Origin: Phycisphaerae bacterium
Lineage (GTDB): Bacteria; Planctomycetota; Phycisphaerae; UBA1845
Assembly: GCA_013360585.1 (NCBI GenBank)
Contig: JABWBH010000015.1
Span: 1-64,000 of the forward strand
DNA: 64,000 nt
Direction: 5' to 3'
Positions 1 through 64,000 of the stretch are shown here, piece after piece. The position numbers and the translations under genes were made by a program. The notes under the pieces were generated by a model. It was not told the origin of the DNA and did not search any database. It saw only the letters and a program-made list of their open reading frames with translations. How positions within the stretch are numbered: position 1 is the stretch's first letter; the number at the start of each line of letters is the position of its first letter.

Positions 1-25
1 GGGAGGGGAGGGGGAGCTGGGCGGG

Positions 26-208
26 GTGCGGGCGGCGGGGATGGCCCGGGTCGGGGGTGGCGGAGGGGCGCGGGGCGAGGTCGTCGTGCACCTGATCGAC
101 GCGATGAGGGCGGCGGTGGTGGCGGGGGAACTGGAGGCGGCGCGGGTCTGCTACGAAGCGCTGGGGCGACTGCTCGGGAGCTGGTTTCATCGAGCTCAGG
201 ACGGGTAG
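26..208 (+). CDS. C-terminal part of a hypothetical protein, possibly truncated by the window edge
   Basis: Open frame reaching the left edge; plausible residues (VVHLIDAMRAAVVAGELEAARVCYEALGRLLGSW) but short. Confidence 0.35.
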   Translation: MRAAGMARVGGGGGARGEVVVHLIDAMRAAVVAGELEAARVCYEALGRLLGSWFHRAQDG

Positions 209-269
209 TTCTCCTGGAAATGTTGCGCGGCGGTGCCGACCGAGTCGTTCAAAACGCGCAGTCGTCACG

Positions 270-1466
270 GTGAATGACGCTGCTCTTGCGAGCTGGGAAC
301 CTCGGGCGCACGCCGGAGCAGTCCGTTTGCTTTCCATGCGATCTTGCCGTAGGCTGGTCCGCATGGCTGCGACTGCGACCTTGGCCACGTTGGCGTCGGA
401 GATGCCCGCCGCCTGGACGACGCGCGCGCTGGAAGCCTGGCTCGAAAAGCTACCTGCACGCGAGCGAGCTGAGCTGATCTGGGCTCGCCCGGGGCTGACC
501 GCCGCGCTTGACAGTCTGCTCAATGGACCACTGAACGCAGATGCCATTGATGCTGGAGTACGTCGTTATGCCCGGGTCAGCCTTGGGTGCCAGACGATCC
601 TGTTGCGTGCACTACGAGGTGACCTCCCGCTCCCGGCGCTGCGCCAAGCCCTGCTCGCAACGCTACCCCAATTGAAGTCCTTCTTTGCCGGCGAACCGAC
701 CGCTGCGGGGCAGGCAGAGCAGGCGCTGCGTGCTGGCGTCGCGATGATGCACGCAAATGAGAGCGTCATCGAGCAATTGAAGGGTAGTCCGGAGGTGGCA
801 TCGATCGAAGCGCAGCTCCCCGAGACCAGCCTCGATGAGCTCGTGGAGGACCTCATGGCGTCCCCGGCGGCCGACGGGGCGCGAGGATTGGCACTTCTAG
901 CGGCTCTCCTGGAAGCCGTGGAACGGTCGATCTCCATTGAGCGAGGTCGAGAGCTTGCGCGTCTGTCGCTGATCCATATGGTGCGGGGGGTGACGGCGCT
1001 GCGCTGCCAGGGGCTTGACGTCTCGATCGTCTCCGATGAGCCACCGGACGTTCAGAGAGACCGGTACATCGACGCAATGGCGCGATGCTCGCTCGAGGGG
1101 TCGTCGCCGTTTGCCCATGAACTGAACGGTCTCCTGTACCCGTTCCCAATACCGCTTCCAGTGGCATCGAGCCCGCCGCCTCCGCTGATTCAGCGCCTCG
1201 TCGGGCGTGTGGCAGGAGCGATGTTCCTGCCAACGCCCAGCGTCTGCTTGGAAGGGCAAAGCTGGTGGATTTCTGCCACGCCTGAGCTGGTCGATCGAGC
1301 GCTCTCGCTGCGAGAGGTGCCGGTGCAGGCGCTCGTCCTCTGTGGTCCGAAGGAGCGGCTCCTGCGAGTGGATCCTGTATCTGAGCAGAGCATGCCCGAC
1401 TCCGCGACGCGCACTCGCGACATGGTTCACGATTGGGACGAGCTTCTTCGCCGGCTGGCGCAATGA
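270..1466 (+). CDS. Hypothetical protein (398 aa or shorter; internal ATG at 363 possible), upstream partner of a Doc/Fic toxin
   Basis: Long ORF; stop codon overlaps the downstream Doc ATG as ATGA at 1463-1466. Confidence 0.65.
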   Translation: MNDAALASWEPRAHAGAVRLLSMRSCRRLVRMAATATLATLASEMPAAWTTRALEAWLEKLPARERAELIWARPGLTAALDSLLNGPLNADAIDAGVRRYARVSLGCQTILLRALRGDLPLPALRQALLATLPQLKSFFAGEPTAAGQAEQALRAGVAMMHANESVIEQLKGSPEVASIEAQLPETSLDELVEDLMASPAADGARGLALLAALLEAVERSISIERGRELARLSLIHMVRGVTALRCQGLDVSIVSDEPPDVQRDRYIDAMARCSLEGSSPFAHELNGLLYPFPIPLPVASSPPPPLIQRLVGRVAGAMFLPTPSVCLEGQSWWISATPELVDRALSLREVPVQALVLCGPKERLLRVDPVSEQSMPDSATRTRDMVHDWDELLRRLAQ

Positions 1467-1882
1467 ATGATGCTTCCTGGGACTGGCCTCCTCGCATCAG
1501 TGCCACGCGTGTGCAGGAGCTCCACTCGGCTGCTTTGGCGCACGCCGGCGGCAGGCCTGGTGTGCTGAATGCCGGTCTCCTGGAGAGTGCCGTCGGGGGC
1601 GCTCTGACGGCCGCACTATACGCTAACGAATCCGGTGAGCCAGACCCACTTTATATAGCGGCACATCTGCTCTGCTATCTGGCCCGCAATCATGCGTTCA
1701 ATGATGGGAACAAGCGTGTTGCCTGGCTCGCGTGCGAGGACCAGCTTCGCATGTGCCGGTTGCGCGTAATAGCGTCGACGGACGATGCCGAGCGGCTTGT
1801 TCTTGATGTCGTGAGGGGAGACGTAAAGTCGGAGGACGTCATAGTTTGGCTGGCGGAGCGGCTTGCTCCATATGATCCATGA
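1463..1882 (+). CDS. Death-on-curing (Doc/Fic) family toxin
   Basis: Doc/Fic active-site motif HAFNDGNKRVAW; N-terminal GVLNAGLLESAVGG and YIAAHLLCYLARNHAF typical of Doc proteins. Confidence 0.85.
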   Translation: MNDASWDWPPRISATRVQELHSAALAHAGGRPGVLNAGLLESAVGGALTAALYANESGEPDPLYIAAHLLCYLARNHAFNDGNKRVAWLACEDQLRMCRLRVIASTDDAERLVLDVVRGDVKSEDVIVWLAERLAPYDP

Positions 1883-2105
1883 AGTCCTGGTCGAGGACGA
1901 GCCCTACGAGACGCTGGAGTCGATCGCCCGCCGGTGCGGGCGAAGCGTGGCCGAGATCGTCGGGGACCTCGTGGCGCAGCACTTCGGTGCATCTCGCGCG
2001 GGCGCGGGCAAGGGCCTCGGCGCCATCGAGGGCATCGTGGACGATCCCGCGGCGGCCGAGCTCGATCATGATGCCGTCATCTACGGCGCGGCGAAGCCCC
2101 GCTGA
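1872..2105 (+). CDS. Small antitoxin-like protein preceding a PIN toxin
   Basis: 77-aa ORF; stop overlaps the PIN start (TGATG at 2103-2107); ETLESIARRCGRSVAEIVGDLVAQHF resembles a small DNA-binding antitoxin N-terminus. Confidence 0.6.
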   Translation: MIHEVLVEDEPYETLESIARRCGRSVAEIVGDLVAQHFGASRAGAGKGLGAIEGIVDDPAAAELDHDAVIYGAAKPR

Positions 2106-2514
2106 TGGAGCGCGTCTTCGTCGACACGAGCGGCTGGTTCGCGTTCGCGAACCGTGGTGACCCGAAGCATCATCGCGTCGCGGCCGTGCTCCGGCGCTTC
2201 GAGGGGCGCCTGGTCACCTCTTCGTTTATTTTGACGAAACGGTGACCCTGTGCAGGTATCGCTATGGCCACAAGGTGGCTGCCGCCATGGGTGACACGCT
2301 CCTCTCGGCGGACGTGGTCGATCTGGTCCGCGTCACCGAAATGGACGAGCGGGCTGCCTGGTCGCTCTTTCTCGCGCGAGCCGACAAGAGCTACAGCTTC
2401 ACGGATTGTACGTCGTTCGTGATCATGCGCCGATTGAATCTCGAGACGGTCGTGTCACTCGATGACGACTTTCGGCAGGAAGGGTACGAAACCCTCCCCG
2501 GCGATACGAAGTGA
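2105..2514 (+). pseudogene. PIN-domain toxin (VapC-like), interrupted by a one-base frameshift near 2227-2233
   Basis: MERVFVDTSGWFAFANRGDPKHHRVAAVLRRFEGRLVTSSFI stops in frame at 2243-2245. In the -1 frame it continues as FDETVTLCRYRYGHKVAAAMGD...ADKSYSFTDCTSFVIMRRLNLETVVSLDDDFRQEGYETLP, a PIN C-terminal half. Confidence 0.75.
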
Positions 2515-2688
2515 TTCTCGATTGCCTGCGTCCGGGTCCGAACAACGGTTTCGCCCGTGCTCTGATCCGATCTTTCAATCCGCGAATAGTCGCAGCGAGG
2601 CGGGGCACGCCTGGCAGCGATGAGTGCGCGGGAAGGCGCTTCCCGCCGGCGCGGTGATTCAGGCGGCCCGCGCCGCCGCCGCGCCCGG

Positions 2689-2717
2689 TTGACGCCCGCG
2701 CGGGATCGACTTATGCT
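2689..2717 (+). promoter_or_regulatory. Candidate sigma-70-type promoter upstream of superoxide dismutase
   Basis: TTGACG (2689-2694), 17-nt spacer, TATGCT (2712-2717), about 65 nt upstream of the sod ATG. Confidence 0.5.
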
Positions 2718-2783
2718 CCCGGCGTCGGGTCGGAGTAGCGCCCCCTCCGCGCAGCATGCAAGTTTCGGCCAGGAGATGACACG

Positions 2784-3389
2784 ATGCCGCACGAATTACC
2801 TTCGCTTGCTTATGACTTTAACGCCCTCGAACCGCACATCGACGAGCAGACGATGCGCATTCACCACGGGAAACATCACGCGACCTACGTCGCCAAGCTG
2901 AACGAAGCCCTCGACAAACACCCCGAATTGCACAAGAAACCGCTGGAGGATCTGCTTCGCGGGCTGGCGTCCGTGCCCGACGACATCCGCGGCGCGGTGA
3001 ATAATCACGGCGGCGGACACAGCAATCACTCGATCTTCTGGAAGAACATGAAGCCCGGCGGCGGCGGACAACCCGCCGGAGCCCTGGCGGACGCCATCAA
3101 GAGCACGTTCGGCGGCTTCGACGACTTCAAGGCGAAGTTCACCGCCGCCGCGGCGAACCGCTTCGGCAGCGGCTGGGCGTGGTTGTGCCGGGACGCCGGA
3201 GGGAAGCTGGTTATTCAGGACTTCCCGAATCAGGACAGCCCGCTGACGAAGGGCCTGACGCCGCTGCTGGGCGTGGACGTCTGGGAGCACGCGTACTACC
3301 TCAAGTATCAGAACCGGCGTCCGGATTATCTGGCCGCGTGGTGGAACCTCATCAACTGGGCGGATGTCGCCGAGCGCTTCGGGCGGTAA
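2784..3389 (+). CDS. sod: Superoxide dismutase, Fe/Mn family
   Basis: [20 protein letters not shown]...[10 protein letters not shown]...[11 protein letters not shown]...[19 protein letters not shown]. Confidence 0.97.
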
Positions 3390-3425
3390 TCGGCGGGCGG
3401 GACGGCGATCACGCTGACGAAGCAC

Positions 3426-3959
3426 ATGCCGGACTCGAGCAAGAGCGTGGGGATGTTCCCGGGCACGTTCGACCCGGTCACCTACGGGCATCTCGACATT
3501 ATCGAGCGCGCCGCGCGCATGTATGCGCGGCTCATCGTCGCGGTCGGGCACAACCCGGAGAAGGCCTCGGTCTTCACCGCTCCCGAGCGCGTCGAGATGC
3601 TGCGGGCGCAGGTATCACATCTGACGAACGTGGAGGTCCGCCCTTATGAGGGTCTGACGGCGAGGTTCGCCCGTGACGTGGGGGCCGGCGTCATCGTTCG
3701 CGGCATCCGCGACAACGTCGATCTGCACGCCGAGCTGGAACTCGCCAACACGAATATGCTCATCAGTGACATCGAAACCGTGTTTCTGATGGCCAGCTCC
3801 CAGCACGCGATGACGTCCAGCACGCTTATCAAGCAGATCGTCGAGATCGGCGGATACGACACGAACCGTCTCGCACGACTTGTCCCGCTTGAGATCGCGC
3901 GCCGCCTCGAAGATCGCATCCGACGCCTGAAGGGCGAGCCCCCCCCGCGGAGCGCCTGA
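3426..3959 (+). CDS. coaD: Phosphopantetheine adenylyltransferase
   Basis: MFPGTFDPVTYGHLDIIERAARMY...VRGIRDNVDLHAELELANTN...SSTLIKQIVEIGG. Confidence 0.96.
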   Translation: MPDSSKSVGMFPGTFDPVTYGHLDIIERAARMYARLIVAVGHNPEKASVFTAPERVEMLRAQVSHLTNVEVRPYEGLTARFARDVGAGVIVRGIRDNVDLHAELELANTNMLISDIETVFLMASSQHAMTSSTLIKQIVEIGGYDTNRLARLVPLEIARRLEDRIRRLKGEPPPRSA

Positions 3960-4128
3960 CCTGCGATTTCGCTGCGATCGTTTCGCGGGCAGGCCGTCCC
4001 GGGGTTGCGTTCAGGCCGTCGCGCCTGGACTTCCCGGTTTTTCCGCTCTGAAGAACCTCCCCCCGCGTTCCCCCGGCCTGCCGACGGGTATAACGTATGA
4101 CGGGCGAGGAGCCCCCGGAGAAAGCAGG

Positions 4129-4950
4129 ATGAGAACGTTGAGCAAAACGGGAGCAGCCGGGCGCGCAGCGACGTCGATTGCGTCAGGCTGCTTAGTGATT
4201 TTTGTGGCGGCTTGCGGAGCACCCGTCGATCCTGACGCAGGCCGAGGTTCCGATGCTCCGCCGGACCTCAGCGACTTATGCGGCACGCGGACGTCGCGCA
4301 ACGCCCCGCCGCCGGGAATCCTCCGCAGCGTCAGTCGCTCGACGATCGAGCTTTCGCCGGAGGATACCGGCTTGGCGAACGTGATCTCAATCATCCGTGG
4401 CGCTGGTTCGTGCGACGAGTCGCCCGCGGAGACAGTCGTTGAGTATGAGATCGGCGCGGACGGCCTGGTGCTCAGCGTGGACGGCGAATCTCCGGGAACC
4501 GAGCGCCGCTTTGTCATCTCTGACGGCTGTCTTCAGATTCAAACCACCCCCGACGCGGATGCGGATGACGGCGGCGACGGCTCGGACGGAAGCGGGTCCG
4601 ACAACGGAGGGTCGGGGGGAGACGGCGGGAACGAGGATCCGGGGCCGTGCGGTGAAAGCGGATTTCCGCTCTTTCAGAAGCTGACCGACAACGATCCGGA
4701 AACCGATCCGTATGTCTGCATCGAAGTCGCCGAGGGCGAGTCCTGTCAGGATTGCTCCGAAGGCGACGACGGGTGGACGTTCACGACGCGCACGACCGTG
4801 ACCTTCCGCGCGACGCGCAGTCTGGCGTTTGTGCAAGCGCTGGATCTCTGCACGTTTGAACTGAGTGAGTCCAACATCCGCATCGGCGAAACCGTCACCG
4901 CCACGCTGATTTCAACCACGCGGTTTGAGCACGACGACCCGGAATCCTGA
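4129..4950 (+). CDS. Putative lipoprotein of unknown function with D/G-rich linker
   Basis: N-terminal hydrophobic segment with lipobox-like FVAAC; DADADDGGDGSDGSGSDNGGSGGDGG low-complexity segment. Confidence 0.75.
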   Translation: MRTLSKTGAAGRAATSIASGCLVIFVAACGAPVDPDAGRGSDAPPDLSDLCGTRTSRNAPPPGILRSVSRSTIELSPEDTGLANVISIIRGAGSCDESPAETVVEYEIGADGLVLSVDGESPGTERRFVISDGCLQIQTTPDADADDGGDGSDGSGSDNGGSGGDGGNEDPGPCGESGFPLFQKLTDNDPETDPYVCIEVAEGESCQDCSEGDDGWTFTTRTTVTFRATRSLAFVQALDLCTFELSESNIRIGETVTATLISTTRFEHDDPES

Positions 4951-5116
4951 TCCCACCGAGGCCGCCGGGCTTACCGATCCGGTGTGATGCACGTTTCCTG
5001 CAATTGAATCGGAGCGGCGTGGTTCTGTCGGGGGCGCGCGGACCGCAGGTGCGCGCTCCGCGTTCATGCGACAGGCTTGCAATTCAGCACGGCAGCCCCG
5101 GTCTGCGCATGAGAAA

Positions 5117-5147
5117 GGGACCGCAGCGCCGGTCGCGCCGCGGTCCC
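5117..5147. terminator. GC-rich hairpin between convergent genes
   Basis: gggaccgc (5117-5124) / gcggtccc (5140-5147), between the + CDS ending 4950 and the - CDS ending 5189. Confidence 0.5.
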
Positions 5148-5188
5148 CCTGCTTGTTAACTGCCTTGTGAAACGTGCGTGTTACACGA

Positions 5189-6325
5189 TCACGGGCAGGA
5201 GTAGTTGCGGTAGATCGTCGCCCCGAACGCGGTCGAGGTTGCGCTGACCGTGTGCGGGCCGGAGGCGACGCCGTTGAACTTGACGTTGCAGCGCCCGCTC
5301 GGACGGACCTGCTTGTTGTTGTTCGGACCGCCGTCCAGCTTGAACGTCACGCGCTCGCCCGGAGGGCCGAAGTTCTTGGCCCGGGCGATGTACGTGCCGC
5401 CCTTGCAATTCGCCCTCAGCTTCGGCCACGGTCCGCCGACGCGCCAGAACGAGGTCGCCGCGCCCAGCGGATCCGGGCACAGACCGAAGTTGTACGACTT
5501 GCACTCGCCGGAGTCGACCACGTTGTCGTTGTCGAGGTCGGAGAAGTGACGACGAGCGCTGTTGCCTTCATTCAGCGGCTGGCTGTCACCCCACAGCATC
5601 GGCTGGGCCGCCGTGGCGAGCGTGCCGAACTCGTCCTTCGCATACACGATCCGGTAAGAACCGGAACCGTCAGCCGGACCAGTCAAGGTGATCCCCGCCA
5701 GGCACAGGCTCAGGTCCGTGAAGACGTAGCCGACATCGAAGCTCGACGGAACCACGCCGAAGTCGATCGCCACGCCGTCCAGAACACCGCTGCTGGTGCA
5801 GTTGCCCGCGTTTTCCCAGTTTTCCAGCGTGTTCAGGAAGATGACGCAGCGCTCGGACGTGCCTGAACCGCCGGCCTTCCACCACCACGCATGCTCAACG
5901 CGACCGATCTCGATCCCGTTGCAGCCGCCCTGCATGATGAAATCTTCGATGAAGACGCGATCCTGGTTGTCGGCATTGATGAAATACCGGGCGCCGCCCT
6001 GCCCGCAATTCTGGCCGTAGAAACCGTCGCTCGGCAGCCCTGTCCGGGTATCCGACTCGAAGGCGTCGTAGCACAGATAGGCCCCGCAGTCTTCAGAGAC
6101 ACCGGGCTCGCCCAGTTCGACCCAGCCGCCGATCACGTTGCCGAACTCATCGATCTTCGCGATGCGCAACGGGGCGATCTGCATCCCGTATTCAACCGAA
6201 GTGAACCCCTCGACGGCGACATCGCCGCCAACCCCTTCACTTTCGACCTGCGGTTTCTGAGCGTAGACCGAGACGGCCAAGCCCCCCGCGGCCAGTAACG
6301 CCAGCGCCCAAGAAGCGTTCTTCAT
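5189..6325 (-). CDS. Hypothetical secreted protein
   Basis: Signal peptide MKNASWALALLAAGGLAVSVYAQ; ATG at 6325; long ORF. Confidence 0.8.
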   Translation of the reverse strand: MKNASWALALLAAGGLAVSVYAQKPQVESEGVGGDVAVEGFTSVEYGMQIAPLRIAKIDEFGNVIGGWVELGEPGVSEDCGAYLCYDAFESDTRTGLPSDGFYGQNCGQGGARYFINADNQDRVFIEDFIMQGGCNGIEIGRVEHAWWWKAGGSGTSERCVIFLNTLENWENAGNCTSSGVLDGVAIDFGVVPSSFDVGYVFTDLSLCLAGITLTGPADGSGSYRIVYAKDEFGTLATAAQPMLWGDSQPLNEGNSARRHFSDLDNDNVVDSGECKSYNFGLCPDPLGAATSFWRVGGPWPKLRANCKGGTYIARAKNFGPPGERVTFKLDGGPNNNKQVRPSGRCNVKFNGVASGPHTVSATSTAFGATIYRNYSCP

Positions 6326-6864
6326 AACGAGCTGCTCCCTTCCTGCAATTGAACGAAAAACATTCGTGCGGCGCCGAACCCGGCGGCGCCGTTCCGCCTC
6401 CCTCTGACCTCTGCAATCCGCCCGCACGCACAGGCGTTTATGACAACCGCCGACGGATGCGCGATTGCAGTCCCTCGGAACGTTTCACACAAGCCCGATC
6501 CAAGGTAGTTCACAAACCTGGCCCACGAAGCTCTGAGTCGCCGACGCAAAAACACACTTACCTCGGCACACCCCAATGCATTCCGTCCGGCAGCGCCTCA
6601 AGAGACATGCCGCCGCGGAACATCGGGTATGACCCCTTCCCGCCGCATTAGCGCAGGTTCGTCCTACTTACGCTACCAGTCTAACAGCGCATGTTCAACG
6701 AAATATCTTATGAAAAACCTTTCATGTTGGGCTGGTGCCGGGGCAGGCGGAATTACGCTCAGTTCAGGCCGCGTTGATTGTCGCCTTTCGGACCGACACA
6801 TCTCCTCTGGCCCGATAAACTTCGGGTTGTCGTACTCGCGTTCGTCGGGATAAGGTAGGCATCG

Positions 6865-9624
6865 ATGAGCACCGAACCGGCCAACCCGCTCCTTCTCGAT
6901 GCCGATCGACCTGGCTTGCGGTCAGCCGATTCCGCCGTGCGTCTGCTGGCCACGGCGGATGCCGACCCGAACAAGCTTACCCCGGCGATGCGGCAGTACG
7001 TCGATCAGAAGAAAGCCGTCGGCGACGCCGTCCTGCTCTTCCGGATGGGCGACTTCTACGAGACGTTCTTTGAGGACGCCGCCCTTTGTGCCCGCGTCCT
7101 CGGCATCGCCCTGACCACGCGAGACCGCAGCGAGAACCCCGTTCCGATGGCCGGAATCCCCCACCACGCCCTCGAATCCTACCTCCTGAAGCTGGTGCAA
7201 GCCGGTTACCGCGTGGCGATCAGCGAGCAACTCGAGGACGCCCGATCTTCAAAAGGGCTGATCCGCCGCGACATCACCCGGATTGTGACGCCGGGAACAC
7301 TGACCGACGACACGCTTCTGTCGCGGACCCGATCCAACGCGATCGCCGCCCTTTGCGTGCAGGGCGAGGAGGTCGGCGTGGCGGTCGCCGAGCTGTCGGG
7401 CGGAATCTTCGAAGTGTTGACGGCGAACCGGCAGGTGACGGTGGATGAGTTGGTGCGCATCGCCCCTGCGGAGATTCTCACCGACGAGAGCGGACCGGCT
7501 GCGGAAATCGCCCGGCAGGTTTCACAGCATCTTCCCCTCTCCTGCACACGCCGCCCGCCGCATGAATTCACGAGGCACAACGCGGAGCGAACCCTGCATG
7601 AACACTTCGGGGTTACCACGATGTCCGGGTTCGGCTTTGACGATATCGGATCGGCGTTGTGTGCCGCTGGGGCGCTCGTCCGCTATCTCCGTGAAACTCA
7701 GCGCTCCGCCGTGACCCACCTGACGACGCTGACCCGGCGCAATTCCGCTGATTACGTCCAACTGGACCGGAATACGTGGCGCGCGCTGGAGATCGACAGA
7801 ACGCTTCGCACCGGGTCGCATGAGGGCAGCCTGCTGGAATCCGTGGATCGCACGGTCACCGCGATGGGCGCTCGGCGGCTGGGGCGCTGGCTGGCGTTCC
7901 CGCTGCGCGATCTTGCCGCGATCACTGCCCGTCACGACGGGGTCGGCTACCTGCGCGATGAGGACGCCGTCCGTCGGCGCATTCGCGACGCGCTTCGAGG
8001 CTGCGCGGACATCGAGCGGATCGCCGCCCGCATCTCGCTGGTACGGGCGACCCCGCGGGATCTGGTCGCCCTCGGACGGACGCTGACGACGGCGCCGGCG
8101 ATCGTCGAAGCCGTCGGGACGCACCCACCGCACATCCTCGGCGACGCCGCGGGTCGCCTCCGCGGGTTCGCGGGACTGACGGAACTCCTCGTGAAGTCGA
8201 TCCGCGACGACGCTCCGATCGGCCTGCGCGAAGGCGGCATCATCGCCGAGGGCTTTCATCCCGAACTGGATCGCCTTCGAGCGATGGCGAGCGAGGGACA
8301 GTCCTGGCTGGCGGAGTACCAACGCCGTCTGATCGAGGAGACCGGGATCGACCGACTCAAAGTCGGGTTCAACCAGGTCTTCGGGTACTACATCGAGATT
8401 TCTCATGCCCAGAAAGGCCGCATTCCCGCGAACTTCGTGCGCCGTCAGACGGTGAAAAACGCCGAACGTTACATCACCGAAGAACTCAAGCGGTTTGAGG
8501 ACGACATCCTCACCGCGCGCGACCGGGCCAACGAGCTGGAGTTTCAGCTTTTCGAGGAGGTTCGGCGCGACGTGGCGGCGGAGACGGGGCGCTTGCTCCA
8601 GTTCGCAGAGGCGCTCGCCGAACTCGACATCCTGTGCGGGCTGGCCGAGTTGGCCGTCGAGCGGCGCTACGTCCGTCCCCGGGTCATCGAGGGTCATCGG
8701 CTCGATATCCGGGACGGTCGGCATCCCGTCCTCGATCAGACGCTCGACGATCGCTTCGTACCCAACGATGTGGTCCTCGGCGAGCCGGACGCCCGCCTCA
8801 TCGTTCTCACCGGGCCTAACATGGCGGGCAAGAGCACGTACATCCGCCAGGCCGCTCTGCTCGTGCTGCTCGCGCAGTCCGGCTCGTTTGTCCCGGCGTC
8901 CGCGATGACGTTCTCACCGGTCGACCGCGTTTTCGCCCGCGTCGGGGCGTCCGACGAGATTCTCCGCGGACATTCGACGTTCATGATCGAGATGATTGAA
9001 GCTGCCAACATCCTGCGCAACGCCACGCCGCGGTCGCTGGTCATCCTGGACGAGATCGGACGGGGAACAAGCACCTTCGACGGATTGTCGCTTGCGTGGG
9101 CGATCACCGAGCACCTCGCGAAGCAGACGCGGTGCCTCACCCTGGTGGCCACGCATTATCACGAAATGACCGAGCTGGCGGAGCTGGTTCCCGGGATCCG
9201 CAACTTCCGCGTCGCGGTTCAGGAGGTGGGGTTGACGACGCGTTCGTCGAGCAGCCCTCCAGCCGCGGGCGACGAGAGCGACGAACGTGGAAGCGACGCG
9301 GGAAGCATCGTCTTCCTGCACCGCATCGTCGAGGGCGGTGCGGACAAAAGCTACGGCGTCCACGTCGCACGGCTGGCGGGCGTGCCGATGCCGGTCATCC
9401 GGCGGAGCATCGAGATTCTCGACGAGCTTCAGCGGGGATTCGAGCGCAAGTCCACGCACCCGCGGCGAGCTGGGGATCGTTCCCTCCCCTCGGCGCAGTT
9501 ATCCCTCTTCCCCGACCCTGCGGACGAAGTCCTGCGTGTTTTGAAGGAACTTCGGCCTGACGAACTGACGCCGCTGGATGCGCTTAAGCTGCTTTCCGAA
9601 CTGAAGGCCAGGTTCGGCGCCTGA
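6865..9624 (+). CDS. mutS: DNA mismatch repair protein MutS
   Basis: LLFRMGDFYETFFEDA; TGPNMAGKSTYIRQAALLVLLAQSGSFVPA; DEIGRGTSTFDGLSLAWAITEHL; ATHYHEMTELA. Confidence 0.98.
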   Translation: MSTEPANPLLLDADRPGLRSADSAVRLLATADADPNKLTPAMRQYVDQKKAVGDAVLLFRMGDFYETFFEDAALCARVLGIALTTRDRSENPVPMAGIPHHALESYLLKLVQAGYRVAISEQLEDARSSKGLIRRDITRIVTPGTLTDDTLLSRTRSNAIAALCVQGEEVGVAVAELSGGIFEVLTANRQVTVDELVRIAPAEILTDESGPAAEIARQVSQHLPLSCTRRPPHEFTRHNAERTLHEHFGVTTMSGFGFDDIGSALCAAGALVRYLRETQRSAVTHLTTLTRRNSADYVQLDRNTWRALEIDRTLRTGSHEGSLLESVDRTVTAMGARRLGRWLAFPLRDLAAITARHDGVGYLRDEDAVRRRIRDALRGCADIERIAARISLVRATPRDLVALGRTLTTAPAIVEAVGTHPPHILGDAAGRLRGFAGLTELLVKSIRDDAPIGLREGGIIAEGFHPELDRLRAMASEGQSWLAEYQRRLIEETGIDRLKVGFNQVFGYYIEISHAQKGRIPANFVRRQTVKNAERYITEELKRFEDDILTARDRANELEFQLFEEVRRDVAAETGRLLQFAEALAELDILCGLAELAVERRYVRPRVIEGHRLDIRDGRHPVLDQTLDDRFVPNDVVLGEPDARLIVLTGPNMAGKSTYIRQAALLVLLAQSGSFVPASAMTFSPVDRVFARVGASDEILRGHSTFMIEMIEAANILRNATPRSLVILDEIGRGTSTFDGLSLAWAITEHLAKQTRCLTLVATHYHEMTELAELVPGIRNFRVAVQEVGLTTRSSSSPPAAGDESDERGSDAGSIVFLHRIVEGGADKSYGVHVARLAGVPMPVIRRSIEILDELQRGFERKSTHPRRAGDRSLPSAQLSLFPDPADEVLRVLKELRPDELTPLDALKLLSELKARFGA

Positions 9625-9643
9625 TGTCGGGTTCGGTCATTCC

Positions 9644-11425
9644 TCAGCGCTCGACGCGTCGATCCGTCAAGCCACCGCCTGCGCCCCGCACTTCGTACAC
9701 CCGCAACGGACCGGCGTCGGAGGCGATCATGTCTGCGAGGCGGTCACACCCCGGTCCTTCGGCAAGAAACTCCCACCGGTAGTCCGACAGATGAGGGAAC
9801 TGCGCCGAAGGCGCGGCGACCGCGCGAAGATGAGCTTCGAGCCGCTCCCAGAACCGGAACTCATCAGACCGCGGGTCGCAGTGCCAGTGCTGCGGATCCA
9901 GAACAACCCGCGTCACTTCGTGTTCAATCATCCACCGGATCGCTTCGTCCGGCGCGACGCGAGGCATCTCCTCCGCCGAAACCAGCTTAAGCCCCAGCGG
10001 TTCCGCATAAGGCTGATACAACATGACGTTCGGAACGAGAATTGCGCCGTCAGAAGATGCAAGCTCTCGGACGAGCGGCGCCAGACCGCTGCGGTGCTTC
10101 ATGACGCCCGCAGCACGGTATCCCGCGTGGGCCAGCGGCGCGAGAAGCGCCCCCGCGAGCGCCCCCGCCGCCGTCATGCGCCCCCCGCCGGAGCAGACTC
10201 TCGCCAGAGTCGCCGCACCGACTGCGGCACACACGCACATCATCGGCACGACGACCGACAGCGCCCGGGCGACGTGATAAGGCTGGAAAAGCAGTGACAG
10301 GATCACAAGAACAGGAGCAATCCCCGCAACGCACAACGCGAAGCCGCGCCGAATGCAGATGATCACGCCGATCCCCGTCAGACCGACGAACACCCACCCC
10401 TGCCACCGGACCAGGTATCCGGCGTACACGGCGATCGCACCTAAATCAGGCGTCGCCTTTGCGTCGCCGTCGAAGTGCAGTCCGATCCAGTGCCACGCCG
10501 CACCGACAAACGACTGAAACGGGAAGAAGGCGTCCGACATCCGTGCGGCCAGCGCCCCCGACTGAAAAAACGTCTCCAGCGCGGCAACCGGCAGCACGCA
10601 CCCGAACCCGATCCACGTCCAGCGCGCCCCAAGACGCCTCGCCTCGACGACGATGCCCGACCCCGCCCCTCGCGCAATTACACGTGCCGCATCGATTCCG
10701 AAAAGAATGCTCACAAAAAGGACGGATCGATAATGACAGGTCGCCGCCAGTCCCAGCGCCACCCCTGTAATCAGCAGTCGTCGGCCCGGCGTCACGCGAT
10801 CTTGCGGCGCGTTGGCCCAAAGCAGAACGCCTGAAAGCACAAAAAACGTCGCCGCCGGATCCGCCAGATCCGCACGGGCGTAGACCAGATCATAAGGCGA
10901 CAGCGCCAGCAGCAGCGCCGCCAGAAACGCCACGCTGTCCCCCAGCAGACGCCGGACGCCCACAAAAAGCACCCCGACGCTCATCGTGCTCAGGACGGCG
11001 TTCGTGATCGGTCCGGCGGAAGGCGTGTCGCCAACGATCGTCATCATCGCCGCAACCAGCAGCGTGTATCCCTGGCACGGTTTCGCATAACGCCCGGACC
11101 GGTCCACGCCGTGCGCGTCGAGCCGACTCAGAAGAAAAGCCTTGTCCTGTCTGAAGACGGCGTACCACGACAGCGGGTCCGCCGCGACCTTCGCACACCG
11201 ATGCCACAACCGCGCGTCAGACGCGTACCAGCTTCCGTCCGCGTAACGCAACCCGACCTCGCTGACGCCGGTCAGGCGCAAAGCGCCCGCGAGACATAAA
11301 ACCGCCGCAAGAAGGACCGCCGGCGCTTTTGCGGCAGCGACGCCTCGCCTCAATCCGGGATCCGCCCGTTGCTCCGAACTCCCCGGATCGCCGCCGCTCG
11401 AACAAGCATGAAGACCGGTCGTCAT
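9644..11425 (-). CDS. Membrane glycosyltransferase-like protein (ArnT/PMT-type, GT39-like)
   Basis: Multiple hydrophobic segments; LLLALSPYDLVYARADLADPAATFFVLSGVLLW layout typical of the group. Confidence 0.65.
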   Translation of the reverse strand: MTTGLHACSSGGDPGSSEQRADPGLRRGVAAAKAPAVLLAAVLCLAGALRLTGVSEVGLRYADGSWYASDARLWHRCAKVAADPLSWYAVFRQDKAFLLSRLDAHGVDRSGRYAKPCQGYTLLVAAMMTIVGDTPSAGPITNAVLSTMSVGVLFVGVRRLLGDSVAFLAALLLALSPYDLVYARADLADPAATFFVLSGVLLWANAPQDRVTPGRRLLITGVALGLAATCHYRSVLFVSILFGIDAARVIARGAGSGIVVEARRLGARWTWIGFGCVLPVAALETFFQSGALAARMSDAFFPFQSFVGAAWHWIGLHFDGDAKATPDLGAIAVYAGYLVRWQGWVFVGLTGIGVIICIRRGFALCVAGIAPVLVILSLLFQPYHVARALSVVVPMMCVCAAVGAATLARVCSGGGRMTAAGALAGALLAPLAHAGYRAAGVMKHRSGLAPLVRELASSDGAILVPNVMLYQPYAEPLGLKLVSAEEMPRVAPDEAIRWMIEHEVTRVVLDPQHWHCDPRSDEFRFWERLEAHLRAVAAPSAQFPHLSDYRWEFLAEGPGCDRLADMIASDAGPLRVYEVRGAGGGLTDRRVER

Positions 11426-11706
11426 CTATCAAACCCTGCAGAGAGTTCGGCTCCGTCACGATCGGTGCGTCCCGCGCGCCCGATAACATATCGGCGGCGG
11501 CGGCAAGGCGGGTTAGATCAGGGAACGCTCGTGCGATCAGTTGCAAGCTCGTTGCATTGTCCGGATCGCGGACCTCCGGTCCGCTGAAGAAGAGCCGCAC
11601 TTTGCGCCGCAAGTGCGGTCCGGATTTCCGCGGTCCGCAATCTCGCAACGATCTTACGACTCAGGACGCTGAACCCGTGTCCGAAAGAGACCCCCTCCCG
11701 GCGGTT

Positions 11707-12876
11707 TCATGCATGACACGACGCAAAACCGGGGGCGCCGACGGTTTCGCAGAACCAGAGGTTGGACCCGTCATCCACGCCGGTCGCCGGAACCGTCGAC
11801 GTCGTCGTGCGCTGCTTGACCTGTCGGCAGACCAGCATCGCCTGCGAAAATCCCCGCACGGCGGCGGCGGCACGGGAAAGATGCGCGTACACGGTCGGCG
11901 GAATCCGGACAAAGGCTTCAACCAGGTCCGGGTCGAAATGCGTCCCGGCGCCGCGGAGAATTACGTCGATCGCTTCGGTATGATCGAACGCTCGCTTGTA
12001 GGGACGCTCGGATCGCAGGGCGTCGTACACGTCGATAATGCTGAAAAGGCGCGCCGCCAGAGGGATATTCTCCCCGGAGCGCTCTCCCGGGTATCCGCCG
12101 CCGTCGAACCGCTCATGATGGCTGCGCGGGATGGCCAGCGCTTCCCGCAGCCGCTCTACCTCCGACAACAGGCGCACGCCGACGGAAACGTGGCTTTCCA
12201 TCACGCAGCGCTCCTCCGGCGTGAGCTTGTCCGGTTTGAGCAGGATCGCGTCGCAAATCCCGATCTTGCCGACGTCGTGCAGGAGCGCTCCCTGAAAAAT
12301 CATCTCGAAGTCGTCCGGCGCGACGCCCCACTCGATCGCGAAATACAGGCACATCAGCGCCACCCGCCTCGAGTGATACGCCGACTCGTTCTCCCGAAGG
12401 TCCAGCGCCATCACCAGCGCCGACACCAGATCCTCAAACGCCTTGTCCGCCCGCTGTGTCTGCACGGCGACCCGGGTTTCGAGGCACGCGGTCCACTCCA
12501 GCCGCTCCTGCCCCGTCACGCGCATCATCTCCAGCCAGCGCGCGAGTCCTTCCACCCCCTCGTCGCTCAGCGGCATCGGCAAAACATACTGCACCCCACC
12601 GTCGTTGATCAGCTCGACCAAGGTCGACAACGACTCGCCGACGAGGCCAACTCGAGCACAGGCGGGCGCAACTCGCGCGCCATGCCGAAGCAGGGCGCAA
12701 GCGTCCAACTCTGTCATCCGCGCATCAAGCAGCAACCCGTCTGGCGCTTCCTTGTCGATGCGCGCAAAGACGCCGCACCCGTCCGCAACGGATTCCACGT
12801 CATGTCCGCGCCTCGTGAAACCGGATCTGATCCGACCGGCAATCTCGTCCGACTCGTTAACGAGCAGTATTCGCAT
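11707..12876 (-). CDS. Response-regulator-like protein with HD-GYP phosphodiesterase domain
   Basis: HD-GYP motifs ALLHDVGKIGI, HHERFDGGGYP; degenerate N-terminal receiver MRILLVNESDE...; ATG at 12876. Confidence 0.88.
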   Translation of the reverse strand: MRILLVNESDEIAGRIRSGFTRRGHDVESVADGCGVFARIDKEAPDGLLLDARMTELDACALLRHGARVAPACARVGLVGESLSTLVELINDGGVQYVLPMPLSDEGVEGLARWLEMMRVTGQERLEWTACLETRVAVQTQRADKAFEDLVSALVMALDLRENESAYHSRRVALMCLYFAIEWGVAPDDFEMIFQGALLHDVGKIGICDAILLKPDKLTPEERCVMESHVSVGVRLLSEVERLREALAIPRSHHERFDGGGYPGERSGENIPLAARLFSIIDVYDALRSERPYKRAFDHTEAIDVILRGAGTHFDPDLVEAFVRIPPTVYAHLSRAAAAVRGFSQAMLVCRQVKQRTTTSTVPATGVDDGSNLWFCETVGAPGFASCHA

Positions 12877-13184
12877 GAGGCTTCCTTTGCATGACGTCAC
12901 GCGGGCAATCCGCGACCCGGGAATCCGCCGTCCTTGTCGCATCGGACAAGCACGGAGGACACTGAATCTCCGCCGAATCCTCCTCGAAGTAAGCGCCCAA
13001 GCGGACCGACCGTCCCTCTCGGCGACCGATAATCCTCCGCCCGGCACCCTTCGACGACTTGCATCGTGGTTCGACCCGATCACAATGTCGGGACGCGGTC
13101 TTGCGGAGCCGGCGTCAGTGTTCTTTCAGTCCGCGGCGAGGTTCCGCCGGAGGGTCGGTCATCGGGTTCTTCCTTGTTCTGCCG

Positions 13185-14612
13185 ATGCTGTGGTGGCTGG
13201 CGTTCTTCACGGCGCTGGGGCTTTGCATCGGCAGTTTCGCCAACGTCCTGATTTACCGCCTGCCGCTGGGTCAGTCGATCCGCGAACCACGCTGGTCGCA
13301 TTGCCCGCATTGTGCGACACGCATCCGCTGGCGCGATAACCTCCCGGTGATCGGATACCTGCTTCTGAAAGGGCGATGCCGCAACTGCCGCCTCCCGATT
13401 TCGATCCGCTATCCGGCGATCGAAGCGCTCGTCGCTCTCGTCTTTCTCGCGTTGGCCGATGCCTTCCTGATTGACCCCTCGCATCCGGGCCTGCGCCCCA
13501 CCAACGCCGGCGCCACGGAGCGCCTTGTGACGGACTGGCCGATTCTGACCGCGCACCTGATTCTTTTCGCCTGCCTCTTCGTGATGTCGGCGATCGATCT
13601 CGAGCATTACTGGGTGGACATCCGCTTCTCCTCCTTCGCCGCCGCATCCGGGTTCGCTCTGCACTCGGTCTGGACGCCGGCATACAGCCTCGCCACGTGG
13701 CCCCGGCCGGGCACGACGTTCGCCGCCGTTTCCTTCGCCGTGATCGTTGGTCTGGGAGCGGTCTGGATCCTGCGGATTGTGTCTTTGTCGGAAGCGGACC
13801 CTCCCGATGAGGAGACGCCGCCGCAGGAGGGCGCCGCCCCCTCTCCAAGCCGGTATATGAGCCGCCGTCCTTCATCACGGACGCCGCTCGTGATGCTCCT
13901 TGCGTTGATCGCGGCATGCTGGGTGCTGTCATGCCTGGATGTGTTTGAGGTCCGCACCGGCGGGGCGGCGACAAGGCTCGCCCTGGTGTGCGGCGGGTTG
14001 TTCGCCGCGTTGATCTGGGCGGGTCGGCACCCGCAGGAATCCGACGAGCAGATCGTCGAGACTCTGGAAGAGGAAAGCGTCGACGCCCGTCGCCTGGCGG
14101 GGGTGGAAACGCTGATTTTCGTCCCCGCCGTCATTTATGCGGTCCTCGTGGCGATCTGGCTTCAGCGAGATCCGACCTTTTCCGGCGGGTTCGAGGCGCT
14201 CCTCATGCGCGCCTGGGCCCCCGGCGAAACCGGGGCGCCGGCCACATGGCGCCCCCTGCTGGGTCTGGCGACCGCCGGCAGCGGTTTTATCATCGGCGGA
14301 TCGCTCGGATGGGCCGTCAGGCTCGGTTTCACCCTCCTTTTCGGCAAAGAGGCGTTCGGCGTCGGGGATATTCACATGATGGCGGCCGCCGGATGCGTCG
14401 CCGGGTGGCCGGTCGTGGTCATCGGGTTCTTCCTCGCCTGCTTCCTGGCGATGTTGGGGTGGGTCGCGACCCTGCCCTTCAAGCGGACCGCCGCGATTCC
14501 GCTGGGACCGTGGTTGTCGCTTTCCTTCTTGATCACCGTCCTTTTCTACCGCCCGATCACCGAGTCGCGGATGATCGTCAATTTCGCGGAAGCTGTGAAA
14601 TACTTTCTGTGA
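13185..14612 (+). CDS. Prepilin peptidase (A24 family), extended
   Basis: LGLCIGSFANVLIYRLPLGQSIREPRWSHCPHCATRIRWRDNLPVIGYLLLKGRCRNCRLPISIRYPAIE; C-terminal GKEAFGVGDIHMMAAAG. Start codon uncertain (ORF open from 13059). Confidence 0.88.
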   Translation: MLWWLAFFTALGLCIGSFANVLIYRLPLGQSIREPRWSHCPHCATRIRWRDNLPVIGYLLLKGRCRNCRLPISIRYPAIEALVALVFLALADAFLIDPSHPGLRPTNAGATERLVTDWPILTAHLILFACLFVMSAIDLEHYWVDIRFSSFAAASGFALHSVWTPAYSLATWPRPGTTFAAVSFAVIVGLGAVWILRIVSLSEADPPDEETPPQEGAAPSPSRYMSRRPSSRTPLVMLLALIAACWVLSCLDVFEVRTGGAATRLALVCGGLFAALIWAGRHPQESDEQIVETLEEESVDARRLAGVETLIFVPAVIYAVLVAIWLQRDPTFSGGFEALLMRAWAPGETGAPATWRPLLGLATAGSGFIIGGSLGWAVRLGFTLLFGKEAFGVGDIHMMAAAGCVAGWPVVVIGFFLACFLAMLGWVATLPFKRTAAIPLGPWLSLSFLITVLFYRPITESRMIVNFAEAVKYFL

Positions 14613-14891
14613 ACGCACGCAACCTTTCTTCCTGCATAAGCCTCCAACACACAGATTGTCTCATGATGCGCAACCTTGCCGCCACGGCACGCGCGCCTTT
14701 CGAAATGCCGCAGGCCTGATGTCCCGGAAAGTGCTTGAAAAACTCGCTCGCAAGCCTTAACCTCGGATCGCGCTCCGGAAGGATCTGCATCAACTGAGTG
14801 GCGCAGCGCCATGTCCGCCGGAGCAGGAGTCACCGATCGCTGCGGCAAAACAGCGGCGACGGGAACGTGCAAACGCTGAGGAGGCTCTGTC

Positions 14892-15557
14892 ATGCGCGCA
14901 ATCCGGGTGGGGTGGGCAGGTGTCATGCTGGCGGCACTGACGATCACGGGCTGCGGACCCGATCCGAAGGCCCAGATTCGCACGCTCGAGCAGGACCGCG
15001 CGAATCTGCAGGCCCAGCTCAATGACGCAAACCGCCGGGCAGGTCAGGCCGAAGGCGCCCTGTCCCAGCGGGATCAGGAATTGCTCGCATTACGTCGGCA
15101 GAACGAGGAGCTTCAAGGCCGCCTGAACACCCCGCCCGAGGAGCCTCGCGTCCTCGAACCCGGCTGGCAGCCCGTCCGCGGCGGCGTCATGATCGCGATC
15201 GACGAAGCGGTTCTGTTTCAGTCGGGGAAAGCGGTGCTCCGCGACGACGCGAAGCGCGTGCTGGATCGCATCGCGACCACGCTGAACTCCACGTATTCCG
15301 GGAAAGACGTGCTCGTCCTCGGACACACGGACGACCAGCCGATCCAGAAAAGCGGCTGGAAGGACAACTACGAGTTGAGCTGCCAGCGTTCGCTGTCGGT
15401 GTTGCGTTATCTGGCGACGCGTTCAGTCGATCCGAAGCGCCTCGTCGCCTGCGGTTCAGGGGAGCATCGCCCGCGCGCCGCGAACAACAACGCCGCGAAC
15501 CGGCAGGCGAACCGTCGCGTCGAGATTTTTGCGATGGACGTGCCGCTGGGAAAATGA
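14892..15557 (+). CDS. OmpA/MotB-family peptidoglycan-binding lipoprotein
   Basis: Lipobox LTITGC; LVLGHTDDQPI...SCQRSLSVLRYL...NRQANRRVEIF. Confidence 0.9.
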   Translation: MRAIRVGWAGVMLAALTITGCGPDPKAQIRTLEQDRANLQAQLNDANRRAGQAEGALSQRDQELLALRRQNEELQGRLNTPPEEPRVLEPGWQPVRGGVMIAIDEAVLFQSGKAVLRDDAKRVLDRIATTLNSTYSGKDVLVLGHTDDQPIQKSGWKDNYELSCQRSLSVLRYLATRSVDPKRLVACGSGEHRPRAANNNAANRQANRRVEIFAMDVPLGK

Positions 15558-15702
15558 TCCTGTGCGATCAGGGGAACGTTCCCCGCGCGGCTTGCGTCGG
15601 AGGGCGCGGCACGCAGTCGTTCCCGCGCTCGGAACGCCTCAGGTTAGAATGCGATCGGCGCTCGCCGGTGCTTTCGGATCGGTCCTTCAGGGGAGTTAGC
15701 GC

Positions 15703-16362
15703 TTGAAACAGGCAATCACGGCCGGGCGGGCGATCACAGTTCTTCTGACAGTTTGCGCCGGCTGCGGCGAGAAGCGCTTCGGCGAGGAGCTTCTGATGCC
15801 CGCTTCCCCGCCTCAGGCCCGGCGGCTTGAACTGCCGGTGAAAGTGTCCGGGCAGACGCCGCTGAATCTGCATCACGTCCGGCGGTATGCTTCCGGCGCC
15901 GCCGACGCTCAAGGCCACGCCAACCCCGACGGCAACGCGGAAGCGAAGGTGGTTCTTAACGGCAAGGGCGCGGCCTGGGTCGAATTCGAGGTCGGCCACG
16001 TTTTTGCAGCGGACGCTCTGCCGCCCGGCTCGCTCACGCTGCGACTCGCCGCCTCCACCCGGTACGATGTAACCACGTCTGCGGATGCTCCGACGGGCTT
16101 CCTCGCCCTCAAGGCCGTCGTACTCAACTCGCGCCGCAGAGTCCTCGCCCGCTACAACTTCCGCGATGTTGAAATCGCGCAGGCAGCCCGCTCTCTCAGC
16201 GGGAAAGAAGACGCGGTCCTGACGTTCACGGTTGACGAAGGCGCCGCGTATCAGGTGATCCTTGCCGGACGCATTGAGGTGGATTCCGGCGAAGGCGCCG
16301 CCGACGCAGAAGTCCGGCTCGCCGTCGAAGCCCCTTCATTTGAGCTGACCGCTGCGCCTTAG
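15703..16362 (+). CDS. Putative lipoprotein of unknown function
   Basis: 219-aa ORF with N-terminal hydrophobic stretch and Cys (ITVLLTVCAGC). Confidence 0.6.
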   Translation: MKQAITAGRAITVLLTVCAGCGEKRFGEELLMPASPPQARRLELPVKVSGQTPLNLHHVRRYASGAADAQGHANPDGNAEAKVVLNGKGAAWVEFEVGHVFAADALPPGSLTLRLAASTRYDVTTSADAPTGFLALKAVVLNSRRRVLARYNFRDVEIAQAARSLSGKEDAVLTFTVDEGAAYQVILAGRIEVDSGEGAADAEVRLAVEAPSFELTAAP

Positions 16363-16597
16363 CAGCCGGTTGAGGAACTTAAGATCGACCTTTGTGATAC
16401 CGGTTTGTCTCTGTGAAATTCACGTTCCGGAGGGACGCGCTACCCTTATAAAACGGGCTGTGAGGCGACAACCGGACCGCTTCCGCAAGGCCGTCCCCCT
16501 GGATCATCCCTCGGGCGGAGCGCGCAATCTGGATCGCCAACACCAGGATCCTCGCTGCGATCCGCCGCGATCTCGTCGCCTGCCTGGCGCGGCGAAC

Positions 16598-18040
16598 CTA
16601 CCTCCCAGCCTGGGGCTGCTTCTCGGGGAGCGGCGGACCCTCCCAGTCCGACCCGAGTCGTCGCGGCCAGTAATCGTTCGGCGGCGGAGCGTTGCGGTCG
16701 CCGTCCGGACGGATGTGATCGAACAACGTGTCCTTCTGCTTGTCGTAGGCGACGCGGGCGTTCACCACCGTCCAGCGCACCAGCGTCATGTAATGCAGCA
16801 GGTCGCCGTCGGTGATGCAGAAATCCGCGTCTTTTCCGATCTCAATCGACCCGACGCGGTGATCGACGCCCAGCAGGCGCGCCGCGTCGATCGTAATCCC
16901 CCGGATCGCCTCCTCCTGCGGCAAACCTCCGCGCACCGCGAACGCCGCCTCCATGTTGAAGTGTGTCAGGTCTTCGCCGACGACGCCCCACGTCGAAACG
17001 CTCAACCCCGGCGGAAGGATCGCCGTCCGCACGCCGTAATTGTGCAGGATCGCCGCGTTCTCGATCGAAGACCCCGTCGGCCGCACGTGGCGCTCATCCA
17101 AGTCGACGCGCGTCCGCGGCGTCACGACCGCCGAGACGCCCGACCGCGCCAGGCGCGGTGCCATCGTCCACCCCTCGTACGCCCCGCGCACGACGATCCG
17201 GATCCCGTAGCGGTCCGCCAGCTCACACGCCTGATACAGGTCATGCGCCCGGTCCGCGCTGATCTCCGCCGCCACCTCGCCCTTAAGCAGCTTGAGATGC
17301 TTCTCGGCCTCGCCGCGGATCCACTTGTCGTCAGGCTTGACGGCGTTCTTGTTCGTCGCGGACTCGCGCTCGTACGCTTCCACCTTCCGCAGGTGATCGA
17401 CCAGCTTGTCCAGCGACTCTCGCAACCGCCGGCGCGCGTCCGGGCTTCGCGTCGAGTAATTCAGGTTCACCAGCGGTTCTTTCCGCACAATCATGTCCTC
17501 GACGCTGCCGAACGTCAGCTTCGCCACCGTATCCCCCGACATGCACGTCGTAATTCCCGCCGCCAGCGCCAGCGCCATGTTCAACGAGTAAACATCCGTG
17601 CCGTCAGACGGATCCGACCCGCCGTGGAACCCGGTTGCACGGAACGCCACCAGCCCCGGATAGACGTGATACCCCGTGGCGTCCAGCACTTCCGCATCCT
17701 TCGGAATCTCGACACCCGTCCCGATCGCATGAATCCGCCCGTTCCGACAGAGGATCGTCGCCCCGGAGAGATCGCCACCGCTGACCGTGTGTACGATGCC
17801 GCCCTTGACGGCGAAGAAGACCTCCTTTTCAGGCTCGACCGGTTCGTCATCCTTCTTCGGTTCATTTTCCGCAGGCGCGTTCGAGGCCGGGGGCGCGGAA
17901 CGCGGAGGACCGCCGCCGGGGCGCGGTCGCGGAGGCGGTTGTGAAAACGCCGGCGCCGCCGTCAGCAAGGCGACGCCGAGCGCCGCGACCCCTGAAATCC
18001 ACGGCGATCCTGAAAGCAACCGCTGCTTGCGTGCGCTCAT
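16598..18040 (-). CDS. Amidohydrolase-like exported protein, degenerate metal site (array member A)
   Basis: Signal peptide; PGLVAFRATGF at the HxH position; C-terminal RVGSIEIGKDADFCITDGD. Start overlaps the stop of the upstream gene as ATGA (18037-18040). Confidence 0.85.
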   Translation of the reverse strand: MSARKQRLLSGSPWISGVAALGVALLTAAPAFSQPPPRPRPGGGPPRSAPPASNAPAENEPKKDDEPVEPEKEVFFAVKGGIVHTVSGGDLSGATILCRNGRIHAIGTGVEIPKDAEVLDATGYHVYPGLVAFRATGFHGGSDPSDGTDVYSLNMALALAAGITTCMSGDTVAKLTFGSVEDMIVRKEPLVNLNYSTRSPDARRRLRESLDKLVDHLRKVEAYERESATNKNAVKPDDKWIRGEAEKHLKLLKGEVAAEISADRAHDLYQACELADRYGIRIVVRGAYEGWTMAPRLARSGVSAVVTPRTRVDLDERHVRPTGSSIENAAILHNYGVRTAILPPGLSVSTWGVVGEDLTHFNMEAAFAVRGGLPQEEAIRGITIDAARLLGVDHRVGSIEIGKDADFCITDGDLLHYMTLVRWTVVNARVAYDKQKDTLFDHIRPDGDRNAPPPNDYWPRRLGSDWEGPPLPEKQPQAGR

Positions 18041-19485
18041 CTCCGGCCGTCCTTCCGCTCGTACACGATCTCGCCCCCGATCATCACCTGCGTCACTTCG
18101 CTGCGCGGGTCCAGCGGATCACCGGACAGGAATACCAGGTCCGCGTCCCGGTCTTTCTCGATCGTCCCGAGACGATCCGCAACCCCCGCCGCTTCCGCCG
18201 CATGCGCCGTCACCGACTTCAAGGCATCCGCCCGCGCAAGCCCCCCACGAACCAGATCCGCCAGCCGCGAACGCACGCGGTCGAATTCCAGCGGCGCGTC
18301 CCACCACGGCGCACACGCCACCTTGCACCCGGCCTTCGTCAGTTCCGCCGCAAGGTTGTACTGCTCGACGGTCAGCGGCAGGTAGTAAATCGCCGGCGGA
18401 ACCACCACCAACGCCTTCTTCTCTCCCAGCGCCTTGACGACGTAGTCGTAATCGGACGCCCGGTTCGGGAGCCGCGCTCCCAGCCAATATACGCGCGGAA
18501 ATTCCTTGTGCGGTTTGAGGACATCCTCCGCATGAAGGTAATCCGACGCCTGATCCAGCTCGATGAAAAGCGGAACGTCGTACTTTTTCTGGATGAGGTC
18601 GATCAGCGGCAGATGCGCCGGATCCATCGCCGGCGGGACAAACTGCTCGGGTTCCTTCTTTTCACCCTCCTTCGGCGCTTCGACCGGAGGCGCTGCCCCA
18701 GGATCGCCGGGTTTCGGCGGAGACGGTTTCGGCGGCTGAGGTTTCTCCTCCGGTTTCGGCGGAGACGGCGCGGGCTTGTCGCCGGGTTTTGGTTCTTCAC
18801 CCTCTTTCTTCTGCTGCTCCTCCTGCTGCTTTTTCTCCGCCTCGGCCTTTTCCTTCTGCTTCTTCTCCCACTCCTGCCGCGCCTTTTCGACCTTGTCGAT
18901 CTCTTCCTGCGCCTTCTTCAGGGCGTTGCGCAAAGTGCCCTTGTCCGACGCCGGATCGGTCATGTCCACGCGAAGGTACGCCGCGTCCTTCACGCGCCGC
19001 GCCGATTCCGCTCCGCCCGTGCGCAGCACGCCCGCCACGCCCGCGATCCCGTCGCCGAAGGGGGTGTAACAGACCGCCGTGAACCCCGCTTCAAGAAGCT
19101 CCTCAAACTCGATCTGCGAAAGCACGACCTCATCCAGCGCTTTCAGATCGCCGCGCACGCCGGGCCGGTTGTATGACGGAAGCCCGAACCGCGTCCGCAC
19201 GTGAATCATCCCGGGCATGACGGTTTGCCCGCGGGCGTCGATCACCGTCGCCCCGTCGGGGTATTCGAGGTTCTGCCCGACGAGGCGCACCTTGCCGTCG
19301 GCGATCACGATCATCCCCGGCGCATACTCCTCGCCGCTGACTGTGATCACCCGCCCGGCGCGCACGACGACGAACTTCTCGTCATTGCCGACTTGGCCCG
19401 CCGCAATTCCCGTCGCAGGCACCGCGACGATGCACACGGCGCATACCGCGAAGCCTCTTTGTCGCATCCGCATCCGCATCCGCAT
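18037..19485 (-). CDS. Amidohydrolase-like exported protein, degenerate metal site, K/E/P-rich linker (array member B)
   Basis: PGMIHVRTRFG at the HxH position; C-terminal RLGTIEKDRDADLVFLSGDPLDPRSEVTQVMIGGEIVYE. Confidence 0.85.
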   Translation of the reverse strand: MRMRMRMRQRGFAVCAVCIVAVPATGIAAGQVGNDEKFVVVRAGRVITVSGEEYAPGMIVIADGKVRLVGQNLEYPDGATVIDARGQTVMPGMIHVRTRFGLPSYNRPGVRGDLKALDEVVLSQIEFEELLEAGFTAVCYTPFGDGIAGVAGVLRTGGAESARRVKDAAYLRVDMTDPASDKGTLRNALKKAQEEIDKVEKARQEWEKKQKEKAEAEKKQQEEQQKKEGEEPKPGDKPAPSPPKPEEKPQPPKPSPPKPGDPGAAPPVEAPKEGEKKEPEQFVPPAMDPAHLPLIDLIQKKYDVPLFIELDQASDYLHAEDVLKPHKEFPRVYWLGARLPNRASDYDYVVKALGEKKALVVVPPAIYYLPLTVEQYNLAAELTKAGCKVACAPWWDAPLEFDRVRSRLADLVRGGLARADALKSVTAHAAEAAGVADRLGTIEKDRDADLVFLSGDPLDPRSEVTQVMIGGEIVYERKDGRR

Positions 19486-19533
19486 GAAACACCCTTCCTG
19501 CGTCGGGTTTCCGTCCCTGCTGCCCGCTGCCGC

Positions 19534-20811
19534 CTACCACCGCCGGCGCACGTTCGCGTCGTAAACGATCCGCCCCCCGATCACCGTCATCTCGCACGCG
19601 CTGCGCGTGTCCAGCGGATCTCCGGTCCAGACTCCGAACTCCGCCTGCTTGCCCGCCTCGATCGTTCCGATCTGGTCGTCCAGCAGCAGCGCCTCCGCCG
19701 GGATCCGCGTCAGCCCCTTGATCCCCTCATACGGAACCCACCCGTAGTAGCAGCCCATCGCCGCCTGAAACGGAAGCTGCTCCTGCGCCACCACCGGCGC
19801 GTCCGTGTTGATTCCCAGCAGCGGGTTCCCCGCTTGCCACCACCGCGCCGCGTTCCCGTGAATTTTCCGCTGCGTGCCGTCCAGGTGATACGCCCGCGGA
19901 CCCTGGATCGTGTAAATGCTCCGCCCCGCCGCGAGCGCCTCGCGGATCAGCGGCGCCACCTTCCACCCGTCGAACTCGCTGTGATCCAGAACCGTCCGCA
20001 GATCCATCTTCCGCGCCAGCATGTCCACCGTGGTCATCACCACCTGGTAGATCTGCGTATGCACCGACGCCACGAACTCTTTCCTGAACAACCCCCGAAA
20101 GCCGTCGAAGATCGGGTCGAACGCCGGCTTCTCCGTCGCCTCCCCGCGCTCGAACTTCTCCCACGCCTCGTGATAGGCCTGCGCCTTCTCCAGCGTCTGC
20201 CGCGTGTTGAAGTTCATGAACATCCGCCCGACGCCCCACCAGTACCGCTCAGGGTTGCCCGCCTGCGCCACCTTGATCGATCCCGGCGATCGCACCACCA
20301 CGTCGGACACGCTCTGTCCCGCTGTCTTCGATATCGTCCCGAACCCGCTGATGTTCGTCCCGCTCCCGGGGATCAGCAGCACCGTCGTCACGCCCCCGGC
20401 CCGCGCCATCCACATGTCGTCGCTTTCCGGCTGCACCGTGTTCAGCGTGTCCAGTCCGGGGTTCGTCAGGTACACCATGTCGTTCAGGTCGGACAGTGAT
20501 CCGGCGGTGTGATTGTGACAGTCCACAAAACCCGGAACGATCCAGTGACGCGGCATGTCGATCCGCCGATACCCCTGCGGAATCGCCACATCGCTCGCTT
20601 TCCCTACCTTTTCGATCCGCCCGCCGGATACGAGGACCACGGCGTTGTTGATCACCGTGTCCGCCTTGTCCATCACCAGCACTTTGCCGACGACGAACGC
20701 CAGTTTCGGCGGTTCCTCCGCCCGCGCAACACCCGTCAGCAGCGCCAGCGCCCCGACGAGGGCGACCGTCCCCACGCGTCGCGTCTTGCCTCTTGCCTGC
20801 TGCCTTATCAT
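19534..20811 (-). CDS. Amidohydrolase family protein, apparently intact metal ligands (array member C)
   Basis: PGFVDCHNHTAG (HxH), SVHTQ, LDHSEFDGW, GINTDAPVV, IGTIEAGKQAEFGVWTGDPLDTRS. Start overlaps the upstream stop as ATGA (20808-20811). Confidence 0.9.
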   Translation of the reverse strand: MIRQQARGKTRRVGTVALVGALALLTGVARAEEPPKLAFVVGKVLVMDKADTVINNAVVLVSGGRIEKVGKASDVAIPQGYRRIDMPRHWIVPGFVDCHNHTAGSLSDLNDMVYLTNPGLDTLNTVQPESDDMWMARAGGVTTVLLIPGSGTNISGFGTISKTAGQSVSDVVVRSPGSIKVAQAGNPERYWWGVGRMFMNFNTRQTLEKAQAYHEAWEKFERGEATEKPAFDPIFDGFRGLFRKEFVASVHTQIYQVVMTTVDMLARKMDLRTVLDHSEFDGWKVAPLIREALAAGRSIYTIQGPRAYHLDGTQRKIHGNAARWWQAGNPLLGINTDAPVVAQEQLPFQAAMGCYYGWVPYEGIKGLTRIPAEALLLDDQIGTIEAGKQAEFGVWTGDPLDTRSACEMTVIGGRIVYDANVRRRW

Positions 20812-23642
20812 CGCACTTCCTCCCCGTTGATGATCACGCGCCGCACCGACGTCCCGGCCTCAAAGGGCGGACCGTCGAAGATCACCAGATCACCGTCGCG
20901 CCCGGGCTCCAGCGAACCCACCCGGTCGTCGAGGCGCAGCAGGCGCGCCGCGTTCGTTGTCAGCGCCGCCAGCGCCGCCTCCGCAGACATCCCGCGCTCG
21001 ACCGCGTACATCCCCACCTCGCGCAACGAACGCGCCCCGTCCTCCGCGTCACTCTGAAACGCCACGGCGACGCCCGCCCGCGAAAGATCGTCCCCCTGCA
21101 CATAAGGGACATATTGCCGCGTGCGAACCACGTTCACCGGCAGGATCACCCCGACTTTCTTCTCCGCCAGTCTCGCCGCATGCACCGATGCCTCTTCCGC
21201 ATCAACCAGCGTCAGCGGCAGCTCGAACTCCTCGGCAATCAGCTTCACCACCGCGTCAATCTGGGTATGCGCCGAAACCCGCACCACCGCAGGGATCTTT
21301 TTTTCCAGCAGCAGCTTCAGAGGCTCCAACCCTTCATCCACTTTCGGCGCAAGCGGTCGCCCGTCCTTGCCGCGCGTCTTCGATCGTTCCACTTTGAACT
21401 CAACCGGTTTCTTCTCGACGCGCTCGCCTTCCACGTTGACCGTGATGCCCATGAAACGAATAACGCCGGTCATGTGGTCCGCCCGATCCAGCGTCAGCTC
21501 GAACTCGGGGTACCCGTTGCCCTGCGTGTCTACCTCGATCTGGCCTTTGATCCCTTTCTCGCCGTCGAACGTGCCGGTAATTTTGTGATCCACCGGAACC
21601 GCCGGCTCGACCACCCGACCTTCGATCTGCGTACCTGTCAGGCGCAGCGCGACCTTGCCGGTCTCGGGGTTCGGCAGCGGTCCCCCCGAAAGCGTCCCCG
21701 ACCAGGTTCCGGTGATCGGGTCGTCGTCCTTGACCTCCGTCGTCTGCTCTTTCTCTGCGGGCTTCGCCTCAGCCGCTTGCCCGCTCTTCTGCTTTTCCTC
21801 CCACTCCTTCAGCTCTTTCTCGTACTTCTGCCAGCTTTCCAGGTACTTCTTCCCAGCCTCGAGGCGCTTCTTGAGCTGCTCCGCCGCCGCGGGCGGGTCC
21901 GTATCCGAGACGTCGAAAATCAGCGCCGCCGTGTCACGGATGACCCGGTCCGCCCGCGACCGCCCGCCCGACTTGATCGCCGAAACCTGCGCCCCGGTCG
22001 TTCCGCCGCCCCGGTAAGGAGATAGGGCCACAGTCGTGACGCCCGCCGCCGCCGTCCGCAGATCGGTCACGTCCGGCGCTCCGATCGCTTTCGACAGCTT
22101 CACGTCAGGTCCGGGACTCCCGCCGTCTCCGCGCAACCCGAGGTGCCCGCGCGCGTCAATGAACCCCGGCGTTACCACCGCATCGTCGCCCGCGTCGACC
22201 ACCTTCGCATAAGGTGGGCGCGGAACCGCGCGCCCCACCGCCGCCACTTTCCCCCCCTCGATCAGAACTTCCCCGCCTTCGATCACGCGATCCGGGCTGA
22301 CCCAGACCGTCCCCGCCCGCACCACCAGCGCACCTTCCGAAGGAGGCTCAAACGCCGTCGTGCCCCGCACGTACACCTTTCGAACATGCGTCGTCGTCGA
22401 AAGCGGATCTCCCGAGAGCACCAGCAGATCCGCGTCCTTGCCCGGCGCAAGGCTTCCGATCCGGTCGCCGACGCCGAGGATCTCCGCGGCGCGCCGCGTC
22501 ACGCCCTCAATGACCCGCCGCTCATCCAACCCCGCCCGCAGCGACGTCGCCGCTGCCAGCCGCATGTCACTAAGGTCGTGCCCCTCCCCCACCGTCAACG
22601 CCAGAGGAATCTCGGGAAGCCCCTCAAGAACCTCCACCCTGCGAGCCAGCACGTCCGGGTGCGCCCCGAGATTGCCCGCGGGACGCCCAGTCTGAAGCGG
22701 AACCTCGAACACCAGCGGCAGCTTCGCCGCCGCCAGCTCCGCTCCCACGTCGTTCACCTCCCCACCGCTGACCACCACGCCGCCTTTGCGATCCCGCAGG
22801 AACTCGATCGCCTGGCGAAGATCGCCAGCCCGATCCGCCCGAACCCGCATCCCTCCTCCAGCGGAAATCCAGGCGCCCAGCGCCCGACGGTGAAAATCGA
22901 ATACGGCTGCATCCGGCGTCGGCGACAGAGCTGACTCCAACGCCGCACGCACCGTCGGCTGCTGTCCCAGCCGCGAATCCGGCGCCTGCCGCCGACCCGG
23001 CTCGATCGCCACATCCGAGGACGCCGGAAAGATGTAATTGAAATCCAGCGGCGGCGAGTACGCCGATTCAAGAAAATTCAACTGAAGCGCGGACCGCTCA
23101 GACAGAACTCGCTCCGCCGGCGCCCCCCCCAGCCGCACCACCGCCCCCACCCCGCTGATCAACCGGTGACGCCCGGGATCCAGATGCACAGCCGTCACGC
23201 CTCCGGCCAGAATCACTCGGTAGTCCGCATATGCATCAAACGCATCGACCGCCGAATACGCGCCGCTGACCGACTCCACCCCGCGATGAAACCCCGCAAG
23301 ATCGCACGCCGCTGCGATCATCCCCGGCATCACCGTCTCATCCGGAAACGACGCCACCGGCAGGTCCGGCGGAATCACCACCTCTCCCTCAGCGCCGATC
23401 GCCTCGATCCGGCCGTCCCGGATCACGATCACGCCACCCTCGATCACCCACGGAACCCCGTCCGCAACCGGCATCACTCGACCGGCGCGAATCACCAGCG
23501 ACCCCCCGCGTTCCGGCGGATACGCCGTCGTCGCGGCCGTGATCCAGAAAAACGCCGCGCATCCCAGCAAGGCCAGGCCCGGGATCTTCCGACCCGCGCC
23601 GACGCGCCGCGCACTGGCAGGAATGTTTTCCCGGTCAGGCAT
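20808..23642 (-). CDS. Two-domain fused amidohydrolase-like exported protein (array member D, about 944 aa)
   Basis: Two copies of the family pattern: domain 1 PGMIAAACDLAG...RIGSLAPGKDADLLVLSGDPL; domain 2 PGFIDARGHLG...RVGSLEPGRDGDLVIFDGPPF. ATG at 23642 overlaps the stop of the upstream gene by 8 nt. Confidence 0.85.
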   Translation of the reverse strand: MPDRENIPASARRVGAGRKIPGLALLGCAAFFWITAATTAYPPERGGSLVIRAGRVMPVADGVPWVIEGGVIVIRDGRIEAIGAEGEVVIPPDLPVASFPDETVMPGMIAAACDLAGFHRGVESVSGAYSAVDAFDAYADYRVILAGGVTAVHLDPGRHRLISGVGAVVRLGGAPAERVLSERSALQLNFLESAYSPPLDFNYIFPASSDVAIEPGRRQAPDSRLGQQPTVRAALESALSPTPDAAVFDFHRRALGAWISAGGGMRVRADRAGDLRQAIEFLRDRKGGVVVSGGEVNDVGAELAAAKLPLVFEVPLQTGRPAGNLGAHPDVLARRVEVLEGLPEIPLALTVGEGHDLSDMRLAAATSLRAGLDERRVIEGVTRRAAEILGVGDRIGSLAPGKDADLLVLSGDPLSTTTHVRKVYVRGTTAFEPPSEGALVVRAGTVWVSPDRVIEGGEVLIEGGKVAAVGRAVPRPPYAKVVDAGDDAVVTPGFIDARGHLGLRGDGGSPGPDVKLSKAIGAPDVTDLRTAAAGVTTVALSPYRGGGTTGAQVSAIKSGGRSRADRVIRDTAALIFDVSDTDPPAAAEQLKKRLEAGKKYLESWQKYEKELKEWEEKQKSGQAAEAKPAEKEQTTEVKDDDPITGTWSGTLSGGPLPNPETGKVALRLTGTQIEGRVVEPAVPVDHKITGTFDGEKGIKGQIEVDTQGNGYPEFELTLDRADHMTGVIRFMGITVNVEGERVEKKPVEFKVERSKTRGKDGRPLAPKVDEGLEPLKLLLEKKIPAVVRVSAHTQIDAVVKLIAEEFELPLTLVDAEEASVHAARLAEKKVGVILPVNVVRTRQYVPYVQGDDLSRAGVAVAFQSDAEDGARSLREVGMYAVERGMSAEAALAALTTNAARLLRLDDRVGSLEPGRDGDLVIFDGPPFEAGTSVRRVIINGEEVR

Positions 23643-25257
23643 CCGGACCTCCCTTGCTTTTTGCATTGTCCTTCCGCCGACGTGATTCAGCGCGGTCCGC
23701 CCGATCTGACGCCCGCTCAACCGAAGCGTCGTCGTCGCCCGGCTCCGGAGACGGCGGCGGCGGCGCGGGCGAGTCCGGCTTGCTTTCTTCCTTGTTCTCA
23801 GGCTTCGCGGGATCCGAGGCGCCACTGCCGGCCTCCGGTTTGTCTCCTTGATGCGCTGGATCCGAAGCCGCAGAGTCGCCCGCAGGCTCCTTCGGTTTCT
23901 CCTCGGCGCCCGGCTCCTCCAGCAACCGCCGGATGCGAACGTCCTTCGCCCGGTCGTAAGCAAGGATGCCGTCGATGTACACCTGCTCCACCCAGGTGTT
24001 GAAGTCCAGCGGGTCGCCGCCGTATACGACGACGTTGCCCGCCTTCCCGATCTCCAGCGATCCGAGCGCGTCCCCCAGACCGAGCATCTTCGCCGGGTTG
24101 ATCGTGATCGCCGCCAGCGCCGTCTCCCGCGCCACGCCCTCTCGGATGCACCGCGCCGCCTGATACGTCAGATAGCGCTCCGCCAACGACGCATCCGGAT
24201 GCGGAAGCATCGCAAACGTCAGCCCCGCGTCGGCGATCACCTTCGGAACAAACGTCTCCGACAGTTTCCCCGTCAGCGGATCGCGCTCCCGGAAATCCAG
24301 GTTCACGTCCAGCACCACCGGACGCCCGGCCACCTTCAACTCGTCCACCGCCTTGAACGTGTCCGGCCCGAGCACGAACACCACCCGCTCGAAGAACCCG
24401 TTTTCCTTCGCGAACTTCACGGCGGGCCCGACATCCGTCGCCGCCCCCACGTACACCCACGCATCCAGCCGTCCCTGCGAAAGCTCGTGAAGGTTCGCGT
24501 GAGCGTCGTCATAATCCTGCGGTCGGATCAGCTCCGCGCCGCGCTTTCGCGCCTCCGCCGGCCCCACGTCGACGTCCTTTTTGAGCTTCTTCTGCTCCTC
24601 CTCGTAGCGCTGCTCCGCCAGCCGCTCCCGGTAGTCCGCCAACTCCGCGAACGCCTCCCGCAGGATCGCCCACTGCGCCATCCGGTCGTACCCGCCCTTC
24701 GGCGACGCCGATATCTTGACGGCGGCGCGCGGCTTCACCGTCATCTCGTCCACATCCAGCCCGATCGGACGCACCACCCGGCTGATTCCGCCGATGACGC
24801 AGTTGTTCGCCTGAATAATGTGAACCGTCGTCACCCCGTCGCGCAGGCTGTTCTCGAAAAACAATCGCGACGGATCGATCGCGTCGTACACGTCCAGCGC
24901 CGCCCCGATGTCGAGGTTCTCATTCGGAATGTCCAGCCCCTGCCAGTCGTGCGCGTTGACCAGCCCGGGAAAAAGAACTTTGCCGGAAACGTCCACCTCC
25001 ATCGCGTCAAAGGGCAGCTCGACGGAGGCCCCCACCGCCGTGATCTTCCCGTGCTCGATCAGGATCGTGCCCTTCTCGATCTCCGGACCTACGACCGGTA
25101 CGATCCGCCCCCCGGTCAACGCGATCTTCGTCGGCGGACTCGCTTCCACGCTGACCGCCGCGAGCGCAATGACCGCCATCGCGGCGCGCCACGCCCCCGT
25201 CCGCCGCATCCCACGACTCTCGGTTCTCCTCACGCTGCGCCTCCGAACTTGCTTCAA
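23635..25257 (-). CDS. Amidohydrolase-like exported protein, partial metal site (array member E)
   Basis: PGLVNAHDWQG; ALGSLEIGKAGNVVVYGGDPLDFNTWVEQVYIDG. Start may be the internal ATG at 25209. Confidence 0.85.
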   Translation of the reverse strand: MKQVRRRSVRRTESRGMRRTGAWRAAMAVIALAAVSVEASPPTKIALTGGRIVPVVGPEIEKGTILIEHGKITAVGASVELPFDAMEVDVSGKVLFPGLVNAHDWQGLDIPNENLDIGAALDVYDAIDPSRLFFENSLRDGVTTVHIIQANNCVIGGISRVVRPIGLDVDEMTVKPRAAVKISASPKGGYDRMAQWAILREAFAELADYRERLAEQRYEEEQKKLKKDVDVGPAEARKRGAELIRPQDYDDAHANLHELSQGRLDAWVYVGAATDVGPAVKFAKENGFFERVVFVLGPDTFKAVDELKVAGRPVVLDVNLDFRERDPLTGKLSETFVPKVIADAGLTFAMLPHPDASLAERYLTYQAARCIREGVARETALAAITINPAKMLGLGDALGSLEIGKAGNVVVYGGDPLDFNTWVEQVYIDGILAYDRAKDVRIRRLLEEPGAEEKPKEPAGDSAASDPAHQGDKPEAGSGASDPAKPENKEESKPDSPAPPPPSPEPGDDDASVERASDRADRAESRRRKDNAKSKGGPDA

Positions 25258-25308
25258 GTCTTTGCCCGCTTTCCCGATTTCTTCTCGCTTTTCTTCTCGC
25301 TCGCGAGC

Positions 25309-26898
25309 CTAACCCGGCCGACGATCCACCTGAACGCGCCCCCCAACGACCACCACCACCGGACGTGATGTCGCCGCAAAAGGCGCCCCGCTCCAGACAA
25401 TCACGTCCGCCCGCTTGCCCGCCTCGATCGTGCCGGTGTCGCCGTCAATCCCCAGCAGTTTCGCCGGCGTCGCCGTCACGCTGCGAACCACGTCGTCAAG
25501 CTCCGCCCCGAACCGCCGAGCGTACATCGCCTGCCTCGCCAACCCGTCCTCGTCACGCAGCTCCTGCGCGCTCAGCGCCGTCTCGATCCCCGCGTCCAGC
25601 AGCGCCTTGAACGTGTGCAGCCGGGCCCCCGCCGCCTCTCCCGACCAGCCCCGCCGCCCCGGCGCCTGCTCGTAGATCGGACCGAAAACGACCGGAACTC
25701 CGCGATCCTTTAACGCGCCAAGGCACTCGTACGCCTGCGTCCCTTCCTCAAGGGTGAAGGACAATCCCAGCTCGTCGCTCAGACGCAGCGCCGCCTCGAT
25801 GTCGTGCTGCATCCGCGCCTGAATCCGCAGCGGAATCTCGCCTTTCAACACGCCGATCAGGTAGGGCATCGCCTCCACCGGCGGCGCGTCCGCACCGTGT
25901 ATCCCCACGCCGTCAGCCCACCGCTGCGCGTCGTAAAACGCCTTCCGGAACACCCACGCCACGCCCATCCGGGTCGTCGGACGCCGCGTGTACATGCTCG
26001 CCGGGCCCCGAAAAGGCAACCGGTTCCCCGCTCCGACCCGGTAGGAATCCGAACCCATCACGGCCCGAACCGCCGACTCCGGTTTGACAACGCGCGACGC
26101 GGCATCCCCTCCAGTGCGAAGGATCGCGCCTCGCGAACTGATCACGGCGCCAGGGTCGCCGCCGACGTAGACCGTCGTGACGCCTTGCGACAACAACCGC
26201 GAAAAATCCGGCGCGTTCAAGTCGATCGCGTCCAGCGCCCGGGTGTGCGGAATCACCTCCGCCGCGTGCTCCGTCTGACTCAGCCCGACGCGCACTCCCG
26301 CCGCAGTCGTCAGCTCGTCGTGCATCAACGCCCCGCCGCACAAAAAGCAGGACGAGTGATCGTAGCCAGCCTCAACGTGCGCATCCGCGCTCAGGTAGCC
26401 GAATCCGGCGCCGGCGGTCACCGTCGCCGGATCCGCGGAATGAACGTGAGCATGAGTGTGATCGCCTGCGCCACCGTGTTCGCCTTTGTCTCCGCCTTCG
26501 ACTTCGACGTCGCTCGACGCCGCCGCGCTCCCGGGCGACGGCGCATGCCCCAGCGACAGCGTCGGCGTCGGCATCAGGTCATACGAATCCACCGCCGCGT
26601 TCGCGTCGATCAGACCCGGCGTGACGTTCGCGCCCGCGAGTTCGATGACCGTCGCGTCCGCCGGAATCTCCACGCCGGACCCCACCGCCGCGATCCGTCC
26701 TCCGCGGATGACGATAGCGCCGCCCTCGACCGTCCGCCCGTCGCCCAGGTGAATCACGGCCGCCTTGACGACCAGCGCCTTATCCGCGTCACCCTGCCCC
26801 GCGACGGGTGTCGTCGCTGCGGCAAGCAACGTCGCCGCCAGCAATCCACGCAACCCGCTCCGTCTTCGCGGCTTATTCCGTCTGCAATGCGGCGTCAT
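25309..26898 (-). CDS. Amidohydrolase-like exported protein with His-rich insert, degenerate metal site (array member F)
   Basis: PGLIDANAAVD; insert GDHTHAHVHSAD and DHSSCFLCGGALMHDE; TGTIEAGKRADVIVWSGAPF. Confidence 0.85.
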   Translation of the reverse strand: MTPHCRRNKPRRRSGLRGLLAATLLAAATTPVAGQGDADKALVVKAAVIHLGDGRTVEGGAIVIRGGRIAAVGSGVEIPADATVIELAGANVTPGLIDANAAVDSYDLMPTPTLSLGHAPSPGSAAASSDVEVEGGDKGEHGGAGDHTHAHVHSADPATVTAGAGFGYLSADAHVEAGYDHSSCFLCGGALMHDELTTAAGVRVGLSQTEHAAEVIPHTRALDAIDLNAPDFSRLLSQGVTTVYVGGDPGAVISSRGAILRTGGDAASRVVKPESAVRAVMGSDSYRVGAGNRLPFRGPASMYTRRPTTRMGVAWVFRKAFYDAQRWADGVGIHGADAPPVEAMPYLIGVLKGEIPLRIQARMQHDIEAALRLSDELGLSFTLEEGTQAYECLGALKDRGVPVVFGPIYEQAPGRRGWSGEAAGARLHTFKALLDAGIETALSAQELRDEDGLARQAMYARRFGAELDDVVRSVTATPAKLLGIDGDTGTIEAGKRADVIVWSGAPFAATSRPVVVVVGGRVQVDRRPG

Positions 26899-28075
26899 AC
26901 ACTTTCACCCCCTTGACGTAGACCTCGAGCACGCGCGACTCCAACCGCAGAGGATCCCCGGAGAACACGACAAAATCCGCGTCCTTCCCCTTCTCAATTG
27001 ATCCGACGCGCTCCGCGACTCCCGCAACCTTCGCCGGATTGATCGTGATCGCCCGCCGCGCCGCCGACGCGTCCAGCCCGTAACGCACCGCCAGCGCCGC
27101 ACTGATCCGCAATGAATCCGCAGGCGCATAAGGCAAAGCGCCCGCGAACACGACTTCCTTCCCTCCCGCCGCCAGCAGCCCGGCGGTCCGGAGCACGCGC
27201 GGCGTCGTCGCAAACGTCATCGTGTCCAGCACAACCGGCCCCTCGAACGACGACATCCACGCCGATTCCGCTTCGACGTCCGTCGGCGTGTACGCCAGGC
27301 GCGCCTTGATTGGTGCGCCGCCCAGCAATCTTGCGGCAGCCGCCAGATCCTCCGCCGCTTCGCACATCATCAGAACGTCAAGCTGACCGCGCGCCGCCGC
27401 GCGCATCCGCGCCGGTCCCTCTCCGCGCTTCCCTTGAGACAGCGCCGACTCCAGCAGCGTCACCGCCCCGATCCGTGAGGTCGGCTCACGGTCGAACTCA
27501 AGCACCGACTGTCCCAACGTCATCACCAGCGGACCGTCCTCGCGCAGCCACTCCGCTTCCCCGCCGGCGCCGATCCTCACCGCCTGCGCCGCCCCCCCCA
27601 CGACGTTGTTCCCCGCCGGAACGATCAACGCCGCTGTCACGCCCGTGCGCAGCGCCGACGCGAAATCACGATGCCGCACGTCGATCGCCTCTCGGAGACT
27701 CAACTCCGGAGCGATCGCCACCGATCGTTCAACATGACGCCCCAGCGAGGCCACCCCCAACGCTGAGCGCGCATCAATGAGGCCCGGGCAAAGAACCGCG
27801 CCGGAATGATTCACAACGCCGTCAGCCGCCGGAGCCGATGCCGCTGCGCTGATCTCGCGAAAACGCCCGCCTTCGACGACCACCGTGCTGGCGCCGCCGA
27901 TCGACCCGTCCGGAAGAACAACTCCTCCGGCGGCAATCGTCACGCGATCCGCACCGTGCGCCGCAATGCACGACACACCCGCCGTCAAACACGCTGCGAC
28001 GATCCGACTCCCGCCCCGGGACGTTCGCAGCATCCGCCTGCCCTGCCTCCGCATGCGCCGATCGTCGAGCCTCAT
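26873..28075 (-). CDS. Amidohydrolase-like protein, degenerate metal site (array member G)
   Basis: PGLIDARSALG; ITINPAKVAGVAERVGSIEKGKDADFVVFSGDPL. Start overlaps the upstream stop as ATGA (28072-28075). Confidence 0.85.
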   Translation of the reverse strand: MRLDDRRMRRQGRRMLRTSRGGSRIVAACLTAGVSCIAAHGADRVTIAAGGVVLPDGSIGGASTVVVEGGRFREISAAASAPAADGVVNHSGAVLCPGLIDARSALGVASLGRHVERSVAIAPELSLREAIDVRHRDFASALRTGVTAALIVPAGNNVVGGAAQAVRIGAGGEAEWLREDGPLVMTLGQSVLEFDREPTSRIGAVTLLESALSQGKRGEGPARMRAAARGQLDVLMMCEAAEDLAAAARLLGGAPIKARLAYTPTDVEAESAWMSSFEGPVVLDTMTFATTPRVLRTAGLLAAGGKEVVFAGALPYAPADSLRISAALAVRYGLDASAARRAITINPAKVAGVAERVGSIEKGKDADFVVFSGDPLRLESRVLEVYVKGVKVYDAALQTE

Positions 28076-29727
28076 TTGTCCGCCTTCACCTCGTAAACCA
28101 CCTTGCCGCCCGCGTACACCCGCTCGACCACCGAAGACGGATCGTGCGGGTCTCCCGACCAGATAACCAGGTCCGCCCGCGCGCCGCGAGCCACGCGACC
28201 GGCGCCCTCCAGCCCGAGAAGCCGCGCCGCACGCGTCGTCACCAGTTCAAGCGGCGACGCCCCGCTCTCTTCAAGCGCCCCGGCCGTCAACTGCGCGTTC
28301 GCCAGAACAAAACGAGACTCCTGCACGCCCCCGCCGCTGCCGACCGCCCAACGCACGCCCACCTTCGACAGCCGCGCCGCGCTCGTCGCCACGTGACGCC
28401 GAAACTCGTTATCCGCCCGAAGCTCCGGGCGTTGCGCCGGACCGAGCACCACCGGCGCCTTCGCCTTCGCGATTTCGTCCGCGACCAGGTAAGCCTCCGT
28501 CGCCCCCTCCAGAATCAGATCAAGATTGAATTCCTGCGCCAGCTCCAGCGCGTTGAGAATGTCCTCGCTGCGGTGCGCCTCGATCCGAACCGGAAGCTTC
28601 CGATCCAGCGCCTTCAGGAGAACTTCCTTGCCCCGATCCGGTTTCGGCTCCGCGGGCTTCTTGATCTCCTCTTCTTTCTTGGCGTCCCCCGCCGCACCTG
28701 GCGCCGGAGGCGCGTCCGCGAACATCGCCTCGTCCCCGGACATAAGACTGCGGAACAGGTCCGCCGGATCGTCCGACGGAGCTTCGCCAGCGGTATCCTC
28801 AGATGCGCCCGTGGCGCCGTCCGCGCCGCCGGGCGACGGCCGAGGCGGTCCGGGGCGGGGACCGGGGCGCGGACCTTCGGGCTTCGGGGCGTCCGGTTTC
28901 GGCTCAGCGGGCTTCTCGTCCTTCTTATCCGGAGGCTTCGGATCCGCCTCCTTCTTTTCGCCTCCGGATTTCGCTTTTTCCGCTTCTTCCTTCGCCTTCT
29001 TTTCGGCGCGTTCCTTGATTTTCTTCTCGTATTCCTCGAGGTCCGCCTTGTAATCCTCAAGAGATTTGCGGTACTCCAGCGCCTCGCGGAGCTGACGGCG
29101 CAGGTTGTTGAACGTGTTGATCCGAGCAAGCGCGGATTGCCCAGACCCGAGGTTGACGTGCAGTGCGACGTCTTCCTTGATCGCCGACCCGGCTCGACCG
29201 GACTCCGGGCGCCCGAGTGAGAAGATCGCGCTCGTCCCGAGCACGCCGACCGGTCCGCGCGGTGCGACGTACACCGTCGTCACGCCGTTGCGCAGCGCGT
29301 CCTGGAACACGTCCGCCGCGTAGGCGTCCCACCCGTCGGCCGCCTTCGACAGCGCGTTGGCGGCGCCACCGCCCGAGATGATTCCCAGTCCGCTGTAAAC
29401 GTCGATGAAACCAGGCGTGACCGTCTTTCCGGTCGCATCGAAGGACTTGCCCAGAATCCCCGCTTTGACATCCGCGCCCACGTCGCCGATCCGGTCGCCG
29501 CGGATTGAAATCCCGCCCTTCTCAATGACGCGACCGTCTCCGGTCAGAATCCGCGCATGTTCGATCGTCTCGCCGCCACCTAACCCGAACAACTGCCCCT
29601 GCACCGGAACCGTCGTCGAAGCGACAATCAACAAGATGACGAAGCAATACGGGGTAGGCAGGCGCCCTGAACGAGAATTCGTCTCACGCCTCAAACGCAG
29701 TGCGCGACGCAGTTGCTTGAACGTCAC
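28072..29727 (-). CDS. Amidohydrolase-like exported protein, degenerate metal site, charged/PKP linker (array member H, first gene of the run)
   Basis: PGFIDVYSGLG; LPVRIEAHRSEDILNALELAQEFNLDLILEGATEAY; ARADLVIWSGDPHDPSSVVERVYAGGKVVYE. Confidence 0.85.
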   Translation of the reverse strand: MTFKQLRRALRLRRETNSRSGRLPTPYCFVILLIVASTTVPVQGQLFGLGGGETIEHARILTGDGRVIEKGGISIRGDRIGDVGADVKAGILGKSFDATGKTVTPGFIDVYSGLGIISGGGAANALSKAADGWDAYAADVFQDALRNGVTTVYVAPRGPVGVLGTSAIFSLGRPESGRAGSAIKEDVALHVNLGSGQSALARINTFNNLRRQLREALEYRKSLEDYKADLEEYEKKIKERAEKKAKEEAEKAKSGGEKKEADPKPPDKKDEKPAEPKPDAPKPEGPRPGPRPGPPRPSPGGADGATGASEDTAGEAPSDDPADLFRSLMSGDEAMFADAPPAPGAAGDAKKEEEIKKPAEPKPDRGKEVLLKALDRKLPVRIEAHRSEDILNALELAQEFNLDLILEGATEAYLVADEIAKAKAPVVLGPAQRPELRADNEFRRHVATSAARLSKVGVRWAVGSGGGVQESRFVLANAQLTAGALEESGASPLELVTTRAARLLGLEGAGRVARGARADLVIWSGDPHDPSSVVERVYAGGKVVYEVKADK

Positions 29728-30212
29728 TGGCGATCCCTCCTCTGGACGACCTCAACCGGAGTATCAGAAACCCTCCATCGCGTCAAAGCAATTCCGGCGG
29801 AGTTCGCCGCCCCGGGACAAACTTTTACAGCCCTCCCGGCATTCCCCTCCTTGTCCGGATTGCGCGGCTTATCATCGCGACGAGTTGCCCGTCCGCATGA
29901 GAATCGGACTCCTTCCTCCCCGCGCACGCGCCGTCGCCGTCGCAAGTCGCGGATTCAAAAAGGTTCATGCACGGGTCGGCTCGCACCGACTCACTTGAGG
30001 GGATCGCATCAGAACTCCGCGACGCCGATCCGCAAGGGCGGTCCCACCCGCCGTCGCAGGAGTCGGAAACCCGCGCGTGCCGCGCGGTTTCTTCCGGTTT
30101 TTCGGGTTGATTCGTCGCAGCGCTTGCCTAACATTGACGTAGAGAGGCCGCGATCCGGGGGCGTCCGGCGCGGAGGGTTGCGCATCATCCGTAACCGTAA
30201 GGGAGAAGAGAC

Positions 30213-31679
30213 ATGAACCTGCCTGAAATCCGCGTCACGCGCGATGCAAGTGTCACGTTATCGGCACTCCTCTGCGGAGTCCTTCTCGGTTGCACGCCGA
30301 ATATCGACGATCTGGTGGCCGCCGCCGTCGACGAGGCGCTGGCCGGACGCCCCGTCCCCGGCGGCGAGGACGGCGCTCCCGGCGCTGCGGGACGCAACTG
30401 CTGGGATCTCGACGCCGACGGCGAGAACGACCCCGAGGAAGACCTTAACGGCGACGGGAGCTTCAACGCCCTCGACTGCACCGGCCAGTCCGGTCCGCCC
30501 GGCGAAGATGGCGCGGACGGCGAAGATGGCGCGCCGGGATCGCCCGGCGTTGCCTGCTGGGATCTCAACGCCGACGGCGTCGCCCAGCTCGACGCCGAAG
30601 ACACCAACGAGGACGGGGTGGTCGATGTGTTCGACTGCCGCGGCGACACCGGACCGGGCGGCTCCAGCGGCGAACCAGGCGCGGACTTCCCCGCAGGCAG
30701 CATCCTGGTGACCGACTCTGCGACCCCGCCCGCCGGGTTCGCCTACACCGGCCTGAGTCTTTCCGAAGGCGGAGGCTGGGACGCCCGCGCGGCCCTGCCG
30801 CAAGGGCTTCAGACGGCTTCCGCCGCTGCTGCAATGAACGACCGCGTCTACGTCTTCGGCGGTTACGCCGGCGGCGGCAACAACGGATTCCTCAATACCG
30901 TGTACGAGTTCAACCCCGGCAATAACACCTGGTCCCCCCGCGCGCCGATGCCCACGCCGCGTGCCGAGAGCGCGGCCGTGGCGCTCGACGGGCTTATTTA
31001 TGTGATCGGCGGGTACAACGGCGTCTCCGCCGCTCTCGCTGTCGTTGAGGTGTACGATCCGGTCGCCGATGCGTGGTCGGCGGGGACGCCGCTCCAGACT
31101 CCGCGAGACTACCCCGCCGCGGCCGTCCTCGACGGTGCAATTCACGTCTTCGGCGGCTGGGACGGACTTGCTTACTCAAAGACGCTTGAGGCGTATGACC
31201 CGGTCGCGGGAACCTGGTCCTTCAAAGCGCCGATGTCCGTCGCCCGTTACGGCGCGGGCGCCGCCGTGCTCGACGGAAAGCTGTATGCGCTCGGCGGATA
31301 TTCCGGCGCTTCCGATGAGCGGACCGTCGAGGTCTACGACCCGGGCGCCAACACCTGGACCTCGCGCTCGTGGATGCACGCACCGCGCGAGGGGATGGGC
31401 GTCGTCGTCAGCAACGGGCGCATCTATGTCGTCGGCGGGTTCAGCGACGTCGGCGGGGTCGTCCGCATCCTTGACAGCGTTGAGGAATATGACCCGATCG
31501 CCGAACTCTGGACGCCGTCCACGCCGCTGCGCACCCCGCGCGCCAATCTTGCCTCGGCGGCGACTTCCGAGGGTCTTTACATCTGCGGCGGGACCGACCG
31601 CTTCCCGGGCACGACTTATCTTTCCCGCGTGGAGGTGTTCACGCCGCCGACCATCTTGTATCTGCATGAGAAGCAGTAG
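30213..31679 (+). CDS. Kelch-repeat lipoprotein with collagen-like and EF-hand-like N-terminal segments
   Basis: Lipobox LLGC; GQSGPPGEDGADGEDGAPGSPG; CWDLDADG/CWDLNADG repeats; repeated RVYVFGGY, IYVIGGYNG, IHVFGGWDG, LYALGGYSG, IYVVGGFSD, LYICGG kelch blades. Confidence 0.88.
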   Translation: MNLPEIRVTRDASVTLSALLCGVLLGCTPNIDDLVAAAVDEALAGRPVPGGEDGAPGAAGRNCWDLDADGENDPEEDLNGDGSFNALDCTGQSGPPGEDGADGEDGAPGSPGVACWDLNADGVAQLDAEDTNEDGVVDVFDCRGDTGPGGSSGEPGADFPAGSILVTDSATPPAGFAYTGLSLSEGGGWDARAALPQGLQTASAAAAMNDRVYVFGGYAGGGNNGFLNTVYEFNPGNNTWSPRAPMPTPRAESAAVALDGLIYVIGGYNGVSAALAVVEVYDPVADAWSAGTPLQTPRDYPAAAVLDGAIHVFGGWDGLAYSKTLEAYDPVAGTWSFKAPMSVARYGAGAAVLDGKLYALGGYSGASDERTVEVYDPGANTWTSRSWMHAPREGMGVVVSNGRIYVVGGFSDVGGVVRILDSVEEYDPIAELWTPSTPLRTPRANLASAATSEGLYICGGTDRFPGTTYLSRVEVFTPPTILYLHEKQ

Positions 31680-31716
31680 GCGCTTCCGGTCAGATGCACC
31701 GTGGAAGACCGAGAAA

Positions 31717-31743
31717 GGGGCGTCCGAGCTTTTTCGGCGCCCC
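31717..31743. terminator. GC-rich hairpin between convergent genes
   Basis: ggggcg-t-ccga / tcgg-cgcccc, lying between the + CDS ending 31679 and the - CDS ending 31749. Confidence 0.55.
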
Positions 31744-31748
31744 ACCGC

Positions 31749-32705
31749 TCATTGTCGCGGGCAATTGCACCCCGTGTACTTCGCGTCAGCCGTGCATTCC
31801 CCGATCAACCAGCCGTTGTCCTTGTCGGTCCAGCACGCCTGCCAGATCACGACCCAGCTTTCGCTCGGGCAGTCCCCGACTCCGTTACAGACGCGCCCCA
31901 TGAAATCGCACAACCGCGCGCCCTTTTTCATGGTGCATAGCGCCTTGTCGCATCGGCCCCACCAGACCTCTCCATCCGCGGTCAGCTCGATCTCGCACCA
32001 CTGCCCGGAGGGCGATCCGCAGGCAAAGACCCGCTGGGCCGGAAAACAACCCGAGGGAGTCAGCAGGGCGACGTCAAGGTCGTGGACCCAGCCCGGGCTG
32101 ACCAGTCGGGCTTCGTTGCCGATCACCGGCACGTCAAATGCGACCCCCGTCTCCCCGCGCGGCCAAGTCACGCCGATCCGAACCGAATCCCCGTCGTGCG
32201 AATGATCCCGGAAATGAACGATCACGTTCAGCGCTGCTTCACCGTCGCACCACGTAACGTAGCCGAGGATATCGTCGCACTGAATCGGCGGAAAACCCGC
32301 GCAGAACGACTGATGATGGCTGCCGCAGGCCGTCACGATCAACGTGCCGCCGTCCACGTTGGCGAATTTCGCTTTCCATCGGCCGCGCGCGTTGGAGGAA
32401 ACGATCCGCGAGCGCGACTGCAACGAAACCTCGAACGTATCTCCCGGAGTCGGATCGCTCCCTTTGACGACGACGTCGCAGTCCCGGTCGCCGTCGCGGT
32501 CGGTGACTTTCACCCGGCTGATCACCGCGTCACACGGTTGCGCCGCGACGAGGCTCGGCGCCACAAGAGCGATCCCGATGCCCAGGATGGTCCGGACACG
32601 CCATCCTGGATCAGATCCCCGACCCTCCGGAGTGAACCCGGACGGCGAATTCGATGAAGATACGCCGTCGCGCCCTGATCGTTTGTCCTCGGTTTCTACG
32701 TTCAT
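31749..32705 (-). CDS. Hypothetical protein, likely exported
   Basis: Long ORF with hydrophobic segment ILGIGIALVAPSLVAAQ; ATG at 32705; Cys-rich C-terminus. Confidence 0.7.
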   Translation of the reverse strand: MNVETEDKRSGRDGVSSSNSPSGFTPEGRGSDPGWRVRTILGIGIALVAPSLVAAQPCDAVISRVKVTDRDGDRDCDVVVKGSDPTPGDTFEVSLQSRSRIVSSNARGRWKAKFANVDGGTLIVTACGSHHQSFCAGFPPIQCDDILGYVTWCDGEAALNVIVHFRDHSHDGDSVRIGVTWPRGETGVAFDVPVIGNEARLVSPGWVHDLDVALLTPSGCFPAQRVFACGSPSGQWCEIELTADGEVWWGRCDKALCTMKKGARLCDFMGRVCNGVGDCPSESWVVIWQACWTDKDNGWLIGECTADAKYTGCNCPRQ

Positions 32706-33136
32706 GTCTCTGTCTCCCTGGAAGGACTCGCCTTGACACTGAAGCGGGCGCAAAGACCGTCAAATACGCCTCGCGACTCTCACAGCGAATATGAGACTGC
32801 CCGGCGTGAGGCTTGGGAGATCGGGCGGTTCAGGACAGTAACGAGTTTTGGCGCCGTCTCGTGGACGGTTCATGCACAATGCGCCGCCCACCCCAACAGC
32901 CGCAATGTGGACGAAATTATACTGCCGTCGCGATCCCTGAATCAAGCTTTTTTCGACGAGGAGCCGTCCGCAGGGGTGTCCAGGGGCTTCGCGACGTGCC
33001 AGGCACGCCGTCCAGCCTGTTTCAGCCCGCCCGCACTCGATCGATGCGGCACCGATCCGGGAAGTTCAATCGCGCCTTGGCCGGGTTTGGCGCGAGGCGG
33101 ATCCCCCGCGATCGGACGCCGCGGCCCACCCCGAAC

Positions 33137-33715
33137 CTACTCCTGCGGCGGGCGCAGCGCCTCGACGCTCGGAAGATCCTTCAACGACGACAGTCCGAAC
33201 GTCTCGAGAAACTTCGTCGTCGTCCCGTAAAGCAGGGGGCGACCGAGTTCCTCCGCGCGACCGACGATCTTCACGAGGTTCATCTCCCGCAGTCGCGCCA
33301 AGACTTCGCCGGAGCTGACGCCGCGGATCGAATCCACCTGCGCCCGCATCGCCGGCTGCTTGTACGCCACCACCGCCAGCGTCTCCAGCGCCGCCGGCGA
33401 CAGCCGCATGTCGCGGCGCACCGCGACAAGCTGCGACACCCAGCGGTCGAACGTCGGGAGGGTCATCATCTGATACCCCCGGGCGATCGCCTCGATCCGG
33501 AACGCGGCGCCGGACTGCTCGTATTTGCGGTTCAGAGCCTCGACGCACTCGCGGACCGACTCCGCCGACGCCTCGACGATCTGCGCAATCCGCGACGCCG
33601 GGACGGGCCGGTCGGACGCAAAGAGCAGCGCCTCCACGACGGTCTGAACGTCCACCGCCGGCGCCTCCGGGACTCCGCCTGTTTCCGCCGTATCCGCAGT
33701 GATAGCCTGTGTCAT
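33137..33715 (-). CDS. scpB: Segregation and condensation protein B
   Basis: VEALLFASDRPVPASRIAQIV...LSPAALETLAVVAYKQPAMRAQVDSIRGVSS...GRPLLYGTTTKFLETFGLSSLKDLP; ATG at 33715. Confidence 0.93.
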   Translation of the reverse strand: MTQAITADTAETGGVPEAPAVDVQTVVEALLFASDRPVPASRIAQIVEASAESVRECVEALNRKYEQSGAAFRIEAIARGYQMMTLPTFDRWVSQLVAVRRDMRLSPAALETLAVVAYKQPAMRAQVDSIRGVSSGEVLARLREMNLVKIVGRAEELGRPLLYGTTTKFLETFGLSSLKDLPSVEALRPPQE

Positions 33716-34056
33716 CGCCGAGCATCTTACCGGACGCCTTCCGTCAATTCGAGTCGCCGGATGAACCTGCCCGGTCTCCTCATTTCCGAGTGTCCGCGTC
33801 CGCCAGGTCCGCCCCCTTTTGACACTCGTCCGGTATTCACCCCGCAGCTCCGGTCCGCGCGGCGGCAGGTCGGGCAGGCTCCGCATTTTCCCGCCGAAGA
33901 TAAGCGGGTTTCTTAAGCTGTTTTTGTCGATATCCGGGAGTCGGAGTGCTCAGGGCCCGTGCCGGGACGGCGTCGGTCCCGCGTGCATTCCCGCGGCTGC
34001 CGCCGACGGATCGCCGCAACCCGGGATCGGCCAACCGGTGCGCCGGGTCGGTCACG

Positions 34057-35190
34057 ATGAATCCGTCCTCGAACAATCCGCTGATCAAGACGATCCGTCT
34101 CAGCGACGCTGAGATCGAAGCGCTGCTGGACCGCCTCGATCAGCAAGGCGAGAGCGTCGGAATCGCCGGTCGGCAGGCCGCCCGGTACAAGTACCGCCTC
34201 GACGCCTGCGTCATCCGCATCCGGCAGCCCGGGGACGTCGAGAGCAAGCCCTTCGTCGCCCCGACGCGCAACCTCAGCGGCAAAGGCATCGCCTTCCTTC
34301 ACGGAGGCTACGTCCACGTCGGAACGCGCGTCGAAGTCCAGCTCGTCAATTTGCGCGGCGGGTGTCAGGACGTCAGCGGCCGCGTGGTGCGCTGCGACTA
34401 TCTGACTCGAGGACTGCACCACGTCGGCGTCTTGTTTGACAGCGAGATCGCGCCGGAGGACTTCTGCAACGACGCCGGGCTGGAGCACCTCCGCGTCCTG
34501 CTCGTCGAGGACGACGAGGTCATGAAAAAGCTCGTCATGATCCTGCTGGATCAGTTGCACGTCACCGCGGATCATGCGCCGACGGGGACGGAGGCGCTGA
34601 AACTCGCCGCCGCCGGCGCTTATGACGTGATCCTGATGGACATGGAGCTGCCGGACATGGACGGGTTCACCGCGACGCGCGCCTTGCGGGAGCAAGGATT
34701 CCGCGGGCGCATCATCGCCGCCACGGCGCTGGATTCCGCCGAGGATCAGCGACGCTGCCTCGACGCCGGATGCGACGGGCATCTGGCCAAGCCCTACGCG
34801 CGTGAGAAGCTGGCCCGCGCGCTTTCGGACCGTCGAGGACGGCCCCTCGTCAGCCGGCTTCAGGGCGACCCGGCGTTCACCGCCGTGATCGACGCCTTCG
34901 TCAGGGAAATGCCCTCGCGCATCGCCGACCTCGAAGCCGCGATGACCGCCAGGCAGCTTGATCGCGTCGCCCGGGTCGCCCGCAGTCTCAAGGGCGAGGG
35001 CGGTAGCTGCGGGTTCCCGACGATCGACAGTGCCGCCGGCGCGCTCGAAACCGCACTGCAATCCTCCGATGACGACGAGGTGGTCCGCGTCATGCTCAAT
35101 CAATTGCTCGAATTATGCCGCCTCGTCCGTTCCGCGCCGTCCGCCGGGAGCACGCCGGGCGGAAACGCAACCGATCCCGACATCAACTAA
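34057..35190 (+). CDS. PilZ - receiver - Hpt-like multidomain signalling protein
   Basis: PilZ-like RNLSGKGIAFLHGGYVHVGTRVEVQL; receiver VLLVEDDE...VILMDMELPDMDG...GHLAKPY; Hpt-like C-terminus. ATG at 34057. Confidence 0.85.
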   Translation: MNPSSNNPLIKTIRLSDAEIEALLDRLDQQGESVGIAGRQAARYKYRLDACVIRIRQPGDVESKPFVAPTRNLSGKGIAFLHGGYVHVGTRVEVQLVNLRGGCQDVSGRVVRCDYLTRGLHHVGVLFDSEIAPEDFCNDAGLEHLRVLLVEDDEVMKKLVMILLDQLHVTADHAPTGTEALKLAAAGAYDVILMDMELPDMDGFTATRALREQGFRGRIIAATALDSAEDQRRCLDAGCDGHLAKPYAREKLARALSDRRGRPLVSRLQGDPAFTAVIDAFVREMPSRIADLEAAMTARQLDRVARVARSLKGEGGSCGFPTIDSAAGALETALQSSDDDEVVRVMLNQLLELCRLVRSAPSAGSTPGGNATDPDIN

Positions 35191-35382
35191 ACTCGACTTT
35201 TGCTCTTTTCCAAGAGGGTGGTTAGCCTGACTCTCGAGGGGAAACGCAGGATTTGAGGTTTCGCAACACCCTTCGAAACTCCGGGGATTCAAATACCCCG
35301 AGGCGCCGTCTTGAAGTCGCTGATCCTCTTGGAAATCTCCCTCCTTCAAGAACGGCGTAAGTCGAGCACAGGAGACGGAAAC

Positions 35383-36207
35383 ATGAGTCGTCGGACGGCA
35401 ACGGGGTTGGCGGGGGTGGGTTTGTCGGTCATGCTCCTGAGCGGGTGTTCTTACGCCCATCAGGCCAAGGCCGCAGGCGAGGAGCGGCTCTCCTTCCCGG
35501 TCGATCAGACGACGGCGCTGCACGTCAAGACCGGAAACGGATTCGTGCGCGCGACCGCCGGGGCTGCGGACGTGTTCGAGATCACCGTCAGGAAGGAAGG
35601 CCGGGCGCCGACGATGCGGGAGGCGGAGGAGGCGCTGGCCGCGATCGAGATCATCTCGGAAACGGCGGACGGCGTGCGTACGCTGACCTGGCGCTACAAG
35701 GAGCCGCGGTCCAAGGCGTGGAACGCGACCGTCTCGTTCGAGGTCTTGATGCCCGCGTCCGTGGCGCTTGCGGCAACGACGCACAACGGGGCGCTGAACG
35801 TCAGCGGTCTGACGTCCGACGTCGATCTTTCGACGCACAACGGCGCGGTCGTCGTGGAAGGTCACACCGGAGCGCGTCTCAAGGCCAAGTCCTACAACGG
35901 GGGGCTGAGCGTCAGTTCGTCTGCGGCGGACCTGGATGCGGAGACTTACAACGGCGCGATCCGCTGCACGGCGTCGAACCGCGCCGCGCCCCACATCCGG
36001 CTGGTTTCACATAACGGAGGCATCGACCTGGACCTCGCCGATGACGCTTCGGCGGCCTTGACCTGCCTAACGAGCAACGGCAGCGTCCGGTGCGACCTGC
36101 CGGTGACGGCGGACGCCGCAAGCCGGACGAACCTCAGCGGCAAGCTGGGAGATGGCGCGGGGCGCGTCCGGACCGAGACGCATAACGGCTCGATCCGGGT
36201 GAGATGA
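35383..36207 (+). CDS. Lipoprotein with DUF4097-like beta-helical repeats
   Basis: Lipobox LLSGC; repeated THNGALNV, THNGAVVV, SYNGGLSV, TYNGAIRC, SHNGGIDL, TSNGSVRC, THNGSIRV. Confidence 0.85.
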   Translation: MSRRTATGLAGVGLSVMLLSGCSYAHQAKAAGEERLSFPVDQTTALHVKTGNGFVRATAGAADVFEITVRKEGRAPTMREAEEALAAIEIISETADGVRTLTWRYKEPRSKAWNATVSFEVLMPASVALAATTHNGALNVSGLTSDVDLSTHNGAVVVEGHTGARLKAKSYNGGLSVSSSAADLDAETYNGAIRCTASNRAAPHIRLVSHNGGIDLDLADDASAALTCLTSNGSVRCDLPVTADAASRTNLSGKLGDGAGRVRTETHNGSIRVR

Positions 36208-36291
36208 TTCGGCTTGGCCGGGATTGAGACGGCGGCGGGTCGGCGCGCCCGGCTGAGACGACCGGCAGATCGCCCGGGAAGGATCCGGCCA

Positions 36292-36906
36292 CTACGGGAA
36301 TGTGCAGTCTTCCTCGTTGTCGGGGCTGACCGCGATGGTAACCGCGACGCCGCGAACACTCATCGCATGAAGGATGTTGGCCGCGGATTGCGGAGTGACC
36401 TTGACGCCGTTGATCGTCAGGTTGCGGACTCCGTCATCCGGATCACTACCCAGCTTGCCGACGCGCATCGACATCAAATCGAACTCGTAAACCTGCGCGG
36501 GGTGCGGTCCCGGACAAGGAGTTCGGACGTGTCCGTGTTCGTCCAGCCCCGCCTTCTGCTGGCGGGAAATCCAGGCGGGTAACCGAACCGGGAACCCGTC
36601 TGCCGGAACCGGCTCACTCCGCGTGACGGTAAGCCTCTCCCCGCACCGGATGCATTGGAACGCGACATAGGTGCGGTCGATCCGGCGCGGCGCAGCGCCC
36701 CAGAGGGCGAAGGCGAGAAGGCAACCCCCGATCCCGAGGATGATGCGCCGCCGGATCGCGCGGCGACGGTCGCCCTGATGCGTATCAAAGGTTCGCGGGT
36801 TCGACGGATCAAACGCCCGTCCGCACTCCGGGCAGAGGTCCGACGGCAGACCGTGAAGGTTGTAACCGCAGAAAAGGCAATATTTCTGATCCGTGGCAAC
36901 GCTCAT
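36292..36906 (-). CDS. Zinc-ribbon membrane protein of unknown function
   Basis: YCLFCGYNLHGLPSDLCPECGRAFDPSNPRTF followed by TM helix IILGIGGCLLAFALWGAA. Confidence 0.82.
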   Translation of the reverse strand: MSVATDQKYCLFCGYNLHGLPSDLCPECGRAFDPSNPRTFDTHQGDRRRAIRRRIILGIGGCLLAFALWGAAPRRIDRTYVAFQCIRCGERLTVTRSEPVPADGFPVRLPAWISRQQKAGLDEHGHVRTPCPGPHPAQVYEFDLMSMRVGKLGSDPDDGVRNLTINGVKVTPQSAANILHAMSVRGVAVTIAVSPDNEEDCTFP

Positions 36907-37084
36907 ACCTCACCGAAGTTTCCCGCGTTCCTGCCTCCTGACGGATCCTTCAACCGAACATGAGAGCATCATCGATCCAGATCCGTCAACCTTGCGGAAA
37001 CAATGCCTGCTGCGCAGGATACTCCCTCAGCAGGCGGGACACCGAAGTGCTCCCAGTGAACCCACAATAAGCCGGAGGACTCCC

Positions 37085-37531
37085 GTGGCGAAGAAAAGGA
37101 ACGCTCCCCTGTCCGGTTGGAACCCGTCGACAACTGAAATCAACATGCTGATGGTGTCTTTTGTCGCCCAGCGACTCGCGTTTGTCACTCATCCGCAGGC
37201 GTGGTCCAAATCGACCATCCGAGAGATGAAGTCCGTTCTGCGGCCTATCCGGCCGGACAAGGGCGGCGATCCCACGCCGATCCCCCCTCCCCCTCCCCGC
37301 AGACCCAGGGTGAGCCTTCTTAAGGAACTGATCGCCAACCTCACGGACCCGCGTCGATCGGACCTTCCGCGTGAAACGGCAACCGAAGAAGCGCCATCGG
37401 CCAAGCGGCACACGAAAGCGCGAACGCTGCGCCAAGGCGAGTCCGACGCCCGCGGGCTGCGACCGACCTTCCTGATGAGCACGGACGGAGACGGAATTTC
37501 GTCCCGCGCCATGCGATCGGCGAAGCGGTAG
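37085..37531 (+). CDS. Possible small hypothetical protein
   Basis: ORF with candidate GTG start (VAKKRNAPLSGWNPSTTEINML) followed by a hairpin at 37574-37593; no family recognised. Confidence 0.3.
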   Translation: MAKKRNAPLSGWNPSTTEINMLMVSFVAQRLAFVTHPQAWSKSTIREMKSVLRPIRPDKGGDPTPIPPPPPRRPRVSLLKELIANLTDPRRSDLPRETATEEAPSAKRHTKARTLRQGESDARGLRPTFLMSTDGDGISSRAMRSAKR

Positions 37532-37573
37532 CCTGGCAGCGTCGCGGGGTCGAGCGTGCGCGCCGCGCGAAGA

Positions 37574-37593
37574 TTCGCCGCTGATGCGGCGAA
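37574..37593. terminator. Hairpin, candidate terminator
   Basis: Perfect 8-bp stem ttcgccgc / gcggcgaa with a 4-nt loop. Confidence 0.4.
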
Positions 37594-37750
37594 GTGTAAT
37601 CGCTTGGCGATCGAGCCGGAGGGACGGCAAGACCTCATAACCGAGGAAGCGCAATCGTCATTTGTGATTCCGCAGAACGCCTCGAGCAGCGCATTCGCGC
37701 GAGCCGGTGACCGGGGCCTGGCGCGGCGCTCCACCCTCGCGAATGACGAC

Positions 37751-38743
37751 TCAGACTCGTCCCGGCAGGGCCGATCGGACGTCGCGCACAAACCCGTCGC
37801 ACGCGCTTTGAATCGCGCCGCGCCAGTCTGAAGGCGCCTCGGCCTCGCCCCGCGCCGCGGTCCAGGGAAACATGACCCCGCGCGACGAGGTCACGATCGC
37901 CCCCCGGCCGTCCCGGTTGAAACACGCCGCGGCATCCGCTCCGGTCTGACCCTGTGCCCCCCAGCCCGGAACGAGGAAAAAGCAGTTCGGCATCAGCTCG
38001 CGCAGTCGCAGGGTCGAGTCCCGGTCCGTGGGAGACACGACCGCCCCGACCGCGCTGTACCCCCCCTTCCCCAGCAATCCCGGACCGCAGGCCCACCCGT
38101 GAATCAGACCCGCGACGGCTTCGCGCACGGTGCGCCCGTCCGCCAGCTTCAGCCCCTGCACCTGCGTCGCGGATTTGTTGCTCGTTTGCGCCAAAATGAA
38201 AACGCCCTTCCCCTCGCCTCGGGCGGCGTCCAGAAAGGGCGCAACACCGTCCACTCCGAAATAAGGATTGACCGTGACGGCGTCCGGACGGGGGTGCTCT
38301 GCGGCCTCGGGATCCTCGCGCAGATGCGCCGCCGCATAATGTTCCGAGGTATGACCGATGTCGCCGCGCTTCACGTCGCCGATGACGACCAGGTCTCGCT
38401 CCAGCGCCGCCCGGACGACTTCGGAATACGCCAGCACTCCCGCCGGACCGTGCGCCTCAAAGAAGGCGATGTTGATCTTCACGGCGGGAACCCGCGGCGC
38501 GACGATTTCGAGCACCTCATCGCAGTACGTGACGATCGCGGCGGCCTTGCGCGCCTGCGGCTCGTCTCCGCAGGATTCGCAGCCCTCCTCCTCATCGGAG
38601 CCCGGTTCGTGTTCGCACTGGTCCTGCTCGAAGAAATCCCGGACTTCAGCCGGAACCCACCCCCAGACCGGATCCAGCCCGACGCATACGGGCGCGCCCT
38701 TGTCCTCGATCGCCGCCAGCAGCCGATCCGCGAAGTTCTTCAT
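37751..38743 (-). CDS. pyrF: Orotidine 5'-phosphate decarboxylase (type 2)
   Basis: PVCVGLDP...VKINIAFFEAHGPAG...DLVVIGDVKRGDIGHTSEHYA...DAVTVNPYFG...FILAQTSNKSA...VPGWGAQGQ. Confidence 0.95.
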   Translation of the reverse strand: MKNFADRLLAAIEDKGAPVCVGLDPVWGWVPAEVRDFFEQDQCEHEPGSDEEEGCESCGDEPQARKAAAIVTYCDEVLEIVAPRVPAVKINIAFFEAHGPAGVLAYSEVVRAALERDLVVIGDVKRGDIGHTSEHYAAAHLREDPEAAEHPRPDAVTVNPYFGVDGVAPFLDAARGEGKGVFILAQTSNKSATQVQGLKLADGRTVREAVAGLIHGWACGPGLLGKGGYSAVGAVVSPTDRDSTLRLRELMPNCFFLVPGWGAQGQTGADAAACFNRDGRGAIVTSSRGVMFPWTAARGEAEAPSDWRGAIQSACDGFVRDVRSALPGRV

Positions 38744-38754
38744 CGAGACGAACG

Positions 38755-40395
38755 CTACCGCGCCGCGTTCGCCTCCGCCAGCGCCCGGCGCTCCAGTTTG
38801 ACCCGGTACATCGCCTCATCCGCGGCCCGGAGCATGTCGTCCGCCGTGGCGTAGTCCGCGCTGCACACCACCCCCACGCTGCACCCGACCTGAAGCAGCC
38901 GGCCCATCACGGCGATCGGCTCGGTCATCGCGGACCGGGCACGCTCCGCAACCACCTGCGTGTCTTCGATGCTCGCAATCTCCTCGAGGAGGATGATGAA
39001 CTCGTCCCCTCCCAGGCGGGCCACCGCCCGGTTGTCGTCGCGCCCCACCAGGTCGGACGCCCGCAGGATCAGTCGCAGGCGCTGGGCGACGGCCTGCAAC
39101 AGGCGGTCGCCGGTTTCGTGGCCGTGTGTGTCGTTGACGCTCTTGAAACCATCGAGGTCGATGAAGAGCAGCCCGAAGATGTAATCCCGCCGTCGCCGCG
39201 TCCGCTCCATGCAACGCTCGAGACGGTCGATGATGTACGCTCGGTTCGGCAATCCCGTCAGCGGATCGTGCAGCGCGGTGTAGCGAAGCCGGCGATGCAC
39301 AGCGTCCAGCCGGTGCATCATCCGGTCGAACTCCCGCGCCAGGATCCCCAGTTCGTCGCCGCGACGCATGTTGATCCGCCGGGACAGATCGTGCGACTCC
39401 GCAATGAGCGTCACGTTGTTCGTCAGGCGGGCCACCGGCGACACCACCAGGCGGTGCAGCGCCAGCCACAAACACGCCAGCAGCGCCATCGCGGCGACGA
39501 TCATGTACACCGAGGCGAAGCGCAGCGCCGCCTGACCCCGGGCGAGCAGCGCCCGCGGCACATCGATGAGCAGGGCGAACGTCGGGGCCCCCGCCGCGTC
39601 GGGATAGGTGCAGGCGACGCGCAGCATCGCCGGTTCATGTTCATCGAACGCGATATTCAAAGACGCCAGCCCCGCGGCGAGGCGCGCCAGCCCCCGATCC
39701 GGCGTCATCTCCTCAATCGGAAGCAGGTCGAGGCGCACGCGCGTCCGCTCCGCGATCCGGCTGATCTCGGGGTCCGTCAGGAACCGCCCCATCACCAGCG
39801 CTCCGCCTGCGCTCGCACCCCGTCCCACCGGGTTCACCGGGCGCAGCGCCACCATCACCGGCGCCGCGCTCGTCGGAACCACGCCGAGCGCGCCGTGCAG
39901 CGAGGTTCTCATGACGGTTCTGAGTTCTCCGCCCGCGCCAAAGAACGGACACTGCGGACCGGACCACGCGGCCCCTTCGGGATCCACCACGCGGCTCCAC
40001 AACGTCTGACCCCGCCAGTCCAGAAAGGCGATCAGATCGAGATTCGAGTTCTGAAGGGCGAACGTAGAGAGATGCTCCGCCACGAAGCGACCGTTCAGAT
40101 CGCGGAAGAACTGCTGCGTCGATTCCCACGACGCCCACTCCCGGCATTGCAGGTCGAGATGCTCCAGCTCCCGATCGATGGCCTGACGACAACGGGCGAT
40201 GTCCCGCGCCGCCTCGTCACGTTCAAGATCCTCGAATTGCGGAATCAACACGCTGTGCTCGACGTACTTCAGCGCGCCCAGCGCAAGTACAAACAGCGCT
40301 ATCAGAACCAGCGAAATCCGCGACTTGATCGACACCTGCCGACATCCCGATCCGGTCCGGAAGGAAGATCCCTGTTTCCCCCTGCGACCCCACAT
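38755..40395 (-). CDS. Membrane diguanylate cyclase (CHASE4-like sensor, HAMP, GGDEF)
   Basis: Two TM segments; HAMP-like region; YTALHDPLTGLPNRAYIIDRLE...FIDLDGFKSVNDTHGHETGD...VARLGGDEFIILL. Confidence 0.9.
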   Translation of the reverse strand: MWGRRGKQGSSFRTGSGCRQVSIKSRISLVLIALFVLALGALKYVEHSVLIPQFEDLERDEAARDIARCRQAIDRELEHLDLQCREWASWESTQQFFRDLNGRFVAEHLSTFALQNSNLDLIAFLDWRGQTLWSRVVDPEGAAWSGPQCPFFGAGGELRTVMRTSLHGALGVVPTSAAPVMVALRPVNPVGRGASAGGALVMGRFLTDPEISRIAERTRVRLDLLPIEEMTPDRGLARLAAGLASLNIAFDEHEPAMLRVACTYPDAAGAPTFALLIDVPRALLARGQAALRFASVYMIVAAMALLACLWLALHRLVVSPVARLTNNVTLIAESHDLSRRINMRRGDELGILAREFDRMMHRLDAVHRRLRYTALHDPLTGLPNRAYIIDRLERCMERTRRRRDYIFGLLFIDLDGFKSVNDTHGHETGDRLLQAVAQRLRLILRASDLVGRDDNRAVARLGGDEFIILLEEIASIEDTQVVAERARSAMTEPIAVMGRLLQVGCSVGVVCSADYATADDMLRAADEAMYRVKLERRALAEANAAR

Positions 40396-40609
40396 CTCAA
40401 TGACAGTCCCGTGGGTGCTATCGGCTGGGGTGGTTCACTGAATTCGTCCCGGCTGATCCGAGAATCCACGCGTCGGTCCGCAGTGCCGGATTGACGGATA
40501 AATCCCTTACTCTTGGAGCATCGACCCGTGACGGTTACATTCTTGTCGAGCTTATCGGGCGCGGACGGATTGATCTCGACGCGCCGGGCTTCGCGGGAGA
40601 ACCAGGAAC

Positions 40610-42043
40610 ATGAAATCGGACACGAAACAGGCGGAACAGGTGGGAGCGGCAACGGCGACCGATCGGCGGACGTTCATCAAAGGGCTTTCCCTGGCGGGCG
40701 CCGGCGTGATCGGCGCGGGGCTGACCGGTTGCTCGGTGCGGGATCCGAAGATGACCACCGATGCCCAGCGGTTTGACGCGCCGCCCTACGCGCCTGGGGA
40801 TCAGAAGGTCCGGCTCGCCTTCATCGGAACCGGCGGGATGGGCGGCGCGCACGTCGAGCAGACGCGCGAGCTGGGCGTCACCTGCCCGTGTTTCTGCGAT
40901 GTAGACACGAATGAGTGGTCCAAGGCCCTGGAGCTTTACCCGCAGGCGAAGGGCTATCAGGACTACCGGGAGATGTTCGACAAGGAGCACAAGAACTTCG
41001 ACGCGGTGATGATCGGCGCGCCCGATCATCATCACTTCCCGGCGACGATCATCGCGATGCAGCTCGGCAAGCACGTGTACACGCAGAAACCGCTGACGCA
41101 CACGCCGTGGGAGGCCCGCGAGCTGGCGAAAGCGGCGAAGCGCTACCGCGTCGCCACGCAGATGGGTAATCAGGGACATGCCGGCGAAGGGTGGCGGCTC
41201 GTATATGAGTGGATTCGCGGCGGCGCACTGGGTCACGTCGTCGAGGTTCATACCTGGACGAACCGTCCGGGCGGCTGGTGGCCTCAGGGCGTGCCCCGCC
41301 CGGAAGGCGAAGACGCCGTCCCGGGCAATCTCAACTGGGACGTCTGGCTCGGTCCGGCGCCGGCGCGTCCTTTCAAGGCGGACACGTATCACCGCTTCAA
41401 GTGGCGCGGGTGGTGGGATTTCGGGTGCGGCGCGCTGGGCGACATGGCCTGTCACACGATGGACGGTCTGTTCTGGGCGCTGAACCCCGGACATCCTCGC
41501 GCGGTCGAGCCGATCGCCATGTCGCCCTTCAACGGCGAGACCTTCCCCACGTCCACGATGGTGAAGTGGGAGTTCCCGGGGCGGCCGGGGCAGCGGCCCT
41601 TCGACGCCTACTGGTACGACGGCGGGTTGCGCCCCACCCTTCCGGCGGACCTTGAGTTGGGCCGATCCCTTCCCGAAACCGGCAACCTCTTCATCGGGAC
41701 GAAGGCCTCGCTGCTGGTTTCCGGCGATTACGGCGAAAGCCCGCGCGTCTACCCCGAGACGAAGATGAAGAAGATCGGCCGACCGAAGCGCATGATCGAG
41801 CGATCGCCGGGACACATGCAGGAGTGGTTGATGGCGTGCCGCGGCGAACGTCCGATCGACTACCCCAAATCCAACTTCGCCTACGCCGGACCGATGACCG
41901 AGGCGATCCTTCTGGGCAACATTGCGATCCGGATGGGTCGCCGGCTGGAGTGGGACGGAGCGAGCATGAAGTTCACCAACGTCCCCGAGGCCAACGCCTT
42001 CGTGACGAAGGAGTACCGTCAGGGCTGGAAAGTCTGGACATAA
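40610..42043 (+). CDS. Gfo/Idh/MocA family oxidoreductase with Tat-like signal
   Basis: TDRRTFIKGLSLAGAGVIGAGLTGC; VRLAFIGTGGMGGAHVEQ; AVMIGAPDHHHFPATIIAMQLGKHVYTQKPLTHT. Confidence 0.93.
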   Translation: MKSDTKQAEQVGAATATDRRTFIKGLSLAGAGVIGAGLTGCSVRDPKMTTDAQRFDAPPYAPGDQKVRLAFIGTGGMGGAHVEQTRELGVTCPCFCDVDTNEWSKALELYPQAKGYQDYREMFDKEHKNFDAVMIGAPDHHHFPATIIAMQLGKHVYTQKPLTHTPWEARELAKAAKRYRVATQMGNQGHAGEGWRLVYEWIRGGALGHVVEVHTWTNRPGGWWPQGVPRPEGEDAVPGNLNWDVWLGPAPARPFKADTYHRFKWRGWWDFGCGALGDMACHTMDGLFWALNPGHPRAVEPIAMSPFNGETFPTSTMVKWEFPGRPGQRPFDAYWYDGGLRPTLPADLELGRSLPETGNLFIGTKASLLVSGDYGESPRVYPETKMKKIGRPKRMIERSPGHMQEWLMACRGERPIDYPKSNFAYAGPMTEAILLGNIAIRMGRRLEWDGASMKFTNVPEANAFVTKEYRQGWKVWT

Positions 42044-42191
42044 ACGGCGGCGCGCCGTGCGATAACGCGCCTTCGCGAACGACGCATCCCGCTTCCTCAC
42101 ATTCATTCGCGGAACGTTAGGGCGGCGCGGATTCGCGGCGGCTCGCCTTCGCGCGGTTTGCGACCGGGCAAGCCCGTCGGATAATCCGCCT

Positions 42192-43895
42192 GTGAATGAG
42201 GATCTCGCGGATACAGGGAGTTCGACGTCGTTGTTGTACCTTGCCGCACCAGGGGCGATCGACCCTCGGGCCGTCATCGCAACGGTCGCGCGGCGGCGCC
42301 TCCCCGCGGTTCTCGAAGACGTTCACTCTGACGTTGACGGTTTTTCCGGATACGAGCCGCCTCATCCGGCCTGCGCCGGTCGCTGGCCCACCGTGGTTGC
42401 GTGGGATCCGGTCGCCGAGTGCCTCGTTGATCCGGATTCGGGCGAAGACGGTTGGAGGGAGCTTCGCCGGGCGCTGCGGCGGACGCCGCGCGTCCTTCAC
42501 GCCCGGCGATCCGGAGGCCGAACCTCGACGCTCGACCGTGCGTCAGGGACGGATGTCCGTGGGTTCTCCGGCGGCTGGATCGGATTCGTCACCTACGACT
42601 TCGCCACCCGATCCGAGGGTCTGCGGTCGCGGCACGCACCGCTGAAAGTGATGCCCGCCCTGTGTTTTCACTTGTACGACACGTTCGCGTGGTTCGACCG
42701 CCGGACCTTCGGCTGGACGGCCGTCGCCGTGGACTGGCCGCCGGACAGCTTCCCGGGTCGTCCCAGCGCCGCGGAAAGGCTCGACTCGGTGCTGGCGTTG
42801 CTTCGGGACTCCACCGCGCGGCAGGGAGTCGGCGGGCAGGAAGAGTTCACGCGCGGTTGCAAGACGCTCCCGGAAGGCTCGGAACCCCCGCTTCCTCACG
42901 GATGCGGTTCGGTTCCGCATGATCGCCTTAAGCCCTCGGATGAAGGCGCCGCAATTCGTGTCCCCCCCCCCTCGCAGGCGCCCGGTTTGACGGCGACGAT
43001 CCGGTCCTCGCTCGACGGGGCGGCCTACGACGCCCGTGTCCGGCGCATTCTCGACTACATCGCCGCCGGCGACGTCTACCAGGTGAACCTGACGCGGCGC
43101 TTCGAGAGCGTCACCGACCTGTCGCCCGATCTTCTCTACCTGCGCCTTCGCGCACGCAACCCGGCCCCTTACTCGGCGTTTCTTCCTCGGGACGGATACG
43201 CCGTCCTCAGCGCATCCCCCGAGCTCTTTCTCGACGTCCACGATCGCCGCGTCGTCACCCGCCCGATCAAGGGCACGCGCCCGCGAGGCCGCAACCCGGC
43301 GGAGGACGCCGCGCTCCGCGCCGATCTGAACGCCGGCGAGAAGGACCGGGCGGAACTCTCGATGATCGTCGATCTCCTGCGAAACGATCTGGGCCGCGTC
43401 TGCGAGTTCGGTTCGATCCGCGTCACGTCCGCCGGCCAACTCGAAACCCACCCGACCGTGCATCACCGCGTGGCGACGATCGAAGGCCGGCTGCGCGAAG
43501 ACGTCGATGTGGTCGATCTCCTGGCCGCGACGATGCCCGGCGGTTCGGTCACGGGCGTCCCGAAAATCCGCGCGATGCAGATCATCGACGAACTGGAGCC
43601 TTGTCCTCGCGGCGTATACTGCGGCGCCATCGGATTCATCGGACTCGACGGACGCGCCTCGTTCAACCTGGCGATCCGCACGATGATCCACCTCGGCGAC
43701 CGCGTCCACGTCCACGCCGGCGGCGGCATCGTCGCCGAAAGCGACCCTCGGGCGGAGTACGAGGAAACTCTGGCCAAGGCGGCGGGGCTGCTTTCGGCCC
43801 TGGGTGGACAATCCGGTGTGGCCCATGATAGGGAGCACGAGTCCGACGGAGATGGCTCAAAGCCAAGCACTCTCTCCACCCGGCAATACGGATGA
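42192..43895 (+). CDS. pabB: Aminodeoxychorismate synthase component I
   Basis: YQVNLTRRFE...VLSASPELFLDV...TRPIKGTRPRG...AELSMIVDLLRNDLGRVCEFGSI...MPGGSVTGVPKIRAMQIIDELEP...GGGIVAESDPRAEYEET. Confidence 0.92.
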   Translation: MNEDLADTGSSTSLLYLAAPGAIDPRAVIATVARRRLPAVLEDVHSDVDGFSGYEPPHPACAGRWPTVVAWDPVAECLVDPDSGEDGWRELRRALRRTPRVLHARRSGGRTSTLDRASGTDVRGFSGGWIGFVTYDFATRSEGLRSRHAPLKVMPALCFHLYDTFAWFDRRTFGWTAVAVDWPPDSFPGRPSAAERLDSVLALLRDSTARQGVGGQEEFTRGCKTLPEGSEPPLPHGCGSVPHDRLKPSDEGAAIRVPPPSQAPGLTATIRSSLDGAAYDARVRRILDYIAAGDVYQVNLTRRFESVTDLSPDLLYLRLRARNPAPYSAFLPRDGYAVLSASPELFLDVHDRRVVTRPIKGTRPRGRNPAEDAALRADLNAGEKDRAELSMIVDLLRNDLGRVCEFGSIRVTSAGQLETHPTVHHRVATIEGRLREDVDVVDLLAATMPGGSVTGVPKIRAMQIIDELEPCPRGVYCGAIGFIGLDGRASFNLAIRTMIHLGDRVHVHAGGGIVAESDPRAEYEETLAKAAGLLSALGGQSGVAHDREHESDGDGSKPSTLSTRQYG

Positions 43896-43913
43896 GATGC
43901 CGTATTGCATCCG
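43883..43913. promoter_or_regulatory. Overlapping inverted repeats at the end of pabB
   Basis: gcaatacgg (43883-43891) / ccgtattgc (43900-43908), and overlapping cggatg (43889-43894) / catccg (43908-43913). Confidence 0.4.
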
Positions 43914-43998
43914 AGCTTTGCCGGCGAGAATGCGGGGGATTCAGATGATCAGGAAGACTGCGAAACCCCGGGGCATTCGTTGAGGAGTTATTCAGCGT

Positions 43999-44952
43999 AT
44001 GAGCCGCTACGTGCATCTTAACGGCAATTTGCTCCCCGCCGATGCGGCGCGGGTGAGCGTCTTTGACGGCGGGTTTCTGCACGGCGCGGGGCTTTTCGAG
44101 ACGATGCGGGCGCAGGGCGGGCGTGTCTTCCGGCTGGAGGCACATCTCGACCGGCTCGCCCGATCCGCGGAAACCCTGAGCCTGCCGATCCCGCGCTCTG
44201 CGCTGCCCGAAGCGGAGGTCTTCGAGGAATTGCTCGCACGAAACGACCTGCGAGAAGCTCGCGTGCGGCTTACGGCAACCCCCGGCGCGGTCCTCCCTGC
44301 TTGTGCGCAGCGTCCGGACGTCGACGACGGACAGGACGTCGATCCCTCGTCCTGCGCCGGCGCCGCCTCGCGAGGCATCTCCGCCGATCCGGCCGATGCG
44401 ATCCCCGCACCCACGATCTGCATTGTCGCGGACGAATTGCGTCCACATCCGCCCGACGCCTACCGCCACGGCGTCGCCGTCATGATCAGCCGCCGTCCGC
44501 AGATCGCATCCGACCCGCTGACCGCCCACAAGACGCTTTGCTACCTGCCGCGCCTCGCCGCGCTTCAGCAGGCCCGCCTTGCGCGTTGTGCGGAGTCCCT
44601 CTTCTTCGACGAGTCCAACCACCTCGCCGAAGGCACGATCAGCAACGTCTTCATTGTGCGAAACGGACGGTTACGAACGCCCTCGTTGTCAACGCCCGTG
44701 CTGCCCGGCGTCGCGCGCCGCGTCGTACTGGAGCTAGCCGCGACCCTGGGCATCCGCGCGGACGACGCTGAACCGATCACGATCAACGATCTGTTGGACG
44801 CGGACGAAGTGTTCCTGACCAGCGTCATCGCGTTGGTGCTCCCGGTGGTGCGCGTCGAGCGCAAAACGATTGCGCAAGGCGCGCCCGGTCCCGTCACCAC
44901 GAACCTTCTGAAAGGTTTCCGTGACTTGATCGCCTCTGAATGCAAAGCGTAG
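43999..44952 (+). CDS. pabC: Class IV aminotransferase, probable aminodeoxychorismate lyase
   Basis: VSVFDGGFLHGAGLFETMRAQGGRVFRLEAHLDRL...ESLFFDESNHLAEGTISNVFIV; directly downstream of pabB. Confidence 0.85.
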   Translation: MSRYVHLNGNLLPADAARVSVFDGGFLHGAGLFETMRAQGGRVFRLEAHLDRLARSAETLSLPIPRSALPEAEVFEELLARNDLREARVRLTATPGAVLPACAQRPDVDDGQDVDPSSCAGAASRGISADPADAIPAPTICIVADELRPHPPDAYRHGVAVMISRRPQIASDPLTAHKTLCYLPRLAALQQARLARCAESLFFDESNHLAEGTISNVFIVRNGRLRTPSLSTPVLPGVARRVVLELAATLGIRADDAEPITINDLLDADEVFLTSVIALVLPVVRVERKTIAQGAPGPVTTNLLKGFRDLIASECKA

Positions 44953-44975
44953 ACAGCCGCTCGCCGCCCCCGTGA

Positions 44976-46250
44976 TCACTCGTGCCTCAGCGCGTCGATC
45001 GGGTGCAGGATCGCGGCCTTGAACGCCGGCACGATCCCGAAGAACACCCCCACCCCCGCCGAAAAACCCAGCGCCAAGGCGATCGACCACAGCGGTACTT
45101 CCACGGGAACCATGCTGGGGTGCAGCGACGCCAGCGCCCCCACGCCGTAACCGAGCCCGATCCCGATCGCACCCCCCAGCGTGCTGAGCACCACGGCCTC
45201 GGTGAGAAACTGAAGCAGAATGTCGCGCCGCCGCGCGCCCACGCTTTTGCGCAGACCGATCTCCCGCGTCCGCTCGGTGACCGAGACCAGCATGACGTTC
45301 ATGATGCCGATCCCCCCCACCAGCAGCGAGATGCTCACAATGCCCGCCAGCACGCTCGTTGCGTACAAGCGGATCGTTCCGAACTCCTGAAGGATCTGGT
45401 CCTGCTTGAAAATGCCGAAGTCGTTCAGCTCGTCCGGACGCAGACCGTGCCGCTGGCGCAGGATGCGAACGATCTGGGCCTCGGCCTCGGCGATCTTCCC
45501 CTCCTCGATCGCCTCGGCGTAGAAGACGATGTAGTCGCGGAACATCGGGTACATCTTCACGGCGGTGGTCCAGGGGATCAGGATCTGGTCGTCCTGGTTC
45601 TCGCCCATGAAGCTGCCCTTTTTCTCGAGCGTGCCGATGACCTTGAAGCGCTGACCGTCCAGGTGAACGTAGTCGCCCACGATCGACGAGTCCGCCTCGA
45701 GCTTGCGCAGCGTCTCCTGCCCGATGACGCAGACCTGCGTCGCCGCCTCCACGTCGAGCGCGCCGAAAAAACGCCCTCCCTCGCAGTAGAAGTTGCGGAT
45801 CGGCTGAAAGGCCTCGCTGGATCCGACGACCTCTACGTTGTCGAGGCGCTGCCGCCCGAACTCGACCGCCGCCCGCGTCCAGACGATCGGCGTGGTTCGC
45901 CGCACCGCCGGCGCGAACTCGTTCACCGCCAGTACGTCCTCGGGGCGCATGTACGCCTGTCGGATGCGCTCGCCGCGCGGACCGCGCACCGATTCGGGCC
46001 AGACCACCATCAGGTTCGTCCCCAGTCCGCGCAGAAAGTTCGTCACGTACTCCCCGAACCCCTGCACGAACGACACCACGACGATGATGGACGTCACCGC
46101 GATGATGATGCCCAGCACCGTCAGCAGCGACCGCACCTTGTTCGCCCAGATCTGCACAAATGCAGTGAGAACATTGTGCGCCAGCGCCGAACACTGGTTC
46201 GGAACGAACATCATCACGTTGTAGGCGAAGCGGAACATGCGCGCCCTCAC
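44976..46250 (-). CDS. MacB-type ABC transporter permease
   Basis: KVRSLLTVLGIIIAVTSIIVVVSFVQG...GGIGIMNVMLVSVTERTREIGLRKSVGARRRDILLQFLTEAVVLSTLGG. Confidence 0.95.
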   Translation of the reverse strand: MRARMFRFAYNVMMFVPNQCSALAHNVLTAFVQIWANKVRSLLTVLGIIIAVTSIIVVVSFVQGFGEYVTNFLRGLGTNLMVVWPESVRGPRGERIRQAYMRPEDVLAVNEFAPAVRRTTPIVWTRAAVEFGRQRLDNVEVVGSSEAFQPIRNFYCEGGRFFGALDVEAATQVCVIGQETLRKLEADSSIVGDYVHLDGQRFKVIGTLEKKGSFMGENQDDQILIPWTTAVKMYPMFRDYIVFYAEAIEEGKIAEAEAQIVRILRQRHGLRPDELNDFGIFKQDQILQEFGTIRLYATSVLAGIVSISLLVGGIGIMNVMLVSVTERTREIGLRKSVGARRRDILLQFLTEAVVLSTLGGAIGIGLGYGVGALASLHPSMVPVEVPLWSIALALGFSAGVGVFFGIVPAFKAAILHPIDALRHE

Positions 46251-46990
46251 AAACCCTTCGACCGGTCCTCTTCCACGACGCCGTCCTTCAGCCGGATCGT
46301 CCTCCGGCAGTGCCGCGCGATATCGTCCTCGTGGGTGACGATGATGATCGTCTGCCCCTCGCGGTGAAGCTGGTCGAAGATCGACATGATTTCCTCGCCC
46401 GTCTTGCTGTCGAGGTTGCCGGTCGGCTCGTCCGCCAGGATGATGTCCGGCTCCTGCGCCAGCGCCCGGGCGATCGCCACGCGCTGCTTCTGTCCGCCGG
46501 AGAGCTGATTCGGGTGGTGCAGCGCCCGCTCCAGCAGACCGACCCGCGACAGCGCGTCGATCGCCCGCTGCCGCCGCTTCTTGGCGTGACTGTAAACCAG
46601 CGGCAACTCGACATTCTTCAGCGCCGTCGTGCGCGGCAGCAGCTCGAACGACTGAAACACAAACCCGATCTTCCGGCTGCGGATCCCCGCCAGCTTCGAC
46701 TGCGACACGCGCGACACATCCGAGCCCCCGAGGCGGTAGGTCCCCCGGCTGGGAACGTCCAGACAGCCCAGGATGTTCAACATCGTGCTCTTGCCGCTGC
46801 CCGACGCGCCCATGATGGCCGCGTACTCATTCTCGCGGATCGTCAGCGTCACGCCGCGCAGCGCCTGAATCAACTCCGTGCCGACGCGGTACGTCTTATG
46901 CACGTCGATCAGCTCGATTACCGGAAGCCGCCCGGATTCCGGCGATGCCGCCCCGGTCGCGCCGAGCGGAAGTGAAGCCACGACCGTCAC
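46247..46990 (-). CDS. ABC transporter ATP-binding protein (MacB/LolD type)
   Basis: [63 protein letters not shown]. Confidence 0.97.
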
Positions 46991-48405
46991 TTCGGCGATC
47001 CTCCGTCTGAGCTTGAAGCGACGACGCCCTCCTCCGACGCCTCGGCCGGCGTCGCGCTGTCCGAGCGGTTGTCGTTATCCGACGAGACATCGGCGCTCTT
47101 GTTGTCGTTAACATTCGTGTTGGTGTTCGACGCGGGCTTCTCCTCCATCACCTTCACGGCGGCCTTGTCCTTGAGCTGGTCCAGACTCCGGAAAGGGCCC
47201 GTGATCACCTGCTCATCCGGCGCGACCCCCCTCACCACCTCGACGCTCGTCTCGTCGCTGATCCCCGTCTCCAGCAGCCGCACCGACGCCTCCCCACGCT
47301 GCTTGCAGAAGACGACCTTGATGAACTCCGCCTGCCGGCGTTTCTCCGACGCCGCCTCGAGATTCTTCTTCGTCTCGTCGTATTGCGCCACAAGGTTCTC
47401 CGGAAGATCCTTGCGCTTGCGATGAACGACGGCCTGGATCGGAATCGTCAGGGCGTCGTCGCACCGCTGCACCTCGATCTCGACGTTGGCGTTCATCCCC
47501 GGCTTGATCGGAAAGTCCCCGGGCTCGACCAGAATCAACGTCTCGAACGTCACGACGTCGCGCCCCGTCGCCCGCGTCCCCTTCGACGCCACGCGGTACA
47601 CGCGCCCGGGCACGCCGTGATAAAGGTCGGACTGAAGGAAAATCCGCGCCACCTGGTCCACTTTCACATCCGGCACGTCCGACTCGTCCACGCGGCAGCG
47701 GACCTGCATCTTCGACAGGTCGCTGATCACCATGATGCGCGTCCCCGGGTTGTTCATCGTCCCCGTGACCACCACTTCGCCCGCCTTGGCGAAGCGCTGC
47801 GAGACAATCCCGTCGATCGGCGCCGTGATCACCGTGCGCGCCAGATCCTCCTTCGCCGCGTCCAGCATCGACTCCGCCTCGATCAGCTCCTGACGCCGGA
47901 TGTCCAGCAGCGCTCTCGACCGGATTTCCGCCGTCTTGTAATCCGCCAGTTCCGTGCTCGATGTCGCATCCGACTCGGAAAGGCGAATCTGCCTCGACAG
48001 GTCGCGGGAGGCCTTGTCATAATCCGCCTCCGCCTGGGTGATCGATGCACGCAGTTTCTCGACGCCGGCCTCGGCGGAGCGGAGACGGGCGCGGTAGTCG
48101 GCGTCATCGAGCCGGCAAAGCAGATCGCCCTTCTTCACCCGATCGCCCTCTTCAACCGGCATCTCGACGATCTTCGCCACGACCTCGGCGCTGATGTCCA
48201 CCTCAAGGAACGCCTCGACCTCTCCCGGCGCCTGCACCGTCTTGACGATCGACCGCTGCACCGGACGGGTCACCGTGACCTCCAGCGGCGTCTGTCCCGC
48301 CACGTTCAGAACGCTCTGTCCGTCCGGCGTCCGGACGAAGGAGTTCAGGAAGAACACCCCCGCCACGAACCCCCCGAACACCAGTACGAACAAGACTTTC
48401 CGCAT
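46987..48405 (-). CDS. Membrane fusion / periplasmic adaptor subunit (MacA/HlyD-like)
   Basis: VQAPGEVEAFLEVDISAEVVAKIVEMPVEEGDRVKKGDLLCRLDDADY...VITAPIDGIVSQRFAKAGEVVVTG; 4-nt overlap with the ATPase gene. Confidence 0.93.
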   Translation of the reverse strand: MRKVLFVLVFGGFVAGVFFLNSFVRTPDGQSVLNVAGQTPLEVTVTRPVQRSIVKTVQAPGEVEAFLEVDISAEVVAKIVEMPVEEGDRVKKGDLLCRLDDADYRARLRSAEAGVEKLRASITQAEADYDKASRDLSRQIRLSESDATSSTELADYKTAEIRSRALLDIRRQELIEAESMLDAAKEDLARTVITAPIDGIVSQRFAKAGEVVVTGTMNNPGTRIMVISDLSKMQVRCRVDESDVPDVKVDQVARIFLQSDLYHGVPGRVYRVASKGTRATGRDVVTFETLILVEPGDFPIKPGMNANVEIEVQRCDDALTIPIQAVVHRKRKDLPENLVAQYDETKKNLEAASEKRRQAEFIKVVFCKQRGEASVRLLETGISDETSVEVVRGVAPDEQVITGPFRSLDQLKDKAAVKVMEEKPASNTNTNVNDNKSADVSSDNDNRSDSATPAEASEEGVVASSSDGGSPK

Positions 48406-48420
48406 CCGCTCCTCCGGTTC

Positions 48421-49236
48421 TTACGTTTGCCCGCCCGTCACCCCGGCGGACGAGAAAGACAACGCCGCCGCCCCCGCAACACGAAGCCCGGCGCCGGTCA
48501 GCGCCAGCAGGATTACGCTCGTCCACGCCAGCCACCCGCGAAGCTGACCCGTCTGCTTCAATCCGGCGAGCACAAAACCCCAGTACCAGAACGCAAAAGG
48601 GTCCGCCGCCGTCAGCAGCACCCCCGCCCCCGTCACCGCGACTTTCCCCCACGGATGCGCCACATCCAGCGGGCGCACCAGCGCCCCTAACGTCACGTCT
48701 ACGTCCAGCGTGCCGAACTGAAGCATCAATCCCAGGACGATCAGCATCCGCAGCAGGTCGATGAACCCCGCGAACGTCAGGATCGTCATCAACGTGTTCC
48801 ACTCCGGCTTGCGCCCGGACATCGCCACCAGCCCGTAGAACACGCCCCCCGTCAGCAGCATCCCCCCCAGCACCGCCAGCGGCGACATGACGACGACCTG
48901 AAGCCGCGTCAGAACGCGCATGAACTGCCCTTGTTTGTCGAGATCCTCGAAAAGTTTCCGCAACTGCGCCCGCTCGACGCCTTCGCTCTGGGTCTTCTCG
49001 ATCAGCGCTTTCTGCGCGTGAATCTGCTCCTCCACCTTGCGGTCGATCAGCCCCGTCTCCACCGTGGCGTATCCGGCAAGCGTCGTCAGCGCCAGGAGAA
49101 CCACGAGCGGTCCGACGTAGGCGCCGACGTCCTCGATCCGCGCAAAAAGCCGGCGCGGCGAAAGCAGCGCCAGCGGGATGTCGCTGACCCCCACCGTCCG
49201 TCGATGCGTCCGCAGGAATTGAGTGGCGCTCGCCAT
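48421..49236 (-). CDS. YIP1-family-like membrane protein
   Basis: Multi-TM protein with LSPRRLFARIEDVGAYVGPLVVLLALTTLAG...; first gene of the transporter cluster. Confidence 0.6.
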   Translation of the reverse strand: MASATQFLRTHRRTVGVSDIPLALLSPRRLFARIEDVGAYVGPLVVLLALTTLAGYATVETGLIDRKVEEQIHAQKALIEKTQSEGVERAQLRKLFEDLDKQGQFMRVLTRLQVVVMSPLAVLGGMLLTGGVFYGLVAMSGRKPEWNTLMTILTFAGFIDLLRMLIVLGLMLQFGTLDVDVTLGALVRPLDVAHPWGKVAVTGAGVLLTAADPFAFWYWGFVLAGLKQTGQLRGWLAWTSVILLALTGAGLRVAGAAALSFSSAGVTGGQT

Positions 49237-49374
49237 GTCGACCCGCCCGCCGCGCGAACGCGCCGTGCGTCCGCCTCGCAAGGCCGATTATAAGGAGCTT
49301 CGCCGCGTGCTCGACGGGCTTTGAAGACCGGTACAGTTTTCGACAGCCCGCCGCCGTTCCGTTATCGGAGCGCG

Positions 49375-50097
49375 TCACGCAGGATAAAGAATGCGTCCGC
49401 ACGAGGCGCAGAATTGAAGGTCGTCGCGCCCGCGCAGGGCGTTGATCACTTCCAGGGTGACCTTCATATTGCACCCCCCGCAGCAATGTTCGTCCCGCTT
49501 CGGATGAATACGGATGACCGGCGCCATCGCTTGTCCTTCGTGGCGATCCGCAACCCGGAAGAACGTCTGAAGCGACTGCGGCGGAATTCCCTCGGATGCC
49601 TGCGCCAGCCTCGCCGAAAGCTCCTGCCGCCGGGGCGCGGTCTTCTCAAGGTAGGCTCGCAGCGCGTCCTCCACGTGCCGGATGCGGTCCTGCACCTGCT
49701 GGCGCTCGGCATCGATCGTCCCCCGCTGCGCCACGAGCTGGTCCACCTGCGACATCAGCTCCAGCGCCCGCGCCTCCGCCTTGCCCTTATCCACCTCCTC
49801 CGTGTTCAGCGAGGTGAGGATCGCGTTGTATTCCTTGTTGGTCCGGGTCTGTTTGAGGGCTTCGCGGTGCTTTGAGATGTTCTGCTCGCGGGACTTGACG
49901 TCGAGTTCGGCGAGACTCGCCTGAGATTTCGCGTCGCGGATCTGGGCGTCGATCTGCGCCAGGCGGGCTTCGATCTTCGCCAGTTCCCGCCGGTGCAGGG
50001 CGATCCGCTGCTCCCGCCCTCCTTCCTCCTGGCGCAACTCCGAAATCTCTAGCTGAACCTCCTGCAGCTTCAGGAGGGCTTCGGTGGTTCCCGGCAT
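49375..50097 (-). CDS. Coiled-coil protein with C4-type zinc ribbon
   Basis: N-terminal coiled coil; KQTRTNKEYNAILTSLNTEE; HCCGGCNMKVTLEVINALRGRDDLQFCASCGRILY. Confidence 0.88.
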   Translation of the reverse strand: MPGTTEALLKLQEVQLEISELRQEEGGREQRIALHRRELAKIEARLAQIDAQIRDAKSQASLAELDVKSREQNISKHREALKQTRTNKEYNAILTSLNTEEVDKGKAEARALELMSQVDQLVAQRGTIDAERQQVQDRIRHVEDALRAYLEKTAPRRQELSARLAQASEGIPPQSLQTFFRVADRHEGQAMAPVIRIHPKRDEHCCGGCNMKVTLEVINALRGRDDLQFCASCGRILYPA

Positions 50098-50273
50098 GTG
50101 TCCGCCCGTCTGCCGGTCCCGACCTGCCGCAACCCCTGCGGCCCGGCCTGACCGGAAGCGGCATTATGCCTGCCTCCGAGGGTTCACGCAAATCCGCACC
50201 TGCATCCGCCGCGTATTCGTGATACGATCGCCGTCTTCCCGGATGACGACGATGACGACAGGGATTTCTTCTT

Positions 50274-50789
50274 GTGTTGCTCGACACGCCGGAGAACCTC
50301 CGGCGAACTCAGGAAACACCGGGCATGTACGACACTCTGCCTCAACAAATTCGGATCGGACGCGTCGTCGGTATTGCGGTCCGCACCGGACCCGGCGCGC
50401 CGATGAAGGAACTCGACGAAGTCCTCGCCGCCACCGATGGCGGCCTCGAGGGCGACAATCCGTCCAGCCCCCGTCGCGGCGTCACCCTGATCTCGCAGCC
50501 GCAGTGGACGAAGGCCAACGAGGAACTCGGAAGCGACCTTCCGTGGCACACCCGCCGGGCTAACGTGTTGGTCGACGCCTCGTCGCTCGGCGACTTGATC
50601 GGCGCCACGATCGCTCTCGGGGATGTGCTCGTGCGCGTTGAAGGTGAGACGAGACCCTGCGCCGTGATGGACGCGGCGCATGCGGGGTTGTTGAACGCGC
50701 TGAAGCCGGATTGCCGAGGCGGGGTTCACGGGCACATTCTCGCGGGCGGTCGGATCCGCATCGGCACGGAAGTCCGTCGCGTCGAATGA
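50274..50789 (+). CDS. MOSC domain-containing protein
   Basis: GLEGDNPSSPRRGVTLISQPQWTKANEELG...HTRRANVLVDASSLGDLIGATIALGDVLVRVEGETRPC; start may be an ATG at 50325. Confidence 0.85.
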   Translation: MLLDTPENLRRTQETPGMYDTLPQQIRIGRVVGIAVRTGPGAPMKELDEVLAATDGGLEGDNPSSPRRGVTLISQPQWTKANEELGSDLPWHTRRANVLVDASSLGDLIGATIALGDVLVRVEGETRPCAVMDAAHAGLLNALKPDCRGGVHGHILAGGRIRIGTEVRRVE

Positions 50790-50843
50790 GCGCCGGCCCC
50801 TCCCGCGAGCGCGACGACGATTGAGCTTCCGCATGAATAAGAC

Positions 50844-50874
50844 GAGCACCGGGGCTGGTTGGTCCCCGGTGCTC
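50844..50874. terminator. Perfect 11-bp hairpin between convergent genes
   Basis: gagcaccgggg (50844-50854) / ccccggtgctc (50864-50874), between the MOSC CDS (+) and the PDZ CDS (-). Confidence 0.65.
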
Positions 50875-50934
50875 GCGGGTGTGGGGTGTGTGACCCCGAT
50901 CGATCCTCCCCGATGTCCGGAATCGGTCGCGCGC

Positions 50935-52926
50935 CTAGTCGCGTTCCATCACGTCGCGATAGCGTTCATACAAGGCGCCGTCCCGCCGCTGAAGGTCTTC
51001 CTCATTGCGGAACACACGCGTCACTTCCGAGTCCCCCTTGCGGATCACCACTTCGATCGACCCGTCCGGGTTGACCCGAAAGGACTGCCGCGCCCGTCCC
51101 GCCACCGCTCCATCACGGAGCAGACTGCGATCCTGAAGCATCTCATGCAGCCGGGTCATCGGCTCACGCCACGCCGCCCCGTCGTCGTCAAACCGTTTCC
51201 ACCGCTCCTGAACATCTCGTAATGCGTCCTGCACCGCCTTTTCCGCTTCGGTGAGGCGCTCATGCAGCTCCTGCATGTACTGCGGATCCGCCCCGCCGGA
51301 GCGACCGCCGAAGAACCGGCCCGGCAGACCCTGGCCGTCGGTGTGGACGTGAACGCCCTGACCCTCGAGCAGCTCCGCAGCCTCCGGGTCGCTCTTGCGC
51401 AATTCGTCGCGGTTTGCGTAGGCTGACGTCTTCTCGTCGCCGCTTGCGGATCTGCGCACCACGTGAATCTCGCCGTCGTTTGACTGCTCCACCACGAGGC
51501 TCTCCCCGTCCACCGTCCGCTCGATCCGGATTGACTTGCCCTCATCGCCGAACCAGAACCGCTGAACCGTGCTCTGCCCCTTCGGCAGGTACTTCTTGAA
51601 CACGTCCGGCAGGTCGTCGAGCTCCTTCAGATCCTCGATATCTTCAACGATCCACGCACCCGACGCGTCAGGACGGATGACCCGGCCGCGCACGTTGACG
51701 GAGTCTTCCGCCGTGACATCCGGGGCAAGGTCGTACTTCCAGGAATATTCCGAACGACGTTCCGCAAGTTCCGCGGTCAACGTGTGCGTCTTGCCCCCGC
51801 GATGCACCGTCAGTTCAAGACGATCCCCCGCCTTCATCGCCGACACCTTCTCAACGAAGTCCGCAACGCCCTCGGAGATCGGCTTCCCATCGATTGCCGA
51901 GATCACGTCAAAACGCTCCAGCCCTGCCTTTTCCGCCGGACTGTCTTTGACCACGTTGAGGATCGTCACCCCCTGCCCCGACTCCAGTCCCAGTTGGGCC
52001 GTGATGACATCGGACACATCCCCGAGTTGAACGCCCAGCCACGCCCCGGACGACATGCTCTGCGCCGCATCCGCCTCGCCGACCCGCGTCACCCGCGGCT
52101 GAGCGGCCGCGTCATCGCTCACCGTGACATACGCGAACGCCGGCGTCACCGCCGCACCGGACCCCGACCCCGCCGCAACCGTCGCGCTGTTGAACACCGG
52201 CACGCAGGTCACCACGCTGTTTCCGGTCGCGACCCCTGTGCAGGTCGCGATGCAACAACAACACTTTCCGCAGCAACCCGCCGCCAGACCGCAACCGGCG
52301 GTCGGACCGGAGGTCTTGACCGGCTGCACCGGCGCCCACGCAGCCGCCCCGGCCTGAGGCGAGATCGTGATCGTCTCAAGCGGGTTGGCTGTCGGATGCG
52401 ATGCACACCCTGGGGCGCATCCGGCGTGCCCGGTCGTGACCACTTTGACTTGTGAGGTCTTCTGCGTATCCGCGCAGCAACTCGACCCCGTCGCGGCGTT
52501 TGTCAAACGCGCCGTGGTCGCCGGACCGGAGTCGTTGCAGACCGCCTTGCACGCCTTGCCGTCACACGTGAACGTGCAGACCTTTCCGTCGCAGGTCACC
52601 GTGCAAACCTTGCCGTCGCACGCAGCCGTCCAGACTTTCCCGTCGCACGTCACCGTGCAGACTTTGCCGTCACAGGCGACCGTGCAGACTTTTCCGTCGC
52701 CGCATTGCACCAGCTTGGTGCAGACCCCGATATCCCCTCCCGTCGCGCAGACCTGCACGGTCTGACGCGGGGAACTCGCTGTCGCCTGCGCCGGCGCACA
52801 CGTCACGACGCACGCACCGCCCTTGTATTCCTCAACCAACGCCGACGCCGACGCCGCGCCGGCGACCGCGCTGATGAACCACCCGAATCCCTGCCAAGCC
52901 AGCATCATGATTCGACTCCTTTTCAC
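50935..52926 (-). CDS. Cys-rich exported PDZ-domain protein with tandem CDGKVCTVT repeats
   Basis: Signal-like N-terminus; six CDGKxxTxx units; CCGKCCCCIATC; PDZ region GAWLGVQLGDVSDVITAQLGLESGQGVTILNVVKDSPAEKAGLERFDVISAIDGKPI. Confidence 0.85.
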   Translation of the reverse strand: MKRSRIMMLAWQGFGWFISAVAGAASASALVEEYKGGACVVTCAPAQATASSPRQTVQVCATGGDIGVCTKLVQCGDGKVCTVACDGKVCTVTCDGKVWTAACDGKVCTVTCDGKVCTFTCDGKACKAVCNDSGPATTARLTNAATGSSCCADTQKTSQVKVVTTGHAGCAPGCASHPTANPLETITISPQAGAAAWAPVQPVKTSGPTAGCGLAAGCCGKCCCCIATCTGVATGNSVVTCVPVFNSATVAAGSGSGAAVTPAFAYVTVSDDAAAQPRVTRVGEADAAQSMSSGAWLGVQLGDVSDVITAQLGLESGQGVTILNVVKDSPAEKAGLERFDVISAIDGKPISEGVADFVEKVSAMKAGDRLELTVHRGGKTHTLTAELAERRSEYSWKYDLAPDVTAEDSVNVRGRVIRPDASGAWIVEDIEDLKELDDLPDVFKKYLPKGQSTVQRFWFGDEGKSIRIERTVDGESLVVEQSNDGEIHVVRRSASGDEKTSAYANRDELRKSDPEAAELLEGQGVHVHTDGQGLPGRFFGGRSGGADPQYMQELHERLTEAEKAVQDALRDVQERWKRFDDDGAAWREPMTRLHEMLQDRSLLRDGAVAGRARQSFRVNPDGSIEVVIRKGDSEVTRVFRNEEDLQRRDGALYERYRDVMERD
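52537..52703 (-). repeat. 27-bp in-frame tandem repeat encoding (CDGKVCTVT)n
   Basis: The ccgtc landmark recurs at 52559, 52586, 52613, 52640, 52667 and 52694, exactly 27 bp apart. Confidence 0.92.
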
Positions 52927-52980
52927 TAACTCGCCGCCCGCCCCGCAGATTCCTTAACACCCGGCGTCCCGACGCCCTTC

Positions 52981-53601
52981 TCAAACACCGTCCTGACGAC
53001 CTGCTCGCTCACGACCGACGCCCTGTCCTTCCACCGCCCTCGTGCGATTCAGCTCGAGAATGTAATACCGTCCGTCCTTGCCGATCACGCCGATGACGTC
53101 CCGCTGTGTGTCGCGCCGTTGAATATGCCCCGGCGCCGTGCTCACCGGCTGATTGAAGGTCATTCCCGCGCTCGGCGATCGGAAAATCCCGTCGCGCCCG
53201 TCCACGCCCCCGGTCGCGGGGTTCGACGTCCCGCCGGGGGGGGCGGGCATCGCCACCGCCATCAGAAGCGCCGCCGCCGCGGACAGGGGCACAAACCACT
53301 GCTCCACCCGCCGCCACCAAGACACCCGCACGCCTCGGCGCCGCGCTTCCGCACGGTTCGCCGCCGAACACGGATCAATTCCGGCCGCCCCAGCTTCGCC
53401 CGCCAGCCTCGCGGGTTTCGACAGCAACTCGCCCAGCGACTCTCCGGCGAGACGGCTGATCTCCGCATACGCCTCATGAACGCGCCGAAGCTCAGGATCT
53501 TTCAGCAGATCCCGGTTCAGCAACAGGGACTCCTCATCCCCCAGCTCGCCGTGAATCTCCCGGACGATCCGCAATTCGTCATGTTCGTCCAAGGGTCTCA
53601 T
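52981..53601 (-). CDS. Putative anti-sigma factor (single TM helix)
   Basis: Start overlaps the end of the ECF sigma gene by 4 nt (53598-53601); one TM segment WFVPLSAAAALLMAVAM. Confidence 0.65.
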   Translation of the reverse strand: MRPLDEHDELRIVREIHGELGDEESLLLNRDLLKDPELRRVHEAYAEISRLAGESLGELLSKPARLAGEAGAAGIDPCSAANRAEARRRGVRVSWWRRVEQWFVPLSAAAALLMAVAMPAPPGGTSNPATGGVDGRDGIFRSPSAGMTFNQPVSTAPGHIQRRDTQRDVIGVIGKDGRYYILELNRTRAVEGQGVGRERAGRQDGV

Positions 53602-54179
53602 GTTGAATCATCCCCCTGACTCGCAAGGGCCTGACGCATCATCCTCATCGCCCGCACCAGCCTCGTCTCCACCGAATCCACCGGCATATCCATCACATCC
53701 GCGATCTGCCGGTACGACCAGCCCTCCAGATGCCGCAGCACAAAAGGCTCCCGGTAAAGCGGAGGCAGCGACTCGATCGCCTGCAAGACACGCTCCTGTC
53801 GCTCGTGGCGCTCCAGGTTTCGCGCCGGGTCGATCTCGCGTGGGTCCGGCGGTTCATCCACCCCCGCGCTGACCTGACCTCGCCGACGCCGCGTCGTATC
53901 TCGACCCGCGTCCAACGCCGCGTGGCGCGCGATCGAGTACAACCACGTCTTCCATCGCTGAGGGTCGTTCAGCGTGTCAATCCGCTGCCAGACCGCCATC
54001 CACACCTGCTGAACCACGTCATCGACGCGATCCTTGTCCCCCAGCACCGCGTACACCACGCCGCGGACCCACCGGCTGTTCCGCTGCACCCACTCTGAAA
54101 ACGCCGACGGATCGCGCGCGCGAACCGCTTCAACCAGCGCCGTCTGCGCATTCTCCAGCGTTCGAACCGGCATGCCCAT
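53598..54179 (-). CDS. ECF RNA polymerase sigma factor
   Basis: DRVDDVVQQVWMAVWQRIDTLNDPQRWKTWLYSIARHAALDAGR...LPPLYREPFVLRHLEGWSYRQIADVMDMPVDSVETRLVRAMRMMR. Confidence 0.93.
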   Translation of the reverse strand: MGMPVRTLENAQTALVEAVRARDPSAFSEWVQRNSRWVRGVVYAVLGDKDRVDDVVQQVWMAVWQRIDTLNDPQRWKTWLYSIARHAALDAGRDTTRRRRGQVSAGVDEPPDPREIDPARNLERHERQERVLQAIESLPPLYREPFVLRHLEGWSYRQIADVMDMPVDSVETRLVRAMRMMRQALASQGDDST

Positions 54180-54434
54180 CTTCCCTTAATGACGAACTGC
54201 ACGACGCCGTCCTGTCAGGGCGCCTGCGTCCCGCTTCGCGGAACCCGGTTCCGCCGCCGACACGTCCTCTTAAAACGACCCGCGTCCGCGGATGTGGACC
54301 GCCCCGAAAGGATGTCGGTGAATTCCGCCGTCCGGGAATCTTAACGCCCCGGTAGGTCCGCCCGCGCATGCAAACCCGGTGGCGTGCGGGTCTGCCGTCG
54401 CCGGGCACACGCCTCGGCGCTGTGCAATACCAGA

Positions 54435-54917
54435 TCAGGGCGTCGTCTCGATCACCTTCCGACCAGATCGCGCCAGGGCGGCGGCAAGGGCGTCTTCCGT
54501 CATCCAGGTGACCACCACGCGATCGTCCTGCCAGGATACGACCGCCCGACCGTCACGGTGCAGGAAGCACGCGACCGGAACCGTGCAGGCAAGAATCAGG
54601 TCTGAACCGGAGCCGGAGCCCGTCTCGGCGATGACCGGAAGGAGCCGCCAACCCCGTGGTTCATTGATGCCGGCCAGCACCGACGCCGTGATCTCCGGAG
54701 GGGTTCCGCCTTCCGGAACGTGAGAAACGAGGTAATCGACAAGACGCTCCGCCGAGTCCACCGCCGTGCGCTGCCGACGATGATCCGTCGTGTAAAGCAG
54801 CAACAGCGCAAACCCCGACAGCCCGACTCCAAGCAGGACCGCCGCACGCGTTGTTCGAACACGATGCCTCTGAGGAAGGTCCGGCGCGGATTCCGGTGGA
54901 CCGGTCGGGCGGGTCAT
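54435..54917 (-). CDS. Hypothetical single-TM protein
   Basis: ATG at 54917; TM helix AAVLLGVGLSGFALLLLYTT; downstream of the FHA gene on the same strand. Confidence 0.6.
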   Translation of the reverse strand: MTRPTGPPESAPDLPQRHRVRTTRAAVLLGVGLSGFALLLLYTTDHRRQRTAVDSAERLVDYLVSHVPEGGTPPEITASVLAGINEPRGWRLLPVIAETGSGSGSDLILACTVPVACFLHRDGRAVVSWQDDRVVVTWMTEDALAAALARSGRKVIETTP

Positions 54918-54976
54918 GAACTGCGAAATCCTCTCTCCGCGCCCCGCTCGGAAAACGAGAACCCGCGAGGCGCGGT

Positions 54977-55471
54977 TCAAAGCTTCTCGTCTTCGTCCGG
55001 TTCGATCGAAGTCTGATCGGCGCTCGACGCCAACGCCTCCAGTGCGGCGATCGGATCCATCTCGTCGTCACTCGACAAAACGTGCTCGGAGGTTCGGATC
55101 GACGGTCCGGCTCCCGCGGCGGCCCGGCTTCGCGCCATCAATTGCTCCCGGATGTCCTTCAGTTCTTCGTCGTCCGGCTCGCCGTTAACCTGCACCGTGA
55201 ACGTCACCGGTCCGATCGTGATGAAGTCGCCGGGCTCGCAGTCCTCCTCGGTGACGCGCTGGTAATTGAGGAACGTTCCGTTTGCGGCGCCGAGGTCGCG
55301 GATCGTGCATCCGTCCTCGTCTGCGATCACTTCAGCGTGAAGTCGAGAGACCTCCGAGGAAGGAATGCGGATATCGCAGTCGGTCTTGCGCCCGATCGTG
55401 TTCGGACCCGTCTTCAGCGGAAAGTCCCGCCGCGTCCCCGACTTGTCGAACATCACCAGCGTGACGCTCAT
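54977..55471 (-). CDS. FHA domain-containing protein
   Basis: LKTGPNTIGRKTDCDIRIPSSEVSRLHAEVIADEDGCTIRDLGAANGTFLNYQRV; ATG at 55471. Confidence 0.93.
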   Translation of the reverse strand: MSVTLVMFDKSGTRRDFPLKTGPNTIGRKTDCDIRIPSSEVSRLHAEVIADEDGCTIRDLGAANGTFLNYQRVTEEDCEPGDFITIGPVTFTVQVNGEPDDEELKDIREQLMARSRAAAGAGPSIRTSEHVLSSDDEMDPIAALEALASSADQTSIEPDEDEKL

Positions 55472-55646
55472 CGACCCAGACCTTTCCGAAAACTCCGCCC
55501 TGGCGCGCCTCGCACAACGCCGGCGCCAAGCCGCAAGCATATCCTGGACCCGTTGAAATAATATACACGCCGCCTAACCGGAGCAACCGATCACCGCCCA
55601 CGGCACGGCCTGCAACGCCCCGCCCCGCCCACCCCACACCCACGCG

Positions 55647-57425
55647 TCACCCGCCCCCATCGAGCCCTGCTGGATCAGCGACCCGCTCGAACGCCGCAAG
55701 AAAGTAAGAGAGCCCCGGATAGTCGTGGCGAAACACCCGTGCCGCGCCCGTGACGCACGCCAGCCGCTCCAGCAGGTCCGCCTCCTCTGCCGGCTCGCGA
55801 GGATGTGCGTACCAGACCAGGAACGCCGGATCCTCAATCAAACGCTCCTCGATCGGCGTAAAAGGCTTGAGGTTTCGAAAATCATCCTCGCCTCCCGGAC
55901 GCAACGGCGCCTGAAGCGTCAGGATCAGGAACCGCGGGCGCTGGTCAAAGACGTACCCCGGGTCGAAACTCTTGCACAAAAACGGACCGGGAGCATGCGC
56001 AATTGTCCGATCCGTAAGACCCGTAATATCGAGAATACGCAGGTCGGGATTCAGGAAACCAACCAGGCCGATGTCCATCAACGCCACGACATCCCCCGAA
56101 CGCGCCGAGCTTAAGAGCCACGCCGCCAGTTCCGCATGCCCCTTCCGGTATCCCTCCGCACGGACCCGGATCTCACCCAGGTCGCGCGACACCGCCTCCC
56201 CCTGCGCCGACCACAACCACGCGGTGCATGCCGCCAGCGCCCCCAGCCCCCACGCCGACGCACGCCGCACCGCAAAACTCGCACAAATCCCCGCCGCCGA
56301 CGCAACGCCCGCCGCCGATGCCGCCGGAACATAAGGGGCGAGAAGCCGGTAACCCGGCATCCAGTCCGGTCCGGTGAAGAACACGGCTGCAACGCCGAAC
56401 ACCGTCACGCACGCAGCAGGCGCCGCGATCATCACGGCGCGAGTCGGGCACACCGCTACCTCCACCGCTCGCGCTTCTTCGGTCCGGTCGGTCGCCTCAC
56501 GGCGCAGGCGAACGACAATCCACATCAGAAGCGGCGCGGCGGCCGGAAGGAGGAGTCGAAAAACCGCGGACAGAGTGTCCCTTGCCCCGAGGTGATTCCT
56601 CGCGAAGCCCAGAAGGTACCCCCCCGGTGTCCTTTCAGGCATACCCCCGGATTTCGCGTAATACGTGTTCGGCAGAAGCTCCCCGTCATAAAGGATCATG
56701 CGCAGCGCCAGGTGCGCCGCAACCACGCCTGCGACGATCAGCCCGTCGCGCTTCAACGCCCGTCGCCGCGCCGCATCATGCCGGCCCCCGGCGAGAAACT
56801 CCGCCCCCGCCGCCACGACGAACACCACCACGCCTTCAGGACGGGTCAGCGCCGCCAGCGCAAAGAGCACTCCCGTCCACCGCCGTCCCCGTCCGACGGC
56901 CTCTCCCGCCATCGCCGCCAGTCCGGCCGTCACCAGCGCCGCGAACAACGTCGTTTCAAGCCCCGTCGTGCTGTTGAGCAGGAACGCGCCGTTGATCGCC
57001 GTCAGCAGGGACGCCGCAGATCCGAAAAGCACGCAACTCGTCCGGCTGAAGACGCTCCTGGGAAGTTCCGCAAGCATCCGCCGCGCCAACACACCCGCCG
57101 CCAGCACCGCCGCACACCCGCTCAGAACACCGAGTCCTTTCGCCGCCGGCAGCACGGCGTCATCCCCGGCGATGCGCCAGACCAGCGCCATCAGCGGGAC
57201 CATCAAGGGGTTGGTGTACCCCTCGACAGGCTCCCCGACGTTGAAATACGGACCGCGCCCCAGGGCGAGGAACTTCGCGTAACGGAACGTGATGAATGCG
57301 TCGTCGTTGATCTGCGGCAGGAACGGGCGGACCAGCGCCAGGTAGGTCGCCAACGCGACGATCGCGGACATCCACGCCGCGATCCGATCGCGGTGTCGCT
57401 GCGGCGCCTCCTTCAACTCAGGCAC
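55647..57425 (-). CDS. Membrane glycosyltransferase-like protein
   Basis: [50 protein letters not shown]; many TM segments; probable GTG start at 57425. Confidence 0.75.
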
Positions 57426-57465
57426 GTTCCTGCCTCCCGCACCCGAGACCCGCGCGTAGCCCGTC

Positions 57466-58785
57466 TTACAGACGGCGCCGCCGCCGCATCGGCGTAAACC
57501 TTGCTCCGAGCGTCTGCTGGGGCGCAGCCGGCTCAGGCGCCGCGGGTGTCGCCGCGTTCGCTCCGACGGGTTCGGACCGACCGCCGCCACGGTCCGGCGC
57601 TTGCGAAGACGCGCCCCGCCCCCCGGTCATGCCGTCCCGCGGCGCGCTGGGCACAAAGCCTTCCACGCTGTGATCCGGGATCATTTTGTTGATGAATTTC
57701 TCGATCTCGGTGAGTTGCTTGCCCTCTTCCGGCGTAACCAGCGTCACGGCCTTTCCGGCGCGCCCCATCCTCGCGGTCCGCCCGATCCGGTGAACATACG
57801 TCTCCGCATAATCCGGAATATCGTAATTGATGACGTGGGAGACGCCTTCGACGTCGATCCCCCGCGCCGCAAGGTCCGTCGCCACCAGCAGGCGGATCGA
57901 TCCACTACGAAACCCTTCCATCACCTGCTCGCGCTTCCGCTGGACCAGATCGCTGTGAATCTCCGCCGCGCTGATTCCCGACTTCGTCAGTCGTGCGGTC
58001 ACCCGGCTCGCCTCGCGCTTCGTGTTTGTGAAGATGATCGTCCGCTCGACGCCCTCGCGCTCCAGCAGCATCTTCAGCAGCCGCAGCTTGTCATGACGCG
58101 GAACCGTCACGTAGCACTGATCCACTTTGTCCACCGTCAGCTCGTCCTGCGAGACGTTGATCTCAAGCGGCAGGCTCGTGAACTGCTGGATCAGCCGGCG
58201 GATCGGCTCGTCGATCGTCGCCGACGTGAAGATCGTCTGATGTCGCGTGTGAATCGACCGGAGGATCTTCCGGATGTCGTCCCGGAAACCGATGTCCAGC
58301 ATCCGGTCCACTTCGTCCAGGATGACCGTGGTCAGCTTCGTCAGCGTCAGGTCGCCACGACCCATGAAATCCATCGTCCGCCCGGGCGTGCCGACCACGA
58401 ACTCCGGACCTTCCCTCAGGCGGCTGCTTTGCGCCCGGATCTTGCTTCCGCCGTAAACCCCTTCCGATTTGAGTTTCGTGAAATGCGCCAGGCGGCGGAC
58501 CTCCTCCACCACCTGAACCGCAAGCTCCCGGGTCGGCACGAGGCACAAGACCTGAAACGGAATACCGGGCGTCAGACGCTGAAGCGTGGGCAGGGCGAAC
58601 GCCAGCGTTTTTCCGGTTCCGGTGCGGGCCTGTCCCACGACGTCCCGTCCCTCCAGAACAGGCGGAATCATCGCCGTCTGGATGTCGGTGGGCGTGTCAA
58701 ACCCAAGACGCTGAAGCGCTTCCAGAAACGGTCCCTTGATGCCCAGATCGGCAAACGCCGACGCTTCGTGCTTGTTTCGCCGCAT
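57466..58785 (-). CDS. DEAD-box RNA helicase
   Basis: [101 protein letters not shown]. Confidence 0.96.
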
Positions 58786-58945
58786 TGAATCCTTTCGCCC
58801 GATCTTGCTGACGCCAACCACCAGAATATATCGCGTTCACCCCGGGTTTCAACGCAGCCCCGACGTCAGTGCGACCCGCCCTATCCCGATGCGGCAGCAG
58901 AATTTGAGATTCTCACGAGTCTGATGCGGCAGTACACTGGCTCGA

Positions 58946-59842
58946 ATGTCGCGGCTGGTGACGCATCAGGTCGGTAATCTGCGGATCGAGGGCTTCTCCC
59001 TCGCGGGGGAGGAGACCGTGCTGATCGTCCCGGAACTGAACGTCTGCTTCGACCCCGGCCGCGCCCCGCGAGAGATCATTGCGATCGACAACGTATGCCT
59101 CACCCACGGTCACATGGACCACGCCGCGGGGATCGCTTACTACCTGTCGCAGCGCAATTTCGTTGGCATCGCCGCCGGCCGCGTCATCGTCCACCGGGAT
59201 CTGGCCCAGCCCATCCAGCGCCTGATGGCGGTCTGGGCGGACATCGAAGGACACCCGACGCCCGGGGAGGTTGTCGGTGTTCAGCCGCTGGAGGACGTGC
59301 CGCTTCGACGGGATCTGGTGGTCCGCCCGTTTTCGGTCAATCATGATCGCTGCTCGCTGGGCTTCTCCGTCATTGAGCGAAGGCACAAGCTCAAGGCGGA
59401 GTATTCGGGCAAAACCGGTCCGGAACTCGTGGCGCTGAAGCGCCAGGGCGTGACGATCGACGAGTGGCGCGAAATCACGCTGGTGACGTGCTCGGGCGAC
59501 ACGGCCCTGGGGCGTTGGCTGGAGCACGCTTTCGTGCGGCACACAGAGGTGCTGCTGGTGGAATGCACGTTTATCGACGAGGACCACGTTGATCGGGCCC
59601 GCGGCGGGAGGCATATCCACGTCCGCGACCTGTCGAAGATTGTCGACGCCGTCCCCGATGCGCGCATCGTGCTGACGCACCTTTCACGCCGCACGGACCT
59701 TCGTCGCGCCAAGGAGGTCGTCCAGCGGTTCGTGGGCAAGAGCGCGATGGAGCGGATACTGTTTCTGATGGATCGCCCGCCGAAAGGGCGCCCGCAGCCG
59801 CGGGATGGCGCCGCCTCCCGGGAAACCCCCGTGTCCCAGTGA
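58946..59842 (+). CDS. Metallo-beta-lactamase-fold hydrolase (RNase Z-like)
   Basis: [53 protein letters not shown]. Confidence 0.85.
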
Positions 59843-59966
59843 GCAGTTCGGGAGCGATCGGACAATGACGCGCTCGGGCGCGGGTTGCGGGCGGGCGTCC
59901 GCCGGGGTAGCTTTCGGCCTTTCTTTCCCGCGTAAGAGGCGCGAGGCGGGTCGGGGAGCGGTAAGC

Positions 59967-61562
59967 GTGGCGAAGGATGGAAACGTTGCGGCATCCGCGG
60001 GACTGGCGCGGATCGGCCTGACGCGGACGGGCGAAATCCTCAGCAATCTGCCGGTGGCGGAATTGTATGAGCGAGCGCTGACGGGCGGGGAGGGTCTGCT
60101 GGCCTCTAACGGGGCGCTGGTCTGCTCCACCGGCGCGCACACCGGCCGGTCCCCGGGCGACAAGTACACGGTCGAGGAGCCAACCACCCGCGAGGCGATC
60201 TGGTGGGGGCCGAACCGGGCGCTTTCAGAGGCCTCGTTCGACCGCCTTCACCGTCGGATCGTCGATCACTACGCCTCGCGGCGCGTCTACGTCCGGGATT
60301 TGTACGCGGGAGCGGACCCGCGCCACCGCCTGAACGTGCGCGTCGTGACGGAAACGGCGTGGCACGGGCTTTTTGCAAACCAGCTTTTCATCCGCCCCGA
60401 GCGCACCGAACTTGAGGGATTTGAGCCTGACTTCACGATCCTGAATGCGCCAACGTGCCTCGCGGATCCGCAGACGGACGGAACGCGCTCGTCCACGTTC
60501 GTCGTGATTCACTTTGCCCGCCGTCTTGTCCTGATCGGGGGGACGGCCTACGCCGGCGAAATCAAGAAGAGCATCTTCACGGTGATGAACTACCTGCTGC
60601 CGGTCAAAGGCGTGCTGAGCATGCACTGCTCCGCCAACGTCGGGGCGGCGGGCGACACGGCGCTCTTCTTCGGCCTGTCGGGGACGGGGAAGACGACGCT
60701 CTCGGCCGATCCGCAGCGCCGCCTGATCGGCGATGATGAGCACGGCTGGAGCGACGACGGCGTCTTCAACATCGAGGGCGGCTGCTACGCGAAGTGCATC
60801 CGGCTCTCACGGGAGCACGAGCCCCAGATTTACGCGGCGATCCGTTACGGCGCCGTGTTGGAGAACGTGGCGCTCGACCCGCAAACGCGCGAGCCGGATT
60901 ATGACTCGCAGGAGCGGACGGAGAACACCCGCGCCGCCTACCCGCTTACGTACATCGACAACGCCGTGATCCCCAGCGTCGGTCCGCATCCGAAGCACGT
61001 CGTCTTCCTGACCTGTGATGCTTTCGGTGTGCTGCCGCCGATTGCACGGTTGACGCCGGCGCAGACGATGTATCACTTCATCAGCGGTTACACGGCGAAG
61101 GTCGCGGGGACGGAGCGGGGCGTGACCGAACCGCAGGCGACGTTCAGCACCTGCTTCGGCGCGCCGTTCCTTCCTCTGCCTCCGATGCGTTACGCGACGA
61201 TGCTCTCGGAGCGCGTGCGGCGGCACGGGGCGCGTTGCTGGCTGGTGAACACCGGGTGGAACGGCGGTCCGCACGGCGTCGGAAAGCGCATGAGCCTGCG
61301 ACATACGCGGGCGATGATCCGCGCGGCCCTGAGCGGAGAGCTGGAGCGCGTCGCCTTCGAGGCGGATCCGGTGTTCGGCATCGAAGTGCCGACCTCCTGC
61401 CCCCACGTTCCGCCGGAGGTTCTTCGACCACGGCAAACCTGGTTCGACCCGGCGGCTTACGACGCCCAGGCCGCGCACCTCGCCCGGCTTTTTGTCGACA
61501 ACATCCGCAAGTTCGAGGGCATCTCCGCCGAGGTCCGGTCGGCCGGTCCTCGAACTGAGTAA
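59967..61562 (+). CDS. pckA: Phosphoenolpyruvate carboxykinase (ATP)
   Basis: [93 protein letters not shown] start inferred. Confidence 0.96.
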
Positions 61563-61621
61563 GTTCGGTGTGTCAGAGCAGGCCCGCGTCCGCAAGGCGG
61601 TACTTGTTAACTGAGCCGCAT

Positions 61622-61653
61622 CGAAGAAAGCGCTTTTTTCGCGCCCTTCTTCG
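61622..61653 (+). terminator. Hairpin terminator downstream of pckA
   Basis: cgaagaa-a-gcgc / gcgc-cc-ttcttcg flanking a T-rich loop; 60 nt after the pckA stop. Confidence 0.6.
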
Positions 61654-61894
61654 GACGGTTTTATGCAACATCCTGATCTAAAATCAAAGCTTTATTAATT
61701 GAAACTACGCCGTCATTGCCTGGAGTTTCAAGGTCTCGGCGGGCAGAAGAGAAGAAGCGCTTCTCGCAAGCACGGCTCGGTTTCATCACAGCGACAAATC
61801 CCTTCCGGCTCGGTTCTGGCGCGTTTCAGCGGAATCAGACCCGTCGCCGCGCGAACAAAGCGGGGAGAGGTTCGTATGTCTACAATGTGGGTGC

Positions 61895-62509
61895 ATGACA
61901 CCCCGGTCTGATGAGGATCTGTTGCGGGCGTTTGTCGGGGGCGATCCGACGGCGTTCGAACTGCTGGTCCGACGCCACGCGGCGGCGGTGTACCAGTTTG
62001 TCGCTCGGTTCACGAAGAACGCGGCCTCGACGGAAGACGTAGTGCAGGAGACGTTTCTTCAGATCAGCCAGTCCGCAGCGGCGTTTGACGGCAAGCGGCT
62101 GTTTCGACCGTGGTTGTATACGATCGCGGCGAACAAGGCCCGCGACGCTCTGCGGGCGAGCACAAGGCGGCGCGAGTTCGTGTCTGATTTTCGTGACGAT
62201 CCCGACGAAGCCCGGGCGTGTTACCAGGATCTGCTTCGGGTGGATGTCGAGTCGCCGGCGGCAGAGTTGGAGACGGATGAGAAGCGGCGAGCGGTCCGCA
62301 AGATCGTGGACGCGATGCCGCGCCCGCTGTGGGAGGTGCTGGTGCTGGCGTATTATCACCAGTTCCGCTACCGCCAGATCGCGGCGATTCTGGACATGCC
62401 GCTGGGAACCGTAAAAAGCCGGCTTCACGCCGCGGTGGCGTTTCTGGGTCGCGAGTACCGGGCGCTGCGCACGACGGAGACCCCGGTCGCAGACGAAGAC
62501 GCAGGATAA
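61895..62509 (+). CDS. ECF RNA polymerase sigma factor
   Basis: DEDLLRAFVGGDPTAFELLVRRHAAAVYQFVARFTKNAASTEDVVQETFLQ...YHQFRYRQIAAILDMPLGTVKSRLHAAVAFL. Confidence 0.94.
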   Translation: MTPRSDEDLLRAFVGGDPTAFELLVRRHAAAVYQFVARFTKNAASTEDVVQETFLQISQSAAAFDGKRLFRPWLYTIAANKARDALRASTRRREFVSDFRDDPDEARACYQDLLRVDVESPAAELETDEKRRAVRKIVDAMPRPLWEVLVLAYYHQFRYRQIAAILDMPLGTVKSRLHAAVAFLGREYRALRTTETPVADEDAG

Positions 62510-62513
62510 TCGA

Positions 62514-63707
62514 GTGACTCCGAAGCCCGACAAACCGGTTGAGGAACTCCTGCTGGATCGTCGTCTCGGCGAGATTGATCCGGACGATCGCGCCTGGATT
62601 GAGGATCGCCTCGCGGCCGATCCGCAGGTGAAGGCGATGAACGCCGCGCTCGGCCGGACACTTGAGGCGCTCGACGCGCACTGGACGCCGCCGCCACCGG
62701 TGAATCTATCCGAGAAAGTGCTTCGTTACGTGCAGTCCGACCGCGCGGAGGCATCCCCCCACGACCGGATCATGCCGCCGCCGCTGGAGGCAGCCCCGGG
62801 ACGGGTGTCTCGCTTCGGATTGCGGGATTTCATCGCCGTCGCCGCGTGCATCGGCCTGATCATCACCGCCCTCGCCCCCGCGATGCAGCGGATGCGCAGC
62901 GAGGCGCGGCGCGTGCAATGCGTCGGCAATCTCGAGACGATCTCTCGCGCCGTCAGCGCTTACGGCGCGGATTTTTCCGGATTGCTGCCTCATGCCGGCG
63001 TGCCCACCGGAGCTTCGTGGCTTTATCTCAGCCCCTCCGGCGCCCCGCATCAGTCGAACAGCCGTCACGCCTACCTGCTGGTTCGCCTCGGATATCTCAA
63101 CCATGAGAGTCCGTTCCGATGTCCGGAAGGCCGGACGGCGTCGGGCTTGGGTCGTTCAGGGTCCGGATCGGCCGACGTCATTCTCCCTCGAGCGGGAACC
63201 CAGCCGCAGGATCCGAGTCGCGGCGAGGGCCCCGTGAAGTTCGACGTCATAAACATCGGTGAACTTTCGGCGGACCGACGGCGATCCGACGATGTGCTTC
63301 GCCTGACCTATCCCGGTCTGACGGACGATTTTGCTTTTCCGGATGCGTGCAGCTACGACGGGCTTAACATGCTCGGCGTGACGCCGCGGCTGGTGGACGC
63401 CCCGGACCAGGTTTACCTCGGCGATCCGAACCCGCTGTTTCTCGGCGGCATGTTCCGGCCTTCGATCAACCCGAACGCGACGAACTCCCCGCTTCATGAC
63501 GGGGGTCGCGGGCAGAACGTCCTGCTGCTGGACGGATCCGTCGGGTGGCTCACGTCGCCCTTCCGCAACCGCACGGACAATGTTTGGCTGGCGGGGGAAA
63601 TCCAGGATTACCGCGGGACGGAAGCTCAATCCGATCCGCACGACGCTTTCCTGGTGCCCGCGACGCCAAGCCGTGGCGCGCCTCCTGCCCCGCGCGGCGG
63701 AGAGTAG
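62514..63707 (+). CDS. Anti-sigma-like / pseudopilin-like hybrid membrane protein
   Basis: 5 bp after the ECF sigma gene. N-terminal soluble region, TM helix FIAVAACIGLIITALAPAM, then RVQCVGNLETISRAVSAYGADFSGLLP and SPLHDGGRGQNVLLLDGSVGWL as in prepilin-type proteins. Confidence 0.75.
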   Translation: MTPKPDKPVEELLLDRRLGEIDPDDRAWIEDRLAADPQVKAMNAALGRTLEALDAHWTPPPPVNLSEKVLRYVQSDRAEASPHDRIMPPPLEAAPGRVSRFGLRDFIAVAACIGLIITALAPAMQRMRSEARRVQCVGNLETISRAVSAYGADFSGLLPHAGVPTGASWLYLSPSGAPHQSNSRHAYLLVRLGYLNHESPFRCPEGRTASGLGRSGSGSADVILPRAGTQPQDPSRGEGPVKFDVINIGELSADRRRSDDVLRLTYPGLTDDFAFPDACSYDGLNMLGVTPRLVDAPDQVYLGDPNPLFLGGMFRPSINPNATNSPLHDGGRGQNVLLLDGSVGWLTSPFRNRTDNVWLAGEIQDYRGTEAQSDPHDAFLVPATPSRGAPPAPRGGE

Positions 63708-63892
63708 CGCTTTCAGCTTGGTCTTCGTTTATTCCCTTATGAGCGGGGAGAAGTATGAACGCTTTCTGGCGGGCGCAGCTCCGGTTTTGAAGCGCCGACC
63801 CGGTCGGATCGACTTGACATCCTCGGCGCAGGGCGCTCCCACCCCCGTCCCCAGCCTCAGAATGACTGCGCCGGTCACGGGATGCTTTGCGG

Positions 63893-64000
63893 TTACGGCG
63901 TGCCCTCACCGAGCCGAGTCGGCATGTCGGCGAGGATGTACGCCGCCACCGCCATCGCGGCGACGTTGCGGTTCAATTCGTCGGGCTTGATCTTATCCAG
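63893..64000 (-). CDS. C-terminal fragment of a protein extending beyond the window (possibly peptidase-like)
   Basis: Minus-strand frame LDKIKPDELNRNVAAMAVAAYILADMPTRLGEGTP* ending at 63893; open to the window edge. Confidence 0.5.
   Translation of the reverse strand: MDKIKPDELNRNVAAMAVAAYILADMPTRLGEGTP

Follow-up and report, generated by a model that had tools for sequence, protein, structure and literature searches.

The window analysed here, a 64,000-nt stretch of DNA from a Phycisphaerae bacterium (contig JABWBH010000015.1), carries on its minus strand an array of eight consecutive ORFs, transcribed in the order H-G-F-E-D-C-B-A and encoding nine domains (Table 1). All eight proteins match the Pfam families Amidohydro_1/Amidohydro_3 above the curated cut-offs. 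Consecutive genes overlap by 4 nt (H/G, D/C and B/A), 26 nt (G/F) or 32 nt (E/D; 8 nt if the second ATG is used), and gaps of about 50 nt and of 48 nt separate F from E and C from B, respectively. The original prediction, drawn from the sequence alone, had described overlaps of 4 to 26 nt or short gaps; the presence of both is upheld, with the minor correction that two of the gaps measure about 50 nt. A scan for promoters and terminators yielded nothing useful.

Table 1. Positions of the array genes, their domains and two upstream genes, in window coordinates
Feature	Coordinates	Strand	Triplet at HxH position	Description
ScpB gene	33137-33886			Upstream of the array
Kelch-repeat protein gene	30213-31679	+		Just upstream of the operon, opposite strand; weak collagen-like stretch
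Gene H	28072-29727	-	YSG	Putatively exported pseudo-amidohydrolase, first gene; K/E/P-rich insert; 3ooq match 2.3e-31; ligand positions YSG/E/G/G
Gene G	26873-28075	-	RSA	Putatively exported pseudo-amidohydrolase; Pfam Amidohydro_1 8.4e-12
Gene F	25309-26898	-	NAA	Putatively exported pseudo-amidohydrolase; 3ooq match 2.4e-35; ligand columns re-fixed in the order
Gene E	23635-25257	-	HDW	Putatively exported pseudo-amidohydrolase; 3ooq match 1.4e-37 over its length; other ligand His absent
Gene D	20808-23666	-		Double pseudo-amidohydrolase, D1 then D2
Domain D1	about 22338-23501	-	ACD	First domain of D
Domain D2	about 20808-22337	-	RGH	Second domain of D
D2 insert domain	21402-21722 (approximate)	-		Beta-rich, starts DPITGTW; conserved in D orthologues
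Gene C	19534-20811	-	HNH	Metal site complete, unlike in any other member: H99, H101, H251, H277, D337, beta-4 Lys
Gene B	18037-19485	-	RTR	Putatively exported pseudo-amidohydrolase; K/E/P-rich insert; Pfam match
Gene A	16598-18040	-	RAT	Putatively exported pseudo-amidohydrolase, last gene; 3ooq match 4.8e-18

A signal-peptide-like stretch is found at the start of each array protein, and in most orthologues as well; this call depends on a hydropathy heuristic, which some sequences fail. Long K/E-rich inserts, which are also P-rich in B and H, interrupt the barrels of B, D2 and H, and in the structure model part of the D2 insert (residues 536-572) forms a long helix that may serve as an interaction arm. 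The beta-rich insert of D2 has no Pfam match.

Regarding the flanks, the Kelch-repeat gene is not conserved beside the array elsewhere. The ScpB gene, upstream of the array in the window, is found directly upstream at three more loci within the family, four in total; this adjacency suggests one inherited chromosomal site and is a sign of shared position only. No partner gene was conserved in the flanks across the loci examined, so that the gene set is self-contained, with no obligate neighbour.

Metal ligands and fold of the nine domains

The triplets read by the original prediction at the HxH position were correct in all nine domains, as were the additional ligand substitutions that it had reported for F and H. 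A catalytic member is expected to carry HxH, two further His and an Asp; C meets this expectation, and A, B, D1, D2 and E to H do not. The claim that eight of the nine domains have lost the HxH ligands is accordingly maintained, with the qualification that D2 keeps the second His and E usually the first, the full set never being retained. For brevity, domains with and without the complete site are called here live and dead. In the 20 genomes compared, every C domain (29/29) had the complete set of four ligand His, against none of the 160 other array domains; moreover, the His ligands, the Asp and the beta-4 Lys of C were invariant in 18 orthologues, with the Asp invariant in the order. This Lys occurs in 29/29 C domains phylum-wide and in 37/37 live domains, a set comprising C, 3ooq and the live domains of the two related proteins described below, whereas in the dead groups it is scattered, except in E, where it is common (17/20). 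The G protein of three genomes, which has HSH at the first position, was considered as a second live member in relatives and rejected, the other ligands being absent.

The reading of the dead domains as pseudoenzymes would have failed had the ligands been supplied elsewhere in each protein. Such relocated ligands were sought, and no dead group has a His or Cys conserved at a frequency of at least 90%; therefore, the metal site has not moved. Different dead groups lack different ligands, and their former ligand columns have had different fates: within the order, these are fixed to Q, R and E in F and to G and G in H, while several of those in A, B and G drift freely. Given this variability, the pockets of A, B and G may be doing nothing. 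Some dead members could nonetheless be enzymes with a different active site, either metal-independent or relocated, a possibility to which the conservation of E and F (94 and 65 invariant columns in the order, respectively, E being among the best conserved dead members) and the frequent beta-4 Lys of E lend some support. We regard it as improbable, considering the absence of conserved His or Cys from every dead group, the group-specific ligand losses and the free variation in A, B and G.

All members searched (C, D, E, F, H and A) have the Thermotoga maritima amidohydrolase 3ooq, presumably locus TM0814, as their best PDB match, and membership in the 3ooq-type branch of the amidohydrolase superfamily is met by both sequence and fold homology. 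According to the structure model of D, in which both domains are dead (mean pLDDT 87.7, pTM 0.75), the fold is predicted to be retained after loss of the metal site, as the model aligns to 3ooq with a TM-score of 0.79-0.81 by target length. C modelled alone gave a poor result (pLDDT 59), and 3ooq was still its first structural match. A named function could not be taken from NCBIfam, where no model reaches its cut-off; C scored 62.5 against the Xaa-Pro dipeptidase model NF051886 (cut-off 500) and 43.9 against the imidazolonepropionase model TIGR01224 (cut-off 298).

Conservation and history across Planctomycetota

When relatives were searched with C and their loci inspected, the identical eight genes in identical order were recovered within the genus, within the family and in further families of the order; the named records that hold these arrays are metagenome-assembled genomes of Phycisphaerae and other Planctomycetota. 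We further applied a C profile to a draw of 393 genomes from throughout the phylum and read the loci in 35 of the 105 C-positive genomes. Beyond the close relatives, this added 22 families and other classes, for 25 families overall, and the order H-G-F-E-D1-D2-C-B-A holds wherever the contig is long enough, with a position-by-position check in 19 loci. The recurrence of this nine-domain order, and of its pattern of live and dead members, in orthologous loci throughout the phylum is far more than chance would give. Had the array been syntenic in no relative, the original prediction would have been refuted; the opposite was found. Outside Planctomycetota, the scan of genome collections used a lone protein query, which reaches close relatives only.

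The members also occur together. Among the 393 genomes, C was detected in 105, D in 104 and both in 102, the mismatches being mostly fragmented or incomplete assemblies; 100 of the 105 genomes with C also have A, three of the five exceptions lying at contig ends. The A profile separates the array from its paralogues, its best match being 3e-67 or better in array genomes and 6e-62 or worse in genomes with paralogues only. In one genome the operon is split between two contigs, the first with H-G-F-E-D and the second with C-B-A, and all nine domains are kept. In some lineages C is present in 2-5 tandem copies (observed at eight loci), with HxH kept where read, while the dead members remain single.

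In a tree built without the ligand columns, the domains group by array position, one clade for each, and bootstrap support is 98-100% except for H. A 207-domain tree labelled by gene position alone required 20 label changes, where 14 is the minimum and shuffled labels need 153. Since every position is its own clade, the full nine-domain set predates, and is ancestral to, the families sampled. As to selection, dN/dS of every gene was 0.065-0.25 between close relatives and 0.19-0.37 against a more distant congener, and no internal stop was found in the window genes or in the close relatives tested. As judged from these data, the reading frames are intact and purifying selection acts on them. The loss of catalytic residues from eight of the nine copies could suggest a run of decaying duplicates of C; this reading is refuted by the open frames, by the strong purifying selection and by the orthology of each copy across families with its order kept, and we attach practically no weight to it. 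The argument of the original prediction against simple decay is hence borne out, and relatives carry the whole array with dN/dS of 0.07-0.37, rather than the single intact copies and relaxed selection that would have contradicted it.

Two further kinds of protein of the same 3ooq-type family were observed. One is a two-gene unit, read in the window's genome and at three other loci and kept in relatives, in which one protein has all ligands and the other lacks them. The other is a triple-domain protein of about 1,400-1,530 aa with a dead-live-dead arrangement, read in the window's genome and at two other loci. The window's genome carries both, and so do its relatives. With one intact metal site and one or two dead partners, the pair and the triple show the same live-plus-dead logic as the array; in contrast to its nine domains, they have only two or three, which form clades separate from the array groups.

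The trees differ in how often catalysis was lost. A quick tree and the 207-row FastTree tree without ligand columns each imply one live-to-dead change, whereas a careful tree without those columns requires two, with one change in only 54% of bootstraps; a single transition was therefore not upheld. Owing to this disagreement, an early partnership of a live and a dead protein, which would later have grown to eight dead parts, is plausible but not proven.

A proposed exported assembly and its relation to known systems

We propose that the operon encodes an exported hetero-oligomeric amidohydrolase, with C as its sole catalytic subunit and the eight pseudoenzyme domains arranged around it, export and assembly being inferred; we give this reading a probability of roughly 0.6. 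All members would be periplasmic or extracytoplasmic, as suggested by the signal-peptide heuristic. C would be a 3ooq-type TIM-barrel hydrolase that depends on metal, and the eight other domains, having kept the fold and lost the metal site, would occupy fixed places around it and may supply architecture, substrate capture or regulation. The dependence of C on the other members, as well as the order of the subunits, is inferred. One pattern expected of a hetero-oligomer, namely dead paralogues conserved as distinct orthologous subunits together with a live partner, is met. Furthermore, the original prediction of a pseudoenzyme set built around one active member is supported by synteny, co-occurrence, fusions and the retention of all members at the split locus, although physical assembly remains an inference. 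Regarding the fusions, D1 and D2 are joined in every D read, H is fused to G at loci from three additional families, one of which has H-G-F as a single fusion, and E is fused to D in one genome; these fusions of neighbours, along with the universal D1-D2 fusion, suggest contact between subunits.

The same data admit a looser arrangement, in which the eight dead proteins would be separate exported binders that capture, carry or sense related ligands and feed C without forming a single complex. The pockets do differ between groups, as illustrated by the invariant residues of F and H, and all members appear exported by the hydropathy heuristic. Nevertheless, the operon has no conserved neighbour that could serve as a transporter, sensor or other partner, the fusions point to contact, and the set stays together over deep divergence, which leads us to consider this arrangement unlikely, although not negligible. 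Several points also weigh against the hetero-oligomer. There is no direct evidence of subunit contact, the indications being limited to the fusions of neighbours and to the split locus that keeps all members; gene order and co-occurrence would also fit separately acting proteins that are needed together; and the duplication of C (2-5 times in some families), not shared by the dead members, is hard to reconcile with a rigid 1:8 stoichiometry unless the copies of C are interchangeable. The variable former ligand columns of A, B and G, the poor model of C alone and the reliance of export on a heuristic count against it as well. A broader reading would be a phylum-wide exported machine, with nine different domains of one TIM-barrel enzyme family in a fixed arrangement; C, the single kind of catalytic subunit, would be swapped or multiplied while the eight pseudoenzymes stay constant as its scaffold, and the whole would go back to an ancient live-plus-dead pair; we advance this only tentatively, as somewhat short of an even chance.

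We found no paper on the array, on TM0814 or on amidohydrolase pseudoenzymes of Planctomycetota, in a search that covered neither preprints nor the majority of subscription papers. Known pseudoenzyme subunits come one at a time or a few together; for one live plus eight dead paralogous domains that keep their order throughout a phylum, we found no earlier description. The array offers a case of early loss of catalysis, after which the dead copies persisted as separate parts, and this makes the purpose of pseudoenzymes testable; it also provides a candidate function for a large conserved gene set of Planctomycetota that matches only generic amidohydrolase models.

Among known proteins, 3ooq is the closest to the array, both by sequence and by the fold of the C and D models, and has the same ligand set as C. 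Its metal site is complete, whereas in the array eight of nine homologues encoded in one operon lack it; 3ooq is known as a structure only, with no function assigned. The CRMPs (dihydropyrimidinase-related proteins) are non-catalytic proteins with an amidohydrolase fold, and they appear among the weaker matches of the D profile, far below 3ooq; unlike the array members, they are animal proteins with no live partner in an operon. The chloroplast Clp core combines catalytic ClpP and non-catalytic ClpR subunits, and is a precedent for the array in that live and dead paralogues are kept together as distinct subunits; it is, however, an unrelated protease whose tetradecamer was established by others, while assembly of the array has not been shown (PMC6508832). 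Within the amidohydrolase superfamily itself, Pseudomonas ATCase includes an inactive dihydroorotase homologue (pDHO) that lacks the zinc ligands and is needed for both assembly and activity (PMC7053772). By analogy, pDHO would constitute a precedent for dead chains that serve a live partner, with an amidohydrolase fold, lost zinc ligands and an inactive chain required by its partner (PMC7053772); in ATCase that partner is an unrelated enzyme with a single kind of dead chain beside it, whereas the array comprises one live and eight distinct dead domains, all of them paralogues.
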